Positions 1 through 64,000 of a stretch of 64,000 bases of DNA are shown in pieces. A program made the translations under genes and the position numbers. Positions within the stretch are counted from its first letter, which is position 1; every line of letters begins with the position of its first letter. Origin of the DNA: Flavobacterium haoranii (GTDB lineage: Bacteria; Bacteroidota; Bacteroidia; Flavobacteriales; Flavobacteriaceae); assembly GCF_009363055.1 (NCBI RefSeq), contig NZ_CP045292.1:2108001-2172000 (forward strand). Reading direction: 5' to 3'. The notes beneath the pieces are model-generated. The model was given only the letters and a program-made list of their open reading frames with translations, was not told where the DNA came from and did not search any database.

Positions 1-73
1 TTTCATTTGAATCATTTTGACATTTATATAATATAAAATCGTTTTCTATTTTAATTTCTTCAAAAGAACCCAT
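1..73 (-). CDS. N-terminal fragment of a probable AraC-type transcriptional regulator
   Basis: On the minus strand an ATG at 73 opens a frame that runs off the window edge without a stop, giving 24 residues that begin MGSFEEIKIENDF. From memory, flavobacterial genomes often carry an AraC-family helix-turn-helix regulator divergent from hemA, and its N-terminus resembles this peptide. The DNA-binding domain would lie outside the window, so nothing here proves the family. The gene diverges from the heme operon and shares a 228-base intergenic region with it. Confidence 0.5.
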   Translation of the reverse strand, partial: MGSFEEIKIENDFILYKCQNDSNE

Positions 74-301
74 AGCGATATTTTTTAAATTTGTAAAAAG
101 AAAAATATTTGTTTTTTATTTAGAACTATTCTATATAAGAAACCTTGTAAAGCCTTGTTTTATTACAAAGTTATAAAGAATTAATTTTAAAGTGTGTTTT
201 TTAAGGAAAATAACTTTAAGCGACATAAAAAGTTCTTCTAGCGTTGTTTTTATAAAGTAGTTCACATTACTTTTGTGTTACTTTTTAGGTAAGAGTACAT
301 T
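74..301. other. Divergent intergenic region between the regulator fragment and hemA
   Basis: AT-rich spacer with no supported small ORF. It holds the hemA promoter (244-275). On the minus strand it also holds CAAAGTTA at 166-173, read as TAACTTTG, which could be the -7 box for the divergent regulator. No clear -33 partner accompanies that box, so only the hemA promoter is called. Confidence 0.5.
244..275 (+). promoter_or_regulatory. Promoter of the hemA operon
   Basis: TTG at 244-246 is followed after 21 bases by TACTTTTG at 268-275. This matches the Bacteroidota sigma-A pattern of -33 TTG and -7 TAnnTTTG. It lies 26 bases upstream of the hemA ATG. Confidence 0.65.
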
Positions 302-1549
302 ATGGAGAATACTTTACACGGCAAACAACTATCTTTTTATGTTGTTGGCCTTAGTTATAAAAAAGCAGACGCTGAAATGCGCGGTAAATTTAGTCTAGAT
401 GATGCATCTAAAAATAATGTATTACACCAAGCTAAAGATGAAGGTATAGAAAGTTTATTCTTAATCTCTACTTGTAATAGGACTGAAATTTACGGTTTTG
501 CACAGCATCCCTTTCAACTAATAAAATTACTTTGCGATAATAGTCAAGGTACTGTTGAAGACTTTCAAAATGTAGCTTACATATATAAAAACAAAGAAGC
601 TATTCAACATCTATTTAAAGTCGGAACTGGTTTAGATAGTCAAATTTTAGGTGATTTCGAGATTATCTCTCAAATCAAACAAGGTTTCGTCGAAAGTAAA
701 AAATTGAACTTAGCGAATGCATATTTAGAACGTTTAACAAATGCTGTTATTCAAGCTAGTAAACGCGTTAAGAACGAAACCGAATTAAGCTCTGGCGCAA
801 CTTCAGTATCTTTTGCAGCGGTTCAATATATTATGAACAATGTTGAGAACATTGGCAATAAAAACATTTTACTTTTTGGTATTGGAAAAATAGGTAGAAA
901 TACTTGTGAGAATTTGGTAAAACATACCAAAAACGAACATATCGTATTAATAAATCGTACTAAAGAAAAAGCTGAAAAAATTGCTGGAAAGTTTAATGTA
1001 ATCGTAAAGGATTACACAAACTTACAAGAAGAAATACATAAAGCCGATGTGCTTATTGTTGCTACGGGTGCTCAAAATCCAACTGTAGATGCATCTGTTT
1101 TAAATTTAAAAAAATCATTATTAATTTTAGATTTATCGATTCCTAAAAATGTAAATGAAAATGTAAAATCTATTGAAGGTGTTACATTGTTACATATGGA
1201 TCATTTATCTCAAATTACAGATGATACATTAGAAAAAAGAAAACAATATATTCCGCAAGCAGAAGAAATAATTGAAGAAATAATTGAAGAATTTTCATCG
1301 TGGTCAAAAGCGAGAAAATTTGCTCCAACAATACATTCTTTAAAAGAAAAATTAGCTTCTATAAAACAAGCTGAATTAAATTATCAAAGAAAAAAACTCG
1401 AAAACTTTAACGAGGAACAAGCTGAAATTATTAGTAACCGAATTATCCAAAAAATTACTACTCATTTTGCAAATCATTTAAAGCAAGAAAACACTTCTGT
1501 AGATGAAAGTATTGAATGGATTGAGAAAGTATTTCAGTTAAACGACTAA
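302..1549 (+). CDS. hemA: Glutamyl-tRNA reductase
   Basis: It reduces glutamyl-tRNA(Glu) to glutamate-1-semialdehyde with NADPH, the first committed step of C5-pathway tetrapyrrole synthesis in the cytosol. The 415-residue product has the usual length. The catalytic cysteine sits in STCNRTEIYG (C58), a Rossmann motif FGIGKIGRNT lies near residue 190, and the C-terminal third is the helical dimerisation domain. It is the first gene of a heme operon with a good upstream promoter, and hemC starts 5 bases after its stop. Heme feedback control is typical of the family but no site for it is visible. Confidence 0.97.
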   Translation: MENTLHGKQLSFYVVGLSYKKADAEMRGKFSLDDASKNNVLHQAKDEGIESLFLISTCNRTEIYGFAQHPFQLIKLLCDNSQGTVEDFQNVAYIYKNKEAIQHLFKVGTGLDSQILGDFEIISQIKQGFVESKKLNLANAYLERLTNAVIQASKRVKNETELSSGATSVSFAAVQYIMNNVENIGNKNILLFGIGKIGRNTCENLVKHTKNEHIVLINRTKEKAEKIAGKFNVIVKDYTNLQEEIHKADVLIVATGAQNPTVDASVLNLKKSLLILDLSIPKNVNENVKSIEGVTLLHMDHLSQITDDTLEKRKQYIPQAEEIIEEIIEEFSSWSKARKFAPTIHSLKEKLASIKQAELNYQRKKLENFNEEQAEIISNRIIQKITTHFANHLKQENTSVDESIEWIEKVFQLND

Positions 1550-1553
1550 GATT

Positions 1554-2471
1554 TTGAAAACTATACGAATAGGTACTCGCGATAGCGAACTAGCACTTTG
1601 GCAAGCAACAACCGTTGAGAAAAAATTAAACGATTTAGGCTATAAAACTGAAATAATTGCAGTAAAATCAACAGGCGATTTAATTTTAGACAAACCTTTA
1701 TATGAATTAGGAATCACTGGCATTTTTACTAAAACATTAGATATTGCCATGATTAAAGGAGAAATCGACATTGCGGTTCATTCCATGAAAGATGTCCCTA
1801 CACTACTTCCAAAAGGAATAAAACAAACAGCAGTTTTAGAACGAGCAAATGTCTTTGATATTTTAGTTCATAAAGGAAATGTAGATTTTTTAAACACCGA
1901 AGGAACTATAGCAACTGGAAGTTTAAGAAGAAAAGCGCAGTGGTTACACAAATTTCCAAATCATATAGTTGAAGATTTAAGAGGAAATGTGAATACTCGA
2001 CTTCAAAAATTAAAAGATAACAATTGGAACGGAGCTGTTTTTGCAGCGGCTGGTTTAGAAAGAATCAATTTAAAACCCGATACTTTTATTAATTTAGATT
2101 GGATGATTCCTGCTCCAGCACAAGGAGCTATGCTAGTTGTTACCATGGAAGGAGATGCTTTTTGTGATGAAGCAATTTCAAAACTTAATCATTACGAAAC
2201 TGAAGTTTGTACAACTATAGAACGTCATTTTTTAAGAACTTTGGAAGGTGGTTGTACGGCGCCAATTGGTGCTTTGGCACAAATAGTTAACAACGAAATT
2301 CAATTTGAAGGTGTATTGTTTTCATTAGACGGAAAACAAAATTATCATATCAAAAAAAGTTGTACTTTTGATACTTATAAATCTTTTGGTGAAAAATGCG
2401 CAAATGAAATATTGAATAATGGAGGCGCGCAACTAATGGAGGAAATTCGCAAAACACTAAAGGTGAAGTAA
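1554..2471 (+). CDS. hemC: Hydroxymethylbilane synthase (porphobilinogen deaminase)
   Basis: It polymerises four porphobilinogens into hydroxymethylbilane. The 305-residue product begins at a TTG codon, chosen because KTIRIGTRDSELALWQ is the conserved N-terminus of the family and no ATG lies nearby upstream. The dipyrromethane cofactor cysteine is C234 in LEGGCTAPIG. Substrate-binding arginines are seen in GSLRRKAQW and DLRGNVNTR. It follows hemA by 4 bases, so the two are almost certainly co-transcribed and possibly translationally coupled. Confidence 0.96.
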   Translation: MKTIRIGTRDSELALWQATTVEKKLNDLGYKTEIIAVKSTGDLILDKPLYELGITGIFTKTLDIAMIKGEIDIAVHSMKDVPTLLPKGIKQTAVLERANVFDILVHKGNVDFLNTEGTIATGSLRRKAQWLHKFPNHIVEDLRGNVNTRLQKLKDNNWNGAVFAAAGLERINLKPDTFINLDWMIPAPAQGAMLVVTMEGDAFCDEAISKLNHYETEVCTTIERHFLRTLEGGCTAPIGALAQIVNNEIQFEGVLFSLDGKQNYHIKKSCTFDTYKSFGEKCANEILNNGGAQLMEEIRKTLKVK

Positions 2472-2481
2472 TTTACTTATA

Positions 2482-4224
2482 ATGGAAAGAGAATCCTTAC
2501 TCAATTATATTATTCGGTTTTTTGACTTAATCGTTTTACTATTTATAGTTTTTGATTTTGGTTACGATTTTCAAGAAAACTTCAACACACCACATGTAAT
2601 AGGATTAGTGTTTTTAACATTAGGCCTTCTTGGTTTCAATACTTTTAAATTCTTTAAATACAAATATAAAAGCAACCGAAAAGTAGCTTTTGTAAACATG
2701 GTTATTTTAACCTCTTTACTTTTTGTCTCTGGTATTATTGCTGTTTTAAATAGTGATTTTAGTGGTGATTATATACTTCAAAAAGCAAAGCCAATTCTAG
2801 AAGGCGGACTTATTTTCTATTTTTTATTACGCCTTTTGGTATTAGTTCGTCATATTTATGATATTTACTTTAATCCCGCAATTGTATTTGTAGGAAGTTT
2901 TATAATTCTAGCCTTAACAGGAGCATTTTTATTAATGCTACCTAGTGCAACAGCTCACGGAATCTCTTTTACAAATGCTTTGTTTACAGCAACAAGTGCA
3001 GTTTGTGTAACCGGATTAGCTGTGGTGGACACTGCAAATGATTTTACATTCGTAGGTCAATCTATCATTTTAGTAATGATACAATTAGGAGGAATTGGAA
3101 TTTTAACCTTTACCTCTTTCTTCGCCTTTTTCTTTAGAGGTAGTTCAAGTTTTAAAGAAGGTTTAAATACTCGCGACTTTATTGCTCATGAAGGTTTAAA
3201 AGATGTTTTTAGAGCTGCATTAAATGTTGTGATTTTTACATTAAGTGTCGAAATTGTTGGAGCTATTTTTATTTACACTTCTATACTTGATGTAGATGCA
3301 ATAGATAACAAAATTTATTTTTCAATTTTCCATTCTATCTCCGCGTTTTGTAATGCTGGTTTCTCTATTCTTTCTTCTGGCTTATATGATGAAAGTATTA
3401 GATTCCATTATTATTTCCAATGGATTATTATGACCTTAATTATTTTTGGTGGTTTAGGTCACAACATTGTATTTAATTTCTATCAATACATAAAAACATA
3501 TTTCACAGAATTTTGCGACAGTAAACTTATTCATAAAGACATTAGAATTATTACGCTTAATACTAAAATTGTAATTTATACAACATTAATCTTATTAATT
3601 GGCGGTTGGATCTTTTTATACATATCAGAATACAACGATACCTTAATGATGCATAAAACAGTTTTTGGTAAACTTACAACAGCTGCTTTTAATTCGGTAA
3701 CACCAAGAACTGCAGGGTTTAATGTAATCGATTTTACTCAAATGACATTGCCATCATTATTATTCATAATATTTTTAATGTGGATTGGTGCTTCGCCTGC
3801 GTCAACTGGTGGTGGTATTAAAACAAGTACCTTTGCAATTGCAACGCTAAATATTATTATGATTGCAAGAGGAAAAAGTAGAATTCAATTACTAGGTAGA
3901 AGAATTACTGCCGAATCTACTTTACGTGCATTTGCAATTTTATGTATTTCATTAATTGTTATAGGTGTTGCTATTATGGCGCTTCTTATTTTTGAACCAA
4001 AAGGAACGCCATTAATCACAGTAGCTTTCGAATGTTTTTCTGCATACAGTACCGTTGGTTTAAGTCTAAATTTCACACCAACATTAACTGAACCTAGTAA
4101 ATATGTTCTTATTGCAGTTATGTTTATTGGAAGAATTGGTATGCTCAACTTAATGATTGGTTTATTACGTCAAATGAACCATCAGTTTTATGAGTATCCA
4201 AAAGAAAATATATTGATTAACTAA
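2482..4224 (+). CDS. trkH: TrkH/KtrB-type potassium channel subunit
   Basis: Inner-membrane potassium translocation subunit of 580 residues. An N-terminal extension of four or so hydrophobic segments (residues 1-130) precedes the channel core. The four M1-P-M2 repeats carry selectivity-filter segments CVTGL, CNAGF, RTAGF and STVGL, the conserved glycine being present in all four. It is followed 11 bases later by its TrkA partner. Its position between hemC and hemD is unexpected: the heme genes on both sides are spaced like one operon. I infer co-transcription with heme synthesis. No separate promoter is evident in the 10-base gap after hemC. Confidence 0.92.
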   Translation: MERESLLNYIIRFFDLIVLLFIVFDFGYDFQENFNTPHVIGLVFLTLGLLGFNTFKFFKYKYKSNRKVAFVNMVILTSLLFVSGIIAVLNSDFSGDYILQKAKPILEGGLIFYFLLRLLVLVRHIYDIYFNPAIVFVGSFIILALTGAFLLMLPSATAHGISFTNALFTATSAVCVTGLAVVDTANDFTFVGQSIILVMIQLGGIGILTFTSFFAFFFRGSSSFKEGLNTRDFIAHEGLKDVFRAALNVVIFTLSVEIVGAIFIYTSILDVDAIDNKIYFSIFHSISAFCNAGFSILSSGLYDESIRFHYYFQWIIMTLIIFGGLGHNIVFNFYQYIKTYFTEFCDSKLIHKDIRIITLNTKIVIYTTLILLIGGWIFLYISEYNDTLMMHKTVFGKLTTAAFNSVTPRTAGFNVIDFTQMTLPSLLFIIFLMWIGASPASTGGGIKTSTFAIATLNIIMIARGKSRIQLLGRRITAESTLRAFAILCISLIVIGVAIMALLIFEPKGTPLITVAFECFSAYSTVGLSLNFTPTLTEPSKYVLIAVMFIGRIGMLNLMIGLLRQMNHQFYEYPKENILIN

Positions 4225-4235
4225 TTACATTATAT

Positions 4236-4943
4236 ATGAAAATCATTGTTTTTGGATTGGGAAATTTCGGAATGTCGCTTTCATTAAGTTTGACAGAAAC
4301 CGGAAATGAGGTGATTGGAATTGACAAAAACATGGAAAAAGTAAATCTGGTTAAAGATAAAATTTCCCATGCTATTTGTATGGATTCAACAAATGAATTG
4401 GCCTATGAAGCGGTTCCTTTAAAAGATGCCGACAAAGTAGTTGTTGCTATTGGTGAAAACGAAGGTGCTGCTATTATTACAACAGCTATCATTAAAAAGT
4501 TAAGCGATGTAAAAATTATTAGCCGTGCCTTATCTCCTATTCACGATACAGTACTAGAAGCAATGGGGATTCAGAGTATAATTCACCCTGAACAAGAATC
4601 AGCAGATCGTTTAACTAAACAAATAAATTTTAAATCGACACTAGAAAATTATCAGTTAGACGACAATTTTACGATTTCGGAAGTATTGGCAAAACCAGAG
4701 TTTTTTGGTAAAAATTTACAAGAATTAGATTCTATAGATAAATATCATTTAACCTTAATTACCATTATTCGCAAACGCGAAAAACGTAATTTAATTGGTA
4801 AAAAAACAATTAAAAAAGAAAGTATTGGACGACCAATGCCAGATACAATAATCGAACAAGGTGATATTTTGGTTGTATATGGAAACAATAAAAATATTGA
4901 GTTCTATTGCCAAGATCAAGAAGAACATGAAATAAGAAAATAA
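4236..4943 (+). CDS. trkA: TrkA/KtrA-type potassium uptake regulatory protein
   Basis: Cytosolic gating ring subunit of 235 residues for the TrkH channel. The N-terminal RCK domain has the nucleotide-binding GLGNFG motif (residues 7-12), with acidic D25 after the second strand. The C-terminal TrkA_C (RCK_C) domain occupies roughly residues 140-228. ATP/ADP or NAD(H) binding is expected from the family. Its TAA stop overlaps the ATG of hemD by one base (TAATG), which places the potassium pair inside the heme transcription unit. Confidence 0.92.
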   Translation: MKIIVFGLGNFGMSLSLSLTETGNEVIGIDKNMEKVNLVKDKISHAICMDSTNELAYEAVPLKDADKVVVAIGENEGAAIITTAIIKKLSDVKIISRALSPIHDTVLEAMGIQSIIHPEQESADRLTKQINFKSTLENYQLDDNFTISEVLAKPEFFGKNLQELDSIDKYHLTLITIIRKREKRNLIGKKTIKKESIGRPMPDTIIEQGDILVVYGNNKNIEFYCQDQEEHEIRK

Positions 4944-5595
4944 TGAAAACCATTCTTTCCACTAAAAAACTTACAGAAAAACTCAAGGTTAAACTTGAAA
5001 ACAAAGGTTTTTTGGTAGTCGAAAAGAAATTCATTAAAACAAAAACTATAAAGTTTTCCATAGAAAACCTCAACGAAAATTTAATTTTTACGAGTAAAAA
5101 TGCAGTTAAAAGCATACTTACTCTTAAGAAAGAAATTAGCAACAAGAAGGTTTTTTGTGTAGGAAGCAAAACCAAAAAGTTATTAGAGAAAAATGGTTTT
5201 GAGGTAATTGCTTCTGCTGAAAATGCTAAAGACTTAGCCGAAAAAATAAGTCAAGATTTTTCTTCTTTACATTTTACTTTTTTTGTGGTACCATTAGAAA
5301 AGCAACGTTACCGCAAATACTAAAGAAAAACAACATAGAACTAAATGAAATTGTAGTTTACAAAACGGTTTTAAAACCACATAAAATAGAAACTAAAATA
5401 GATGGTATATTATTTTTTAGTCCTTCTGCCATAGAAAGTTTTTTACAAGAAAACGAACTAAACGAAACCATTTGCTTTTGCATAGGAAACACAACAGCAG
5501 AAAGCTTAAAAAATAAAACAGACAAAATTATCGTCTCAAAAAAGGCTACGATTGAAGCCTTAATTAAAAAATGTATAAAATATTATAAAGAGTAA
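4943..5595 (+). CDS. hemD: Uroporphyrinogen-III synthase, frameshifted at a T run
   Basis: It cyclises hydroxymethylbilane to uroporphyrinogen III. The first frame encodes 126 residues and stops at 5323. The -1 frame continues without a break to a TAA at 5593-5595. The switch maps to a run of seven T at 5278-5284. An eighth T gives [20 protein letters not shown] and a normal-length protein of about 217 residues. Sequence conservation across HemD is weak, but the location between hemC and hemE, the length and the FFCG segment support the call. Homopolymer undercall is the simplest explanation. A genuine mutation or slippage is possible, since the pathway needs this enzyme. Confidence 0.85.
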
Positions 5596-5596
5596 A

Positions 5597-6622
5597 ATGA
5601 TACAAAACGATTTATTTTTAAAAGCCTTAAATAATGAAACTGTTGAACGTCCACCAGTTTGGATGATGCGTCAAGCAGGTAGATATTTGCCAGAATTTAG
5701 AGCATTACGCGAAAAATATGATTTCTTTACACGTTGTAAAACTCCCGAATTAGCTTCGGAAATTACAGTACAACCTATTCGTATTGTAAAGCCCGATGCA
5801 GCTATTTTATTTTCAGATATTTTAGTAGTTCCTCAAGCAATGGGAATTGATGTAGAATTAGAAGATGGAATTGGACCAATTATCCCAAACCCAATTCGTT
5901 CATTAAAAGATATAGAGCAAGTGCGCATTCCAGATATCAATGAAAGTTTAGGTTATGTAATGGATGCTATCGACATGACAAAAGAAATGTTGAACAACGA
6001 AGTGCCTTTAATTGGTTTCGCAGGTTCGCCTTGGACAATCTTTTGTTATGCTGTGGAAGGAAAAGGTTCTAAAAGCTACGATAAGGCCAAAGGGTTCTGC
6101 TTTTCAGAACCGGTTGCAGCACACTTATTATTGCAAAAAATAACCGATACAACAATTGCCTATTTAAAAGAAAAAGTGAAACACGGCGTAAATGCGGTTC
6201 AAATTTTTGATTCTTGGGGCGGAATGTTATCACCAACAGACTATCAAGAATTTTCTTGGCAATATATTAACCAAATTGTAGAAGCATTAGCGCCAGAAAC
6301 GAAAGTAATTGTTTTCGGAAAAGGATGTTGGTTTGCCTTAAACGACATGGCAAAATCAAAAGCTTCTGCATTAGGTGTAGATTGGACGTGTTCGCCTAAA
6401 AATGCACGTTATTTAACAGGTGGAAAAATCACGTTACAAGGTAATTTCGATCCAAGTCGTTTGTTATCTCCAATTCCAACCATCAAGAAAATGGTTCATG
6501 AAATGATTGACGAATTCGGAAAAGACAATTACATCGTAAACCTTGGTCACGGAATTTTACCAAACATTCCTGTAGATCATGCTAAGGCATTTGTTGAAGC
6601 GGTTAAAGAATATGGAAAGTAG
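5597..6622 (+). CDS. hemE: Uroporphyrinogen decarboxylase
   Basis: It removes four carboxyl groups from uroporphyrinogen III to give coproporphyrinogen III. The 341-residue protein has the family signature [17 protein letters not shown] near the N-terminus, the substrate-binding [12 protein letters not shown] segment, and GNFDP and NLGHGI motifs near the C-terminus. The start lies one base after the restored hemD stop, consistent with operonic translation. No internal defects are seen. Confidence 0.97.
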
Positions 6623-6647
6623 CAAAACAGTCTTGGTCTCAGTATTC

Positions 6648-6685
6648 AAAACTGCGACTGAAAACTGCGACTGAAAACTGAAAAC
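6648..6685 (+). repeat. 13-base tandem repeat in the hemE-hemF spacer
   Basis: Two perfect copies of AAAACTGCGACTG (6648-6660 and 6661-6673) are followed by a partial copy, AAAACTG AAAAC, that ends exactly at the hemF ATG. Degenerate relatives of this unit (cagtattcagttttc) recur at 31878-31890. From memory, this kind of intergenic sequence is common in Flavobacterium. No function is evident. Confidence 0.7.
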
Positions 6686-7588
6686 ATGAAAAATAAATTT
6701 TACGCCTACATACAACAATTACAAGATCAAATCTGTAAAGGATTAGAAGATATTGATGGCAAAGCCAAATTTCAGGAAGATCTTTGGGAACGACCAGAAG
6801 GCGGTGGCGGAAGAACACGTGTTATTGAAAACGGAGACGTTTTTGAAAAAGGCGGTGTAAATATTTCGGCAGTTCATGGTAAATTGCCTGATACCATGCA
6901 AAAAATGTTCGGTGTAGGAGAAGCCGATTTTTTTGCTTGCGGACTGAGTTTGGTGATTCATCCTAAAAGTCCGATGGTGCCAACAGTTCATGCTAATTGG
7001 CGTTACTTTGAAATGTATGACGAAAATGGTAATGTCATCAACCAGTGGTTTGGCGGTGGGCAAGATTTAACGCCTTATTATTTGTTTGAAGAAGATGCCA
7101 AACATTTTCACCAAACATGTAAAACCGCTTGTGATTATCACAACCCAGAATTTTATCCTTTGTATAAAAAGAAATGTGACGAATATTTCTGGAACACACA
7201 CAGAAATGAAGCACGCGGAATTGGCGGATTATTCTTTGATTATTTAAAGGAAAGCGAAGACATGAAAATGGAAGATTGGTACAACTTTGTGACTGAAGTT
7301 GGGAATAGTTTTCTTGAAGCCTATTTGCCAATAGTTGAACGAAGAAAAGATTTATCCTATTCGGAAGCCAACAGAACTTGGCAAGAAATACGTCGTGGTC
7401 GTTATGTAGAATTCAATTTGGTGCATGATAAAGGAACCTTATTTGGTTTAAAGACCAACGGAAGAATAGAAAGTATTTTGATGAGTTTGCCTCCACATGT
7501 GCAATGGGTGTATAATCATCATCCCGAAACTGGAAGTGAAGAAGAAAAATTATTAAAAATTTTAAAAGAACCTATTGATTGGATATAA
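6686..7588 (+). CDS. hemF: Oxygen-dependent coproporphyrinogen-III oxidase
   Basis: It uses molecular oxygen to convert coproporphyrinogen III to protoporphyrinogen IX, so the host makes heme aerobically. The 300-residue protein shows the HemF hallmarks: GGGGRTRVIENGDVFEKGGVN near residues 39-59, TVHANWRYFE, WFGGGQDLTPYY, and a conserved RRGRYVEFNLVHDKGT segment. Whether an anaerobic HemN is also present cannot be told from this window. It lies 63 bases after hemE across a short tandem repeat. Confidence 0.97.
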   Translation: MKNKFYAYIQQLQDQICKGLEDIDGKAKFQEDLWERPEGGGGRTRVIENGDVFEKGGVNISAVHGKLPDTMQKMFGVGEADFFACGLSLVIHPKSPMVPTVHANWRYFEMYDENGNVINQWFGGGQDLTPYYLFEEDAKHFHQTCKTACDYHNPEFYPLYKKKCDEYFWNTHRNEARGIGGLFFDYLKESEDMKMEDWYNFVTEVGNSFLEAYLPIVERRKDLSYSEANRTWQEIRRGRYVEFNLVHDKGTLFGLKTNGRIESILMSLPPHVQWVYNHHPETGSEEEKLLKILKEPIDWI

Positions 7589-7621
7589 TTATTCATTGTC
7601 AATTATAAATTATCAATTATT

Positions 7622-8620
7622 ATGTTTCCATTACAAAGAGGCAGAAGATTAAGAATAAACGAAAGTATTCGTTCCATAGTTAGAGAAACCAGTTTAAGTC
7701 CAGCCGACTTTATGTTTCCTATGTTCGTTATGGAAGGCAAAAACAGTAAAGTAGAAATACCATCAATGCCAGGTATTTTTCGTCGTACACTAGATTTAAC
7801 AGTTGAAGAAGTTAAAGAATTATATGCTTTAGGAATTAGAGCTGTTAATATTTATGTAAAAGTTAGCGATGATTTAAAAGACAATACTGGAAAAGAAGCT
7901 TGGAACGACAATGGTTTGATGCAAAGAGCCATTCGTGCCATCAAAGCGGCTTGTCCAGAAATGATTGTAATGCCAGATGTGGCTTTAGACCCTTATTCGA
8001 TTTATGGCCATGATGGAATTATTGAAAAAGGCGATGTAGCAAATGATGCCACCAATGATGCTTTAGTAAAAATGGCGGTTTCACATGCACAAGCTGGTGC
8101 CGATTTTGTTGCGCCAAGTGACATGATGGATGGTCGTGTGTTGCGTTTACGTCAAGGTTTAGATGCTGCTGGATTTCATAATGTTGGCATTATGAGTTAT
8201 TCAGCTAAATATGCTTCGGCATTTTATGGTCCGTTTCGTGATGCTTTGGATTCGGCTCCAAAAGATGCTGATGTAGAAGTACCAAAAGACAAAAAAACGT
8301 ATCAAATGGATTACGCCAACAGAATTGAAGCAGTAAAAGAAGCACTTTGGGATGTGGAAGAAGGCGCCGATATGGTCATGGTAAAACCGGGAATTGCTTA
8401 TTTGGATATCGTTCGTGAAGTAAAAAATGCAGTAGATGTTCCAGTAACGGTTTTCCATGTTTCGGGAGAATATGCTATGATTAAAGCGGCTTCAGAAAGA
8501 GGTTGGTTAGATCACGATAAAATTATGATGGAACAATTAATGTGTATCAAACGTGCTGGTGCTAGTTTAATTTCTACCTATTTTGCAAAAGAAGCTGCAA
8601 TACTTCTGAACCAAAAATAA
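7622..8620 (+). CDS. hemB: Delta-aminolevulinic acid dehydratase (porphobilinogen synthase)
   Basis: It condenses two 5-aminolevulinates to porphobilinogen. The product is 332 residues. Schiff-base lysines are predicted at K196 (SYSAKYASAFYG) and K255 (VMVKPGIAYLD). The segment that supplies three zinc-binding cysteines in zinc-type enzymes here reads DVALDPYSIYGHDG with no cysteine, which indicates the zinc-independent, magnesium-type subclass. It is the last gene of the heme unit and is followed by a strong terminator hairpin. The biosynthetic order is not followed: the second enzyme of the pathway is encoded last. Confidence 0.97.
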   Translation: MFPLQRGRRLRINESIRSIVRETSLSPADFMFPMFVMEGKNSKVEIPSMPGIFRRTLDLTVEEVKELYALGIRAVNIYVKVSDDLKDNTGKEAWNDNGLMQRAIRAIKAACPEMIVMPDVALDPYSIYGHDGIIEKGDVANDATNDALVKMAVSHAQAGADFVAPSDMMDGRVLRLRQGLDAAGFHNVGIMSYSAKYASAFYGPFRDALDSAPKDADVEVPKDKKTYQMDYANRIEAVKEALWDVEEGADMVMVKPGIAYLDIVREVKNAVDVPVTVFHVSGEYAMIKAASERGWLDHDKIMMEQLMCIKRAGASLISTYFAKEAAILLNQK

Positions 8621-8661
8621 TTACTATTTAATATCTTATAAATGAAACCTACAAGTAAATG

Positions 8662-8692
8662 AAACCTACAAGCCTTACTTGTAGGTTTTTTT
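8662..8692 (+). terminator. Terminator after hemB
   Basis: An 11-bp perfect stem (AAACCTACAAG and CTTGTAGGTTT) encloses a 5-base loop, and the T run extends four bases beyond the stem. The upstream arm is also directly duplicated (8640-8655 and 8657-8672). The stem resembles the REP-like palindromes near 34000, so it may be a co-opted copy. Confidence 0.85.
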
Positions 8693-8764
8693 ATGAATGA
8701 TTTGTTAAGTTATTTGAAATAATTTGAAAATTGAGTATTTTAGTTATCAGCAAATTTATCCTAA

Positions 8765-9829
8765 ATGACACTCTTAATTTTATATGCCACAGTTTCAATT
8801 TTCTTCTCATTTTTATGCTCTATACTTGAAGCTGTTTTACTAAGTGTTACACCAACTTTCTTGAATGTAAAAAAACAAGAAGGAAAAACTTTCGCCTTTC
8901 AACTAGAAGAGTTAAAATCAGATATTGACAAGCCTTTAATTACTATTTTAACACTAAATACTGTTGCACATACTGTTGGTGCAATTCTCGTTGGAGTTCA
9001 AGCCGAAAAAGTATATGGTGATGGTAATAATGCTGTTGCAATAGTATCGGCAATAATGACATTTTTAATTCTAATTCTTTCCGAAATTATTCCTAAAACT
9101 ATCGGAGCTAAATTTTGGAAACAATTGGCACCATTTACAACTAAAGCCTTACAAGTTTTAATTTTCCCATTAAAAATAACCGGAATTCTTTGGTCACTTC
9201 AACTTACTACAAAATTAATTGGTGGATCAGCTCACACAACTATGGTTAGTAAAGAAGATTTTAACACCATGGCAACAATTGCCGAAAAGGAAGGAATTTT
9301 TAAAACATCTGAATCTAAAATTTTAAAAAATTTATTGTCTTTAGATCGAGTTTTGGCAAAAGAAATTATGACACCAAGAACAGTTGTAAAAATTGCAGAT
9401 GCTGATTTAACAATTCAAGATTTTTACAGCACAAATAAAAATATTCGTTACTCAAGAATTCCAATCTATTCAGAAAATCAAGACAATATCATCGGAATCG
9501 TTTTACGTACCGATATTCTAAATGCCATTATTACGGGAGATGGAAAAGAAAAACTAGAAAGTATTAAAAGACCTGTTTTACTTTCAAAACGTTCTCAACC
9601 TATTCCAATTCTTTTTGAACAACTCATTCAAACCAAAAATCATATGGCAATTATTATCGATGAATATGGTTCTTTTAATGGATTAGTTACACAAGAAGAT
9701 GTTATTGAAACGCTTCTAGGACTTGAGATTATGGACGAAAGTGATTCTGTTGAAGATTTACAACAACTAGCTCGTAAAAATTGGGAAAAAAGAGCAAAAG
9801 GTTTAGGATATTCCAAAGACGAAGAATAA
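8765..9829 (+). CDS. CNNM transmembrane domain plus CBS-pair protein (HlyC/CorC-like)
   Basis: Inner-membrane protein of 354 residues. Residues 1-150 form a CNNM/DUF21 domain with about four hydrophobic segments, including the conserved LNTVAHTVGA and LSEIIPKT motifs. Residues 200-320 form a pair of CBS domains (EIMTPRTVV and HMAIIIDEYGSFNGLVTQEDVIE). The C-terminal CorC/HlyC transporter-associated domain found in longer relatives is absent; the protein ends soon after the second CBS. Relatives transport Mg2+/Co2+ or Na+, but the substrate here is unknown. The gene looks monocistronic. Confidence 0.85.
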   Translation: MTLLILYATVSIFFSFLCSILEAVLLSVTPTFLNVKKQEGKTFAFQLEELKSDIDKPLITILTLNTVAHTVGAILVGVQAEKVYGDGNNAVAIVSAIMTFLILILSEIIPKTIGAKFWKQLAPFTTKALQVLIFPLKITGILWSLQLTTKLIGGSAHTTMVSKEDFNTMATIAEKEGIFKTSESKILKNLLSLDRVLAKEIMTPRTVVKIADADLTIQDFYSTNKNIRYSRIPIYSENQDNIIGIVLRTDILNAIITGDGKEKLESIKRPVLLSKRSQPIPILFEQLIQTKNHMAIIIDEYGSFNGLVTQEDVIETLLGLEIMDESDSVEDLQQLARKNWEKRAKGLGYSKDEE

Positions 9830-9851
9830 ACCACTCGTTTTCACCTTTTTA

Positions 9852-9882
9852 TTTGAGTTTTTCAAAAGAAAGTGTACATTTG
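9852..9882 (+). promoter_or_regulatory. Promoter of dprA
   Basis: TTTG at 9852-9855, a 19-base spacer, and TACATTTG at 9875-9882. This is one of the best matches to the Bacteroidota -33/-7 consensus in the window, 37 bases before the dprA ATG. Confidence 0.6.
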
Positions 9883-9919
9883 TTTTAGAAATTTATACGC
9901 CAAATAATTATTACACGCC

Positions 9920-11020
9920 ATGACACAGAACGATTTGTTCTTCACGCTTGCTTTGTTACAAGTGGAAGGAATAGGTGATATTACTGCAAAAAAATTATTG
10001 CAAAACTTAGGTTCTGCAGAAGCAGTTTTTAAAGCAAAAAAAACTTCATTAGCTAAAATTGATGGAATTGGTAAAAACACCATTCAAAATCTTAAGCAAA
10101 CTTCTTCTTTTAAACTTGCCGAAGAAGAACTAAACTTTCTTGAAAGAGAAAATATAACCTCACTTTATTTTCTGAACAACGATTATCCAGAACGTTTAAA
10201 ACATTGTTTTGATGCACCCATTTTATTATTTCAATCGGGAAATATGAATCTCGACAATTCTAAAATAATTAGCATTGTAGGCACAAGAAACATTACCACT
10301 TATGGAAACGAGTTTACGAAAAAATTCATAGAAGAATTAGCTCCATTAAATCCTATAATTGTTAGTGGTTTTGCTTACGGAGTTGACATTGTTGCTCATC
10401 AAGCAGCTATGGATCATAATTTACAAACTATAGGTGTTTTAGCTCATGGTTTAAATCAAATATATCCTAAGAATCACAAAAAATATATGGCAAAAATGGA
10501 ACAAAATGGTGGTTTTTTAACTGAATTTTGGTCGAATTCAAATCCGGATAGAGAAAATTTTGTGAAACGAAATAGAATTGTTGCCGGAATAAGTGAAGCA
10601 ACAATTGTTATTGAAAGTGCCGAAAAAGGTGGTTCGCTCATAACAGCCAATATTGCAAACGATTATAATAGAGAAGTTTTTGCTGTACCGGGAAGAACAA
10701 CAGATAAATACAGTCAGGGATGTCATAATTTAATTAAAACTCAAAAAGCACAATTAATTACTTCAGCTGCCGATTTAGTCTATTTGTTAAATTGGGAAGT
10801 TCATAAAAAAGAAGAAAAAGGTATTCAAAAACAACTATTTGTATCACTTTCAGAAGAAGAACAAAAAATCTATAATTTCTTATTAAAAGGGAAAGAAATA
10901 CTAGATATTATTTCAATAGAATGTAATATTCCTATTTTTAAACTTTCTGGCACATTATTAAACATGGAGTTAAAAGGGGTTGTGAAACCTTTACCAGGAA
11001 AAATTTTTGAAGCCATATAA
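9920..11020 (+). CDS. dprA: DNA-processing protein DprA
   Basis: It loads RecA on incoming single-stranded DNA during natural transformation. The 366-residue protein has an N-terminal helix-hairpin-helix/SAM-like region (VEGIGDITAKKLL, IDGIGKNT), a Rossmann domain with VSGFAYGVDIVAHQAA and EKGGSLITANIAND, and a C-terminal winged-helix segment (residues 305-366). All parts expected of full-length DprA are present. Retention of dprA suggests, but does not prove, competence. It is followed closely by ppc. Confidence 0.95.
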   Translation: MTQNDLFFTLALLQVEGIGDITAKKLLQNLGSAEAVFKAKKTSLAKIDGIGKNTIQNLKQTSSFKLAEEELNFLERENITSLYFLNNDYPERLKHCFDAPILLFQSGNMNLDNSKIISIVGTRNITTYGNEFTKKFIEELAPLNPIIVSGFAYGVDIVAHQAAMDHNLQTIGVLAHGLNQIYPKNHKKYMAKMEQNGGFLTEFWSNSNPDRENFVKRNRIVAGISEATIVIESAEKGGSLITANIANDYNREVFAVPGRTTDKYSQGCHNLIKTQKAQLITSAADLVYLLNWEVHKKEEKGIQKQLFVSLSEEEQKIYNFLLKGKEILDIISIECNIPIFKLSGTLLNMELKGVVKPLPGKIFEAI

Positions 11021-11053
11021 AATTTGGCTAACTTTAAAAAAATTATTGTTCAA

Positions 11054-13626
11054 ATGTACACAATTCCTCAAATTGAGCGATTTAAACAGCAAGTTGCATC
11101 AAAATATAATCTTTACAATAGTGTTTTCATCACTTTACCCTTTGATAAAATTGATAACACAGGAGTATTACTTCCGCTGTTCTCGAAAATTTGTGAAGAC
11201 GGATTTAAAAATAATTTAAGTCCAAAGGAAATTGTTGCAGAATTTTTCTCTAAATATCTTGAAAACGCATCTGAAGAATTAAAAATTAGTTTATTCTTTC
11301 GTTTTATTCAATACGTAGAACGACAAGTTGTACTTTTTGATGCTATTGAAGATGCTGCTTTTTCTGTTATAAATAATTTAGAAGGAAGAGGTTCTTTAAG
11401 AGGAATTAAAGAAAATGCAGAACAAAAATTTCAGAAAGAAGAACTCGTTCACTTTTTAGAAAATTTTAGCGTAAAAACTGTTTTAACAGCGCACCCAACA
11501 CAGTTTTATCCAGGATCTGTTTTAGGAATTATTACCGATTTAACGGAAGCAATCAAGCAAAACAATTTGGTTCAAATTGAGCAATTATTAGCACAATTAG
11601 GAAAAACACCATTCATCAAAAAAGAAAAACCAACACCTTTTGATGAAGCAGTAAGTTTAATTTGGTTCTTAGAAAACGTATTTTATGAAACTGTTGGTGA
11701 TATGTTACAATACATTCAAAAGAATATCTCTAAAAATAAAGCATTAGAAAATGATATTTTTTCACTGGGTTTTTGGCCAGGTGGAGATCGAGATGGAAAT
11801 CCTTTTGTAACTACTGAAATTACATTACAAGTTGGACAACGTTTACGTACTTCTATTTTAAAATGTTATTATTTAGACATTAGAAAATTAAAACGAAAAT
11901 TAACTTTTGCTGAAGTTGACGTTTTAATTGCCGAATTAGAAAATAAATTATATCGTTCGGTATTTTATTCACAAGGAGAAATTTTCATCACACAATCTGA
12001 ATTTGAAAGCTACTTACATCAAATAAAACAAATTTTAATTACTAAGCATCAAGGTTTATATGTAGATGAAGTAGATGTTGTTTGGAACAAATTTAACTCT
12101 TTCGGATTCCATTTTGCTTCACTTGATATTCGTCAAAATAGTAAAATTCACAAACAAGTTTTCGAGAATATTATAGAAAAAAACACTGATTTATTTGGTA
12201 CCAATTTCAATGAATTATCAGAAGATGATAAGTTAAAAAATTGGTAACCATAAAAGGAAATCTAAAGGAAAATGACTTTGAAGATGAATTTACCAAAAGA
12301 ACAATTACATCGATAAAAGCAATAAAGACCATTCAAGAAGAGAATGGTGAAAAAGGTTGCCATCGTTACATCATTAGTAATAATGAAAATGCACAAAATG
12401 TAATGGAAGCTTTTGCGTTATTTGGTCTTTGTGGATGGGAAAATCCTACTGTTGATATTGTGCCACTATTTGAAAGCGTAAGCGATTTGGAAAATGCCGC
12501 TCAAGTAATGGAAAAACTTTATTTATTACCAGAATATAGAGATCACTTAACCAGAAGAAAAAACAAACAAAACATTATGCTTGGCTTTTCTGATGGAACC
12601 AAAGATGGCGGTTATTTAATGGCAAACTGGGCAATTTATAAAGCTAAAGTTGCCTTAACCGAAATGTCTAGAAAATATGATATTGAAGTAATCTTTTTTG
12701 ATGGTCGTGGTGGACCACCAGCTAGAGGAGGCGGAAAAACAAGTCAATTTTATGCTTCTTTAGGTCCAGAAATTGAAAACAAAGAAATTCAATTAACAAT
12801 ACAAGGTCAAACCATTAGTTCAAATTTTGGAACATTAGATTCTTGCCGCTTTAATTTAGAAAATTTATTGAGCGCTGGGGCAAACAACCAACTTTTTCAT
12901 AAAAACGAAAATTTACTTTCTCAAAATGAAAAAGAAACCATGCAAGAGCTTTGTAACATTAGTTATCAAAAATATATAGATTTTAAAAACCATCCGAAGT
13001 TTGTTTCTTACTTAGAGGAAATGAGCACGCTAAATTATTATGCTAAAACCAATATTGGAAGTCGTCCTTCGAAACGCAAACAATCAGAAAAATTAAATTT
13101 AGACGATTTAAGAGCTATTCCTTTTGTAGGTTCTTGGAGCCAATTAAAACAAAACGTTCCAGGTTTTTTTGGAGTTGGAACTGCATTGGGTCATTTTGAA
13201 AAATCAAATAGATGGGAAGAAGTAACTGCATTATACAACAATTCTTTATTCTTTAAAACATTAATTGAGAATAGTATGATGGCACTAAGTAAAACGTTTT
13301 TTCCTTTAACAGCTTACATGAAAAACGATCCCGAGTTTGGCGCATTTTGGCAAATCATTTTTGAAGAATATGAAAACACTTTACGTCTTTTATTAAAACT
13401 TACTGGATTTACAACTTTAATGGAAAACCAACAAGCTGGGAAAGCTTCAATTGATTTGAGAGAAAAAATTGTTTTACCATTATTAACGGTTCAACAATAT
13501 GCTTTAATGCACATTAGAGAATTAAAACAAGATCCTGAAAAAAATGCAAAAGCAATTGAAGTATATGAAAAAATAGTAACGCGATCGCTTTTTGGAAACA
13601 TTAATGCAAGTAGAAATTCAGCATAA
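11054..13626 (+). CDS. ppc: Phosphoenolpyruvate carboxylase, frameshifted at an A run
   Basis: It carboxylates phosphoenolpyruvate to oxaloacetate for anaplerosis. The ATG at 11054 (MYTIPQIERF) is preferred to an in-frame TTG 30 bases upstream. The first frame ends at 12247. The rest of the enzyme continues in the -1 frame from about 12238 to 13626. The junction is a run of six A (12235-12240); a seventh A reads KLKKLVTIKGNL and gives about 857 residues, a normal PEPC length. Catalytic motifs are split across both parts: TAHPTQFYPG in the first, FFDGRGGPPARGGGKTS and GSRPSKRK in the second. Both halves are otherwise intact, favouring a sequence error over decay. Confidence 0.92.
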
Positions 13627-13629
13627 TAA

Positions 13630-13653
13630 AAAGGAACTCAATTGAGTTCCTTT
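13630..13653. terminator. Bidirectional terminator between ppc and trpS
   Basis: A perfect 24-base palindrome with arms AAAGGAACTCAA and TTGAGTTCCTTT lies between two convergent genes, with T-rich sequence on the ppc side and A-rich sequence on the other. It can end transcripts from both sides. Confidence 0.85.
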
Positions 13654-13656
13654 ATT

Positions 13657-14625
13657 TTAATATCCTAATTTTACACGAACGCGTTTTAAAACTTCATTAG
13701 CAATTGAACTAGCTTTTGCCGCTCCTTCAAAAAGCAATTTATCTAGTTCTTCTAAATTATTCATGTAATAATTGTATGTTTCTCTTTCGGTTGCAAAACG
13801 TTCTAAAATCAATTCATATAAAGCTTGTTTTGCATGTCCGTAACCATAACCGCCTGCTAAATAATTTGCTCTCATTTCTTCAACTTGAGAAGGCGAAGCT
13901 AACAATCTATACAATGCAAAGCAATTACAAGTATCTGGGTTTTTAGGTTCTTCAAGTGGTGTACTATCTGTTTGAATAGCCATAATTTGTTTACGTAATG
14001 CTTTATCATCAACAAAAATATTAATGAAATTGTTACGAGATTTACTCATTTTTTCACCATCGGTACCTGGAATAATCATTACATTATCATCAATTTTAGC
14101 ATCTGGTAAAACAAATGTTTCACCCATTTGATGATTAAAACGAGAAGCCACGTCACGAGTAATTTCTAAATGTTGTAATTGATCTTTACCAACAGGAACT
14201 ATTTCGGCATCGTACAATAAAATATCTGCCGCCATTAACATAGGATAAGTAAATAATCCTGCATTAACGTCGTCTAAACGATCTGCTTTATCTTTAAATG
14301 AATGAGCTAATGTTAATCGTTGAAAAGGAAAAAAACAGCTTAAATACCAAGATAATTCGGTTACTTGAGGCACATCACTTTGGCGATAAAAAACAACCTT
14401 GTTAGTATCTAAACCACAAGCAAGCCAAGTTGCAGCTACACTATAAGTGTTAGCTCTTAATGTTGCACCATCTTTAATTTGTGTAATCGAATGCAAATCG
14501 GCGATGAATAGGAACGATTCATTATCCGGATTTTTAGTCATTTCAATAGCAGGTAAAATAGCTCCTAATAGATTTCCTAAATGAGGTGTACCTGTACTTT
14601 GAACTCCTGTTAATACTTTTGCCAT
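13657..14625 (-). CDS. trpS: Tryptophanyl-tRNA synthetase
   Basis: Class I aminoacyl-tRNA synthetase of 322 residues that charges tRNA(Trp). The HIGH-like signature is PHLGNLLGAI near residues 14-23 and the KMSKS loop is GEKMSKSRNN near residue 195. AxMLxxDIL and GKDQLQHLE motifs of TrpRS are visible. It is transcribed toward ppc and diverges from plsC. CAAAAATA at 14643-14650, read on the minus strand as TATTTTTG, is a plausible -7 box. Confidence 0.97.
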   Translation of the reverse strand: MAKVLTGVQSTGTPHLGNLLGAILPAIEMTKNPDNESFLFIADLHSITQIKDGATLRANTYSVAATWLACGLDTNKVVFYRQSDVPQVTELSWYLSCFFPFQRLTLAHSFKDKADRLDDVNAGLFTYPMLMAADILLYDAEIVPVGKDQLQHLEITRDVASRFNHQMGETFVLPDAKIDDNVMIIPGTDGEKMSKSRNNFINIFVDDKALRKQIMAIQTDSTPLEEPKNPDTCNCFALYRLLASPSQVEEMRANYLAGGYGYGHAKQALYELILERFATERETYNYYMNNLEELDKLLFEGAAKASSIANEVLKRVRVKLGY

Positions 14626-14642
14626 TTTTAAATAAATTTCTG

Positions 14643-14694
14643 CAAAAATACGGTTTTCGGTAGGATTTCATTAATTAAATTTTAATTACTTTTG
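14643..14694. promoter_or_regulatory. Divergent promoters for trpS and plsC
   Basis: The minus strand has TATTTTTG (14650 down to 14643), 17 bases before trpS. The plus strand has TACTTTTG at 14687-14694, 17 bases before plsC. Both match the Bacteroidota -7 consensus TAnnTTTG. The -33 elements are poor on both strands. Confidence 0.45.
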
Positions 14695-14711
14695 GGATAA
14701 ATTGGCACTTA

Positions 14712-15437
14712 ATGAAATATATATTTTGGTTTTTCTGGCGTATTTGGTTCTATATTTTAATAATGATTCCTATTATTATTTTATCACCTATTTTACTGAT
14801 TTTGGTTAGTTCAGAAAAAACATATCCTCAGTTTTTTAGAGTAGCTCGCTTTTGGGGAAAATTTGTTTTATGGGGCATGGGGTTTTATTATAAAATAGAT
14901 TTTGAAAAACCTCTTGAAAAAGGGAAAAGTTACATGCTTGTAGCAAACCATACTTCGATGACCGACATAATGTTAATGCTTGTTGTGGTTAAGGATAATC
15001 CATTTGTATTTGTTGGTAAAAAAGAGTTATCTAAATTCCCAATTTTTGGTTTTTTCTATAAACGTGTTTGTATATTAGTTGACAGAAGCAGTAGCAAAAG
15101 TAGGTACCAAGTTTTTGAAAGAGCTCAAAAACGCTTACACCAAGGTTTAAGTATTTGTATTTTTCCGGAAGGTGGCGTTCCAGATGATGAAAGTATCGTT
15201 TTAGATGAATTTAAAGATGGTGCTTTTCGTCTGGCAATTGAACACCAAATACCTATTGTACCTATGAGCTTTATTGATAATAAAAAACGATTCCCTTTTA
15301 GATTTTTTAGTGGTAAACCCGGTAGAATGAGAGTTAAAGTTCACACTCCTATTTCTACCGAAGGTATAACTCTAGAAGAAAAACATAAGATAAAAGAACG
15401 AGCTAGAACTGTTATTTTAAATGATTTAAAAAATTAA
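14712..15437 (+). CDS. plsC: 1-acyl-sn-glycerol-3-phosphate acyltransferase
   Basis: It makes phosphatidic acid from lysophosphatidic acid at the inner membrane. The product is 241 residues. An N-terminal hydrophobic stretch (residues 1-32) anchors it. The HX4D catalytic motif is NHTSMTD (residues 79-85) and the acyl-acceptor motif FPEGG follows at about 157. The gene stands alone between divergent trpS and its own terminator. Confidence 0.92.
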   Translation: MKYIFWFFWRIWFYILIMIPIIILSPILLILVSSEKTYPQFFRVARFWGKFVLWGMGFYYKIDFEKPLEKGKSYMLVANHTSMTDIMLMLVVVKDNPFVFVGKKELSKFPIFGFFYKRVCILVDRSSSKSRYQVFERAQKRLHQGLSICIFPEGGVPDDESIVLDEFKDGAFRLAIEHQIPIVPMSFIDNKKRFPFRFFSGKPGRMRVKVHTPISTEGITLEEKHKIKERARTVILNDLKN

Positions 15438-15463
15438 AAAAAGCCCCTTTAAAGGGGCTTTTT
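15438..15463 (+). terminator. Terminator after plsC
   Basis: A perfect palindrome with arms AAAAAGCCCCTTT and AAAGGGGCTTTTT begins at the plsC stop codon. It is GC-rich compared with its surroundings. Confidence 0.88.
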
Positions 15464-15529
15464 AAGTTTCGCCTTGTAAATAAGACTCGAAACAACTTAA
15501 CTAAAATTTATTAACTTACTAAACTTATA

Positions 15530-17242
15530 CTAAAATCTATAACTCAAACCAGAATAAACTCCAATAAAATAAGGTTTAAAATCTCCCGAGTTTTCACTAA
15601 ATGTATTGAACTGATATTTGAACATGGGTTGGATTTCTGCTCTAAAATTCTTTAAAAACTTATAATTTAATCCAAAACCTAGATTGCTACTAAAGTTTGT
15701 ATTATTTAGATTATTTGCTTTTCCTATTTCCATTTCCATACCTTCATCTAATAGCCAAATAGAATTACCATTTAATAAAAATGTACTGAAACCTCCTACT
15801 AAATCGATTCCAAATTTTTTATCGACCAACTTATAACTTAACTCTAATGGAATTTCAAAATACCTAATATCTTGTCTTAAATTACCCGAATGTGCAACAT
15901 CGAAAGATTGAGTATCAACATCACTGAATAATGTTGTAGGCGAAATAACCGGTTTTTCTCCATAAATATGAATGTTTCTAGCATTAGCATTTTCATCAAT
16001 ATTTTGGTTAAAACCACTTGTAGACACTAGAGCTGTTTCATAATAAACGTTTTGAGTTTCATAACTTAAGTTTAAATTATTAATCCCCGCTTTTAGAGCT
16101 AATTTTGAAGAAAGTTGATATTGTAATCCAACACCATAACTCATGGTTAAATTAGATTTTTTTGTATTTGTTGCTAAAGATTGATCTATTGGGGAACCTT
16201 CGGAAATAGAATTGAAATAAATGGGCGAAGCATTTGTACTTACAGCCCATTTACTTACTTTCTCTTCTTTTTCTTTTTCATCAGCATCTTTTCCCTCTTC
16301 TTTTTCTTTAAGCAATTTTTCTAATTCGTTGAGTTCTTCATTTACGACAACTTGTATACTGTCATTTTGTAAAGAATTATTTTCAACGAGATTAGAATTA
16401 TTTTTGAATGTTGAATCAATAATTGAAATGTTTATAGCTTCATTTACATCATTATTATTTTGAGAATTATCGACTAAATTTTTGCTCAAATTGTCTAATT
16501 TTTCATTATTTGCATTTATAACATCAGCAACTGAATTGCCTAAAAGACTATTTTGATTATTAGATTTTGTTGTCGAATTATTATCCACTACATTATTTTC
16601 TACTTCATTAGAAATAAATAACTCCGATTTATTTTTTGTTGAATTAATTATGCTTGTTTCATTTTTAATATTAGAACTTGATTTTTTAATCTTTCTTTTA
16701 TTTTGAACTAAAACATTTTGTTCTCCATCTAAATCGAAATCATTATACTTTTTATCTTTTTTAGTATTATTCGATTTATTATTCACAAACGAGCCATTAT
16801 CGTTTGAATCCTCAATTTTCTCTTTATTTAATTCAATTGATTTTGAAGAATTATTTGTATTGTTTTGTCTTTCTTTAGATTCTGTTACAACTTCATTAGA
16901 ACGAATATGTTTCTGAATTACATCTTCTTCATTCTTAAATTTTTGATTTGTATTTTGTTCTAGTTGGTTTTCTTTTGAACTATTCACCTCTTCGTTAACT
17001 ATTGCATCTTCAATAGAAATTGTAGTATCATTTCCTGAGTAATAATTAATTAAAAAACCTAAACCAATAACAAATACAGCTGCAATTCCAGATGTTTTAA
17101 ACCAAAATGGAATAACACGTTTCTTTTTCTTCTTTTCATTTAATCGCGCTTCAATAAAATCCCATGATTCTGAAGGAGGTATTGCTTCAAAATCTTTAAA
17201 TTTTTCTTGAAATAATCTTTCTATATTTTTACTCTCTTTCAT
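15530..17242 (-). CDS. Probable dual-membrane-spanning anti-sigma factor with C-terminal outer-membrane beta-barrel
   Basis: The 570-residue protein has three parts. Residues 1-45 are a charged cytosolic helix region with a PPSESWDFIEARL segment. A single hydrophobic segment lies at about 47-67. A very long Asn/Ser/Lys-rich, low-complexity linker spans about 70-330. A C-terminal domain (about 335-570) of alternating short hydrophobic strands ends in SYRF, as expected for an OmpA-size/PorT-like beta-barrel. It starts inside the stop of the upstream ECF sigma gene (ATGA overlap). I infer that one chain crosses both membranes and holds the sigma factor at the inner face, as in the Dma proteins described in Bacteroides. 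No signal-peptidase site is needed for that topology. Confidence 0.75.
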   Translation of the reverse strand: MKESKNIERLFQEKFKDFEAIPPSESWDFIEARLNEKKKKKRVIPFWFKTSGIAAVFVIGLGFLINYYSGNDTTISIEDAIVNEEVNSSKENQLEQNTNQKFKNEEDVIQKHIRSNEVVTESKERQNNTNNSSKSIELNKEKIEDSNDNGSFVNNKSNNTKKDKKYNDFDLDGEQNVLVQNKRKIKKSSSNIKNETSIINSTKNKSELFISNEVENNVVDNNSTTKSNNQNSLLGNSVADVINANNEKLDNLSKNLVDNSQNNNDVNEAINISIIDSTFKNNSNLVENNSLQNDSIQVVVNEELNELEKLLKEKEEGKDADEKEKEEKVSKWAVSTNASPIYFNSISEGSPIDQSLATNTKKSNLTMSYGVGLQYQLSSKLALKAGINNLNLSYETQNVYYETALVSTSGFNQNIDENANARNIHIYGEKPVISPTTLFSDVDTQSFDVAHSGNLRQDIRYFEIPLELSYKLVDKKFGIDLVGGFSTFLLNGNSIWLLDEGMEMEIGKANNLNNTNFSSNLGFGLNYKFLKNFRAEIQPMFKYQFNTFSENSGDFKPYFIGVYSGLSYRF

Positions 17243-17787
17243 TGAATTCTTTTGGTTTGACCAAAATTATTTTGATTCTTTTCTATTTTATCTTTCAAAA
17301 TTGCTTTAGCTCGTGCTAAATTCGATTTTGAAGTACCAACATTTATGGACAACATTTCGGCAATTTCTTTATGCGAATAATCGTCTATTACATAAAGATT
17401 AAAAACCAAACGATAACGATCTGGTAATTCTTGAATTATTTTTGTTAAAAACTCAACAGAAACCGCATCTTCATCAACTTCAACATCTTCTTGATCGGGC
17501 ATGTTTTCTGAAATTATTTCAAAAATCCCTTTCTTCCGATATTGTTGTAAAACATAATTAATTACAACTCTTTTTGCCCATCCTTCAAAAGAACCTTTAA
17601 ATTGATAATGCTCTATTTTGTCAAAAATTAACAAAAAACCTTCTTGAAAATTATCTTGAGCTTCTTCATAATTGCGTGAATATTTAAGACACACAGCAAA
17701 AATACTAGAACTTAGATGCTTGTAAATTTGCTCTTGTGCCTTTCTATTTCCGCCCTTGCATTCATGTATAATTTGCTCAAGTATCAA
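17239..17787 (-). CDS. ECF-type RNA polymerase sigma factor
   Basis: The 182-residue protein has a sigma-2 region (about residues 20-90, with EEAQDNFQEGFLLIF and FEGWAKRVVINYVLQQYRK) and a sigma-4 region (about 115-170, with LPDRYRLVFNLYVIDDYSHKEIAEML then SKSNLARAK). Sigma-1.1 and sigma-3 are absent, as in ECF sigma factors. The stop overlaps the start of the beta-barrel/anti-sigma gene by 4 bases. It starts 12 bases after a small lipoprotein gene, so the three genes form one unit. Its regulon is unknown. Confidence 0.93.
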   Translation of the reverse strand: MILEQIIHECKGGNRKAQEQIYKHLSSSIFAVCLKYSRNYEEAQDNFQEGFLLIFDKIEHYQFKGSFEGWAKRVVINYVLQQYRKKGIFEIISENMPDQEDVEVDEDAVSVEFLTKIIQELPDRYRLVFNLYVIDDYSHKEIAEMLSINVGTSKSNLARAKAILKDKIEKNQNNFGQTKRIQ

Positions 17788-17798
17788 TCGTCAAAAAA

Positions 17799-18206
17799 TT
17801 AATAAACTGGTATCTCTCTCTCTATAAAAGTATTCTCCCCTTCTGAATCTACACCTGTCCAGAATTTAAATACATAACTACCATTACTTAATACTTTAAA
17901 ATTAAAAGTATCGCTAATTAATTCATCTGCTAAATCTGTACAATTACTTTTTTCTTCTACAATATTTTGCACAGCAAACGTTCTCTCATTTAGATTACTT
18001 TCGTAGTAAAAACCATCAGAAAAATGGCAAGTTGTTGGTCTATTATACCAAACTGTGATAGCGTATACACCTCCCAATTCAAAAGAATCAGGCATTTCAA
18101 CTGATACAGCAGGCACCAACTCTAAATGAAACCTTGGTGTATCATCATTTGGACTACAACTAATAAATGCAGTCAATAAAACTAACAATAAAACTAATCT
18201 TCTCAT
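17799..18206 (-). CDS. Small secreted lipoprotein of unknown function
   Basis: A 135-residue protein with a signal peptide (residues 1-16) and a lipobox at FISC, so the mature protein starts at C17. The remainder is a compact domain rich in beta-strand and aromatic residues, with two further cysteines, C61 in TTCHF and C88 in SNCTD, that could pair. I do not recognise a family. It is the first gene of the unit with the ECF sigma factor and the trans-envelope protein, so it could be a ligand or accessory of that system; this is inference from position only. Confidence 0.7.
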   Translation of the reverse strand: MRRLVLLLVLLTAFISCSPNDDTPRFHLELVPAVSVEMPDSFELGGVYAITVWYNRPTTCHFSDGFYYESNLNERTFAVQNIVEEKSNCTDLADELISDTFNFKVLSNGSYVFKFWTGVDSEGENTFIEREIPVY

Positions 18207-18265
18207 TTCTTTATAACTCTATTTTATAGATGCTATCTTATTTAAAAGGTTGCGTTAATTTAATA

Positions 18266-18293
18266 AAAAAATCCCGAAAAATTTTCGGGATTT
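18266..18293 (-). terminator. Terminator after recA
   Basis: Read on the minus strand, arms AAATCCCGAAAA and TTTTCGGGATTT are followed by a T-rich tract. It lies just past the recA stop at 18299. Confidence 0.85.
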
Positions 18294-18298
18294 AATTT

Positions 18299-19300
18299 TT
18301 ATGCTTGTGATTTAAGATACTCTTTTATTTTGGTTTCCAGTTCTTCCATCAATTCTGGATTATCTTTTATCAATGATTTCACCGCATCTCGACCTTGACC
18401 TAGTTTTGTTTCACCATAACTAAACCATGATCCACTTTTCTTGACAATCTCATAGTCTACCGCTAAATCTAAAACCTCACCCACTTTTGAAACACCTTCT
18501 CCATACATAATATCAAACTCAGCCGTTCTAAAAGGTGGTGCTACTTTATTTTTAACAATTTTTACTTTTGCACGGTTACCAATTACATTTTCACCATCTT
18601 TAATTTGTGACGATTTACGAATATCAACACGAACTGAAGCATAGAATTTTAAGGCATTACCTCCAGTTGTTGTTTCTGGATTTCCGAACATTACCCCAAT
18701 TTTATCACGTAACTGGTTAATAAAGAAAACTGTACAATTTGTTTTGTGAATTGTACCCGTTAATTTACGTAATGCTTGTGACATTAAACGAGCATGTAAT
18801 CCCATTTTACTATCACCCATGTCACCTTCGATTTCACTTTTAGGAGTTAATGCTGCAACCGAGTCAATTACCACAATATCAACTGCACCAGAACGAATTA
18901 AACTCTCAGCAATTTCTAAAGCTTGTTCACCATTATCTGGTTGAGAAATAATTAAGTTGTCGATATCAACACCTAATTTCTCTGCATAAAAACGATCAAA
19001 AGCGTGTTCTGCATCAATAAATGCTGCAATTCCTCCTGCTTTTTGAGCTTCAGCAATGGCGTGTAGTGTTAACGTTGTTTTACCTGACGATTCTGGACCA
19101 TAAATTTCAATAATTCTTCCTTTTGGATAACCATTTACTCCAAGAGCAATATCTAATCCTAAAGAACCTGAAGAAATAGTTTCCACTTCTTCTACAGCAG
19201 AATCTCCCATTTTCATTACAGTACCTTTACCGTAAGTTTTGTCTAACTTGTCTAACGTTAATTGAAGGGCTTTTAATTTGGCTTCTTTATCTGAACTCAT
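18299..19300 (-). CDS. recA: Recombinase RecA
   Basis: ATP-dependent strand exchange protein for homologous repair and LexA cleavage. The 333-residue protein carries Walker [10 protein letters not shown], Walker [10 protein letters not shown], the MAW-type [12 protein letters not shown] stretch and loop L2 around [20 protein letters not shown]. The acidic C-terminal tail is short. It lies 33 bases downstream of the two-domain glycosyltransferase on the same strand and may be partly co-transcribed with it. No SOS box is evident. Confidence 0.98.
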
Positions 19301-19333
19301 AACATATATATTTTGCGTAAAAATACAATTTTT

Positions 19334-21384
19334 TTATTCTCTAAATATTTTGGGAACCAAAAATAAAATGCCTTGTTCATAAAAAAACTGAAACACTTCA
19401 TTTAGCTCTATAGATTCTTGAAAATGAACACTTTTAGAAAATAATTTTTCAACATAGACTTTCATTTCATCATTTTGAAATTCTAATAAAATTTCATTTT
19501 CATTCCAATTAATTAAGCAATCTCGAGTCTTTAAATCGTAGCTTAAATTAGGATTAATATAAATATCAAAATCCTCAAATTCATATGTCTTTTGCAACAA
19601 TTTATATAAAGCTTCTAAAACTTTTTTAGGTGAAATCGACGACAAACAAACCCTATCTTTACAGTTTATGATAACATCATAATTACATTTTAAAGTACAA
19701 TTTCCAGGCTTGCCCCAAACAATTTCATTTTGCTCCGAAAAACTTCCCCAAGAACCTGGACCCGTTGGCCCATAAATTCCAACTGTTGGTACATTAAAAG
19801 CTCCTGCAACATGTGTAATTCCTGCATCGTTCCCAATGTGAAAAACAGCACTTGCCATAGCTTCGCCTACTTCGTGTAAATCTCCGGTAATTAAATCAAT
19901 ATGTGAGTACTCTTTAGATAAAAATTTTTGTGGATTTGGGTCGTCTTTACCTAAAATAATTTTACATCGTAATTTTGGAAAAACAGCATGAATCTCTTCT
20001 ATTAATTTTGCATAATTTTCTGTTGGCCAAATTTTTAATAAAAAACCAGCTCCTGGATGCAAAGTATAATGAAGGTTTTCAAAATTCGTTTCTCTTTCAA
20101 AATATGGAAAACCTAAATTTTTATTTGACAAATCTCTATGAAAACGGCAAACCGCATCGATATAATGCTGTATAGAATGTTGTTTCACTTTCTTACTAGT
20201 AATATACTCGATTTGTTCAACGCTTCTATCGAAAATTGGATAGTTCCCAAATTCGATAATTTTATCAAATTTAGTTTGATCTATTTGAGTTGCATCTACA
20301 ACTTGAATTCCTTTTAAATGCTTTTGAAAAAAACTTACCAAACGTGGACTTAAACCATAAGTAACCGAATCTGAAACTTGTTTTAATTTATAAACTGCTG
20401 GTAGTGTAAAGAAAATATCACCAAGTCCGCCATAACTTTTTAAAACCAAAACATTTCCTAATGATTTTGAAACCGAACTTTGCACAGGAATATCTTTAAT
20501 TTTACTCCAAAATTCCAAAATCGTAGATTGCATTTCTTGTTTTGCACGTTCTTTATCATCTGGATAAAAATCAAAAGACCATGTTCCTACTCTATCATTT
20601 GTAATTAATTTACAACCAGATAAAAATGCTTCTGCAGCTAATCTTCCTGATGGTTCCGGCCAAACAGGCTTGATAATTATTTCTTTGGTTTTACCTAAAA
20701 CTTTTAAAACCTCAGTATTCTCGATTGGTTCTCTGAACTTAATATTTTTTGGAAGTTCTCTTCTTAATTTATTTTCACCAAAAACTACAAAGTTCTTATT
20801 CGGATGTTCCAAAGCATAATCTACAAATGCATCACCTCCTTTTAAATAACTTAACTCTCCAAAAAAGGAATCTCTTCAACTTTTTCTTCTGAAATACAAA
20901 TGTTCTCCACATCTACTGTTGGTGGCATGATTAAATAATTATGCGAAATTGCTTCACCATAAAACTCGACATGAGATTCAAAGTGCTTTGGAGATTGAAA
21001 AATATTGAGTTGAGAATTTGCAAAAAGTGTTCGAAACAAATGAAATTTATCTGTATTGCAACAATTTCTAATATTTCTATCTAAAGTGCATAAAATATTT
21101 CTTCGAACGCAAAAGTTATAATCAAATTCTATCTTAGAAAAAGGAATTTTAGATTCTAAAACATAGTTTAAAATATCTAACTCAAATTTACATCTTGAGG
21201 TGTTACAAATAATTAGTAAATCGTGAGCTAAAATTGTAGTTTTTGTTTCTTCAAAATTTTGCAACAAACCTACTTCAACAAGAAAACCCAACTCCTTTCC
21301 TTTTGAAACTAGTTGGGCAATTGTTAACTCAGCTCCTCTTTTTAGCGTAAGAGCCGTATCATGTAAAAAAAGAATTTTTTTCAA
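19334..21384 (-). CDS. Two-domain glycosyltransferase (GT4-like plus GT9), frameshifted at a T run
   Basis: Two frames belong to one gene. The upstream frame (21384-20851, 177 residues) begins at TTG with MKKILFLHDTALT and stops shortly after EEIPF. The downstream frame continues as FFGELSYLKGGDAF. The junction is a run of six T on the minus strand (20861-20866); a seventh restores a protein of about 683 residues. Residues 1-330 look like a GT-B fold, GT4-type domain (KGGDAFVDYA, EPSGRLAAEAFLSGC). Residues 335-600 are a GT9/heptosyltransferase domain (SYGGLGDIFFTLPA, HPGAGFLLKIWP, GNDAGITHVAGAF). It is coupled to the upstream GYYDD lipoprotein by a 3-base gap. Acceptor unknown. Confidence 0.82.
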
Positions 21385-21387
21385 ATT

Positions 21388-21642
21388 TTATCCTCCGTAA
21401 TAGCCATCGTCGTAGTAACCGTCGTCATAATATCCGTCGTCATAATATCCGTCATCGTAGTAACCATCATCATAATATCCGTCGTCATAATATCCGTCAT
21501 CATAATAACCGTCGTCATAATAACCATTATTATAATTATCATCATCTGAAGAACAAGAAGCCATCAAATTACCTGTAATAACAATAGCCGAAGTAGCTAA
21601 AAGCACTTTTCCTGAATTCTTTAAAAAGTTACGTCTATTCAT
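21388..21642 (-). CDS. Tat-type lipoprotein with tandem GYYDD repeats
   Basis: An 84-residue protein. The N-terminus NRRNFLKNSGKVLL is a twin-arginine signal, followed by a hydrophobic stretch and a lipobox ending MASC (C29). After SSDDDNYNN, the mature part consists of eight GYYDD pentapeptides and a final GYYGG. The 15-base units differ mostly at synonymous positions (GGT/GGA/GGC-type and TAC/TAT changes). The end of the gene, GGAGGATAA, supplies a strong Shine-Dalgarno-like sequence for the following TTG-started glycosyltransferase. No family is recognised. A cell-envelope substrate for that glycosyltransferase is one possibility. Confidence 0.8.
   Translation of the reverse strand: MNRRNFLKNSGKVLLATSAIVITGNLMASCSSDDDNYNNGYYDDGYYDDGYYDDGYYDDGYYDDGYYDDGYYDDGYYDDGYYGG
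21391..21525 (-). repeat. 15-base minisatellite coding for GYYDD
   Basis: Nine tandem 15-base units, imperfect at the DNA level, lie inside the Tat lipoprotein gene. Most differences between units are silent. Such arrays can change copy number by slippage in frame. Confidence 0.85.
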
Positions 21643-21708
21643 AATGTAAAAACTTTTGAACCGCCAATATAATAAAATTAAGTTAAAAACGAATTAAAAA
21701 TTAGTTTA

Positions 21709-21740
21709 TTGCTCAATTTAATCGATTATTATTAACTTTG
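21709..21740 (+). promoter_or_regulatory. Promoter of the trhO-trhP-ferredoxin operon
   Basis: TTG at 21709-21711, 21-base spacer, TAACTTTG at 21733-21740. It closely matches the Bacteroidota consensus. A small hairpin (GAACTTT and AAAGTTC, 21746-21766) follows in the leader before the ATG at 21798. Confidence 0.65.
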
Positions 21741-21797
21741 CCCACGAACTTTTCCATTTAAAGTTCAAAAAAATATTTCTCACTTAAAAGTTATAGC

Positions 21798-23165
21798 ATG
21801 CAACTGTACAACACTTTAAGCGCAGAAGAACGTGCCCGTTTAATCGATGAAGCGGGAAAAGAAAGAATCACACTTTCGTTCTATGCGTATGCCAAAATTG
21901 AAAATCCACAACAATTTCGCGACGATTTATTTTTAGCTTGGAATCCTTTAGAAGCTCTAGGTCGTATTTATGTTGCTCACGAAGGAATTAATGCTCAAAT
22001 GAGTGTTCCGGCTGACCAATTTGAAGCCTTCAGAACCACTTTGGATGAATATGATTTCATGCGTGGCATTCGTTTAAATGTGGCTCGCGAACAAGACGAT
22101 CATTCTTTTTTAAAGTTAACCATAAAAGTGCGTCACAAAATCGTTGCCGATGGATTAGACGATGCTACTTTTGATGTAACCAATAAAGGAATTCACTTAA
22201 AAGCGAATGAATTCAACCAATTATTAGACGATCCTAATACCATTGTGGTCGATTTTCGTAACCATTACGAAAGTGAAGTTGGTCATTTTAAAGGCGCCAT
22301 CACACCTGATGTTGATACCTTCCGTGAAAGTTTGCCTATTATTAACGACCAACTAAAAGACTACAAAGAATCTAAAAACTTGTTGATGTATTGCACCGGA
22401 GGAATTCGTTGCGAAAAAGCTTCAGCTTACTTCAAACATCAAGGTTTTAAAAATGTGTACCAATTAGAAGGCGGTGTTATTGAATATGCACGTCAGGTAA
22501 AAGCAGAAAACTTAGAAAGTAAATTCATTGGTAAAAATTTCGTTTTCGACAATCGTTTAGGCGAAAGAATTACCGATGATATCATTTCGCAATGTCATCA
22601 ATGTGGAAAACCTTGCGATACTCATACCAATTGCGCTAACGACGGCTGTCACTTGTTGTTTATTCAATGTGACGAATGTGCTGCCAAAATGGATCATTGT
22701 TGTTCTACCGAATGTCAAGAAATCATTCATTTGCCTTTGGTGGAACAAATTAAACTGAGAAAGGGACAAAGCAACAGCAATAAAATTTTCAAAAAAGGAA
22801 AATCGGAAGCTTTAAAATTCAAACATTCAGGTGCATTGTCTGATGTTTCTTTAGCTAAAGCAAAACCAGAAAACGATTTACCTATTCGTCAAAAAATTGC
22901 CACTAAAAAAGTTTTGGTGGGTAATGGCGAACATTATTATTCTAAATCGCAAGTCGCTTTATTTACACTTACGAATAAAGAAATCAATACCGGCGATTTA
23001 CTTTTAATTTCCGGACCAACAACAGGCGAAGTTGAATTTACCTTGGAAAAAATGTTGGTTAACGGAGTTGAAAATACATTGGCAACTGCCGGCGATAAAA
23101 TTACTATTGAATTGCCTTTTAAAATTAGAAAATCAGATAAACTATTTAAAATCACTAAGAAGTAA
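21798..23165 (+). CDS. trhO: tRNA uridine(34) hydroxylase TrhO (YceA-type rhodanese) with U32-type C-terminal domain
   Basis: It uses oxygen to form 5-hydroxyuridine at wobble position 34 of tRNAs. The 455-residue protein has an N-terminal acylphosphatase-like region, a rhodanese domain with active-site C199 in YCTGGIRCEKA, and a cysteine-rich cluster near residues 265-310 (CHQCGKPC, CDEC, HCCSTEC). The last 86 residues (370-455) form an extra domain that aligns with the end of the neighbouring TrhP (GPTTG, MLVN, LPFKIRKSDK). E. coli TrhO, about 350 residues, lacks this tail. The stop overlaps the trhP start (TAATG). The enzyme assignment rests on homology to YceA. Confidence 0.9.
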   Translation: MQLYNTLSAEERARLIDEAGKERITLSFYAYAKIENPQQFRDDLFLAWNPLEALGRIYVAHEGINAQMSVPADQFEAFRTTLDEYDFMRGIRLNVAREQDDHSFLKLTIKVRHKIVADGLDDATFDVTNKGIHLKANEFNQLLDDPNTIVVDFRNHYESEVGHFKGAITPDVDTFRESLPIINDQLKDYKESKNLLMYCTGGIRCEKASAYFKHQGFKNVYQLEGGVIEYARQVKAENLESKFIGKNFVFDNRLGERITDDIISQCHQCGKPCDTHTNCANDGCHLLFIQCDECAAKMDHCCSTECQEIIHLPLVEQIKLRKGQSNSNKIFKKGKSEALKFKHSGALSDVSLAKAKPENDLPIRQKIATKKVLVGNGEHYYSKSQVALFTLTNKEINTGDLLLISGPTTGEVEFTLEKMLVNGVENTLATAGDKITIELPFKIRKSDKLFKITKK

Positions 23166-24406
23166 TGACTACTACAGGAAAAATAGAATTAATGGCACCT
23201 GCTGGTAATTTTGAATCCTTACAAGCAGCTTTAGACAACGGATGTGATTCAGTTTATTTTGGTGTAGAGCAATTAAATATGCGTGCACGCGCTTCTATCA
23301 ATTTTGTCTTAGACGATTTACCAGAAATAGCGCGCCGTTGCCAAGAAAAAAACGTTAGAACCTATCTGACTCTAAATACCATTGTTTACGATCACGATTT
23401 GTCGATTGTTAAAACTCTTTTAAATAAGGCAAAAGAAGCTAATATTACAGCGGTGATTGCATCTGATCAAGCGGTAATTATGACAGCTAGAAGCATTGGT
23501 ATGGAAGTTCATATTTCGACACAAGTAAATGTAACCAACATTGAAACGGTGAAATTTTACGCCATGTTTGCCGATACAATTGTACTTTCTCGCGAATTGA
23601 GTTTACGTCAAGTAAAGAAAATTACGGAGCAAATTGAGAAAGAACAGGTTAAAGGACCAAGTGGCAATTTAGTGGAAATCGAAATTTTCGGTCACGGTGC
23701 TTTATGTATGGCCGTTTCCGGAAAATGCTATTTGAGTTTACATTCGCACAATTCTTCTGCAAATCGTGGAGCTTGCAAACAAAATTGTCGTAAAAAATAC
23801 ACGGTTATCGACCAAGAAACGGGTTTCGAAATCGAAATCGACAACGAATACATGATGTCTCCAAAAGATTTATGTACGCTTGATTTCTTAGACCAAGTGA
23901 TTGATACCGGAATAAAAGTTTTAAAAATTGAAGGTCGTGGTCGCGCTCCAGAATACGTAGCAACCGTTGTCAAAACGTACAGAGAAGCTATTGATTCGTA
24001 TTATGACGGAACATTTTCGCAAGAAAAAGTAGCCGAATGGATGGAAGCGCTAAATACGGTTTACAACAGAGGTTTTTGGAGTGGTTACTATTTGGGCCAA
24101 AAATTAGGCGAATGGAGTAAAGATCCCGGAAGTAATGCTACACAAAAGAAAGTATACATTGGAAAAGGAGTGCATTATTTCCCTAAAGCAAGTATTGCTG
24201 AATTTAAAATTGAGGCGTATGATCTTAAAAAAGGAGATAAAGTTTTAATTACGGGTCCAACAACGGGTGTACAAGAAATGGTTATCGAAGACATGATGGT
24301 TAACGACACTACTTGTGAAAAAGCGACAAAAGGCGACAGCTTAACGTTGAAACTTCCGTTTAGAATACGTTTGTCTGACAAAATGTATAAAATTGTAGAA
24401 GCTTAA
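23165..24406 (+). CDS. trhP: Peptidase U32-family tRNA hydroxylation protein TrhP (YegQ-type)
   Basis: In E. coli, TrhP acts with prephenate to make 5-hydroxyuridine at tRNA position 34 without oxygen. The 413-residue protein begins MTTTGKIELMAPAGN, typical of U32 proteins, and has the U32 signature EIFGHGALCMAVSGKCYLS. Four conserved cysteines (in ALCMAVSGKC and GACKQNC) probably bind an iron-sulfur cluster. Residues 328-413 are the U32 C-terminal domain, also present on the adjacent TrhO. It overlaps trhO upstream and the ferredoxin gene downstream by one base each. RlhA-type 23S rRNA hydroxylation is an alternative role in this family. Confidence 0.87.
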   Translation: MTTTGKIELMAPAGNFESLQAALDNGCDSVYFGVEQLNMRARASINFVLDDLPEIARRCQEKNVRTYLTLNTIVYDHDLSIVKTLLNKAKEANITAVIASDQAVIMTARSIGMEVHISTQVNVTNIETVKFYAMFADTIVLSRELSLRQVKKITEQIEKEQVKGPSGNLVEIEIFGHGALCMAVSGKCYLSLHSHNSSANRGACKQNCRKKYTVIDQETGFEIEIDNEYMMSPKDLCTLDFLDQVIDTGIKVLKIEGRGRAPEYVATVVKTYREAIDSYYDGTFSQEKVAEWMEALNTVYNRGFWSGYYLGQKLGEWSKDPGSNATQKKVYIGKGVHYFPKASIAEFKIEAYDLKKGDKVLITGPTTGVQEMVIEDMMVNDTTCEKATKGDSLTLKLPFRIRLSDKMYKIVEA

Positions 24407-24636
24407 TGGTTATCATTACTTTACAACGAGATAAGTGTATAGGTTGCAATTATTGTGTTGAATTTGCCCCTAACCAATTCCAAATGTCTAAAAAAGACGG
24501 AAAAACGGTTTTAATAAAATCGATCAACACCAAAGGATTTCACACCTTAAAATCGCCCGATCACACCATTGTAGAAGCGTGTGAATTAGCCGAAAAAGCT
24601 TGTCCGGTAAATATTATATCGGTTAAAGAAACCTAA
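24406..24636 (+). CDS. 4Fe-4S ferredoxin
   Basis: A 76-residue soluble electron carrier. C11, C14 and C17 (CIGCNYC) with C66 followed by proline (KACPVN) are placed as in monocluster [4Fe-4S] ferredoxins; C59 is an extra cysteine. It starts inside the trhP stop codon. The linkage suggests that it serves the iron-sulfur U32 hydroxylation enzyme. A general redox role remains possible. Confidence 0.9.
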   Translation: MVIITLQRDKCIGCNYCVEFAPNQFQMSKKDGKTVLIKSINTKGFHTLKSPDHTIVEACELAEKACPVNIISVKET

Positions 24637-24663
24637 AAAATATCGGTAAAATACTATTTGAAT

Positions 24664-24702
24664 ACCTGTTTTCGTTATAAATGAAAGCAGGTTTTTCTTT
24701 TT
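24664..24702 (+). terminator. Terminator after the trhO-trhP-ferredoxin operon
   Basis: A 10-bp stem (ACCTGTTTTC and GAAAGCAGGT, one G-U pair), a 9-base loop, then TTTTCTTTTT. Confidence 0.85.
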
Positions 24703-24793
24703 AAACCATTCACAAATTTGTATTATCTTTACACACAAAATACACTTTTGACAAGTAGTTCCACTTAAGGAACGATCTATATATATTGAAACT

Positions 24794-25999
24794 ATGGCAT
24801 GTACAAATTGTTCCTCAGGAACGCAAGATGGCGCTCCTAAAGGATGTAATAATAAAGGTTCTTGTGGCACCGGAAGCTGCAACAAATTAACTGTTTTCGA
24901 TTGGTTATCAAATATGAGTTTACCACAAGGTCAAGAATCATTCGATGTGGTGGAAGTTCGTTTTAAAAACGGAAGAAAAGACTTTTATAGAAATCATGAA
25001 AAAATGAGTCTTTCTATTGGAGATATTGTTGCAACAGAATCTTCTCCTGGCCACGATGTCGGAATTATATCTTTGGCAGGTGAATTAGTTAAAGTTCAAA
25101 TGAAGAAAAAGAAAGTAGCTTTAGATGCTGAACTTTTAAAAATTTACCGAAAAGCTACACAAAAAGATATTGATATTTGGAGTGAAGCAAGAAAAAGAGA
25201 AGAGCCAGTACGCATGCGTGCTAGAGAATTAGCTATTGCTTTAAATCTAGAAATGAAAATTTCTGATGTAGAATTTCAAGGAGATGGTTCAAAAGCAACT
25301 TTTTACTATACTGCTAATGATCGTGTAGATTTTCGTCAGTTAATTAAAGATTTTGCCCGCGAATTTAGCATTCGTGTTGAGATGAAACAGGTCGGTTTCC
25401 GCCAAGAGGCTTCAAGACTAGGAGGAATTGGTTCTTGTGGACGCGAATTGTGTTGTTCAACATGGTTAACCGATTTTAGAAGCGTAAACACTTCTGCAGC
25501 TCGTTACCAACAATTATCATTGAATCCACAAAAATTAGCGGGACAATGTGGCAAGTTAAAGTGTTGTTTAAATTATGAATTAGACACATATTTAGATGCA
25601 TTACAAAGCTTTCCTGATTTAGAAACAAAAATTAAAACTGAGAAAGGAACAGCAGTTTGCCAAAAAGTTGATATTTTCAAAGAATTAATGTGGTTTTCTT
25701 ACGAAAATCAACCTGCTCATTGGTATGTTTTAAGTGTAGCTCAAGTAAAAGAAATGCTTGAAAAAAACAAGAAAAACAAACCTGTTTCCGCTATTGAAGA
25801 TTTTGTAAATGAAACTGCAAAAGAGGAACCTAAAAACTTCCAAAATGCTGTTGGTCAAGATGACTTAAATAGATTCGATAAGCCTAAAAAGAAAAATAAT
25901 CGAAATAAGAAGCGTAAACCTAATCCAAATAACAATAACAACAATAAAAAACCTTCAAATCAAAAAAACACTAATACAAATGCAAATAAAAAACAATAG
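24794..25999 (+). CDS. ricT: PSP1-family protein, RicT-like
   Basis: A 401-residue cytosolic protein. Residues 1-30 are cysteine-rich (C3, C6, C18, C24, C29). The PSP1/RicT core spans about 50-330, with paired motifs GSCGRELCCSTW and GQCGKLKCCLNY. The tail from 355 is Lys/Asn-rich and probably disordered. In Bacillus subtilis RicT belongs to an iron-sulfur RicAFT complex that affects RNase Y and sporulation; the role in Bacteroidota is not established. The 3' end overlaps gldH by 20 bases, so translation is probably coupled. Confidence 0.85.
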   Translation: MACTNCSSGTQDGAPKGCNNKGSCGTGSCNKLTVFDWLSNMSLPQGQESFDVVEVRFKNGRKDFYRNHEKMSLSIGDIVATESSPGHDVGIISLAGELVKVQMKKKKVALDAELLKIYRKATQKDIDIWSEARKREEPVRMRARELAIALNLEMKISDVEFQGDGSKATFYYTANDRVDFRQLIKDFAREFSIRVEMKQVGFRQEASRLGGIGSCGRELCCSTWLTDFRSVNTSAARYQQLSLNPQKLAGQCGKLKCCLNYELDTYLDALQSFPDLETKIKTEKGTAVCQKVDIFKELMWFSYENQPAHWYVLSVAQVKEMLEKNKKNKPVSAIEDFVNETAKEEPKNFQNAVGQDDLNRFDKPKKKNNRNKKRKPNPNNNNNNKKPSNQKNTNTNANKKQ

Positions 26000-26474
26000 T
26001 TATTTGTGGTTATTAGTTATCCTTGGAACAATTTTAATTTCATGTGATAACAATCAAGTATTTGATCAATATCATAAACTAGATGGTTCTTGGTCTAAAA
26101 ATGATACAATTCGATTTGATTTTGAACAAACCGATACTATAAACCCTTATAATTTGTTCTTAAATGTAAGAAACAATAAGGATTTTCCGTTTAATAATTT
26201 GTTTGTTATTGTTAGCTTAAAAAACCCAAAAAACGAAATCAAAATTGATACCTTAGAATATCAAATGGCATATCCTGATGGTAAATTAATGGGTGAAGGT
26301 TTTTCAGACGTTAAAGAAAGTAAACTTTGGTACCAAGAAAATTTCACATTTAAAAAATCTGGAAAATACCAAGTCGAAATTGTTCATGCTTTACGCGAAA
26401 CAGGTTCAATTACTGGAATGGATAAAGTAGACGGTGTTACCGAAGTGGGCTTTAGAATTGAAAAAATAAAATAA
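25980..26474 (+). CDS. gldH: Gliding motility lipoprotein GldH
   Basis: A 164-residue lipoprotein with signal peptide and lipobox LISC (C22). GldH is required for gliding and chitin use in Flavobacterium johnsoniae. The body matches GldH in length and in features such as FDQYHKLDGSW and the C-terminal VEIVHALRE and VTEVGFRIEK segments. The ATG is taken inside the 3' end of ricT because it opens directly onto the signal peptide. Order ricT-gldH-PBP1 is the usual one in Flavobacteriaceae, as I recall it. Confidence 0.92.
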   Translation: MQIKNNSYLWLLVILGTILISCDNNQVFDQYHKLDGSWSKNDTIRFDFEQTDTINPYNLFLNVRNNKDFPFNNLFVIVSLKNPKNEIKIDTLEYQMAYPDGKLMGEGFSDVKESKLWYQENFTFKKSGKYQVEIVHALRETGSITGMDKVDGVTEVGFRIEKIK

Positions 26475-26477
26475 TAT

Positions 26478-28754
26478 ATGGCTGTTAAAAAAAGTGAAAA
26501 TTCAGATTTTTCAAAATATATCAAAACATTTTGGAAACTATTTTTCGGTGGTGTTGGCTTTGTAATACTACTTTTCCTTTTTGCTTCATGGGGCTTATTA
26601 GGATCAATGCCAAGTTTCGAGAAATTAGAAAATCCTGATTCTAATATCGCTACTGAAATTATTTCTTCAGACGGGGAGGTAATTGGTAAATTCTATGCAG
26701 AAAATAGAGTTCCTGTTAAGTTTCAAGATTTACCACCACATTTAGTAAATGCTTTGGTTGCAACTGAAGATGAACGTTTTTACGAACATTCTGGTATCGA
26801 CGGAAGAGGAACTGTAAGAGCTGTTGTAAAATTAGGAACCGATGGCGGTGCTAGTACCATTACACAACAGTTAGCCAAATTATTATTTCACGGCGAAGGT
26901 TCTAAAAATATTGTAATGCGTATTCTTCAAAAAGTTAAAGAATGGGTTATTGCGGTTCGTTTAGAACGTCAATATACGAAGCAAGAAATTTTAGCTATGT
27001 ATCTTAATGAAGTAGATTTCCTTTATAATGCAGTTGGAATTCGTTCTGCAGCTAAAATTTATTTCAACAAAGAACCTAAAGATTTAACTATTGAAGAATC
27101 GGCGGTTTTAGTTGGAATGCTTAAAAACCCTTCTCTTTATAATCCGAAGAAAAAAGAGAAAAATGCCTTTAATAGAAGAAACACTGTTTTAGGACAAATG
27201 GTAAAAGGAGGATTTATTACTGAAGCAGAAAAAGCTAAATTAAGTAAAGATTCTATTCATTTAAACTTCAAACCAGAAAGTCACAAAGAAGGAAATGCAA
27301 CCTATTTTAGAGAATATCTTCGTGATTATATGAAAAAATGGGTGAAAGATCACCCAAAAGAAGATGGTTCTGAATATGACATTTATAGAGATGGATTAAA
27401 AATATATGTAACTATTGATTCTAAAATGCAACAATATGCTGAAGAAGCAGTAGCAGAACATATGCCAACTTTACAAAACAAGTTTTTCGATTTAGCAAAA
27501 ACTAATAAAAATGCACCTTTCTTAAATATTACTACTGAAGAAACAGATAGAATTATGAATCGCGCTATGAAAAGTTCGGAAAGATGGCGCTTAATGAAAG
27601 ATGAAGGAAAATCGGAAGATCAAATTTTAAAATCATTTGATGTAAAAACCGAAATGAAAATTTTCACATGGAAAGGTGAACGCGATACCATTATGACTCC
27701 TAGAGACTCTATACGTTACTATAAGCATTTCTTACAAACTGGAATGATGGCAATGGAACCTCAAACAGGACAAATAAAAGCATGGGTTGGAGGAATTAAT
27801 TATAAATATTTTCAATACGATCACGTTGGTCAAGGAGCTCGTCAAGTAGGTTCTACATTCAAACCCTTTGTTTATTCAACCGCAATTGAACAATTGGGTA
27901 TGTCGCCATGTGATTCTATTATAGATGGCCCATTTACTATGCCAAAAGGGAAATGGGGAATTGATCAAGCTTGGTCTCCAAGAAACTCAGACGGTAAGTT
28001 TAGAGGAATGATTACTCTTAAACAAGCGTTAGCAAATTCTGTAAATACGGTTTCTGCTAAATTAATGGATCGTGTAGGACCAAAATCTGTTGTCGATATG
28101 GTTCATGATTTAGGTGTAACTTCTGAAATTCCTGCACGTCCAGCTATTGCACTTGGAGCAGTAGAAATTACTGTTGAAGAAATGGTTGGTGCTTTTAGCA
28201 CTTTTGCAAACCAAGGCGTTTATGTAAAACCAACTTTCATCACAAGAATTGAAGACAAAAATGGAGTTGTATTAGACCAAATCGTTCCAGAAAGTAAGGA
28301 CGTCATGAATAGAGACGTGGCTTATGCAATTGTAAAATTATTAGAGGGTGTTACCGAATCTGGAACTGGTCAACGTTTACGCTGGGGAGGAGTAAGTGGT
28401 TTAACACAATATAAATATGCTTTTACGAATCCTATAGCAGGTAAAACGGGTACTTCCCAAAACAATTCAGATGGATGGTTCATGGGAATGGTACCAAATT
28501 TAGTTGCTGGTGTTTGGGTAGGAAACGAAGATCGTTCAGCCCATTTCAGACAAACTTTATACGGACAAGGAGCTACAATGGCTTTACCTATCTGGGGATT
28601 ATTTATGGATAAATGTTACAAAGACGAAAACTTAACGGTTTCAAGAGGTGCTTTTGAAAGACCAAAAGATTTATCAATAAAAGTAGATTGTTGGAAAAAA
28701 GAAGTTGACACAACTGCTATTGATGAACCAGATTTAGAAGAATTCGATTTTTAA
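26478..28754 (+). CDS. Class A penicillin-binding protein (transglycosylase/transpeptidase)
   Basis: Bifunctional peptidoglycan synthase of 758 residues anchored by one N-terminal transmembrane helix (about 18-40). The GT51 domain follows with catalytic ATEDERFYEHSG and GGASTITQQLAK. The transpeptidase domain has the SxxK motif in GSTFKPF, an SVN triad and KTGTS. The length is normal for the PBP1A/MrcA group. It starts 3 bases after gldH stops, so the cell-wall gene is in the same transcript as gldH. Confidence 0.95.
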   Translation: MAVKKSENSDFSKYIKTFWKLFFGGVGFVILLFLFASWGLLGSMPSFEKLENPDSNIATEIISSDGEVIGKFYAENRVPVKFQDLPPHLVNALVATEDERFYEHSGIDGRGTVRAVVKLGTDGGASTITQQLAKLLFHGEGSKNIVMRILQKVKEWVIAVRLERQYTKQEILAMYLNEVDFLYNAVGIRSAAKIYFNKEPKDLTIEESAVLVGMLKNPSLYNPKKKEKNAFNRRNTVLGQMVKGGFITEAEKAKLSKDSIHLNFKPESHKEGNATYFREYLRDYMKKWVKDHPKEDGSEYDIYRDGLKIYVTIDSKMQQYAEEAVAEHMPTLQNKFFDLAKTNKNAPFLNITTEETDRIMNRAMKSSERWRLMKDEGKSEDQILKSFDVKTEMKIFTWKGERDTIMTPRDSIRYYKHFLQTGMMAMEPQTGQIKAWVGGINYKYFQYDHVGQGARQVGSTFKPFVYSTAIEQLGMSPCDSIIDGPFTMPKGKWGIDQAWSPRNSDGKFRGMITLKQALANSVNTVSAKLMDRVGPKSVVDMVHDLGVTSEIPARPAIALGAVEITVEEMVGAFSTFANQGVYVKPTFITRIEDKNGVVLDQIVPESKDVMNRDVAYAIVKLLEGVTESGTGQRLRWGGVSGLTQYKYAFTNPIAGKTGTSQNNSDGWFMGMVPNLVAGVWVGNEDRSAHFRQTLYGQGATMALPIWGLFMDKCYKDENLTVSRGAFERPKDLSIKVDCWKKEVDTTAIDEPDLEEFDF

Positions 28755-28775
28755 AAACAACAAACTAAACATATT

Positions 28776-29474
28776 ATGATTAACCGAAAAGTAAACTCTG
28801 TTCAAGAAGCCTTAGAAGGAATCGAAAGTGGAATGACTATCATGCTTGGTGGTTTCGGACTTTGTGGTATCCCTGAGAACAGTATTGCTCAACTAGTTCA
28901 AATGGAAGTTAACAACTTAACATGCATTTCAAACAATGCTGGTGTCGACGATTTTGGATTAGGTTTATTATTGCAAAAAAGACAAATTAAAAAAATGATT
29001 TCTTCTTATGTAGGAGAAAATGCAGAATTTGAACGCCAAATGCTTTCTGGTGAATTAGAAGTAGAATTAACACCACAAGGAACATTAGCAGAAAAATGCC
29101 GCGCAGCTCAAGCTGGAATTCCAGCATTCTTTACGCCTGCTGGTTATGGAACTGAAGTTGCAGAAGGAAAAGAAGTTCGAGAATTTAACGGAAAAATGCA
29201 CATTTTGGAACATGCTTTTAAAGCTGATTTCGCAATCGTTAAAGCATGGAAAGGTGACGAAGCAGGTAATTTAATATTCAAAGGAACGGCACGTAACTTC
29301 AATGCGCCTATGGCAGGAGCAGGAAAAATTACCATTGCTGAAGTTGAAGAATTAGTACCAGCGGGAACATTAGATCCTAACGAAATTCATATTCCTGGTA
29401 TTATGGTGAATCGTATTTTTCAAGGTGAAAAATTTGAAAAGCGAATCGAACAACGAACAGTTCGTCAAAAATAA
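28776..29474 (+). CDS. scoA: 3-oxoacid CoA-transferase subunit A
   Basis: Alpha subunit (232 residues) of a two-subunit CoA-transferase, most like succinyl-CoA:3-ketoacid CoA-transferase, which activates acetoacetate. The family glycine-rich motif [10 protein letters not shown] lies near residues 25-34, and [11 protein letters not shown] and [13 protein letters not shown] segments are typical. The catalytic glutamate is in the other subunit, encoded 95 bases downstream. Confidence 0.92.
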
Positions 29475-29569
29475 TTAGACAATGTGCCAATGAGACAATA
29501 GGACAATTATAGTTGAAATATTGAAATTGACACATCGACACATTAACTAATTGACAAATTATTAAAAAA
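29475..29569. repeat. Intergenic GACACAT-type repeat, copy 1 (scoA-scoB spacer)
   Basis: The spacer contains AAATTGACACATCGACACAT (29525-29544) and a degenerate region of ACAAT/GACAAT motifs. The same 20-base core reappears at 30662-30681, after the four-helix-bundle gene, and as an inverted arm at 30271-30283. No promoter or small gene is evident. Confidence 0.6.
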
Positions 29570-30229
29570 ATGGCTTTAGATAAAAATCAAATTGCAAAAC
29601 GAATTGCCAAAGAAGTAAAAGACGGTTACTATGTGAACCTTGGAATCGGAATTCCTACATTGGTTGCCAATTTTGTTCGTGAAGATATTTCAGTAGAATT
29701 TCAGTCAGAAAATGGAGTTTTAGGAATGGGTCCGTTTCCTTATGAAGGAGAAGAAGATGCCGACATTATTAACGCAGGAAAACAAACGATTACTACATTG
29801 CCAGGCGCAAGTTTCTTCGATTCTGCTTTTAGCTTCGGAATGATTCGCTCACAAAAAGTAGATTTAACGATTTTAGGAGCTATGGAAGTTTCTGAAAATG
29901 GTGATATTGCCAACTGGAAAATTCCTGGAAAAATGGTTAAAGGAATGGGTGGTGCTATGGATTTAGTAGCTTCTGCAGAAAATATCATCGTGGCTATGAT
30001 GCACGTGAATAAAGCTGGAGAATCAAAACTTTTAAAACGTTGTTCGTTACCTTTAACAGGTGTAGGTTGTGTAAAAAAGATTGTAACAGAATTAGCGGTT
30101 TTGGAAGTGACGCCTCAAGGTTTTAAATTATTAGAAACTGCTCCTGGAGTTACCGTTGAAGACGTTAAAAATGCAACAGAAGGAACGCTAATTATTGAAG
30201 GAAATATTCCTGAAATGGACCTTAATTAG
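29570..30229 (+). CDS. scoB: 3-oxoacid CoA-transferase subunit B
   Basis: Beta subunit of 219 residues with the catalytic glutamate in SENGVLGMG (residues 44-52). GAxxFDSAxSFGMIR and AMEVSENGDIANWKIPGK are family landmarks. Together with scoA it forms a complete enzyme. The 95-base gap from scoA is unusually long for this pair and is filled by an intergenic repeat. Confidence 0.93.
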   Translation: MALDKNQIAKRIAKEVKDGYYVNLGIGIPTLVANFVREDISVEFQSENGVLGMGPFPYEGEEDADIINAGKQTITTLPGASFFDSAFSFGMIRSQKVDLTILGAMEVSENGDIANWKIPGKMVKGMGGAMDLVASAENIIVAMMHVNKAGESKLLKRCSLPLTGVGCVKKIVTELAVLEVTPQGFKLLETAPGVTVEDVKNATEGTLIIEGNIPEMDLN

Positions 30230-30247
30230 TCAATATGACAAATCGCC

Positions 30248-30290
30248 AATGTGTCAATTAGTTATATGATTAATTGACACATTTTATTAT
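30248..30290 (+). terminator. Terminator-like hairpin after scoB
   Basis: A 13-bp perfect stem, AATGTGTCAATTA paired with TAATTGACACATT, around a 10-base loop, followed by TTATTAT. The stem is AT-rich and built from the GACACAT repeat, so terminator activity is plausible but not certain. Confidence 0.5.
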
Positions 30291-30306
30291 TATAACTTTA
30301 TAAGCC

Positions 30307-30669
30307 ATGATAACATTTCAAGAAAAACACAAAGACAATTTAATTCTTTTAAAATCATTTGATTTTGCTAAAAAGATTGTTCAATATTCTGAAACTTTAG
30401 AAGAAAACAAAAGGTTTGTAATTGCAAATCAATTATTAAAATCAGGAACTTCAATAGGTGCAAATATCAAAGAAGCTCAAAATTCTGAAAGTAAAGCAGA
30501 TTTTATTCATAAAATGAAAATTGCAATGAAAGAGGCTGAAGAAACTGAGTTTTGGTTATTCCTTTGTAATGAATTAGAAAATTATCCAAATACCGAAAAT
30601 TTATTAGTAGAAGTTTTTGAAATTCTAAAAATCACTAATAAAATAATTTCCTCTTCGAAAAAAAATTGA
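30307..30669 (+). CDS. Four-helix-bundle protein (23S rRNA intervening-sequence family)
   Basis: A 120-residue helical protein. Features of the S23/IVP family are seen: LKSFDFAKKIV near the N-terminus, LLKSGTSIGANIKEAQNSES in the middle and ETEFWLFL in the third helix. Members occur in 23S rRNA intervening sequences, in diversity-generating retroelements (Avd) and as lone genes; the function is not established. Here it is a lone gene bordered on both sides by GACACAT-type repeats, which suggests insertion as a cassette. Confidence 0.85.
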   Translation: MITFQEKHKDNLILLKSFDFAKKIVQYSETLEENKRFVIANQLLKSGTSIGANIKEAQNSESKADFIHKMKIAMKEAEETEFWLFLCNELENYPNTENLLVEVFEILKITNKIISSSKKN

Positions 30670-30706
30670 CACATCGACACATTTTTAAATTGACATATCA
30701 TAAATA
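30662..30706. repeat. Intergenic GACACAT-type repeat, copy 2
   Basis: AAAATTGACACATCGACACA begins inside the last codons of the four-helix-bundle gene and the repeat runs up to the rlmI ATG. It matches the scoA-scoB spacer copy, including an AAATTGACA-type second half and the same distance to the next ATG. Confidence 0.6.
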
Positions 30707-31870
30707 ATGAATCCAAAAGTAATTTTAAAATCGGGTAAAGAAAAATCAATTCTAAGAAGACATCCATGGGTGTTTAGTGGTGCGATTTATGGCGTTACTG
30801 AAGAATTAGAAGACGGACAATTAGTAGATGTTGTAGATAACAATCAAAAACATTTAGGAACAGGTTTCTTTAGTGATAGAGGAAGTATAGTAGTTCGATT
30901 ATTGACTTTCGGAAAAGAGCAATTTGCCGAAAACTTTTGGAATGAAAAATTACAATCGGCTTGGGAATTAAGAACTAAATTATTGGATGTAAAAGAAACG
31001 GATGCTTTCCGAGTAATTCATGGTGAAGGCGATGGAATTCCGGGATTAATCATCGATTTTTATAATAACTGTTGGGTAATTCAAGCGCATTCTTCTGGCA
31101 TTTATTTCCAAATGGAGAAAATTGCAGATGCTATTCAAAAAACATTTGCTAAAAACTGCGATACGATTTACTGTAAAAGTTCAAGCACTTTACCCAATAC
31201 AGGAACCGATTACTTTTTATTTGGAACCAAAGAAAGTACTATTGCGAAAGAAAACAACATTCAGTTTCATGTGAATTGGGTAGAAGGACAAAAAACTGGT
31301 TTTTTCTTAGACCAACGCGATAATAGAAAATTGTTAGGTACGTTTTCAAAAGGCAAAAAAGTATTGAATACGTTTTGTTATACAGGTGGTTTTTCTATTT
31401 ATGCGATGAGTGCTGGAGCCGAATTAGTTACTTCTGTTGATATTTCGCAAAAAGCAGTCGATTTAGCCGCTCAAAATATGGAATTGAATTTCCCGAATTC
31501 GAATCATAAAGCAGTTGCCGATGACGTGTTTAATTTCATGAAAGAAAACCATCAAATCTATGATGTTATTGTTTTAGATCCGCCAGCATTTGCTAAAAAC
31601 ATTAAAAGCAAGCACACCGCAACACAAGCATACAAACGCTTAAATATTGCAGGATTAAAAGCCTTGGCTCCAAAAGGTATTTTATTTACATTCTCTTGTT
31701 CGCAGGTTATTGATGATGTATTGTTTTACAATACGGTTGCTGCTGCTGCAATTGAAACTGGAAGAAACATTCGTGTATTACACAAATTAGAACAAGGTCC
31801 TGATCATCCAACCAATATTTACCATCCTGAAGGACATTATTTAAAAGGATTGGTGTTGTATGTGGAATAG
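30707..31870 (+). CDS. rlmI: RlmI-type 23S rRNA cytosine methyltransferase
   Basis: A class I SAM-dependent methyltransferase of 387 residues. It has an N-terminal PUA domain (about residues 3-75), then an RlmI EEHEH-like region and a Rossmann methyltransferase domain with KTGFFLDQRDNRKL, NTFCYTGGFSIYA and the DPPAFAK motif. In E. coli RlmI methylates C1962 of 23S rRNA; the site here is inferred by homology. Confidence 0.9.
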   Translation: MNPKVILKSGKEKSILRRHPWVFSGAIYGVTEELEDGQLVDVVDNNQKHLGTGFFSDRGSIVVRLLTFGKEQFAENFWNEKLQSAWELRTKLLDVKETDAFRVIHGEGDGIPGLIIDFYNNCWVIQAHSSGIYFQMEKIADAIQKTFAKNCDTIYCKSSSTLPNTGTDYFLFGTKESTIAKENNIQFHVNWVEGQKTGFFLDQRDNRKLLGTFSKGKKVLNTFCYTGGFSIYAMSAGAELVTSVDISQKAVDLAAQNMELNFPNSNHKAVADDVFNFMKENHQIYDVIVLDPPAFAKNIKSKHTATQAYKRLNIAGLKALAPKGILFTFSCSQVIDDVLFYNTVAAAAIETGRNIRVLHKLEQGPDHPTNIYHPEGHYLKGLVLYVE

Positions 31871-31919
31871 TTTTGAGTATTCAGTTTTCTGTTTACAGTA
31901 GACAGATTTTCCTCTATGA

Positions 31920-32032
31920 TTTGTCACTTCGAGTATTTGATATTAAGAGGGTAAACAAGGTTTATGATTATAGAAGTCTCATATAGCTTAATTCTTTATG
32001 AGATTTCTCCTTTTGTCGGAATGACAAAAAAA
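31920..32032. repeat. Nested inverted repeat in the rlmI-fumarase intergenic region
   Basis: Outer arms TTTGTCA (31920-31926) and TGACAAA enclose inner arms GAAGTCTCATA and TATGAGATTTC. The segments CACTTCGAG and GTCGGAATGACAAA are of a type that I recall being dispersed between genes in many flavobacterial genomes. It may fold as a long hairpin in RNA from either strand. Confidence 0.6.
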
Positions 32033-32033
32033 T

Positions 32034-32070
32034 GAATAAAAAACCTGCCAGCAAACACTAACAGGTCTTT
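32034..32070 (-). terminator. Terminator after fumarase
   Basis: On the minus strand ACCTGTTAG pairs with CTGGCAGGT (two G-U pairs) around a 6-base loop, followed by TTTTTTATT. It lies 33 bases past the fumarase stop. Confidence 0.75.
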
Positions 32071-32103
32071 TTCAATATTCTATTCTCTATTTTCTTGAGA
32101 AAA

Positions 32104-33708
32104 CTACTTCAAATTCGCGAAGAAATCATTTCCCTTATCATCAGTAATAATGAAAGCTGGAAAATCTTTTACTTCAATTTTTCTCACAGCTTCCATTCCT
32201 AATTCCGGAAAATCAACAACCTCAACAGAAAGAATATTTTCTTTTGCTAAAATAGCCGCAGGTCCACCAATTGAACCCAAATAAAATCCGCCATATTTTG
32301 CACAAGCATCAGCTACTTGTTTCGAGCGGTTTCCTTTTGCTAACATTACCATACTTCCACCAACTGCTTGAAATTCATCAACATAAACATCCATTCGCCC
32401 TGCAGTTGTTGGCCCAAAACTTCCTGATGGCATTCCTTCTGGAGTTTTCGCTGGTCCGGCGTAATACACTGGATGGTTTTTGAAATATTCTGGCATTGGT
32501 TGGCCCGCATCTAACATCTCTTTAATCTTCGCATGTGCAATATCACGCGCAACGATTACTGTTCCGTTTAGTTTTAAACGTGTTTTGATTGGATATTTAG
32601 AAAGTTCCGCTAAAATATCAGCCATCGGACGGTTTAAATCTACAATAACTGGTTCCTCTAAATGTGGCGCTACTTCTGGTAAAAACTGTGCAGGATTGGT
32701 TTCCAATTGCTCTAAGAAAATTCCATCTTTCGTAATTTTTCCTTTGATATTTCTATCTGCCGAACAAGAAACGCCTAATCCAACTGGACAAGAAGCAGCA
32801 TGTCTTGGTAAACGAATTACACGTACATCATGCACGAAATATTTTCCACCAAATTGCGCTCCTATTCCACTTTCGTGACAAATTTGTTGCACTTTTGCTT
32901 CCCATTCTAAATCACGAAAAGCTTGACCTGCCATATTTCCAGAAGTTGGTAAATTATCATAATAACCAGCAGATGCTTTTTTAACAGCTGCTAAATTTGC
33001 TTCTGCTGAAGTTCCACCAATAACTAAAGCCAAGTGGTAAGGCGGACAAGCCGATGTTCCTAAATCTTTAATTTTGGTTTTAATAAATTCTGTCATTGAT
33101 TTTTCATTCAACAACGACTTCGTTTGTTGGTATAAAAACGTTTTATTGGCAGAACCACCACCTTTTGCTAAAAACAAAAATTCATACGAATTTCCTTTTT
33201 TCGCATAAATATCAATTTGTGCAGGTAAGTTAGAACCTGAGTTTTTCTCCTCAAACATTGTAATTGGAACAATTTGAGAATAACGTAAATTTCTTTTTTG
33301 ATACGTATTGTAAACACCACGCGATAAATATTCCGCATCATCAGCTCCTGTGTACACATTTTCACCTTTTTTCGCCATTACAATTGCCGTTCCTGTATCT
33401 TGACAAGACGGTAATTGCTTATCAATAGCTACTTTTGCATTTTGCAATAAATTATACGCCACAAATCGGTCGTTATCCGTTGCTTCAGGATCGTTTAAGA
33501 TGTTGTGTAAACTTTGTAAATGCTTGGTGCGAAGCATAAAAGAAACATCAAACATTGCTTCTTCGGCCAATAATTCTAAACCTTTTGGGTCAACTACTAA
33601 AATTTCTCTATCGCCTAATTTTTCTACAGTAACGTAATCAGAAGTTAATTTTTTGTATTGCGTATCGTCTTTTAAAATCGGATACGGATCTTGATATATA
33701 AAATCCAT
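32104..33708 (-). CDS. fumA: Fumarate hydratase, class I (iron-sulfur)
   Basis: It interconverts fumarate and malate in the TCA cycle with a [4Fe-4S] cluster. The single-chain protein of 534 residues combines the alpha part (N-terminal, with [12 protein letters not shown] and [15 protein letters not shown] segments) and the beta part (C-terminal, with [24 protein letters not shown] and [13 protein letters not shown]). Cluster cysteines are expected in PSCQDTG, in SACPPYH and in the [14 protein letters not shown] region. A TACCTTTA box at 33740-33733 may be its -7 element. Confidence 0.95.
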
Positions 33709-33755
33709 TATGTGTTAGTTTTTTAAGTGACGTAAAGGTAAGGATTTTTGGTGCT

Positions 33756-33789
33756 AACCTGCAAGGTTTTAATAACCTTGTAGGTTTTT
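33756..33789. repeat. REP-like palindrome, copy 1
   Basis: Arms AACCTGCAAGGTT and AACCTTGTAGGTT flank a 5-base loop and pair with one G-U. A T run follows. It belongs to the same family as the copies at 33977, 34028 and 34636. Confidence 0.8.
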
Positions 33790-33826
33790 ATTTGAAGCAG
33801 AAAAGTAATTTTCAAAACAACAATTG

Positions 33827-33910
33827 TCCCGCTATCCACTATATCTTTTTATTGTCACCTCGAGCGGAGTCGAGAGGAAAATAAAAAGGATGCCGCTGCT
33901 ATCGGGGCTA
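33827..33910. repeat. Modular intergenic repeat, copy 1
   Basis: The outer parts TCCCGCTATCCACTATATCT and AAAAAGGATGCCGCTGCTAT (then CGGGGCTA) partly pair with each other. The apex contains a second hairpin, CCTCGAGCGGAGTCGAGAGG. The outer parts recur in inverted orientation at 36172-36260 with a different apical hairpin. Confidence 0.75.
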
Positions 33911-33976
33911 TACTACACTATTAATTTATTTATTAAACTATAACAAATTTGAAGTTGTGTTAAAAACTAGCTTTAT

Positions 33977-34004
33977 ACCTGCAAGGTTTTAAAAACCTTG
34001 TAGG
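33977..34004. repeat. REP-like palindrome, copy 2
   Basis: ACCTGCAAGG and CCTTGTAGG arms are separated by TTTTAAAAA, followed by the tail AGAATCATT. Tail and palindrome match copy 4 on the other side of the RAYT pseudogene, in direct orientation. Confidence 0.8.
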
Positions 34005-34027
34005 AGAATCATTTCATCTGTCATACC

Positions 34028-34060
34028 AACCTGCAAGGTCTAACTGACCTTGTAGGTTTT
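34028..34060. repeat. REP-like palindrome, copy 3
   Basis: AACCTGCAAGGTC pairs with GACCTTGTAGGTT around TAACT. It ends 1 base before the RAYT stop codon region, so it may also act as a terminator for that gene on the minus strand. Confidence 0.8.
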
Positions 34061-34061
34061 A

Positions 34062-34613
34062 TTATTCTAACATAAATTTATTCTCCAGAGTTCTTTTTTT
34101 TGAGTTGTGACAATATTTAAAATTATCAACATCATCAAATAAATTTATAACTTCAGATTTGTTTACCAATGATTCAGAATTATTTACAATATTTTGGTAG
34201 GAAGAAAATCTGAAATCAACAAAATCAACATTTAAATGATGAGTAGGATTCAAATGAACATAAACAATTACATTTTTTAAATATTCATCAGAAGTCAATT
34301 CAATTCTCTTAAAATGTTTATCAAATAAACTTCCAGTTCTATTTTGTTGCTTATTATACGCTTTTGCATAAGCATTAAATAAGTTCGAAAAAGCTTGAGT
34401 TACAATTTTCTCTTATTCAATTACTTGAATAACTAAGTGAAAATGATTATCCATTAAACAAAAGGCTAATATTGAAATTTTATGATTTAAATACTTAGAA
34501 ACTAATTTTAGAAAATACGATTTGTTTTCATTTGAACTAAAAATATTACAGCCATTTATTCCTCTATTGTAAATGTGATAAAATTTATCTTTTTGTAATA
34601 CTTCTAATTTCAT
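34062..34613 (-). pseudogene. REP-associated tyrosine transposase (RAYT, Y1/IS200-like HUH), interrupted by a stop codon
   Basis: One reading frame from ATG 34613 to the stop at 34062 encodes a 183-residue Y1-type transposase. It is broken by a single in-frame TAA at 34413-34415 after IQVIE. Both sides are in the same frame, so this is a nonsense change, not a frameshift. The HUH metal-binding motif is NHFHLVIQ, and the catalytic tyrosine is expected in the YLKNVIVYVHLNP segment. The middle (AFSNLFNAYAKAYNKQQNRTGSLF, in two parts here for length: AFSNLFNAYAKAY then NKQQNRTGSLF) is typical of the family. REP-like palindromes lie on both sides, as expected for RAYT genes. Confidence 0.85.
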
Positions 34614-34635
34614 TTAATTTCTTATTTTTTCATAT

Positions 34636-34663
34636 ACCTACAAGGTTTTAAAAACCTTGCAGG
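34636..34663. repeat. REP-like palindrome, copy 4
   Basis: ACCTACAAGG and CCTTGCAGG arms are separated by TTTTAAAAA, followed by AGAATCATT. Compared with copy 2 the A/G difference in the two arms is exchanged. It lies 22 bases upstream of the RAYT start and 22 bases past the SpmAB-like gene. Confidence 0.8.
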
Positions 34664-34685
34664 AGAATCATTCAGGATAAATCTC

Positions 34686-36125
34686 CTAAAAAAACCAACT
34701 TGCCACAAAAATCGCTGTTAACACACAAATTAAGTCTACTAACAACATCATCCAAAGCGTGTAACGTGTGTCTTTAATATTTACCGAACCAAAGTAAACC
34801 GCAATAACGTAAAACGTGGTTTCGGCACTACACTGAAAAATACAACTTAATCGACCAGCAAAAGAATCAGGTCCGTAAACGCGCATCGCATCAATCATAA
34901 ATCCGCGCGAACCACTCGATGCAAAAGGACGCAACATCGCAACGGGTAACGAATCGATGATTTCTTTATGAACACCTAAATGTGAAAATACAAAAGCCAT
35001 TCCGTGACTGATTAATTCAAATAAACCACTGTTTCTAAATAAAGAAATCGCGACTAACATTCCCATTACATAAGGAAAAATCATGGCTCCGGTTTTTAAG
35101 CCATTGTTAGCCCCAACAACAAAAGTGTCGAATAAATTGGTGTTTTTGGCAATGAATTTCTTCTCGTTTATGAATGAAAAAAGTAATGTAAATCCGATAA
35201 TTGCTAATAATAAAACACCTGATAAATTTGCTGTAAAATAATTTTTACCAATTAAATCTAAAGTGTTCACGTAAAACAACAAACCTATAATAGCTCCAAT
35301 CAATGACATTAATCCTACTAATAAAGAAGCGCTTTTAAAGTTGATACGTTGTTTAATTCCAACCAAAATAAATGCTGCGATAGTTCCTACAAAAGAAGTA
35401 ATAATACAAGGTAACATTACATCAGCTGGATTAGCAGCATTTTCAGCAGCACGATAGCCAATAATTGACGTTGGAATTAACGTTAAACCAGCTGCGTGCA
35501 AACACATAAACATAATTTGTGCATCGCTGGCTTTGTCTTTATCAGGATTAATTTCTTGTAATTTTTCCATCGCTTTTAGCCCGAATGGTGTTGCAGCAGA
35601 ATCTAATCCGAGAAAATTTGCAGCAAAATTCAACGTCATGTAGGAAATGGATTCGTGATTTTTTGGAATGGAAGGAAAGATTTTAGCAAAGGCTGGACTT
35701 AAATAACCTGCCAATTTTTCGGAAGCTCCTGATATAATCAACAATTCCATAATTCCACAGAAGAAAGCTAAATAGGCAATTAATGGGAGTATTAAATCTA
35801 ACAAACTGCTTTTTGCCATAGGTAATAAACCATCTGCTTTTTGAGTTCCGCTGTAGATTTTTACGGTTTGTTTGTTGTAAACATAGGTAGTATCAGCATC
35901 CGAAGTAACTCTATTTACAACAAACTCATTATTTCCAGATACTTTTAAACTGTCTTGTACAAATTGTGGAACTTCGTTTAAGTATTTTTCACTTATTAAT
36001 AGTGGTTCGCCTTGTTTACCATTTAATACATAATCGATAGAATAATATTGATTGGTAAATAATCCTGCGATTACAAAAGTGATAGAACAAACGAATATAA
36101 CGAGCCAAAATCTGCTTAAAACCAT
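34686..36125 (-). CDS. Nucleoside-recognition/spore maturation protein SpmA-SpmB fusion
   Basis: A 479-residue polytopic membrane protein. After an N-terminal helix (residues 8-25) and an extracytoplasmic stretch (about 26-105), two Gate-type halves follow: an SpmA-like half (about 105-300, LNFAANFLGLDSAATPFGLKAM) and an SpmB-like half (about 320-479, NNGLKTGAMIFPYVMGMLVA, then LRPFASSGSRG). Two-gene spmAB of Bacillus is fused here, as in other Bacteroidota. The transported molecule is unknown; sporulation is not implied. Confidence 0.85.
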   Translation of the reverse strand: MVLSRFWLVIFVCSITFVIAGLFTNQYYSIDYVLNGKQGEPLLISEKYLNEVPQFVQDSLKVSGNNEFVVNRVTSDADTTYVYNKQTVKIYSGTQKADGLLPMAKSSLLDLILPLIAYLAFFCGIMELLIISGASEKLAGYLSPAFAKIFPSIPKNHESISYMTLNFAANFLGLDSAATPFGLKAMEKLQEINPDKDKASDAQIMFMCLHAAGLTLIPTSIIGYRAAENAANPADVMLPCIITSFVGTIAAFILVGIKQRINFKSASLLVGLMSLIGAIIGLLFYVNTLDLIGKNYFTANLSGVLLLAIIGFTLLFSFINEKKFIAKNTNLFDTFVVGANNGLKTGAMIFPYVMGMLVAISLFRNSGLFELISHGMAFVFSHLGVHKEIIDSLPVAMLRPFASSGSRGFMIDAMRVYGPDSFAGRLSCIFQCSAETTFYVIAVYFGSVNIKDTRYTLWMMLLVDLICVLTAIFVASWFF

Positions 36126-36171
36126 GTTTCAGTTAGTAGTTTATTGTTAATTGTTTCAAAGATATAAAAAT

Positions 36172-36260
36172 TAGCCCCTATGGCAGCGGCATCCTTTTTG
36201 TTTGTCACACTGAGCTTGTCGAAGTGCAAACTAAAAAGATATAGCGAACAGCGGGAATTG
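36172..36260. repeat. Modular intergenic repeat, copy 2 (inverted)
   Basis: TAGCCCCTATGGCAGCGGCA and AAAAAGATATAGCGAACAGC (then GGGA) form the outer parts, inverted relative to 33827-33910. The apex is different: CACACTGAGCTTGTCGAAGTG. The pair brackets the RAYT pseudogene and the SpmAB gene. Confidence 0.75.
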
Positions 36261-36269
36261 CTTCAAAAA

Positions 36270-36983
36270 TTACACATGCGTAATTTCGTCTTCGATTAAA
36301 ATATCTTCTCTACGGAAACGAAGGAAAATTTGAGCCACGGCAATTACATCTTTTTCGCAATAGGTGATAATGCGATCGATATCCTTGTCAATATAAAAAA
36401 CACGTGCCACTTCGCTTCCATCGATATCGTCTTTTGGTGAAGGAATTCCTAACACTTTTGTTAATAATTTTAAAGAAGTGAAATGTTTATAATCGCCAAA
36501 TTTCCACAATTCTAAAGTATCTAAATGTGGTACTTCCCACGGTTTTTTTCCGAATAAATTCAGTTTATCTGGCAAGGCAACTCCGTGAATTATCATGCGA
36601 CGCGCAATAAACGGAATATCAAATTCTTTAGCATTATGTCCGCATAAAACATGTGCCGCGCCATTGAAATGTTGGTTTAATAAATTGGCGAAATCTTGTA
36701 ATATTTTCTTTTCTTCGCCCCAAAAACTTGTTGTTCTAAAGTTTCGGATATCGGCTTTGTTGGTAAAATACCCTACGGAAATACAAATGATTTTTCCAAA
36801 TTCGGCCCAAATTCCTGCTCTTTCATAAAAATCTTCGGCAGTAACCTCATCGCGACGTTGGTATTGAGTTTTAAGTTCCCAAAGCTTTTTAGTTTCTTCA
36901 TCCATTCCCATATACGAATCGTATTGCGGAACGGTTTCAATATCTAAAAATAGAATGTTGTTGAGTTGAATTTTTTCTATCAT
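36270..36983 (-). CDS. DEDDy-type 3'-5' exonuclease (PolB exonuclease-like)
   Basis: A 237-residue RNase H-fold exonuclease. Exo I is FLDIETVP (residues 13-20), exo II is LCGHNAKEFDIPF near 115-127, and exo III is YCEKDV near 205-210, with the YxxxD form of the DEDDy group. A polymerase domain is absent, so it is a stand-alone nuclease, possibly in DNA repair. It is followed by the modular repeat. Confidence 0.88.
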   Translation of the reverse strand: MIEKIQLNNILFLDIETVPQYDSYMGMDEETKKLWELKTQYQRRDEVTAEDFYERAGIWAEFGKIICISVGYFTNKADIRNFRTTSFWGEEKKILQDFANLLNQHFNGAAHVLCGHNAKEFDIPFIARRMIIHGVALPDKLNLFGKKPWEVPHLDTLELWKFGDYKHFTSLKLLTKVLGIPSPKDDIDGSEVARVFYIDKDIDRIITYCEKDVIAVAQIFLRFRREDILIEDEITHV

Positions 36984-37069
36984 TTGTTTTTTTGTTTATA
37001 GTTGGTGGTTGATTGTTTTTTGTTTTGTTTCAAGTTTCAGGTTAATTTATTCTCTATGATCTATTTTCT

Positions 37070-38239
37070 TTACTCTTGCTTCTTGCCTCTTTCATCCAAC
37101 ATTTTATAAGCTTCATCAACATAAACATACAAATCATTACTATGAGGATCGGTTTCTGTTTGTAAACCTTTAATGTGCCCTAAACGAACAATAATAACAT
37201 CATCTTCGGGAATTACAATTACAAACTGACCTAAGTGCCCACGCATATAATACAATTGTTTACTGCTTACATTATGCAACCACCAACCGTAACCATATTG
37301 TGGACTTTCAGGAAAACGAGGCGTAACACATTTTTTCACAAATTTAGAATCGAGAAGTTGTTGTCCGTTCCATTTACCATTTTGTTTCATTAGCTTTCCA
37401 AATCGAGCAAAATCGCGTGCATTACTTGCAATACAGCAATACGCTTTTTCGATACCGTCCGGTTCGTGGTCTAATTGCCAAAGTGCTTCATTTTCGGCGC
37501 CCATTGGTTGCCAAAAGTTTTTTGAAACATAATCAGATAAATATTCTCCCGTTGCTTTTTCAATACACATTGCTAATAATTGTGTTGCACCACTTAAATA
37601 ACTAAATGATTGTCCGGGTTTATCTTTTACTTCTAAGCCAAGAATTACTTTCTTTAAATCATCATCAAAATACGCTCGCGTTACAATTGAAAAAGGACTG
37701 TAATAACGTTCGTCCCAACTTAATCCTGAAGCCATTGAAGACAAATCACCAACAGTAACTTCTTTTGCAAATTCTCCTTTTAATTCTGGAAAAAAATCAA
37801 CAACTTTTTGGTCTAAACTTTTAATTTTTCCTTCCATTATGGCTTTTCCTAAAGCAAGCGTAACAACACTTTTCGCCATTGAAAAAGAGTTTGATTTTGA
37901 ATCTTTTCCGTAACCATCGAAATAGCTTTCGTGCCAAATGCTGTCATTCTTGATGATTAAATAAGCTACCGTTTGTAATTCTTTATGTGTTTGTTCTAAA
38001 ACTTCAGTAGCAGGAACCGAATTGTAATCTTTTGCAATTGCCCAAGGTTGCGCAGTCCTTTTTTTAATTTCTCGATTAGGAAAATGTGTATAATCATCTA
38101 GAAAAGCCGTTGTATGTCCGCGAAAGTAAATGGTTCGTACCGCTCTTATTAAATAATCGACATCGAAAATATACATTAGAATTATGATTGAAACTAATAG
38201 TATAGCCAACCATTTAAAGAAGTTTTTTAGAAATCTCAT
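37070..38239 (-). CDS. Serine hydrolase of the beta-lactamase/class C PBP family
   Basis: The product is 389 residues from the ATG at 38239; a further upstream in-frame ATG (38269) gives an extra, less likely 10 residues. An N-terminal transmembrane helix (about 5-25) anchors it facing the periplasm. The catalytic SxxK is FSMAK, the second motif is probably YLS in SFSYLSGATQ, and the third is HLG in RGHLGQ. Relatives include esterases, D-alanyl-D-alanine peptidases and beta-lactamases; substrate cannot be told. Confidence 0.87.
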   Translation of the reverse strand: MRFLKNFFKWLAILLVSIIILMYIFDVDYLIRAVRTIYFRGHTTAFLDDYTHFPNREIKKRTAQPWAIAKDYNSVPATEVLEQTHKELQTVAYLIIKNDSIWHESYFDGYGKDSKSNSFSMAKSVVTLALGKAIMEGKIKSLDQKVVDFFPELKGEFAKEVTVGDLSSMASGLSWDERYYSPFSIVTRAYFDDDLKKVILGLEVKDKPGQSFSYLSGATQLLAMCIEKATGEYLSDYVSKNFWQPMGAENEALWQLDHEPDGIEKAYCCIASNARDFARFGKLMKQNGKWNGQQLLDSKFVKKCVTPRFPESPQYGYGWWLHNVSSKQLYYMRGHLGQFVIVIPEDDVIIVRLGHIKGLQTETDPHSNDLYVYVDEAYKMLDERGKKQE

Positions 38240-38303
38240 GGCGTTGTTTTTAATTAAAACTGATTGCACTAATTTATAAAAAAATACAAGCGAATTAAAC
38301 CTA

Positions 38304-38774
38304 TTAAAACAAAGTTTGTTGTTTTTCGCCTTTTTCGTGTTCTAACAACCATTGTTTGCGCCATAAACCACCGGCGTAACCTGTTAAAGAACCATCGGAA
38401 CCAATAACTCTATGACATGGTACAACAATCCAAAGTGGATTTTTTCCATTAGCAGATGCAACAGCACGAATAGCTTTTACATCGCCTAGTTTTTTAGAAA
38501 GATCGAGATAAGATGTAGTTTTTCCATAAGGGATTTTTAGAAGTTCTTGCCAAACTTTCTTTTGAAAGTCGGTTCCTTTTGGATTTAATTTAAATGTAAA
38601 TTCTTTACGAATACCATTAAAATATTCTTCCAACTCGATTACTGCTTGTTTAAAATTAATAGGTATTTGTTCTGTAATAGTCTCTTCATAACCTACAGAA
38701 ATTTCGGAAATTCCATTTTCATCTCCTGATATTTTTGTTATTCCTAATGGCGAATCTATATAAATTGATTTCAT
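38304..38774 (-). CDS. ogt: Methylated-DNA-protein-cysteine methyltransferase
   Basis: It repairs O6-alkylguanine by moving the alkyl group to its own cysteine. The product is 156 residues from the ATG at 38774 (MKSIYIDSPLG). The longer frame start at 38801 lies inside the terminator of the upstream gene and is rejected. The active site is VVPCHRVIGSDG, and the helix-turn-helix segment IRAVASANGKNPLW precedes it. The N-terminal Ada regulatory domain is absent. Confidence 0.94.
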   Translation of the reverse strand: MKSIYIDSPLGITKISGDENGISEISVGYEETITEQIPINFKQAVIELEEYFNGIRKEFTFKLNPKGTDFQKKVWQELLKIPYGKTTSYLDLSKKLGDVKAIRAVASANGKNPLWIVVPCHRVIGSDGSLTGYAGGLWRKQWLLEHEKGEKQQTLF

Positions 38775-38782
38775 TTTATAAA

Positions 38783-38820
38783 AATAAAAAAACCACCTCA
38801 ATAAAATGAGATGGTTTTAA
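38783..38820 (-). terminator. Terminator after the DUF1573 gene
   Basis: On the minus strand AAACCATCTCA pairs with TGAGGTGGTTT (one G-U) around a 6-base loop, followed by TTTTATTTTT. It separates the DUF1573 gene from ogt and fixes the ogt start downstream of it. Confidence 0.85.
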
Positions 38821-38844
38821 TAAGATTAAAAAAGTTGTTTGGAA

Positions 38845-39315
38845 TTATTTTAACAAAATAGATTTTTCTTCTTCTTGGTTTTTAACTTTACCTTTAATGA
38901 TTAACACTTTTGGAGCAGCACCTTCTTCGTTAGTAGTAACTGTTACTGTTTTGTGGAAGTTTCCTGGAGCAGCAGCGTTGTAAGTTGCCATAACTGTTCC
39001 TTTTTCACCTGGTTTTACAGGAGTTTTAGTGTAGTTAGTTGCTGTACAACCACAAGAAGGTTTTACATTTGTTAATAATACAGTTTGTTTTGTAGTGTTT
39101 GTAAATGTAAACTCATAAGAAACTGGTTTACCTTTTTCAATTTCACCAAAATCATGTGTATCATCAGCCCATTTTAAATCAGATTGTTTAGTTTGAGCTT
39201 GTGCAGTTTCTATAGCTGCTTTTTTTGTGTCTAATGTAGGCTTCTTCTCTACACTTTGAGCGAAAGATAACGCAGAAACAAAAACTGCTACTAATGATAA
39301 TTTTAATGCTTTCAT
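38845..39315 (-). CDS. Secreted DUF1573-domain protein
   Basis: A 156-residue protein with a signal peptide (residues 1-19, cleavage after SFA). The DUF1573 domain spans about 50-145, with DFGEIEKGKPVSYEF and LLTNVKPSCGCTATNYTKTP; the Cys-Gly-Cys in SCGCT is typical of the family. It is an immunoglobulin-like periplasmic or surface domain of unknown role. A -7-like TAAATTTG box lies on the minus strand at 39361-39354. Confidence 0.9.
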   Translation of the reverse strand: MKALKLSLVAVFVSALSFAQSVEKKPTLDTKKAAIETAQAQTKQSDLKWADDTHDFGEIEKGKPVSYEFTFTNTTKQTVLLTNVKPSCGCTATNYTKTPVKPGEKGTVMATYNAAAPGNFHKTVTVTTNEEGAAPKVLIIKGKVKNQEEEKSILLK

Positions 39316-39428
39316 ACCTTTATTGTTTTAAGTTATTTTTATTTTTGGTTTAACAAATTTAAAAACTAATTTTAGTATTGTTGTTAAGCATAATTTAATT
39401 GTTGTTAACGACTTGTTAATGATGTAAA

Positions 39429-40700
39429 ATGAAATTGAAAAGAATTAATGTTTTAGTAGTTATTGGTTTACTAGCAATTGTTGGGGTAATTATCATGCAA
39501 TTGTTTTTACTAAATCAGGCTTATAGTTTTGAAAAGAAAGATGTAGAAGATAAAATTCATTTTGCTTTACAAGATGTTGTTGAAAAAATATATGCCGATA
39601 ATCATTCTACTTTACCAATTACTAATCAAATAAAAAAAGTTTCAGACAACTATTATATAGTAAATGTAGACGATGTTTTTGAAAACAACATTTTAGAACA
39701 TTACTTAAAAACTGAATTTGAAAAAGTAAAACTCGAACAAGATTTCGAATATGCTATTTATAATTGTGGAACAGACGATATGATTTATGGAAATTATATT
39801 GCCGCTGATGGTAAACCCGAAAAAAAATGCGAAGACTGTTTTACAAAAAATGAAGAATTAATTTATTACTTCGCCATTCGTTTTCCTAATTTAAAACAAA
39901 GTTACTTTAGTAGCTTAAAACAATATTGGGCATTTACAGTTGTGTTATTCTTTGTTTTAATCATTTATGTTTATTCGGTTTTTTTATTACTGAAGCAAAA
40001 AAGATATACCGAATTACAACACGATTTCATAAATAATATGACGCATGAGTTTAAAACACCATTATCCTCAATTCTAATTGCTTCAAATTATGCAAATACT
40101 CAGAAAGAAATTTCTGAAAATAAAAAACTAAGTAAATACATCCAAATTATTATCGATCAAAGTAATAAACTCAACCAACATATAGAACAAATTCTTTCGG
40201 TTGCCAAAACAGATAGTCACCAAATTCAATTAAAAAAATCGCCCGTAGAAGTTGTTAAAACTATCGATTTAATTATTGAAAATTGCAAACTAAAACATAA
40301 TACTGAGTTTGATGTTCACAATTCAATTCAAGAAAATGTAACAATTACCGCCGATTCTTTTCATTTCTATAATCTTTTATTTAATTTATTTGAAAACGCC
40401 ATTAAATATGGAAATAACAATATAGTAATAAAAGTTTCTTTGATAGAGAATGTAAAATATTTTTCACTTATTATTACCGATAATGGTCCTGGAATTCCAG
40501 AAAAAGATTTGCCTTTTATTTTCGATAAATTTTATCGCGTAAGTAGAAAAGACAATGAAGAAATAGAAGGATTTGGTATTGGGCTAGCCTATGTTAAAAA
40601 AATATGCGAACTTCACCATTGGAAAATAAAAGTAAAAAACGGAACTATAGGTTTAGAAACTGAAATTAAAATTCCTAAAAAAGATTTACACTATGTCTAA
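39429..40700 (+). CDS. Sensor histidine kinase
   Basis: A 423-residue inner-membrane kinase. Transmembrane helices at about 7-29 and 163-187 bound a periplasmic sensor of roughly 130 residues with cysteines in YNCGTDD and KCEDC. HisKA has the phospho-acceptor in NNMTHEFKTPLSS, and HATPase_c has DNGPGIPEKD and GFGIGLAYV. No HAMP domain is obvious between the second helix and HisKA. It overlaps the response-regulator gene by 8 bases. The signal is unknown. Confidence 0.94.
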   Translation: MKLKRINVLVVIGLLAIVGVIIMQLFLLNQAYSFEKKDVEDKIHFALQDVVEKIYADNHSTLPITNQIKKVSDNYYIVNVDDVFENNILEHYLKTEFEKVKLEQDFEYAIYNCGTDDMIYGNYIAADGKPEKKCEDCFTKNEELIYYFAIRFPNLKQSYFSSLKQYWAFTVVLFFVLIIYVYSVFLLLKQKRYTELQHDFINNMTHEFKTPLSSILIASNYANTQKEISENKKLSKYIQIIIDQSNKLNQHIEQILSVAKTDSHQIQLKKSPVEVVKTIDLIIENCKLKHNTEFDVHNSIQENVTITADSFHFYNLLFNLFENAIKYGNNNIVIKVSLIENVKYFSLIITDNGPGIPEKDLPFIFDKFYRVSRKDNEEIEGFGIGLAYVKKICELHHWKIKVKNGTIGLETEIKIPKKDLHYV

Positions 40701-41376
40701 AAAAAGAATTCTTTACGTAGAAGACGACGAAACATTAGCTTTTTTAACCGCCGATAATTTAGAACAACATTTTGATGTTACACATGTAAGCAATGGAAAA
40801 GAAGCCTTTGAATTGTTTTGTAAAGAAAATTTCGATTTATGTGTATTAGACATAATGTTACCCGATATGGATGGCTTTGAGATTGCACAAGAAATAAGAA
40901 ATAGAAACGAAGAAATTCCTATTATTTTTATTTCTGCAAAAACCATGAAAGAAGATCGCATAAAAGGTTTACGTTTAGGTGCCGATGATTATTTGGTAAA
41001 ACCTTACTCTATTGAAGAACTCATTTTAAAAATCGAAATATTTTTAAATCGTAGTCAGAAAAAAGTTGAAAAATCGAACAAAAATCATACTATTGGAACG
41101 TTTACTTTTGAACCAACCAACTATTCTTTAAAAAACGAAACCCAACAAATAACCTTAACCGAACGCGAAGCGACTTTACTGAATTTATTTGTAGAAAATA
41201 AAAATACGGTTTTAAAAAGAGAGAAAATACTAACCGAACTATGGGGAAACGATGATTATTTCTCTGGCAGAAGTTTAGATGTTTTTATCTCGCGTTTGCG
41301 CAAAATTTTTAAAGATGAAACCCACGTTCGAATTGAAAATATTCCGCGCGTAGGTTTCAAATTAGTAATTGAATAA
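40693..41376 (+). CDS. OmpR-type response regulator
   Basis: A 227-residue regulator with a receiver domain (phospho-acceptor D in CVLDIMLPDMDG near residue 53, conserved K in DDYLVKPYS) and a C-terminal winged helix (ITLTEREATLLNLF, then RKIFKDETHVRIENIPRVGFKL). It is the partner of the overlapping kinase gene. It converges on a cytochrome c gene with only 7 bases between stops. Confidence 0.95.
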   Translation: MSKKRILYVEDDETLAFLTADNLEQHFDVTHVSNGKEAFELFCKENFDLCVLDIMLPDMDGFEIAQEIRNRNEEIPIIFISAKTMKEDRIKGLRLGADDYLVKPYSIEELILKIEIFLNRSQKKVEKSNKNHTIGTFTFEPTNYSLKNETQQITLTEREATLLNLFVENKNTVLKREKILTELWGNDDYFSGRSLDVFISRLRKIFKDETHVRIENIPRVGFKLVIE

Positions 41377-41383
41377 ATGTCTA

Positions 41384-41791
41384 TTAAAAACTTTTAATAT
41401 AAGCTTCTAAAGAAGCTAATTCTTCATCGGTCATATTTTTAGTAATAGCAAAATTAGCTTTCATTACTTCAAACTGAGAAGGATCTACAATTGGTTCTGC
41501 TTCTCCTTTTAAAAAGGTAATAATATTGCCGTTTTTTTCGGTATATATTTTTGAAATTTCTTTTAAGCTAGGCCCAATTACTTTATTTTCAGGTTGATGA
41601 CATGCCGAACAAGTTCCTTTTCCTTCAAATAATTTTTGTCCTTCTTCTACTAATGGATTTACGTCTTTAACCGATTCCTCTGTTACCGAAACTGATTCTA
41701 CTTCTTTTGATTTTCCAAATGGCTCTTCTTCTTTTTTGCCTCCGCAACTTACTAAAACTAAAATCGCCAAACTAAAAACTAATTTTTTCAT
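41384..41791 (-). CDS. Cytochrome c lipoprotein
   Basis: A 135-residue single-heme cytochrome. The signal peptide ends at lipobox LVSC (C16), followed by a Glu/Lys-rich linker. The heme site is CSACH near residues 59-63, and the distal methionine is probably in FEVMKANF. As a lipoprotein it is anchored to a membrane on the periplasmic side. Its redox partner is unknown. Confidence 0.9.
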   Translation of the reverse strand: MKKLVFSLAILVLVSCGGKKEEEPFGKSKEVESVSVTEESVKDVNPLVEEGQKLFEGKGTCSACHQPENKVIGPSLKEISKIYTEKNGNIITFLKGEAEPIVDPSQFEVMKANFAITKNMTDEELASLEAYIKSF

Positions 41792-41830
41792 TATTTAAAA
41801 TTTATTTAGATGTAACAACACTTATCAAAT

Positions 41831-41923
41831 CGTCAATTCGAGTATTTTTTGATTTCAAAAAAATTATCGAGAATAGATTTAATTTTTCTTTGTTCTCGAT
41901 ACACTTCGCTACTCGAACTGACG
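41831..41923. repeat. Nested inverted repeat upstream of the HU-CCDC81 gene
   Basis: Outer arms CGTCAATTCGAGTA and TACTCGAACTGACG pair with one mismatch; inner arms ATCGAGAA and TTCTCGAT pair perfectly. It can form a long two-stage hairpin. Sequences of this type are, from memory, dispersed in flavobacterial intergenic regions. The 271-base region 41792-42062 holds nothing else supported. Confidence 0.7.
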
Positions 41924-42062
41924 AAAAAAAGAAACTTTCCAAAGATATTATCTTTATTGAAATCTATTGGTGACAAATGTCACATTTATCAAAATTGCGA
42001 ATTGTTAATAAATATTGTTGATAAAATTTTGCAGAACTTATTGTTTCATTAATTTTGTCTTT

Positions 42063-43010
42063 ATGATGTTAGAAAAATACATATCCGATTTACTATATCG
42101 CTATCAGTGTGTTACAGTTCCTGGCTTTGGTGCTTTTATTACCGAAAATGTTTCGGCACAAATAAATGGAAGCGCTGCTACATTTTTACCACCAAGAAAA
42201 GTAATTACTTTTAATGCAAACATTAAAAACAACGATGGTTTGTTAGCAAATCATGTAGCTTCTAATGAAAATGTAAGCTTCGAGGTGGCTTTAAACAAAA
42301 TTCAAGTTGAAGTTACAAATTGGATTGCCGAATTAAATCAGCGTAACACCATTACATTAAAAAATATTGGTGCTATTGCTACAATTGGAGATGAAAAAAC
42401 TTGGGTTTTTGAACCTTCAAATACGACTAATTTCTTAGTGAGTTCTTTTGGTTTAAACCAATTAGTTTCACCTGAAATTAAGCGTGAAGTAATTGTTTTT
42501 GAACCTAAGTTAACTGAAGTTGTAATAGAAAACGAACCTATTTCAATTGCTCCCATTCCTGAAATTAAAAGAGATTATTCTTATTTAAAATACGCTGCTT
42601 CTTTTGCATTGTTTGTTACTGTTGGTTTATTTAGCTATAAGTTCTACAACGATGACCAAGTAGCGAAACAAACTTTATTAGTTCAAAAAAATGTACAAAA
42701 TAAAGTACACGAGCAAATTCAACAAGCTACATTTTTTATTGAAACTCCAAATGTTGCTGTGGAATTACCAATTACTGAAGAAAAGTTGCCTTATCATTTA
42801 ATTGCTGGTGCTTTTAGAAGTGATGAAAATGCTGATAAAGCAGTAAACTTACTAGTTGCTCAAGGTTATAAATCGGAAAAATTACCAATTAATAAATATG
42901 GTTTAATTCCTGTAACCTATGGAAGTTTCAAATCGCTAGAAGAAGCTCAAGTAGAAAAACAAAAGATAAGACAAGAAACCAACACTGATGCTTGGTTATT
43001 GATAGAATAA
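42063..43010 (+). CDS. HU-CCDC81 and SPOR domain protein
   Basis: A 315-residue protein from the ATG at 42063; the longer frame start is rejected because MMLEKYISDLLYRYQCVTVPGFGAF is the usual N-terminus (first 20: MMLEKYISDLLYRYQCVTVP). Two HU-CCDC81 domains span about 1-125. A transmembrane helix lies near 180-200. A C-terminal SPOR domain (about 240-315, YHLIAGAFRSDENADKAVN) should bind denuded glycan strands at the septum. A role in division or envelope-chromosome linkage is inference. Confidence 0.88.
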   Translation: MMLEKYISDLLYRYQCVTVPGFGAFITENVSAQINGSAATFLPPRKVITFNANIKNNDGLLANHVASNENVSFEVALNKIQVEVTNWIAELNQRNTITLKNIGAIATIGDEKTWVFEPSNTTNFLVSSFGLNQLVSPEIKREVIVFEPKLTEVVIENEPISIAPIPEIKRDYSYLKYAASFALFVTVGLFSYKFYNDDQVAKQTLLVQKNVQNKVHEQIQQATFFIETPNVAVELPITEEKLPYHLIAGAFRSDENADKAVNLLVAQGYKSEKLPINKYGLIPVTYGSFKSLEEAQVEKQKIRQETNTDAWLLIE

Positions 43011-43012
43011 AG

Positions 43013-43036
43013 AATCCCAATTTTTGGGATTTTTTT
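43013..43036 (+). terminator. Terminator after the HU-CCDC81/SPOR gene
   Basis: AATCCCAA pairs with TTGGGATT around TTT, followed by TTTTT. It sits 2 bases after the stop codon. Confidence 0.8.
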
Positions 43037-43063
43037 ATGTCTAATTTTTAAAAAGGCTTTTTT

Positions 43064-43071
43064 TATCTTTG
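43064..43071 (+). promoter_or_regulatory. -7 promoter element of the acyl-CoA thioesterase gene
   Basis: TATCTTTG matches TAnnTTTG, 17 bases before the ATG at 43089. With a transcription start near 43078 the TTG at 43080 would have almost no leader, which favours the ATG start. The -33 element is poor. Confidence 0.45.
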
Positions 43072-43088
43072 CATAAAACTTGAAAACA

Positions 43089-43598
43089 ATGCAACCAAAA
43101 TTTCCTTCCGACTCTTTAACTGTTTTAACCGACTTAGTATTACCAGGAGAAACAAATCCATTGAACAACCTTTTTGGTGGTGAATTATTAGCACGTATGG
43201 ACAGAGCTGCAAGTATTACGGCTCGTAGACATTCACGCAGAGTTTGTGTTACAGCATCTGTAAATCACGTGGCTTTTAATAGAGCCATTCCACTAGGAAG
43301 CGTAGTTACTGTAGAATCTAAAGTTTCTAGAACTTTCAATTCTTCAATGGAAATTTATATCGATGTTTGGATTGAAGATCGCGAATCAGGAATCAAAAAT
43401 AAAGCAAACGAAGGTATTTATACTTTTGTAGCGGTAGATGAAACAGGAAGACCTGTTGCAGTTCCACCAATTGAACCACAAACCGATTTAGAAAAAGAAC
43501 GTTTTGCGGCAGCTTTAAGAAGAAAACAACTAAGTTTAGTTTTAGCTGGCAAAATGAAAGCTAGTGAAGCTACAGAATTAAAAGCTTTGTTTGCGTAA
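43089..43598 (+). CDS. Acyl-CoA thioesterase (hotdog fold)
   Basis: A 169-residue single hotdog-domain hydrolase of the YciA/BACH type. Family landmarks are NNLFGGELLARMDRAASI and VTASVNHVAFNRAI. An in-frame TTG at 43080 would add three residues; the ATG fits the promoter better. Substrate chain length is unknown. Confidence 0.9.
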   Translation: MQPKFPSDSLTVLTDLVLPGETNPLNNLFGGELLARMDRAASITARRHSRRVCVTASVNHVAFNRAIPLGSVVTVESKVSRTFNSSMEIYIDVWIEDRESGIKNKANEGIYTFVAVDETGRPVAVPPIEPQTDLEKERFAAALRRKQLSLVLAGKMKASEATELKALFA

Positions 43599-43607
43599 AT
43601 ATTCATA

Positions 43608-43637
43608 AAAAAGACAAGTTTTAAACTTGTCTTTTTT
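43608..43637. terminator. Bidirectional terminator
   Basis: AAAGACAAGT and ACTTGTCTTT arms around TTTA, with A-run upstream and T-run downstream, lie between the thioesterase gene and the convergent membrane protein gene. Confidence 0.85.
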
Positions 43638-44330
43638 TTATGTTACAAAATTATATTCGGGATAAGTTTCTTCTAAATATTTTCCGGCTTTCGACGGAAT
43701 TTCAAATAGCATTATATATTCTATTAAATAAAGAAAAATTGTTATTGAACTAATAACTAATGCTTTTAAATTTCCAATATTTTCAAAATCTACATTAATA
43801 ATTAATTGCAATGGCAAATAACTTAATCCTGCAAAAGTACTGTAACCAAAAATAATATCTTTTAACAACCATTTTTTACCCGATTCCTTTGTTTGTTTTT
43901 TCGATTTTCTTTTTTGAATAAGTAAACCAATCCAAAAAGTTATAATAACTCCAAATATTAAAGTAGTTGAAATTAATTCAGCGTATTTAAAGTTTTTAAG
44001 CATTAAAAATAAGCTTCCTATTAAAGAAAACGTGATTATTATTTTTGGAACAGAAAAGAAATCTTTAAAATGTCCCCAAATAATTTTATTGTATTTTTTA
44101 TTTAACGCAGCTTGACGTTTTTCAACTACATCCATAAACCCAAAAACACCAAATTTTTTAAATTCTATTTGTAAAGCTTCTTCGAAATGTACATTCGGAT
44201 TTTCGTACCATTGTTGTTCAATTGCATTTGCTAAATGATCAACTAACTCTGTTTGCAAATCATACCATTCCACGTAATGTTGGCGTGTAAATTGGTATAA
44301 ACGTTCTATTTGTTCTGGTGTGATTTTCAT
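43638..44330 (-). CDS. Membrane protein of the PadR-linked pair (second gene)
   Basis: A 230-residue protein. The N-terminal 80 residues are soluble and helical (YDLQTELVDHLANAIEQ), followed by four to five hydrophobic segments (about 95-220). I do not recognise a named family. The soluble part resembles that of the adjacent 209-residue protein (shared pattern Y-D-x(2)-x-E-x(2)-D-H-x-A-x-A-x-E), so the two are probably paralogs. Its start overlaps the stop of that gene (ATGA). Confidence 0.75.
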   Translation of the reverse strand: MKITPEQIERLYQFTRQHYVEWYDLQTELVDHLANAIEQQWYENPNVHFEEALQIEFKKFGVFGFMDVVEKRQAALNKKYNKIIWGHFKDFFSVPKIIITFSLIGSLFLMLKNFKYAELISTTLIFGVIITFWIGLLIQKRKSKKQTKESGKKWLLKDIIFGYSTFAGLSYLPLQLIINVDFENIGNLKALVISSITIFLYLIEYIMLFEIPSKAGKYLEETYPEYNFVT

Positions 44331-44956
44331 TGTAAAAGAAGTTTATTCTTTTTATTAAATTTTAAAATTTCATTTATAAAATAAATGATATAAGCAAATA
44401 ACAAATAAAAGAAAATTGCAACAACTATACTTGAAGGAGCTTCTTTATCAAAACCATTAAAAAAAAATATCTGAGCATAATACAATAAAGCCAAGACTCC
44501 TCCCACTTTTTCAATCACAAAAAACCTTTCTTTTAAATAAATATAAAAATAAAAGAGTTGAAAAAGTGCTATGCTTAAAATTGAAACTAAAAACAAATTA
44601 TTGATGGTAAAAGATTCATTCAAATAATCGGCAACTTCAACTTTTTTAAATAAAATAACCAAAAGCAAAAGCAAAATTAGCATATATGGTTTTGTAATAA
44701 ATATTAAAAAGCTTTTTATTACTGACCAAGAATATGAAACATTCGTACCATCTTTGTTTCCTTTCAATATCCCTTTCTTATTCAAAACCATGTAACTTTT
44801 AAAAGCATCGTAAAAATCTAAATTTTCAGCTTCCATTTTTTGTTCTACTGCCGTTGCTACATGGTCGAGCATTTCCATACGAATGTCGTAATAAATGACT
44901 TCGCTGTTTTTTAAATAATTGTCTATGAATTTTATGTTTTCTTTACTTAATTGCAT
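44327..44956 (-). CDS. Membrane protein of the PadR-linked pair (first gene)
   Basis: A 209-residue protein with a soluble N-terminal helical region (YYDIRMEMLDHVATAVEQ) and four hydrophobic segments from about 80 onward. No enzyme motif is visible. It starts 1 base after the PadR stop. Membrane proteins encoded directly after PadR-family regulators (DUF1700/DUF1048-like) are common in Firmicutes and Bacteroidota; the function is unknown. Confidence 0.75.
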   Translation of the reverse strand: MQLSKENIKFIDNYLKNSEVIYYDIRMEMLDHVATAVEQKMEAENLDFYDAFKSYMVLNKKGILKGNKDGTNVSYSWSVIKSFLIFITKPYMLILLLLLVILFKKVEVADYLNESFTINNLFLVSILSIALFQLFYFYIYLKERFFVIEKVGGVLALLYYAQIFFFNGFDKEAPSSIVVAIFFYLLFAYIIYFINEILKFNKKNKLLLQ

Positions 44957-44957
44957 C

Positions 44958-45293
44958 TTAGTAACTCAATTTAGAATTAACAATAGTTTGCATGTTTTGG
45001 ATAAATTCTTCTAATTCCGCTAAACGGTTTACGGTTTCTGTAGTACCCTTTTCGGTAAGTTTATAATACTTTCTTAATCGATTATCTACTTTTTCCACCT
45101 CAACATCAAGCAAACCCTCTGCTTCTAATTTATGTAAAGCAGGATATAAAGCACCTTCAGTAATGTTTAATTCGCCTTTTGTAATTTCTTTTACTTTTTG
45201 TGTAATCTCATAACCATACATTCTGCCATTTTCTTCCAAAAGTTTCATGATTATGGTATTTAAACTTCCTTTATATAATTGAGAATTTTTCAT
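44958..45293 (-). CDS. PadR-family transcriptional regulator
   Basis: A 111-residue winged-helix repressor. The PadR pattern LLEENGRMYGYEITQKV, ITEGALYPALHKLEAEGLL and RKYYKLTEKG is complete, with a short C-terminal dimer helix. It is the first gene of a three-gene unit with two membrane proteins. Tandem repeats in front of the gene (45321-45353) could be its own operator. Confidence 0.93.
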   Translation of the reverse strand: MKNSQLYKGSLNTIIMKLLEENGRMYGYEITQKVKEITKGELNITEGALYPALHKLEAEGLLDVEVEKVDNRLRKYYKLTEKGTTETVNRLAELEEFIQNMQTIVNSKLSY

Positions 45294-45312
45294 AACCCTA
45301 ATAATTTCAAAA

Positions 45313-45353
45313 CAAATATATGCATAATATTCTTATGTATAGTATTCTTAAGT
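45313..45353 (-). promoter_or_regulatory. PadR operon promoter with tandem operator-like repeats
   Basis: On the minus strand two 15-base direct repeats, ACTTAAGAATACTAT and ACATAAGAATATTAT, are followed by GCATA and then TATATTTG (45320-45313), a good -7 box. The repeats cover the -33 region. Binding of PadR here is inference. Confidence 0.5.
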
Positions 45354-45409
45354 ATATCTTTTTAAAGTCTTTCTTCTATCTTCTTTTCTCTATTTTCTAA
45401 AGAATAACG

Positions 45410-45417
45410 TATTTTTG
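45410..45417 (+). promoter_or_regulatory. -7 promoter element of the ferredoxin reductase gene
   Basis: TATTTTTG matches TAnnTTTG, 16 bases before the ATG at 45434. No good -33 element accompanies it. Confidence 0.4.
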
Positions 45418-45433
45418 TAAAAATGTTTTAAAA

Positions 45434-46483
45434 ATGTCACAATTTTATAAATTACACATAAAAGAAGTAAGAAGAGAAACGCCAAATACTGTTTCTGTAG
45501 CTTTTACAATTCCACTAGAATTTCAAGATTTTTATAAGTTTACTGCTGGTCAATATGTTACTTTAAAACTAACATTAGACGGAGAAGAAATCCGTAGAGC
45601 TTATTCTATTTGTTCTTCACCCAATAGCGGAGAACTTCGAGTAGCAATTAAAGCTGTTCCAAAAGGTAAATTTTCGCAATTTGCAAACAAACAATTACAA
45701 GCTGGTCATGTTTTAGATGTAAGTGTTCCTGAAGGAAAATTTATTTTCGAACCTAAAGACAAACAAAGAAGTATTGCCTTATTTGCTGCAGGAAGTGGTA
45801 TAACTCCTATTTTATCTATTGCAAAAAGTATTTTAGAAGACGAAAGCAATAGTACTGTTTTATTAGTTTATGGAAACAAATCTGTTGAAGAAACTATTTT
45901 TCATCAAGAAATTCAAGATTTACAACAAAAATATATGGGTCGCCTAATTGTAGAATATGCTTTTACAGCAAAACCATCAGGTGATTCTTATTTCGGAAGA
46001 ATTGATAAATCTATCGTTAACAATGTTCTTTTCAACAAGCACAATGAAATTACTTTTGACAAATTCTATGTTTGTGGTCCGGAAGAAATGATTAACACTG
46101 TAAGCAATACTTTAAAAGAACACAATGTCTTAGAAAAAGATATTAAGTTCGAATTATTTACTACTTCGAGTTCTTCTGAAAAAGAAATTGAAACAGGTAA
46201 CGGTCACACAAAAATTAAAGTAATTTGTGATGGCGACGAACAAGAATTTGAAATGAGCCAAAAGCAAACAGTTTTAGAAGCTTCATTAAAACAAGGGATT
46301 GATGTGCCATATTCTTGTCAAGGTGGAGTTTGTAGCAGTTGTATTTGTAGAGTTACAGATGGTAAAGCTGAAATGAAAAAGAATCAAATTTTAACAGATT
46401 CTGAAATTGAAGAAGGCTTAATCTTATCTTGTCAGGCTATTCCAACTACGACAAGTATTACCGTAGATTTTGATGATATTTAA
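45434..46483 (+). CDS. Ferredoxin-NADP reductase with [2Fe-2S] domain (PaaE-like)
   Basis: A 349-residue flavoprotein reductase. An FAD-binding domain comes first (RAYSICSSP, residues 55-63), then an NAD(P)-binding domain (GSGITPILS, about 118-126; YVCGPEEMI), then a plant-type [2Fe-2S] domain (residues 262-349; CQGGVCSSCICRV and a distal LSCQAIP cysteine). This is the architecture of PaaE and related oxygenase reductases. No paa oxygenase genes lie next to it, so it may serve another oxygenase or desaturase. Confidence 0.88.
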   Translation: MSQFYKLHIKEVRRETPNTVSVAFTIPLEFQDFYKFTAGQYVTLKLTLDGEEIRRAYSICSSPNSGELRVAIKAVPKGKFSQFANKQLQAGHVLDVSVPEGKFIFEPKDKQRSIALFAAGSGITPILSIAKSILEDESNSTVLLVYGNKSVEETIFHQEIQDLQQKYMGRLIVEYAFTAKPSGDSYFGRIDKSIVNNVLFNKHNEITFDKFYVCGPEEMINTVSNTLKEHNVLEKDIKFELFTTSSSSEKEIETGNGHTKIKVICDGDEQEFEMSQKQTVLEASLKQGIDVPYSCQGGVCSSCICRVTDGKAEMKKNQILTDSEIEEGLILSCQAIPTTTSITVDFDDI

Positions 46484-46485
46484 TA

Positions 46486-46514
46486 AAAAAAGGAGCTAAT
46501 TAAGCTCCTTTTTT
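46486..46514. terminator. Bidirectional terminator
   Basis: AAGGAGCT and AGCTCCTT arms around AATTA, with A-run before and T-run after, lie between convergent genes. The hairpin extends into the last codons of the GT9 gene on the minus strand. Confidence 0.85.
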
Positions 46515-47548
46515 ATTTTGTCTACTACTATTTCAGGCTGAATCGTTCGCATTACATCTTCATAACCTTCCACTTTTTTGTTTCCATAAACAGATGTTGG
46601 CAATAACGGATATTGAGTTCTATCAGCAGTTATACAAAAATCATCGGGTTGATTAAAAGGTTTAAAGCCAGCATACGGATGTGTAGCACCCCAAAGTGTG
46701 ATTACTTTTACACCTAACATGGCAGCAATATGAGCATTTCCACTATCCATAGAAAGCATTACATCTAAATTAGAAATCAAATCTAATTCTTGTTGAAACT
46801 TCAATTTTCCGGCAACTACTATAACATTTTTATGTTGGTTTTGAAACTGATTTAATTTTTGAATTTCGGCTTCGCCTCCACCAAATAAGAAGATTTTTTG
46901 GTTTTTATTTTCAGCCAAAGCATCAATTACTTCTTGCATTAAATCCAATGGATACACTTTACTTTCATATTGTGCAAAAGGTGCAATTCCAATCTTAATT
47001 CCTGAGAAATCAGGAATCTCATTTCCAAATAATTTACTAATAATTTCCTCAGTTAATTTTGCCTTTTCAGGAAATATTGGATTTTCTAAAGAAAGAGAAA
47101 AACCTAATTTATCAAAGGTTTCCACATGTCTTTCAAACATCGATTTCACCGGAGCAAAAACTTTATTTTCCGCTCGCGTTAATGCTTTTTTATCGGCTCT
47201 GCCTTTATCGGTTGCGGCTACTTTTTTTCCACTCAAAGCAAATAACGTTCGTACGACTTTTGATCGCAATACATTGTGCAAATCGGCAACGGCATTAATC
47301 TTAAATTGCTTTACGTCTGAAAACAATCGCAACAAACCTAGAAATCCTTTGTGCCGTTCTTTTAAATCCACTCCAAAAAAAGTAACATTGGAAATTCCGT
47401 TAAAAAAAGGCGCAAAAAAGGGTCGAGAAACCACGGTAATTTTGACTTCAGGATATTGCAAAGAAAAAGCTCTCAACACGGGAACTGTCATTGCGACATC
47501 ACCCATAGCCGAGAGCCTCATAACTAAAATGTGCTTTGGCTTAGCCAT
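46496..47548 (-). CDS. Glycosyltransferase family 9 (heptosyltransferase-like)
   Basis: A 350-residue GT-B enzyme. The GT9 start MRLSAMGDVAMTVPVLRAF is seen near residues 10-28, IGIAPFAQYESKVYPLDLM in the middle, and MLSMDSGNAHIAAMLGVKVI followed by LWGATHPYAGF in the acceptor/donor region. It probably adds a heptose or similar sugar to lipopolysaccharide. It follows the DUF4254 gene by 4 bases. Confidence 0.9.
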   Translation of the reverse strand: MAKPKHILVMRLSAMGDVAMTVPVLRAFSLQYPEVKITVVSRPFFAPFFNGISNVTFFGVDLKERHKGFLGLLRLFSDVKQFKINAVADLHNVLRSKVVRTLFALSGKKVAATDKGRADKKALTRAENKVFAPVKSMFERHVETFDKLGFSLSLENPIFPEKAKLTEEIISKLFGNEIPDFSGIKIGIAPFAQYESKVYPLDLMQEVIDALAENKNQKIFLFGGGEAEIQKLNQFQNQHKNVIVVAGKLKFQQELDLISNLDVMLSMDSGNAHIAAMLGVKVITLWGATHPYAGFKPFNQPDDFCITADRTQYPLLPTSVYGNKKVEGYEDVMRTIQPEIVVDKIKKELN

Positions 47549-47552
47549 TCAC

Positions 47553-48158
47553 TTATTTCTTATTTTGATACAACACCGGATTTAATTCCTCGTCGTTGTA
47601 CATTTTCATTTGTTTGTACACTTTCATGTATTTGTCACCGGCTTCAATATCTTCGATTAATTGCGAAATTGAAGTAAACATATCGTTCTTTTGATCTAAT
47701 AATACATTTAATTTTTCTTGACATTTTGCTCTGTGCTCAGCTGTTGCTTCTGCACGAGTTGCCTCTTCGTTCATGTGGTAAATTTTCAAAGCCAAAATTG
47801 ACAAACGATCAATTGCCCAAGCCGGACTTTCTGTATTGATTTTTGCATCGGGTTTTACCTGAACGTCTGCATATTTTTGAAGAAAATAACTATCGATATA
47901 TTCTACCATATCCGTACGAACTTGGTTAGAAGCATCAATTTTACGTTTTAAATCTAATGCCGCTACCGGATCGATTTGTGGATCACGAATAATGTCTTCA
48001 TAATGCCACTGTACCGTGTCTACCCAGTTTTTTGCGTAAAGCAAATATTCAATGGTTCCTTTCTCATAAGGATTCTTTACAGGTTGATACACATCGTCAA
48101 TTATATGATAATCTTTAATAGCTTGTTCAAAGATGGGAAAAGCAAATTCTGCAAACAT
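47553..48158 (-). CDS. DUF4254 protein
   Basis: A 201-residue, mostly helical cytosolic protein without signal or membrane segment. The N-terminal region (FAFPIFEQAIKDYH) and the WAIDRLSILALKIYHM segment match DUF4254 as I recall it. The function is unknown. Tight linkage to a GT9 gene suggests a part in lipopolysaccharide core synthesis. Confidence 0.82.
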   Translation of the reverse strand: MFAEFAFPIFEQAIKDYHIIDDVYQPVKNPYEKGTIEYLLYAKNWVDTVQWHYEDIIRDPQIDPVAALDLKRKIDASNQVRTDMVEYIDSYFLQKYADVQVKPDAKINTESPAWAIDRLSILALKIYHMNEEATRAEATAEHRAKCQEKLNVLLDQKNDMFTSISQLIEDIEAGDKYMKVYKQMKMYNDEELNPVLYQNKK

Positions 48159-48228
48159 GATTTTAAATTTTATTTACAAATATAGTTTTTATACTTTTAT
48201 CCTAGAAACATTTCATAACATTTGACAG

Positions 48229-48882
48229 ATGCATATTCATTATATTTCAGAGGAAAACAGTATTTTAAATCATTTTTTAACGCAATTGCGCGATGTAAAC
48301 ATTCAAAAAGATAGTATGCGTTTTCGTAAAAACATAGAACGCATAGGCGAAATTATGGCTTACGAATTGAGTAAAACTTTAGAATACAAAAATATTGATG
48401 TTCAAACGCCATTAGGAATTAAACACACCACAACTATTGCTGAACCTGTTGTTTTGTGCTCCATTTTAAGAGCTGGTTTGGCTTTGCACCAAGGTTTTAT
48501 GAACTTTTTTGACGATGCTGAAAACGGATTTGTATCGGCTTATCGTCATCATTACAACAACGATGATAAATTTGAAATTTTAGTAGAATATCAAGCTGCT
48601 CCATCGTTTGAAGGTAAAAATTTAATTTTAATTGACCCAATGTTAGCAACAGGACAATCTTTAGTTGCAGTTTTGAATCAGTTGCATTTAGAACAAAAAC
48701 CTAAAGAAATTCATATTGCTGTTGTGATTGCTGCACCAGAAGGCATTGCTTTTCTTGAAGAAAACCTTCCTGAAAATTGTCATTTGTGGGTTGCCGCTTT
48801 AGACGAAAAACTAAATGAAAAAAAATACATAGTTCCCGGACTAGGCGATGCAGGCGATTTAGCTTACGGAAGCAAATTATAA
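48229..48882 (+). CDS. upp: Uracil phosphoribosyltransferase
   Basis: It salvages uracil to UMP with PRPP. The 217-residue protein has the PRPP motif LILIDPMLATGQS near residues 140-152, an LRAGLALHQGF substrate segment and a C-terminal PGLGDAGDLAYG uracil-binding loop. Its last 6 bases overlap the end of the convergent DUF6427 gene. Confidence 0.95.
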   Translation: MHIHYISEENSILNHFLTQLRDVNIQKDSMRFRKNIERIGEIMAYELSKTLEYKNIDVQTPLGIKHTTTIAEPVVLCSILRAGLALHQGFMNFFDDAENGFVSAYRHHYNNDDKFEILVEYQAAPSFEGKNLILIDPMLATGQSLVAVLNQLHLEQKPKEIHIAVVIAAPEGIAFLEENLPENCHLWVAALDEKLNEKKYIVPGLGDAGDLAYGSKL

Positions 48883-49806
48883 AGCCATAACAAAAAAGAA
48901 TAATCCTAATACAAATAATGCAATTAAGATTATTTCTTTAAGGACTTTGTTTTGAAGTCCGTCAAAAAAGTTTCCTCCCATAACTGCAAGTGGAGCAAAA
49001 CTAAACAATAAACAACTGTTATTTTTATTAGCAGATAAAACATAAATGAATACCCCAAGTACAAACGAAAAAATTACTTTCTTAAATGAAGATTGTAAGT
49101 TAAGTGGTTTTGATGCTTGGGTTAAATTCATATTGATGAAAAACAACAACGCCACCGAAACATAAATTGACAAGGCTATATTTTGATAAACCGTTTCAAA
49201 ATATGTAAAATCGAAACTTAGATAAGATTGTTCCATTAAATGAGAAAACAATTTATTATCGAAAGCTATATTCACGGCAAAAAACAAAACAGTAACCGAA
49301 AACAAAGCGATAAAAGGAATTAACCAATTTTTAAAATCTCTTGAAACGTGAAGTATAATCGAAATAAAAACTAAAAGAATATAACTAATACTCCAGAAGT
49401 GGAATAACGCTGCCACAAAAATCCAAAAGGAAGCATCAAAAATCTTTTCTTTAGTACTAATCATTGATCTTAGTGAAACCAATCTTCTTAATGCTAATAA
49501 CAGAAAGAAATTAGAAATTAATACTTCTCCGTTTTGAAATGTCTTCGGAAAAAATAACAAAAAGATAAAATATAATAATACTGCAAAGTTATTGTTCTTA
49601 GTTAAAGTGTTTCTTAGTGTAACGAAATTAACTAGTGCCAATGAAGCTACATTAATACCAAAATACACAATAAAATATGCAATGGAAATTAATCCATTAC
49701 TAAACAATCCGTTAAGAAAAAAATAGGCGAATTGGGCTAGTAATAGCAATATTGCTATTATTAAATAATTTAATGGACGAGTTTTGTCAAAAATACTTGT
49801 AATCAT
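48877..49806 (-). CDS. DUF6427 polytopic membrane protein
   Basis: A 309-residue protein with about nine hydrophobic segments over its full length and no catalytic motif visible. In Flavobacteriaceae, as I recall, this gene sits between upp and a small DUF6341 gene, as here. A role in cell-envelope assembly or O-antigen-type chemistry has been guessed from topology only. Confidence 0.8.
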   Translation of the reverse strand: MITSIFDKTRPLNYLIIAILLLLAQFAYFFLNGLFSNGLISIAYFIVYFGINVASLALVNFVTLRNTLTKNNNFAVLLYFIFLLFFPKTFQNGEVLISNFFLLLALRRLVSLRSMISTKEKIFDASFWIFVAALFHFWSISYILLVFISIILHVSRDFKNWLIPFIALFSVTVLFFAVNIAFDNKLFSHLMEQSYLSFDFTYFETVYQNIALSIYVSVALLFFINMNLTQASKPLNLQSSFKKVIFSFVLGVFIYVLSANKNNSCLLFSFAPLAVMGGNFFDGLQNKVLKEIILIALFVLGLFFFVMAL

Positions 49807-49852
49807 CAGGATATTTTATATTTTTGTGGTGTAAATATAATACTTTATCAAG

Positions 49853-50083
49853 ATGAAATCATTTTTTGAAGCTATACAATCACTTTTTGTTGATTTTTTA
49901 TTCTTACCGTTTGATGCATTAAGAAATTTAGAATTAACAAATTGGTGGGGTGCCAATTTTTTAAATTGGATTTTTATTATCATTTGCTGTGGAGCTTTAG
50001 TGTATTGGTTAAAACAACTTAATATTTTTAAAGCGAATAATGAAGACGATGATAATACTACTTCACATTCTTTCTTGAAATAA
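49853..50083 (+). CDS. DUF6341 small membrane protein
   Basis: A 76-residue protein with one or two hydrophobic segments (about 10-25 and 37-53) and an acidic C-terminal tail (NNEDDDN). The sequence MKSFFEAIQSLF and WWGANFLNW are typical of the DUF6341 family, as I recall it. It diverges from DUF6427; the close association of the two suggests a shared process. Function unknown. Confidence 0.82.
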   Translation: MKSFFEAIQSLFVDFLFLPFDALRNLELTNWWGANFLNWIFIIICCGALVYWLKQLNIFKANNEDDDNTTSHSFLK

Positions 50084-50100
50084 TTTTGAATTTATAATAT

Positions 50101-50132
50101 AAAAAAGCGCTAAATAAAATTTAGCGCTTTTT
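50101..50132. terminator. Bidirectional terminator between DUF6341 gene and purD
   Basis: AAAAAGCGCTAAAT and ATTTAGCGCTTTTT arms around AAA lie between convergent genes. Confidence 0.88.
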
Positions 50133-50150
50133 GTTTTTGTAATCTTTTGA

Positions 50151-51422
50151 CTATAAGTCGAAACCAATATCTTTTCTAAAGTACATTTTATCGAAAGCAA
50201 TTTTGTCAATACTTTGATACGATTGTGCAATAGCTTCTTGATACGTTGAACCGTAAGACGTAACCGCTAAAACACGTCCGCCACTAGTTACTACTTCGTC
50301 ATCTTTTAAAGCAGTTCCCGCGTGGAAAACTATCGAATTCGTTACGTTTTCAATTCCCGTAATTACTTTTCCTTTTTCATAATCTTCTGGATATCCACCT
50401 GAAACCATCATGATGGTCGTAGCAGCTCTTTCGTCAATTTCTAAAGCAACTTTGTCTAATTCTTGTTTAGCCATTGCTTCAAAAATTTCAACTAAATCGC
50501 TTTTTAAACGCGGCATAACCACTTCAGTTTCCGGATCACCCATACGAACGTTGTACTCAATTACAAACGGATCATCGCCAACTTTAATCAATCCAATGAA
50601 CACAAATCCTGTGTAATCGATATTGTCTTTTTGCAAACCAGCAACTGTTGGTTTTACCACTCTATCTTCAATTTTAGCTAAAAATTCAGGTGTTGCAAAC
50701 GGAACTGGAGAAACTGCTCCCATTCCACCGGTGTTTAAACCTGTATCGCCTTCGCCAATTCTCTTGTAATCTTTTGCTGTTGGTAAAATTTTATACGATT
50801 TGCCATCTGTTAACACGAAACAACTTAATTCGATTCCGCTTAAGAATTCTTCGATAACCACTTTCGCACTTGCTGAACCAAATTTAGCATCGACCAACAT
50901 ATTTTTTAATTCGTCCTTTGCTTCTGCCAAATCATTTAAAATCAAAACACCTTTTCCTGCCGCTAAACCATCAGCTTTTAAAACATAAGGCGCGCTTAAT
51001 GTTTCAAGAAAAGCATAGCCTTTTTCAACCGTTTCAGCAGTAAAACTTTCGTAACGAGCCGTTGGGATATTGTGTTTTACCAAAAATTCTTTCGCAAACT
51101 CTTTACTTCCTTCTAATTGCGCTCCGTATTTTGAAGGTCCAATAACAGGAATGGAAGCCAACTCAGCATCGTTTTTGAAAAAATCAAACACTCCATTTAC
51201 CAAAGGATCTTCTGGTCCTACCACCACCATTTCGATTTTTTCTGTTAAAACCAATTGTTTTACCGCTTCAAAATCGTTTGGATTAAGCGCAACATTTTTA
51301 GCTATTTGTGCTGTTCCTGCATTTCCTGGCGCAACAAAAAGTCGGCTGCATTTATCGCTTTGTAACATTTTCCAAGCCAATGCATGCTCGCGACCTCCAG
51401 AACCTAAAAGAAGAATATTCAT
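50151..51422 (-). CDS. purD: Phosphoribosylamine-glycine ligase
   Basis: It makes GAR from phosphoribosylamine, glycine and ATP in purine synthesis. The 423-residue ATP-grasp enzyme starts MNILLLGSGGREHALAWK and contains GPEDPLVNGV, YVLKADGLAAGKGV, and GFVFIGLI followed by EYNVRMGDPETE. Domains N, ATP-grasp and C are complete. Confidence 0.97.
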   Translation of the reverse strand: MNILLLGSGGREHALAWKMLQSDKCSRLFVAPGNAGTAQIAKNVALNPNDFEAVKQLVLTEKIEMVVVGPEDPLVNGVFDFFKNDAELASIPVIGPSKYGAQLEGSKEFAKEFLVKHNIPTARYESFTAETVEKGYAFLETLSAPYVLKADGLAAGKGVLILNDLAEAKDELKNMLVDAKFGSASAKVVIEEFLSGIELSCFVLTDGKSYKILPTAKDYKRIGEGDTGLNTGGMGAVSPVPFATPEFLAKIEDRVVKPTVAGLQKDNIDYTGFVFIGLIKVGDDPFVIEYNVRMGDPETEVVMPRLKSDLVEIFEAMAKQELDKVALEIDERAATTIMMVSGGYPEDYEKGKVITGIENVTNSIVFHAGTALKDDEVVTSGGRVLAVTSYGSTYQEAIAQSYQSIDKIAFDKMYFRKDIGFDL

Positions 51423-51554
51423 GTGTTGTGTTGTTTTTTTATCTGAATGATTCAGATAATGTTGTTAATTCTCTGCAAAAATACATTTTCTAAAGAAGAA
51501 AGAGAAAAGAATTTTTTTGCCATAATTTTTATATTTTTGGGCAAACCCTAAGCT

Positions 51555-52865
51555 ATGCTGAAATTATTTGATCTAAGCTTACAATTAAACGGCTTTCCTA
51601 TTGCCAAAGCAAAAGAAGAATTTGCAGCATTTGCGGCAGTTTCAGCAGAAGATTATCCGGAATTTATTGAAAAACGAAAACAAGCAATTGTCGATTTTCA
51701 TTTGAAGTACAATACTTTCTATCGCAATTTAGTTGGAAACGAAACCTTTACTTCCTGGAACAATTTACCGGTTGTAACAAAAAAACATTTGCAAAAACCT
51801 TTATCAGAAAGACTTTCGGAAGGTTATACCGAAAAAACAGTTTTTGTGAATAAAACTTCTGGTTCCAGTGGCGATCCTTTTGTATTTGCTAAAGACAAAC
51901 ATTCGCATGCTTTAACTTGGGCGTCCAATAGCTATCGTTTTGGTTGGTTTGACATCGATTTTAATTCGTCTTATCAAGCGCGATTTTATGGAATTCCTTT
52001 GGATAAAGTGGGCTATTACAAAGAGCGATTTAAAGACATTTTGAGCCACCGCTATCGTTTCCCTATTTTTGATTTATCGGATAAAGTTTTGGAAGGCGTT
52101 TTGGAACATTTTAAAACCAAAAAATTCGACTACATCAATGGTTATACGAGTTCGATAGTTTTGTTTGCCAAGTTTTTACAACAGCGCAACATTATTTTAA
52201 CGGATGTTTGTCCGACTTTAAAAGTTTGCATGGTGACTTCCGAAATGTTGTTTGAAGAAGATAAAAAGTTGCTAGAAACCTATTTAGGAATTCCTATTGT
52301 AAACGAATATGGCGCTTCGGAATTGGATTTAATTGCGTTTCAAAATCCGCAAGGCGAATGGCAAGTGAACAGCGAAACTTTATTCGTAGAAATTTTAGAC
52401 GAAAATAACCAGCCGGTTCCAAATGGCACGGAAGGAAAAGTAGTCATCACTTCGTTAGACAATAAAGCGCATCCGTTTATTCGTTATGAAATAGGCGACG
52501 TGGGAATTTTGGACGAAAGAAGCACCGCTAAAAAACCGATTCTAAAAAAATTAGTCGGAAGAACCAGTGATATCGCTTTGCTTCCTAGCGGAAAAAAATC
52601 GCCCGGACTGACTTTTTACTACGTAACCAAAAGCATTATTGAAGACGACGGAAACGTGAAAGAATTTATTGTGCGCCAAAAAACATTGGATTCTTTCGAT
52701 ATTGATTATGTAAGTGAAAACGAATTGACTTTGGAACAAATAGCCGAAATTGAGAAAGCCATTGCCAAATACTTAGAACCCGGATTGCATTTTACCTACA
52801 ACCGAAAAGACGTTTTGAAACGAACTGCTAGAGGAAAACTGAAACAATTTCAATCGGATTTATAG
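51555..52865 (+). CDS. Phenylacetate-CoA ligase-like (CapK/PaaK) adenylate-forming protein
   Basis: A 436-residue protein of the PaaK/CapK group. The ATP-binding loop is KTSGSSGDPF (near residues 99-108), and a NEYGASEL motif and RYEIGDVG follow. Relatives of this type occur in polysaccharide gene clusters, where their substrates are not defined; this gene borders such a cluster. It converges on the GT2 gene with directly abutting stop codons (52865 and 52866). TATTTTTG at 51532-51539 may be the -7 box. Confidence 0.85.
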   Translation: MLKLFDLSLQLNGFPIAKAKEEFAAFAAVSAEDYPEFIEKRKQAIVDFHLKYNTFYRNLVGNETFTSWNNLPVVTKKHLQKPLSERLSEGYTEKTVFVNKTSGSSGDPFVFAKDKHSHALTWASNSYRFGWFDIDFNSSYQARFYGIPLDKVGYYKERFKDILSHRYRFPIFDLSDKVLEGVLEHFKTKKFDYINGYTSSIVLFAKFLQQRNIILTDVCPTLKVCMVTSEMLFEEDKKLLETYLGIPIVNEYGASELDLIAFQNPQGEWQVNSETLFVEILDENNQPVPNGTEGKVVITSLDNKAHPFIRYEIGDVGILDERSTAKKPILKKLVGRTSDIALLPSGKKSPGLTFYYVTKSIIEDDGNVKEFIVRQKTLDSFDIDYVSENELTLEQIAEIEKAIAKYLEPGLHFTYNRKDVLKRTARGKLKQFQSDL

Positions 52866-53624
52866 TTAGATTGTTTTTGTAAAACGCGGTTTAATCAACA
52901 ATTGGTGAACCAAAAACAAGGCAGTATTAAACGCAGCTTTCAACGGATGATTCTCGTGAAAATTTCTGTAAATAGCATAATTGTATTGAATCAACTTTAC
53001 TTTGGAAGACGAAACCGAATCTTTTCGCACGCGATAAAAAGCCAAACTTTCAGGAACCGGTTTTACCGTTTTAATTTTTTGTACCAAAGTCAGCCACAAA
53101 ATCCAGTCTTGACGTTTTTTGATACTTGAAATGGGAATTTTACCAAAAAAATCTACCGAATAAATTCCGGTTAAGTTTCCAATCCAATTGCAGTAAAACA
53201 ATTGATTATACGAAACTTCTAAGGGTGCCGTAATTTGTTTGTGTAAACTCTTACCTTCTTCATCTATTTGTTCGTAAAAAGAAAACGTCATCGGAAGGTT
53301 TTCATCTTCCATAAATTGCAATTGTTTAGCCAACTTTTGGGGTTTCCACACATCATCGGCATCGAGAAAAGCGATATAATTTCCTTTTGCTTGTTGAATG
53401 GCAAAATTTCGAGCCACACCCGGTCCAAAGTTTTGATCTAATTTAAAGCATTTTATTCTAGAATCAGAAATCGAATGGATTAGTTCCCAAGTGGCATCCG
53501 ACGAACAATCGTCTACCAAAATCAGTTCCCAATGAGTATACGTCTGCTCTAAAACAGATTGAATGGTTTGAAGAATAAATTGTTCCGCATTAAACGTTGG
53601 CGTTATGATAGAAACCAATTTCAT
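52866..53624 (-). CDS. Glycosyltransferase family 2
   Basis: A 252-residue GT-A enzyme. It begins SIITPTFNAEQFILQTIQSV and has the nucleotide-binding LVDDCSSD and the metal-binding FLDADD motifs, then a short C-terminal region. It is the last gene of a minus-strand unit with the sugar transferase, UXS and O-antigen ligase; its start overlaps the sugar transferase stop by one base. Donor and acceptor unknown. Confidence 0.93.
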   Translation of the reverse strand: MKLVSIITPTFNAEQFILQTIQSVLEQTYTHWELILVDDCSSDATWELIHSISDSRIKCFKLDQNFGPGVARNFAIQQAKGNYIAFLDADDVWKPQKLAKQLQFMEDENLPMTFSFYEQIDEEGKSLHKQITAPLEVSYNQLFYCNWIGNLTGIYSVDFFGKIPISSIKKRQDWILWLTLVQKIKTVKPVPESLAFYRVRKDSVSSSKVKLIQYNYAIYRNFHENHPLKAAFNTALFLVHQLLIKPRFTKTI

Positions 53625-54981
53625 TAGTATGCTTTTTCTTCTCCTTTAAAAATATTTATAACCGTTTGGATAATAATCTTAATATCTAGAATAAATGACC
53701 AGTTTTCAATATAAAAAACATCATATTTAATTCTGTTAATCATATCATCGTCAGTTTCAATTTCTCCTCTACATCCTTTTACTTGAGCGAGTCCTGTAAT
53801 ACCGGGTTTAACATGATGTCTTATCATGTATTTTTTGATTCTTTTTCCATAGTTTTTATTCTGCGTCCAAAGATGAGGTCTAGGTCCCACAATAGACATA
53901 TCCCCTAAAAGAACATTGAAAAATTGTGGTAATTCATCAATACTAGTTTTTCTAATAAACTTACCAATTCTAGTGACTCTAGGATCATTTCTAGACGCTT
54001 CTTTTTCGGTAGTAACATTCAATTGCATTGATCTAAACTTGTAACAAAAGAATTCTTTTTCTCCTATTCCAGGTCTACTCTGTTTGAAAAAAATTGGACC
54101 CCTAGATTCTAAAAGAATTAACAAACCTAAAATTGGTGTTAACCATGATAATAGAAATATTATAACAAATAATGAGAATAAAACATCAAAAGTTCTCTTA
54201 AATAAATTTGTATAATAAGAATCAAGAGGTGATTTTCTTATAGATAATATTGGAAACATTTCGAAATGATTCACTCTCATATTTTTTGAGAAAATTATCT
54301 TCGTATCGGGAATAAACTTTATTTCTATTTTATTGTCGTCACAAAAATCGATTAAATCTTTTTGTTGGTCATTTGTTAACTCACCTATAGAACAAAATAT
54401 CTCATCAATTTTTTGTTCCAAAACAAATTCTCTAACATTGTTTATCTTCCCAATGACTAATTCATTTTGTTTTTTATCTGAAAAAAATCCTTTAAATGTA
54501 TAACCATAATCGGCTCTAGTTTCAAGGATGTTTTTTAAATCTATTGTTTTGGTGTTATACCCTACTATAACTACTTTTCTTAAATTATTACCTGTTAAAA
54601 TTCTATATTTTTTTAAATAATAAAATAAGGCGGTTTTAAAAATGATTATAAAAGATGTGAGCGTAATAAAATACCAAGCAGTTGCCCTTCCACTAAAAAT
54701 TGCTGATTTATAAAAGGGAAAAATTGCTATAGTCAACAATAAAAAAATTACAACTTGTTTCGCAATTTTACCTAAGATTTCTGTATAAGGTGTAAAACGA
54801 AAAATTTCATAAAACTTTACAAAAAAGGATAAAATTGTCCAACTCAAAAACAAGTATAAACCAAAATATAAATCATTTATATGTAATTTATCCTTATAAA
54901 AAATGGAAAAAGAATAAGTATTATACTTACATCAAGCAAATAACTTATTGTTCTCAAATATTTGGAATACCTTTTTTGCAC
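53624..54981 (-). CDS. Undecaprenyl-phosphate sugar transferase (polyprenyl glycosylphosphotransferase), frameshifted at a T run
   Basis: It should start repeat-unit synthesis by loading a sugar-1-phosphate on undecaprenyl phosphate. The long frame (from TTG 54853) lacks the first transmembrane helices. An upstream frame from GTG 54981 reads QKRYSKYLRTISYLLDV, the usual N-terminus, then FPFF. The frames meet at a run of six T on the minus strand (54900-54905); a seventh yields FPFFYKDKLHIND and about 452 residues. Four to five N-terminal helices, a CoA-binding-like domain and the catalytic domain (KFRSM, DELPQFFNVLLGDMSIVGPRP, KPGITGLAQVKG) are then complete. GTG follows the UXS stop by 7 bases. 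Confidence 0.88.
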
Positions 54982-54988
54982 TTAAAAA

Positions 54989-55972
54989 CTAGTGTATATA
55001 ATTTGCAAAATCTTTATGTTCTTCTTTTGCTAACTCTTCAGGAGACAAAGATTTAAAATATTCATAAGTTAAACGCATACCTTCAGCTCTACCAACTTTA
55101 GATTCCCAACCTAGAATTTCTTTGGCTTTGTCAATATTTGGTTGACGTTGCATTGGGTCATCTTTTGGCAATGGTTTATAAATAATTTTCTGATTAGTTC
55201 CTGTTAATTTGATAATTTCTTCAGCAAAATCTTTAATTGTGATTTCATCAGGATTCCCGATATTCACTGGTAAATGATAATCAGAATGTAACAACCTAAA
55301 AATTCCTTCTACTTGATCATCAACATAGCAAAAAGAACGCGTTTGACTTCCATCTCCAAAAACGGTTAAATCTTCTCCACGTAATGCTTGTCCAATAAAT
55401 GCAGGAATTACGCGTCCATCATTTAATCGCATTCTTGGTCCATATGTATTAAAAATACGAACGATTCTCGTTTCTAAACCATGAAAAGTATGATATGCCA
55501 TAGTTATTGCTTCCTGATAGCGCTTCGCTTCATCATAAACCCCTCTTGGTCCAATTGTATTTACGTTTCCATAATAATCTTCTGTTTGAGGATGAATAAG
55601 TGGATCTCCATACACTTCCGATGTTGATGCAATTAAAATTCTTGCCTTTTTAACACGAGCCAATCCTAATAAATTATGAGTTCCCATTGCCCCTACTTTT
55701 AAGGTTTGAATAGGAATTTTTAAATAATCAATTGGACTTGCTGGTGAAGCAAAGTGTAATATGTAATCTAATTTACCAGGTACATGTACAAATTTTGTTA
55801 CATCATGATGATAAAATTCGAAATTTTTCTCCTTAAATAAATGTGAAATATTTTTTAAATCTCCAGTAATAAGATTGTCCATTCCTATTACATAATATCC
55901 TTCAGCTATAAAACGATCACATAAATGTGAGCCTAAAAAACCCGCCGCACCTGTTATTAATATTCTTTTCAT
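54989..55972 (-). CDS. UDP-glucuronate decarboxylase (UDP-xylose synthase, UXS)
   Basis: A 327-residue short-chain dehydrogenase/reductase starting [19 protein letters not shown] at 55972, where ATG overlaps the O-antigen ligase stop (ATGA). The longer frame start is rejected. The NAD motif GAAGFLG, catalytic YxxxK in YDEAK and the UXS features [19 protein letters not shown] and [13 protein letters not shown] [10 protein letters not shown] are present. It makes UDP-xylose from UDP-glucuronate. A related epimerase activity is less likely. Confidence 0.9.
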
Positions 55973-57284
55973 TGTAGACTTTTCTTTGTATTTGAAATTG
56001 CAAACAAACAATAAAAAACAGTAAAAAATACTATTCCTCTTTGTCTCCACAAAAATGATTCCGTCAAAAATAAACTTATCATTAGAAATGTGAAAGAAAT
56101 GTGAATAAAATCTTTGGCTTTAAATGCAGTTTTTAAAGAAAAGAACAAAATAAGCACTAAAAGTGAAAAACCAATAAAGCCTAATTCTGCAAAAATTTGG
56201 AGATATTGATTGTGAAAATTTTTCTTTTGATAACCCTCATGATTGACATCGCCTAAAAAAACATTGTGTTCTACTCCTTTTTCTTCAATTTTGATGTTAG
56301 ACGCATTAAATCCAAATCCTTTCCAGAAAACAGAGTTTTCTTCAAATAATTCTAAGAACACTCTAAATTGGTATATTCTAAAAGCAGTTCCTGGAAAAAA
56401 ATCTTTTTGTGAAAAAGTTTTATTATTCCAAGCTTCATACATAGTAATTTTTTTTTCAAAATCATCTGATTTTGTAATTACATTATGCCCTATTCCCTTT
56501 TCAGTATTATTTTTAAATTCTAGTTCAACAAATGCTTCAATTTTTTTGTAAAATAAAAAAGAAATAAAAATTGTTAAAACAAGAATGCTGTTTCTTAAAC
56601 GTAGCTTATTTGCAAACTTTGAATAAAAAAAGTAATAGATTAAACTTAAAACCAATGAAATTATTAAAACATTTGTAGAAGAAAGCAATACTAAAAAAGT
56701 AATAGAATTAGCAATACAATTTTTTCATGTTTAAATTTCTCTTGTTTGGTTATAAAATAAAAGTAGGCAATCGCTATAAAAACAGACACATGAATAGCAT
56801 TCATTTCTTTTGGAACAATTCCAGTATCTGAATTATATTCACCATGACTAAAAAAAACTGAAGTGGTATTGTAAATAAAGAATCTAATTACAGCTCTTAT
56901 TAAGAAAAGTACTGAAAAAGCAACGGCTGTATAAGAATAAACCTTAAGAACTGAATCTCTTAAGTTATAACTATAGTTTTTAGCAACTAAAAATAATAAA
57001 GGGATAATTAATAAAAAAATAGTTCTGGGAATAGACTCTAAAGTTAATTTGGGTTGGATACTCCAAAAGTATGACCCAACAATCCAAAAAAATAATAAAA
57101 TGGGTAGGATTAAAAGCTTATTCCAAACTATAGGTTTCTTAAAAAAAACAATAGTATAAATAAAACTAATCAATACAGCTAAATTACTTGCAGGAATGGG
57201 CAAAAAAACCGAAATAGCTAAAAAAATAACTAATAAGCTTAATTTACTTTGATTTCTTAAAAATAGAACAATACTATTTAGCAT
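55969..57284 (-). CDS. O-antigen ligase/polymerase family membrane protein, frameshifted at a T run
   Basis: Two frames, 57284-56691 (197 residues) and 56688-55969 (239 residues), are the halves of one WaaL/Wzy-like protein. The first ends [10 protein letters not shown] and the second opens at a TTG with LSSTNVLI. The junction is a run of six T on the minus strand (56693-56698); one more T reads [12 protein letters not shown] and gives about 438 residues. The result has about ten hydrophobic segments and a large periplasmic loop with GFGFNAS and [12 protein letters not shown], typical of the O-antigen ligase domain. Ligase versus polymerase cannot be decided. Confidence 0.85.
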
Positions 57285-57356
57285 ATTTTTTATTCAATAT
57301 TGTGCAATTTAAGTATTTTTTACATTATAATAATTACATTTTAAATATCTAAAAGT

Positions 57357-57364
57357 TATATTTG
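57357..57364 (+). promoter_or_regulatory. -7 promoter element of gmd-fcl
   Basis: TATATTTG matches TAnnTTTG, 25 bases before the gmd ATG. The -33 element is weak (TTA about 20 bases upstream). Confidence 0.45.
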
Positions 57365-57389
57365 TAGCCTTATAATATTTATACATAAA

Positions 57390-58454
57390 ATGAAAGTAGC
57401 ATTAATTACTGGAATAAATGGTCAAGACGGTTCGTACTTGGCTGAACTATTATTAGAAAAAGGATATGAGGTTCATGGAATTATCAGAAGAAGCTCTACT
57501 TTTAATACCGAAAGAATTGAACATTTATATATAGAAGGATTATTATTAGACTTACATAAAGAGAAGAAAATAAAATTACATTACGGAGATATGACGGATT
57601 CTACAAACTTAATTCGTTTGGTACAACAAATTCGTCCTGATGAAATTTATAATTTGGCCGCTCAATCTCATGTAAAAGTATCTTTCGATATGCCAGAATA
57701 TACAGCAGAAACTGATGCTGTAGGAACTTTACGTTTATTAGAAGCAATAAGAATTTGCGGTTTAACCGAAACTACTAGAATATACCAAGCTTCAACATCT
57801 GAATTATATGGTAAAGTTCAAGAAATTCCTCAAAAAGAAACCACTCCATTTTATCCAAGATCACCTTACGGTGTTGCTAAAATGTATGCCTATTGGATTA
57901 CTAAAAACTACCGTGAGTCTTACAATATGTATGCTGTAAACGGAATTTTATTCAATCACGAATCAGAACGTAGAGGAGAAACTTTCGTTACCAGAAAAAT
58001 TACATTAGCCGCTTCACGTATTAAGCATGGTATCCAAGAAAAATTATACTTAGGAAATCTTGATGCACTTCGCGATTGGGGATATGCAAAAGACTATGTA
58101 GAATGTATGTGGTTGATGTTACAGCAAGACACACCAGAAGATTTTGTTATAGCGACAGGAGTTCAATATTCTGTTCGTTATTTCTGTGAATTAGCTTTTA
58201 GAGAAGCAGGCATTGAAATTGAATGGAAAGGTGAAGCAGAAAATGAAAAAGGATATTGCAAAGCAACTGGAAATGTATTAATTGAAGTAGATGAAAATTA
58301 CTATCGTCCTGCTGAAGTAGAAACTTTATTAGGTGATCCTACAAAAGCAAAAACTGTTCTAGGATGGAATCCAAGTAAAACTTCAATTGAAGAGTTAGTG
58401 AAAATTATGATGAAGCACGATTTAGAATACGTAAAATTACCAAGAGTATGCTAA
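57390..58454 (+). CDS. gmd: GDP-mannose 4,6-dehydratase
   Basis: First step of GDP-fucose synthesis. The 354-residue SDR enzyme has [14 protein letters not shown] (NADP binding), STSELYG and [10 protein letters not shown] (catalytic YxxxK), plus [17 protein letters not shown]. All key residues are present. It overlaps fcl by 7 bases and diverges from the O-antigen ligase unit. Confidence 0.97.
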
Positions 58455-59389
58455 AAACAGCTAAAATATTTGTTGCAGGTTCAAGAGGAATGGTAGGTTC
58501 TGCCATTGTTCGTAACTTAGAACAAAATGGATTTACCAATATCATTACCAAAAGTTCTAAGGAACTTGATTTAAGAAACCAACAAGCCGTTTTTGAATTT
58601 TTTGAAACGGAAAAACCAGAATTTGTTTTCTTAGCAGCTGCAAAAGTTGGCGGTATTCATGCAAATAATATTTATCCTGCTGAGTTTATTTACGACAACA
58701 TGATGATTCAAAATAATGTTATTCATGCTGCCTATTTGAATAAAGTTGAGAAATTATTTTTCTTAGGAAGTTCATGTATTTATCCAAAATTTGCACCCCA
58801 ACCTTTAAAAGAAGAATATTTACTTACAGGAGCTTTAGAACCAACCAATGAAGCGTATGCTATTGCAAAAATTTCTGGTTTGAAAATGTGTGAGTTTTAC
58901 AAAAAACAATACGGTTGTAATTTTATATCGGCTATGCCAACTAACTTGTATGGTATAAACGATAATTTCAATTTACAGAATTCGCACGTATTACCTGCTT
59001 TACTTCGCAAATTCATTGAAGCGAAACAAAATAATTCATCAGAAGTTGTTGTTTGGGGTTCTGGAACACCCATGCGCGAATTTTTATTTGTAGATGATTT
59101 AGCAGAAGCTTGTGTCTTCTTAATGCAAAACTATAACGACGCTGAAACCGTAAACATTGGTACAGGCGAAGATGTTACTATTAAAGAATTAGCAGAAACT
59201 ATTAAAAAAACTGTTGGTTTTGCAGGAGAATTAGTTTTTGATGCTACGAAACCTGATGGAACACCAAGAAAATTATTAGATGTTTCTAAGATTAATAATT
59301 TGGGCTGGAAACACAAAGTAAACTTACAACAAGGCATTGAAAAAACCTTAGATTGGGTTACAGAAAACGATTTTGAAATGTTTACATAA
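58448..59389 (+). CDS. fcl: GDP-L-fucose synthase
   Basis: It epimerises and reduces GDP-4-keto-6-deoxymannose to GDP-L-fucose with NADPH. The 313-residue enzyme has [26 protein letters not shown] and [13 protein letters not shown] (YxxxK). With gmd it gives a complete GDP-fucose route, so the polysaccharide probably contains fucose or a derivative. Confidence 0.97.
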
Positions 59390-59395
59390 TTAAAT

Positions 59396-59425
59396 AAAAA
59401 AGGCTAGAAAATTCTAGCCTTTTTT
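59396..59425. terminator. Bidirectional terminator
   Basis: AAAAAGGCTAGAA and TTCTAGCCTTTTT arms around AA lie between fcl and the convergent acetyltransferase gene and touch the stop codon of the latter. Confidence 0.85.
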
Positions 59426-59975
59426 ATTTAATATCTCTTTTCCTAATTGGTTTTGCTGGACTGCCGTAACATAACATTCCCTCTGGCATGTTATTAAAAA
59501 CTGCGCTTCTAACACCAATAACAGCCCCTCTTGATATAGTTACTCCTGGTGAAACATAAACTTCGCTTGTAACCCAGGCTTCATCTTCAATAATGATTGG
59601 TTGTGCAAAAATATCAAATGTTGTTTTATTATAATCGTGACCTCCTGTATTTAAAAAAGAACGATGAGAAATAACGGCATTTTTGCCAATTTTTATTTCT
59701 GCTAAATTGTATAAATATGTTTCCTCTCCTATCCAAGAATTATCCCCAATTTCCAATTTCCATGGATAAGTTATTTTTACACTTGACCTAATTAAAACAT
59801 TCTTACCAATTTTAGCTCCAAATAATCGCAATAAAAAGTTTCTAAACCCATACATGAATTGTAGAGATGGTCGAAAAAATAAAAATTCTACTATACCCCA
59901 TAATTGAACTTTCACTTTACTCCCACCCCTAAAATTTTTAGGCATTTTAAATGAGCTTAAATCTTGATATATCAT
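59424..59975 (-). CDS. WcaF-like hexapeptide-repeat acetyltransferase
   Basis: A 183-residue left-handed beta-helix acyltransferase. Hexapeptide repeats run from about residue 60 to 165 (IGKNVLIRSSVKI, IGDNSWIGEETYL, ISRGAVIGVRSAV), and the catalytic histidine is probably in FLNTGGHDY. The N-terminal SFKMPKNFRG resembles colanic-acid acetyltransferase WcaF. It should O-acetylate a sugar of the polysaccharide. Confidence 0.88.
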   Translation of the reverse strand: MIYQDLSSFKMPKNFRGGSKVKVQLWGIVEFLFFRPSLQFMYGFRNFLLRLFGAKIGKNVLIRSSVKITYPWKLEIGDNSWIGEETYLYNLAEIKIGKNAVISHRSFLNTGGHDYNKTTFDIFAQPIIIEDEAWVTSEVYVSPGVTISRGAVIGVRSAVFNNMPEGMLCYGSPAKPIRKRDIK

Positions 59976-59996
59976 ACAACTTTATACCTTTTATAC

Positions 59997-60004
59997 TATA
60001 TTTG
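59997..60004 (+). promoter_or_regulatory. -7 promoter element of the 60028 glycosyltransferase unit
   Basis: TATATTTG matches TAnnTTTG, 26 bases from the ATG at 60031 (24 from the overlapping ATG context). No clear -33 partner. Confidence 0.4.
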
Positions 60005-60027
60005 CTCAGAACTAATTAATACTTAAA

Positions 60028-60762
60028 TTGATGACTGTTAATTTCAGAAAATTATCTATTGTTGTGCCAGCTTATAATGAAGGACCAACTATTCATTTAA
60101 TTTTAAACAAACTTAAAAAATTATCTTTAATTAATAACATCGAAAAAGAAGTAATAATAGTAAATGACTGCTCAACTGATGATACTGAAGAAGCTATTAA
60201 AAAATACATTTCTGAAAATAGTGACTTAAATATTCAATATTACAAACACGAAGTTAATAAAGGTAAAGGGGCCGCTTTACATACAGGAATTCAAAAGGCA
60301 ACTGGTGAATATTTAATTATTCAAGATGCCGATTTAGAATATGATCCTGAAGAATACAATTTACTTTTAAAACCTGTAATTGATGGCTTCGCTGATGTAG
60401 TCTATGGAAGTCGTTTTATGGGTGGAAATCCGCATCGAATCCTGTTTTTTTGGCATACGATAGGTAATAAATTCCTAACATTTTTATCGAATATGTTTAC
60501 TAATTTAAACCTAACCGATATGGAAACTTGTTATAAATTATTTCATACTAAAACCATTCAGTCTTTGACCTTAAAAGAAAAACGTTTTGGTTTTGAACCA
60601 GAAGTAACGGCTAAAATTTCAAGAGTCCCAAAAATACGAATATATGAAGTAGGAATTTCATATTATGGAAGAACTTACGAAGAAGGTAAAAAAATTGGTT
60701 GGAAAGATGGTTTTAGAGCAATTTATTGTATTTTAAAATATGGAATGTTGAAAATTAAATAA
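60028..60762 (+). CDS. Family 2 glycosyltransferase (dolichol-phosphate mannosyltransferase-like)
   Basis: A 244-residue GT-A enzyme with LSIVVPAYNEGPTIHLILNK (donor binding), VNDCSTDDT and the metal motif QDADLEYDPEEY. It has no membrane helices, which fits a polyprenyl-phosphate sugar synthase of the DPM1 type. ATG codons at 60028 would be read as start ATGACTGTTAAT; the alternative is not clear. The next gene, a polytopic membrane protein, starts 6 bases later and may be the acceptor-side partner. Confidence 0.9.
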   Translation: MMTVNFRKLSIVVPAYNEGPTIHLILNKLKKLSLINNIEKEVIIVNDCSTDDTEEAIKKYISENSDLNIQYYKHEVNKGKGAALHTGIQKATGEYLIIQDADLEYDPEEYNLLLKPVIDGFADVVYGSRFMGGNPHRILFFWHTIGNKFLTFLSNMFTNLNLTDMETCYKLFHTKTIQSLTLKEKRFGFEPEVTAKISRVPKIRIYEVGISYYGRTYEEGKKIGWKDGFRAIYCILKYGMLKIK

Positions 60763-60768
60763 TAGAAT

Positions 60769-62454
60769 ATGTATGTAATCTTAATTTGTTTATTATTTAC
60801 TTTTTGTTTTTGCTTTTTTTTTGGAAAAATTGTAATACAATATTTAGACAGAACTAATTCAAAAAAATATAATATATCAGATTCATTCTTCATTGGTATT
60901 TGTACAATAGCATCATTTTATAATATCATATCTATTTTTTTTCCTATTAATTTAATAACAACATTATTCTTTTTGTTTTTAATTTTTATTTATTTTTTAG
61001 CAAAAAAGAAATTGTTCTTAGAAATTAAAAATGAAGTTCTCTTAAGTTTAAAAAAGAATAAGAATGCAATTATAGTTATTTCATTTTTTATCATATCATT
61101 ACTTTTTTATTATATAATAAATCCAAGAAATTTTGATACTTTGTTGTATCATGTTGCGGCAATTCAATGGAATGAATCTTATAGAGTTATTCCTGGTTTA
61201 GCAAACTTTTATGATCGCTTAGGGTTTAATTCATCAATGTTTGTTTTAAGTGCCGGTTTTACTTTTAAAGAAATATACAATCAACATATTTTTATAATTA
61301 ATTCTCTTTTATTCACAGTTTTTAGCTCTTGGTTAATTGTAAAAGCATTTCGTTTAAAAAATATATATAGTTTATTACTTGTAATTTATTTGTATTTTTT
61401 TTCAGAACAATATATTCATTTGATTTCTTCTTGTGGTACAGACACAATAGCTAATATATTAATTTCTTATATATTGTTATCCTTGTTAATTATTCCAAAT
61501 GCGATAAATTCAAAAAAATTAGTTTTTATAATAATTCCTTTTGTTTGCATTACTGTTAAATTCTCTGTTTTACCAATATTAATTATTAGTTTATATAGTA
61601 TATTTCAAGTAGAAAAATTAAAACTTAATTTTATAAAAACCGTTACTCTTTATTCAATATTTTATCTCGGAGGATGGTTAATTCGTAATTTTATATTGTC
61701 TGGATATTTATTTTATCCTAATCCTTCTCTTGATTTTTTTTCAGTTGATTGGAAAGTACCTAAAGAAAGAGTATCGGTTACTTACAAATGGATAATTTCA
61801 TTTGGAAGAATTCCTTTTAAGAGTTATCCAGAAGTTTTAAAATTATCATTTAAAGAATGGTTTCCTATTTGGTGGGAAGCGGCATTACTAAAGAATAAAA
61901 CCTTTTATATTTTGTCTTTATTTTCATCATTTTTAATCACAATAAATCTTCTCATAGTAAAAAAAAGAAAAGAGAATTTCAAAATTGGAGTTATTTTAAT
62001 CACATGTATTACTGGAGTTTTACTATGGTTATTTACAGCACCTGATATTAGATTTTCTTTTGCATTTATATTATTTTTATCTTTATTACCTCTATATTTT
62101 TTAAAATCTATAAAGATTAATCGAATGTTTACAACAATAATTATTGTTATATCATTCTGTTATATGTTTTATAAAAATTTAAGTCATAGTTTTATATTGT
62201 TTAAACATAATTATAACGAGCAAAAAATTGTAGAATATTTGTATTTGCCGAATGATTTTTCCGAACAAAAAAAAACAAAATCTATTAAATATTTAGATTT
62301 TAATCTTAAAACTCCAAATAAGAGAAAAATTAAAATGCATTCTAGTTACGGCGATAGCTACATATACGATAAATTTCCATGCACAACCAATTATTTATAT
62401 AATATTGAACTAAGAGGTGAAAACTTGCAAGATGGGTTTAGAACCAAAAAATAA
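60769..62454 (+). CDS. Polytopic membrane protein, LIC_10190-like
   Basis: A 561-residue protein with about twelve hydrophobic segments and a periplasmic NPRNFDTLLYHVAAIQWNES stretch near residue 120 (NPRNFDTLLYHVAAIQ). The topology resembles the GT-C glycosyltransferases, and the NFDTLLYH segment is found in the LIC_10190 family as I recall it. The C-terminus ends in a soluble domain (LRGENLQDGF). A glycan flippase or polyprenyl-sugar-dependent transferase role is inference from the context. It overlaps the following gene by 23 bases. Confidence 0.75.
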   Translation: MYVILICLLFTFCFCFFFGKIVIQYLDRTNSKKYNISDSFFIGICTIASFYNIISIFFPINLITTLFFLFLIFIYFLAKKKLFLEIKNEVLLSLKKNKNAIIVISFFIISLLFYYIINPRNFDTLLYHVAAIQWNESYRVIPGLANFYDRLGFNSSMFVLSAGFTFKEIYNQHIFIINSLLFTVFSSWLIVKAFRLKNIYSLLLVIYLYFFSEQYIHLISSCGTDTIANILISYILLSLLIIPNAINSKKLVFIIIPFVCITVKFSVLPILIISLYSIFQVEKLKLNFIKTVTLYSIFYLGGWLIRNFILSGYLFYPNPSLDFFSVDWKVPKERVSVTYKWIISFGRIPFKSYPEVLKLSFKEWFPIWWEAALLKNKTFYILSLFSSFLITINLLIVKKRKENFKIGVILITCITGVLLWLFTAPDIRFSFAFILFLSLLPLYFLKSIKINRMFTTIIIVISFCYMFYKNLSHSFILFKHNYNEQKIVEYLYLPNDFSEQKKTKSIKYLDFNLKTPNKRKIKMHSSYGDSYIYDKFPCTTNYLYNIELRGENLQDGFRTKK

Positions 62455-63664
62455 ATTGAGAATTAATTTAAATAAATATCTTTTACACTCTTCAGTATTT
62501 GCAATTTTTACTGAGGCTTTCTTTTATAGATTTATAATTGATTTTAAATTATTTTATTTCATATTATTCATCAACTTCATTCTATTATTCAAGTATAAAA
62601 AAGTAACACTAAATAGTTTTTTAATTACTTTTTTTACTTTTTTATTTATTCATAGTTGTATTATTTATTTATGGATTGGCATTCCGCCAAATTTTATGCT
62701 ATCCCAAGTTTTAGGAATTGCTGTTTCTTGTACCTATTTCTATAATGTTTTAAAACTTTTTACTAAAGAAGAGATTTATGACTTATTTGCAAAATATTCC
62801 TTATTTGTTGCTATTATAGGATTTCCTGGCTATTTTTTAGGTGTAAATTTAAATGTAAATACTGATCCCCGTTTTAGCAGTTTTTTAAAAGAACCTGCTC
62901 ATTATGCTATAGTTGTATTACCTGCTTGTTATTATTTTTTAAAGACAAAACAATATCTTTTCTTTTTTATAATTTTTTTATCTCTTGTTTTAACAGAATC
63001 TTCTATAGCCTACATTGGTTGTGCCCTGATGTTTATACTACCCAATATTAATCTTACAAGAGTTAAATATGCTATAGGTGTTATTCCTTTTGTCCTAGCA
63101 ATTTTTTATTGGGTATATTCAAATAATGAAAAAGTGAAAATGAGGTTTGACGATACTTATAATTCTTTAAAAGTATTAGAAACTGGTAAATTTGATGAAG
63201 GAACTAATATCAGTACTTATGCTTTATTAAGCAATTTTTACATTGCAAAAGAAAATTTTATCGAACATCCTTTTGGTAGCGGTATTGGAAGTCATTATTA
63301 TATGTATCATAATCGCTATAAAAAAGTGATGCGAACTCCAAAATACCTTTATAGATTGGAATTAGACGATATTAACTCTAAAGATGCCGCATCTTTGTTT
63401 ATTAGATTCTTTTCAGAATTCGGTATTATTGGACTATTAGCTACTGCATTTATCATTTATTTAGTTATTCAATGTTTTCAAGATAAATCGTTAATTGTAG
63501 AACAAAGTATAGGTATTTATATATTATTAAAATTATTTAGAGACGGACATTATTTTCCCCCAGAATTATTTTTCTTTCTTATAATTTTCTATTTCTCGTA
63601 CACAAAATCATTCTTATTTAAAAATGAAGGAAATTTATCATATAGCAGAAAACGTTTCTTTTGA
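62432..63664 (+). CDS. O-antigen polymerase/ligase-like membrane protein
   Basis: A 410-residue protein from the ATG at 62432; an in-frame GTG at 62417 would add five residues. About eleven hydrophobic segments and a periplasmic loop with HPFGSGIGSHYYMYH are seen. FFSEFGIIGLLATAF near the C-terminus is typical of Wzy/O-antigen ligase proteins. Together with the protein at 55969-57284 it gives the locus two such enzymes, probably one polymerase and one ligase. Confidence 0.8.
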   Translation: MGLEPKNKLRINLNKYLLHSSVFAIFTEAFFYRFIIDFKLFYFILFINFILLFKYKKVTLNSFLITFFTFLFIHSCIIYLWIGIPPNFMLSQVLGIAVSCTYFYNVLKLFTKEEIYDLFAKYSLFVAIIGFPGYFLGVNLNVNTDPRFSSFLKEPAHYAIVVLPACYYFLKTKQYLFFFIIFLSLVLTESSIAYIGCALMFILPNINLTRVKYAIGVIPFVLAIFYWVYSNNEKVKMRFDDTYNSLKVLETGKFDEGTNISTYALLSNFYIAKENFIEHPFGSGIGSHYYMYHNRYKKVMRTPKYLYRLELDDINSKDAASLFIRFFSEFGIIGLLATAFIIYLVIQCFQDKSLIVEQSIGIYILLKLFRDGHYFPPELFFFLIIFYFSYTKSFLFKNEGNLSYSRKRFF

Positions 63665-64000
63665 AAGTGGAGGTGTAAGAACTATTTTACTACTTCTAAA
63701 CAATTATTTGAACCAAAATAAAATACCTTCAAATATTATCACTAATTTAAAAGAAGAAGCTGATAATTTTATCCATTTTGAAACAAACAAACCTTGGTTT
63801 TATCAAAAAGAAATTAAATCTTATTTAGAGAATTTATCTAAAAATACCAGTATTTTCCACCTACATGGCGCTTATTCTTATACACAATATGTAAGTTCGG
63901 AAGTAGCAATTAAAAACAAAATTCCTTATTTATTAAGTCCGCATGGCATGTTAGAACCTAGAGTTTTAGCTAAAAATAGTTTAAAAAAGAAGCTGTATTT
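63624..64000 (+). CDS. N-terminal part of a family 4 glycosyltransferase, cut by the window end
   Basis: The frame starts at ATG 63624 inside the end of the previous gene (40-base overlap) and runs to the window edge, giving 125 residues. It begins MKEIYHIAENVSFESGGVRT, and contains FHLHGAYSY and LLSPHGMLEPRVL, the pattern of the N-terminal half of GT4 enzymes. The donor-binding half lies beyond the window. Confidence 0.85.
   Translation, partial: MKEIYHIAENVSFESGGVRTILLLLNNYLNQNKIPSNIITNLKEEADNFIHFETNKPWFYQKEIKSYLENLSKNTSIFHLHGAYSYTQYVSSEVAIKNKIPYLLSPHGMLEPRVLAKNSLKKKLY

Follow-up and report, generated by a model that had tools for sequence, protein, structure and literature searches.

Organization of the operon

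The window, a stretch of 64,000 nucleotides from Flavobacterium haoranii, contains an operon in which trhO is followed by a U32-family gene that resembles trhP and by a small ferredoxin gene (Table 1). As the preliminary description had noted, adjacent genes overlap by a single base, with the A of each start codon being the last A of the upstream TAA. That description also assigned the operon one promoter and one terminator. The terminator is evident as a hairpin 3' of the ferredoxin gene, but the promoter found no such backing. A candidate sequence upstream of trhO conforms to what we take to be the Bacteroidota-type consensus, but the motif is no rarer than chance, with 2 matches in the window against 2.7 expected. 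Farther upstream, on the minus strand, lie an 84-aa lipoprotein-like ORF (positions 21388-21642) that ends in tandem YYDDG repeats and has no Pfam match, and two adjoining glycosyltransferase-like ORFs (19334-21384). The ORF at 19334 includes a family 9 domain, and the two are possibly one split gene.

Table 1. Features of the trhO operon (positions in the window)
Feature	Positions	Strand	Description
Candidate promoter	21709-21740	+	Bacteroidota-type pattern match, TTG-N21-TAACTTTG, upstream of trhO
trhO	21798-23165	+	455 aa; predicted oxygen-dependent tRNA U34 hydroxylase with added C-terminal domain
TrhO active-site loop	22392-22409	+	C199-TGGIR-204, by sequence comparison
TrhO basic linker	22764-22904	+	Residues 323-369, with a net charge of +6; modelled for the most part with low confidence
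U32-type C-terminal domain of TrhO	22905-23162	+	Residues 370-455; EF-Tu-domain-2-like barrel
trhP-like U32-family gene	23165-24406	+	413 aa
U32 motif	23681-23728	+	E173, C181, C188
C-terminal domain of the U32 protein	24146-24403	+	Residues 328-413, by alignment to the TrhO tail
Ferredoxin gene	24406-24636	+	76 aa
Intrinsic terminator	24664-24692	+	Hairpin with T-rich tail, 3' of the ferredoxin gene; z -5.2

The encoded proteins

The TrhO protein scores 261.3 bits against the NCBIfam TrhO model NF001133, for which the cut-off is 170, and its UPF0176_N, Rhodanese and Rhodanese_C domains all exceed their Pfam cut-offs. It retains the CTGGIR loop, four residues of which are essential in E. coli TrhO (YceA, UPF0176), as well as the basic pair K110/R112 of the tRNA-binding sheet, which is also needed in the E. 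coli enzyme, according to Sakai et al. (2019, PMC6599085). These similarities predict that the protein is an O2-dependent U34 hydroxylase. It differs from YceA in sharing an operon with a U32 gene and in carrying an extra 86-residue U32-type barrel on a basic linker. The preliminary description had stated that E. coli TrhO lacks this domain, and the legend of Fig. 6 in PMC6599085 indeed gives only Rhodanese and Rhodanese_C domains for it. Similarly, a solved tRNA U34 hydroxylase with a 352-aa chain (PDB 9j5o) aligns only to residues 19-308 of the window's TrhO. Our model of the full-length protein is weak (pLDDT 68.6, pTM 0.49), too weak to place the tail.

The U32 protein matches Pfam Peptidase_U32 (PF01136) with 240 bits, and is the only U32 match in the window's genome. 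Its best NCBIfam model is TrhP (NF011996), but the score of 199.8 bits falls far below the cut-off of 534, so we call the protein TrhP-like. Thus, of the earlier proposal that both U34 hydroxylases are encoded here, the TrhO half is upheld by its curated model, and the TrhP half stands as a best match under the cut-off. The essential residues E, C and C have the same spacing as E162/C170/C177 of E. coli TrhP (Sakai et al., PMC6599085), and together with the genomic context they suggest a TrhP-like enzyme. The protein shares the U32 domain, these residues and a C-terminal U32-type barrel with TrhP of E. coli (YegQ) and with TrhP1/TrhP2 of B. subtilis (YrrN/YrrO). In contrast to both, it scores under the NCBIfam TrhP cut-off and its gene overlaps that of a single-cluster ferredoxin; moreover, E. 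coli TrhP is described with PF16325, which does not recognize the window's U32 tail, and the yrrN/yrrO pair of B. subtilis corresponds to one gene in the window. A sequence search of the PDB with the U32 protein gave no match below E 0.089. The genome encodes a chorismate mutase domain, so prephenate is likely made.

The ferredoxin matches Fer4_13 (43.5 bits, cut-off 24.5) and Fer4_15 (40.8 bits, cut-off 22.4), and its likely cluster ligands C11, C14, C17 and C66 indicate one [4Fe-4S] site. In the order sample, all 28 genomes that contain the trhP-like gene have a homologue and the 90 that do not contain it have none, and the two genes always adjoin on the same strand. These counts support a tie between ferredoxin and the trhP-like gene, and the ferredoxin is a candidate dedicated partner, for electrons or for the cluster, of the U32 enzyme. 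The linkage as such is probably known, because a 2019 study by Lauhon reportedly connected the ferredoxin YfhL to ho5U through genomic context. YfhL of E. coli is likewise a small ferredoxin tied to a TrhP-type enzyme, but is of the two-cluster type, whereas the ferredoxin in the window has one [4Fe-4S] site by its cysteines and its gene adjoins that of the enzyme.

A U32-type domain at the end of TrhO

The C-terminal domains of TrhO and the U32 protein are homologous. As had been counted by eye, they share 39 identities, here over 85 gapless columns (TrhO 370-454, U32 328-412; BLASTP E 4e-22), and the GPTTG and LPFxIRxSDK motifs and the K-I ending are present in both. The alignment scores 209, compared with a mean of 26 (sd 5) and a maximum of 54 in 2000 shuffles. 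For a profile, 21 U32 tails from outside the order were used, leaving out three of the order and one (G092) that groups with them. The profile matches 29 of 29 TrhO tails with E values, for an assumed database of 10000 sequences, of 6.5e-28 to 4.3e-24 (6.6e-26 for the window's TrhO). The same profile matches none of 32 tail-less TrhOs, and no better value than E 3.5 was obtained with 580 shuffled tails. Profile-profile comparison of TrhO tails with U32 tails gives a probability of 99.9, so the match that the preliminary description expected between TrhO residues 370-455 and the U32 C-terminal domain is significant by both methods. Within the window's genome, the tail was found only in these two proteins.

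The tail adopts the barrel fold of the U32 C-terminal domain in PDB 4he5/4he6, a Geobacillus U32 peptidase, although sequence identity is only 17-18%. The 4he5/4he6 barrel belongs to a U32 protein, whereas in the window the barrel also occurs on a rhodanese-type hydroxylase. The fold also resembles domain 2 of the translation factors EF-Tu, IF2 and SelB, which contacts RNA and proteins alike. Unlike those barrels, the tail has no GTPase part and sits on a tRNA-modifying enzyme. The net charge of the tail is +3 in the window's TrhO, and TrhO tails average +1.5 in Flavobacterium and +0.7 in Weeksellaceae. The barrel of TrhO is thus nearly neutral, with no obvious RNA-binding patch.

In a Pfam search at E 1, neither tail of the window matches any domain, PF16325 included, and three of six related tails scanned match PF16325 weakly (best score 20.9 bits, cut-off 28.2). 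The best match of the tail in a sequence search of the PDB is to RecA, at E 0.12. Short proteins that contain the tail are found among the 120 of 923 matches listed. Many of these are on short contigs or are named UPF0176 or protease, so they are probably gene fragments, and a few are on long contigs. Three proteins of 82-122 aa (P0251, P0255 and P0257) that comprise little beyond the tail, on contigs of 0.25-4.5 Mb, could be free-standing tails or broken genes. One genome (G117, contig C4, 561011-561229) contains a second tail match with two internal stops, which is probably a decayed piece of a U32 gene.

Distribution and linkage

The tail is matched in 146 of 296 genomes of the phylum. A sample of 118 genomes of the order, which was the same in several of the searches, includes 48 with the tail, 84 with TrhO and 32 with a U32 gene, and 28 of the 32 have the tailed, trhP-like kind, which encodes 412-416 aa wherever the gene was read. 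TrhO carries the tail in all 14 genomes of the genus and in all 21 TrhO-bearing Weeksellaceae, but in none of the 49 other TrhO-bearing genomes of this sample. In the best 80 of 562 relatives, a tailed TrhO was readable in 79, and the U32 and ferredoxin genes adjoin it in 12 of these. In two genomes (G118 and G378) the tail sits on the U32 gene. A different, tail-less U32 frame of 623-639 aa is present in 11 of 14 sampled members of the genus (loci L078-L088), and perhaps is RlhA-like.

Within the order sample, trhO and the trhP-like gene are linked wherever both are present. In 19 of 19 such genomes they share a strand and their domain starts are separated by no more than 3.1 kb, and trhO is first in 18; each genome was counted, whether or not it represents a separate event. 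Four linked genomes (G107, G118, G134 and G198) have a tail-less TrhO, so linkage does not require the tail. In four loci of the genus (L148-L151), an ORF of 144-147 aa lies between trhO and trhP, and that of L149 encodes an IS200-like Y1 transposase.

The linkage that the preliminary description proposed to survey in Bacteroidota holds within the order sample and was not seen outside it. Fifty-three tail-bearing genomes from outside the order (8 of the class and 45 of the phylum, with family f17 left out) were surveyed. Of these, 33 have TrhO and in none is linkage seen, which rules out linkage as a phylum-wide trait. Ten of the 33 have trhO and a tailed U32 gene on one contig, with the nearest pair 10.8 kb apart; in the other 23 the genes are on different contigs, where breaks could hide a link in a few. 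Gene neighbours of the operon are partly conserved: of the 20 regions fetched, 10 have a PSP1 gene downstream, in some of them separated by an additional gene, and 4 have recA upstream. In four genomes (G084, G142, G154 and G218) trhO is directly followed by the PSP1 gene, and trhP and the ferredoxin gene are missing.

Origin and retention of the tail

Trees were built from the complete ORFs in fetched loci. Among 61 TrhO cores, the tree places those with a tail, from Flavobacterium and Weeksellaceae, in one clade (support 100/97), and the tail is explained by a single gain. A topology that joins the genus to the rest of its family is rejected (p 0.0055), whereas the genus as a single clade is not (p 0.29), which would allow either direction of transfer. 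In a tree of 75 tails, which has few columns and many weak forks, the TrhO tails form one group at 97/76, which is not firm, and join the TrhP tails of Flavobacterium (97/90). Forcing the two kinds of tail to group is rejected for the genus (p 0.005) and weakly for Weeksellaceae (p 0.048). A single clade for the genus's TrhP tails is not rejected (p 0.377), so more than one exact donor is conceivable. The TrhP-core tree (45 rows, after one short U32 row was dropped) separates genus and Weeksellaceae, and their union is not rejected (p 0.27). The simplest reading is that a Flavobacterium-type TrhP tail was copied once onto TrhO and that the fused trhO then moved. In the window's TrhO, the tail branch has a length of 0.88, compared with 0.098 for the core, suggestive of faster tail change in this lineage.

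The tail is retained where TrhP is gone. Among 35 genomes with a tailed TrhO, 20 have neither the trhP-like gene nor the ferredoxin; 16 of these have no U32 match, and four have only the frame of 623-639 aa. At least 10 changes in TrhP presence are required on the TrhO tree over 32 rows. In nine pairs of TrhP-less genomes the tail has a dN/dS of 0.064-0.143, compared with 0.045-0.116 in four TrhP-bearing pairs and 0.008-0.090 for the TrhO core in all 13, values that are rough because some genomes recur among the pairs and synonymous sites approach saturation in several. The tail is under purifying selection also where TrhP is absent. Since it is retained and selected without TrhP and ferredoxin, it works with TrhO itself. 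A role as a binder of TrhP or ferredoxin is ruled out by the same 20 genomes. Also rejected is the tail as a general permit for the loss of TrhP, as tail-less TrhO occurs without TrhP in 6 of the 10 sampled genomes that belong to the family but not to the genus.

Proposed function

We propose that the operon encodes both U34 hydroxylases, with TrhO using O2 and the TrhP-like enzyme using its own ferredoxin. The EF-Tu-domain-2-like barrel would be native to the U32 enzyme. A single copying event in the Flavobacterium lineage, in which trhO lay immediately 5' of trhP, would have added it to TrhO, and the fused trhO would later have passed between this genus and Weeksellaceae. Within each enzyme the barrel would act in cis, most likely by holding the tRNA at a distance from the anticodon and leaving U34 to the catalytic part; on TrhO, it would hang on the flexible basic linker. 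We hold this account as a whole to be somewhat more probable than its negation. The reaction itself does not depend on the tail, because E. coli TrhO works without one, and many relatives have a tail-less TrhO in a genome that lacks TrhP.

The tail might bear on the choice of tRNA. E. coli TrhO binds tRNAAla1 and not tRNALeu3, whereas TrhP prefers tRNALeu3 and tRNAPro3, according to the substrate data given in Sakai et al. (PMC6599085). With a TrhP tail, TrhO might accept different or additional tRNAs, a possibility to which the small net charge of the tail lends no support. It is conceivable, if on balance doubtful, that two chemically unrelated enzymes share one module for substrate recognition because TrhO captured both the tRNA grip of TrhP and its tRNA set (Leu and Pro in E. 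coli), so that the O2-using enzyme covers the whole U34 set; the grip would then be the EF-Tu-domain-2 barrel, holding tRNA at a site remote from the anticodon, possibly on its acceptor side, with the catalytic part at work on U34.

The preliminary description had suggested that the tail recognizes the same tRNA or a shared partner. As a rule, that partner is not TrhP or the ferredoxin, given that more than half of the tailed TrhOs persist under purifying selection in genomes without either. A universal partner could still be involved: the barrel might dock both enzymes to a translation factor, synthetase, ribosomal protein or other common partner, through which tRNA is reached indirectly. The near neutrality of the TrhO tail and the protein contacts made by domain 2 of translation factors would suit such docking, which we nevertheless think rather unlikely. 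Another reading, in which the tail serves only stability or self-association and was gained as a by-product of neighbour-gene recombination that was later fixed, draws on the long branch of the window's tail and on tail dN/dS values that exceed those of the core in 12 of 13 pairs by factors of about 1.6 to 8, and equal them in the 13th. Because the tail is present in every TrhO sampled from the genus and from Weeksellaceae, is under purifying selection and has persisted while the presence of TrhP changed 8 times or more, we judge this very unlikely.

It is also possible, with low probability, that the U32 protein hydroxylates an RNA other than tRNA and that the operon groups two different RNA-modification steps. 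The failure to reach the curated TrhP cut-off would fit this, as would the statements in Sakai et al. (PMC6599085) that trhP is found mainly in gamma-, beta- and some delta-proteobacteria and that other U32 subfamilies are unassigned. Against it, TrhP is the best model, the E/C/C residues are kept (although RlhA has them as well), the tail is shared with TrhO, and the gene is linked to trhO in every genome of the order with both. In addition, DUF3656 (PF12392), presumably a marker of RlhA, has no match in the window's genome, and most sampled members of the genus have the separate tail-less U32 frame.

We know of no account of how TrhP picks its tRNAs. The naturally transplanted TrhP-type tail of TrhO, which persists in genomes lacking TrhP, bears on tRNA selection and suggests a function for the U32 C-terminal domain. 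Sakai et al. (PMC6599085) describe U34 hydroxylation as the unique case in which a single organism has two independent pathways to one RNA modification. In open-licence full-text literature we found no report of the tailed TrhO architecture or of a trhO-trhP-ferredoxin operon.

CmoB (PF08003) has no match in the window's genome, which encodes a single strong catechol-O-methyltransferase-like protein (PF01596; 213 aa, G000:C1:2697027-2697617, locus L241) that no curated model fits. PF01596 has matches in 95 of the 118 sampled genomes of the order; among the 20 genomes listed without one, 19 are 0.3-0.6 Mb in size. By its sequence, this protein is a candidate methylator of ho5U34, and together with the lack of a CmoB match it suggests that the pathway may end in mo5U, like that of B. 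subtilis.
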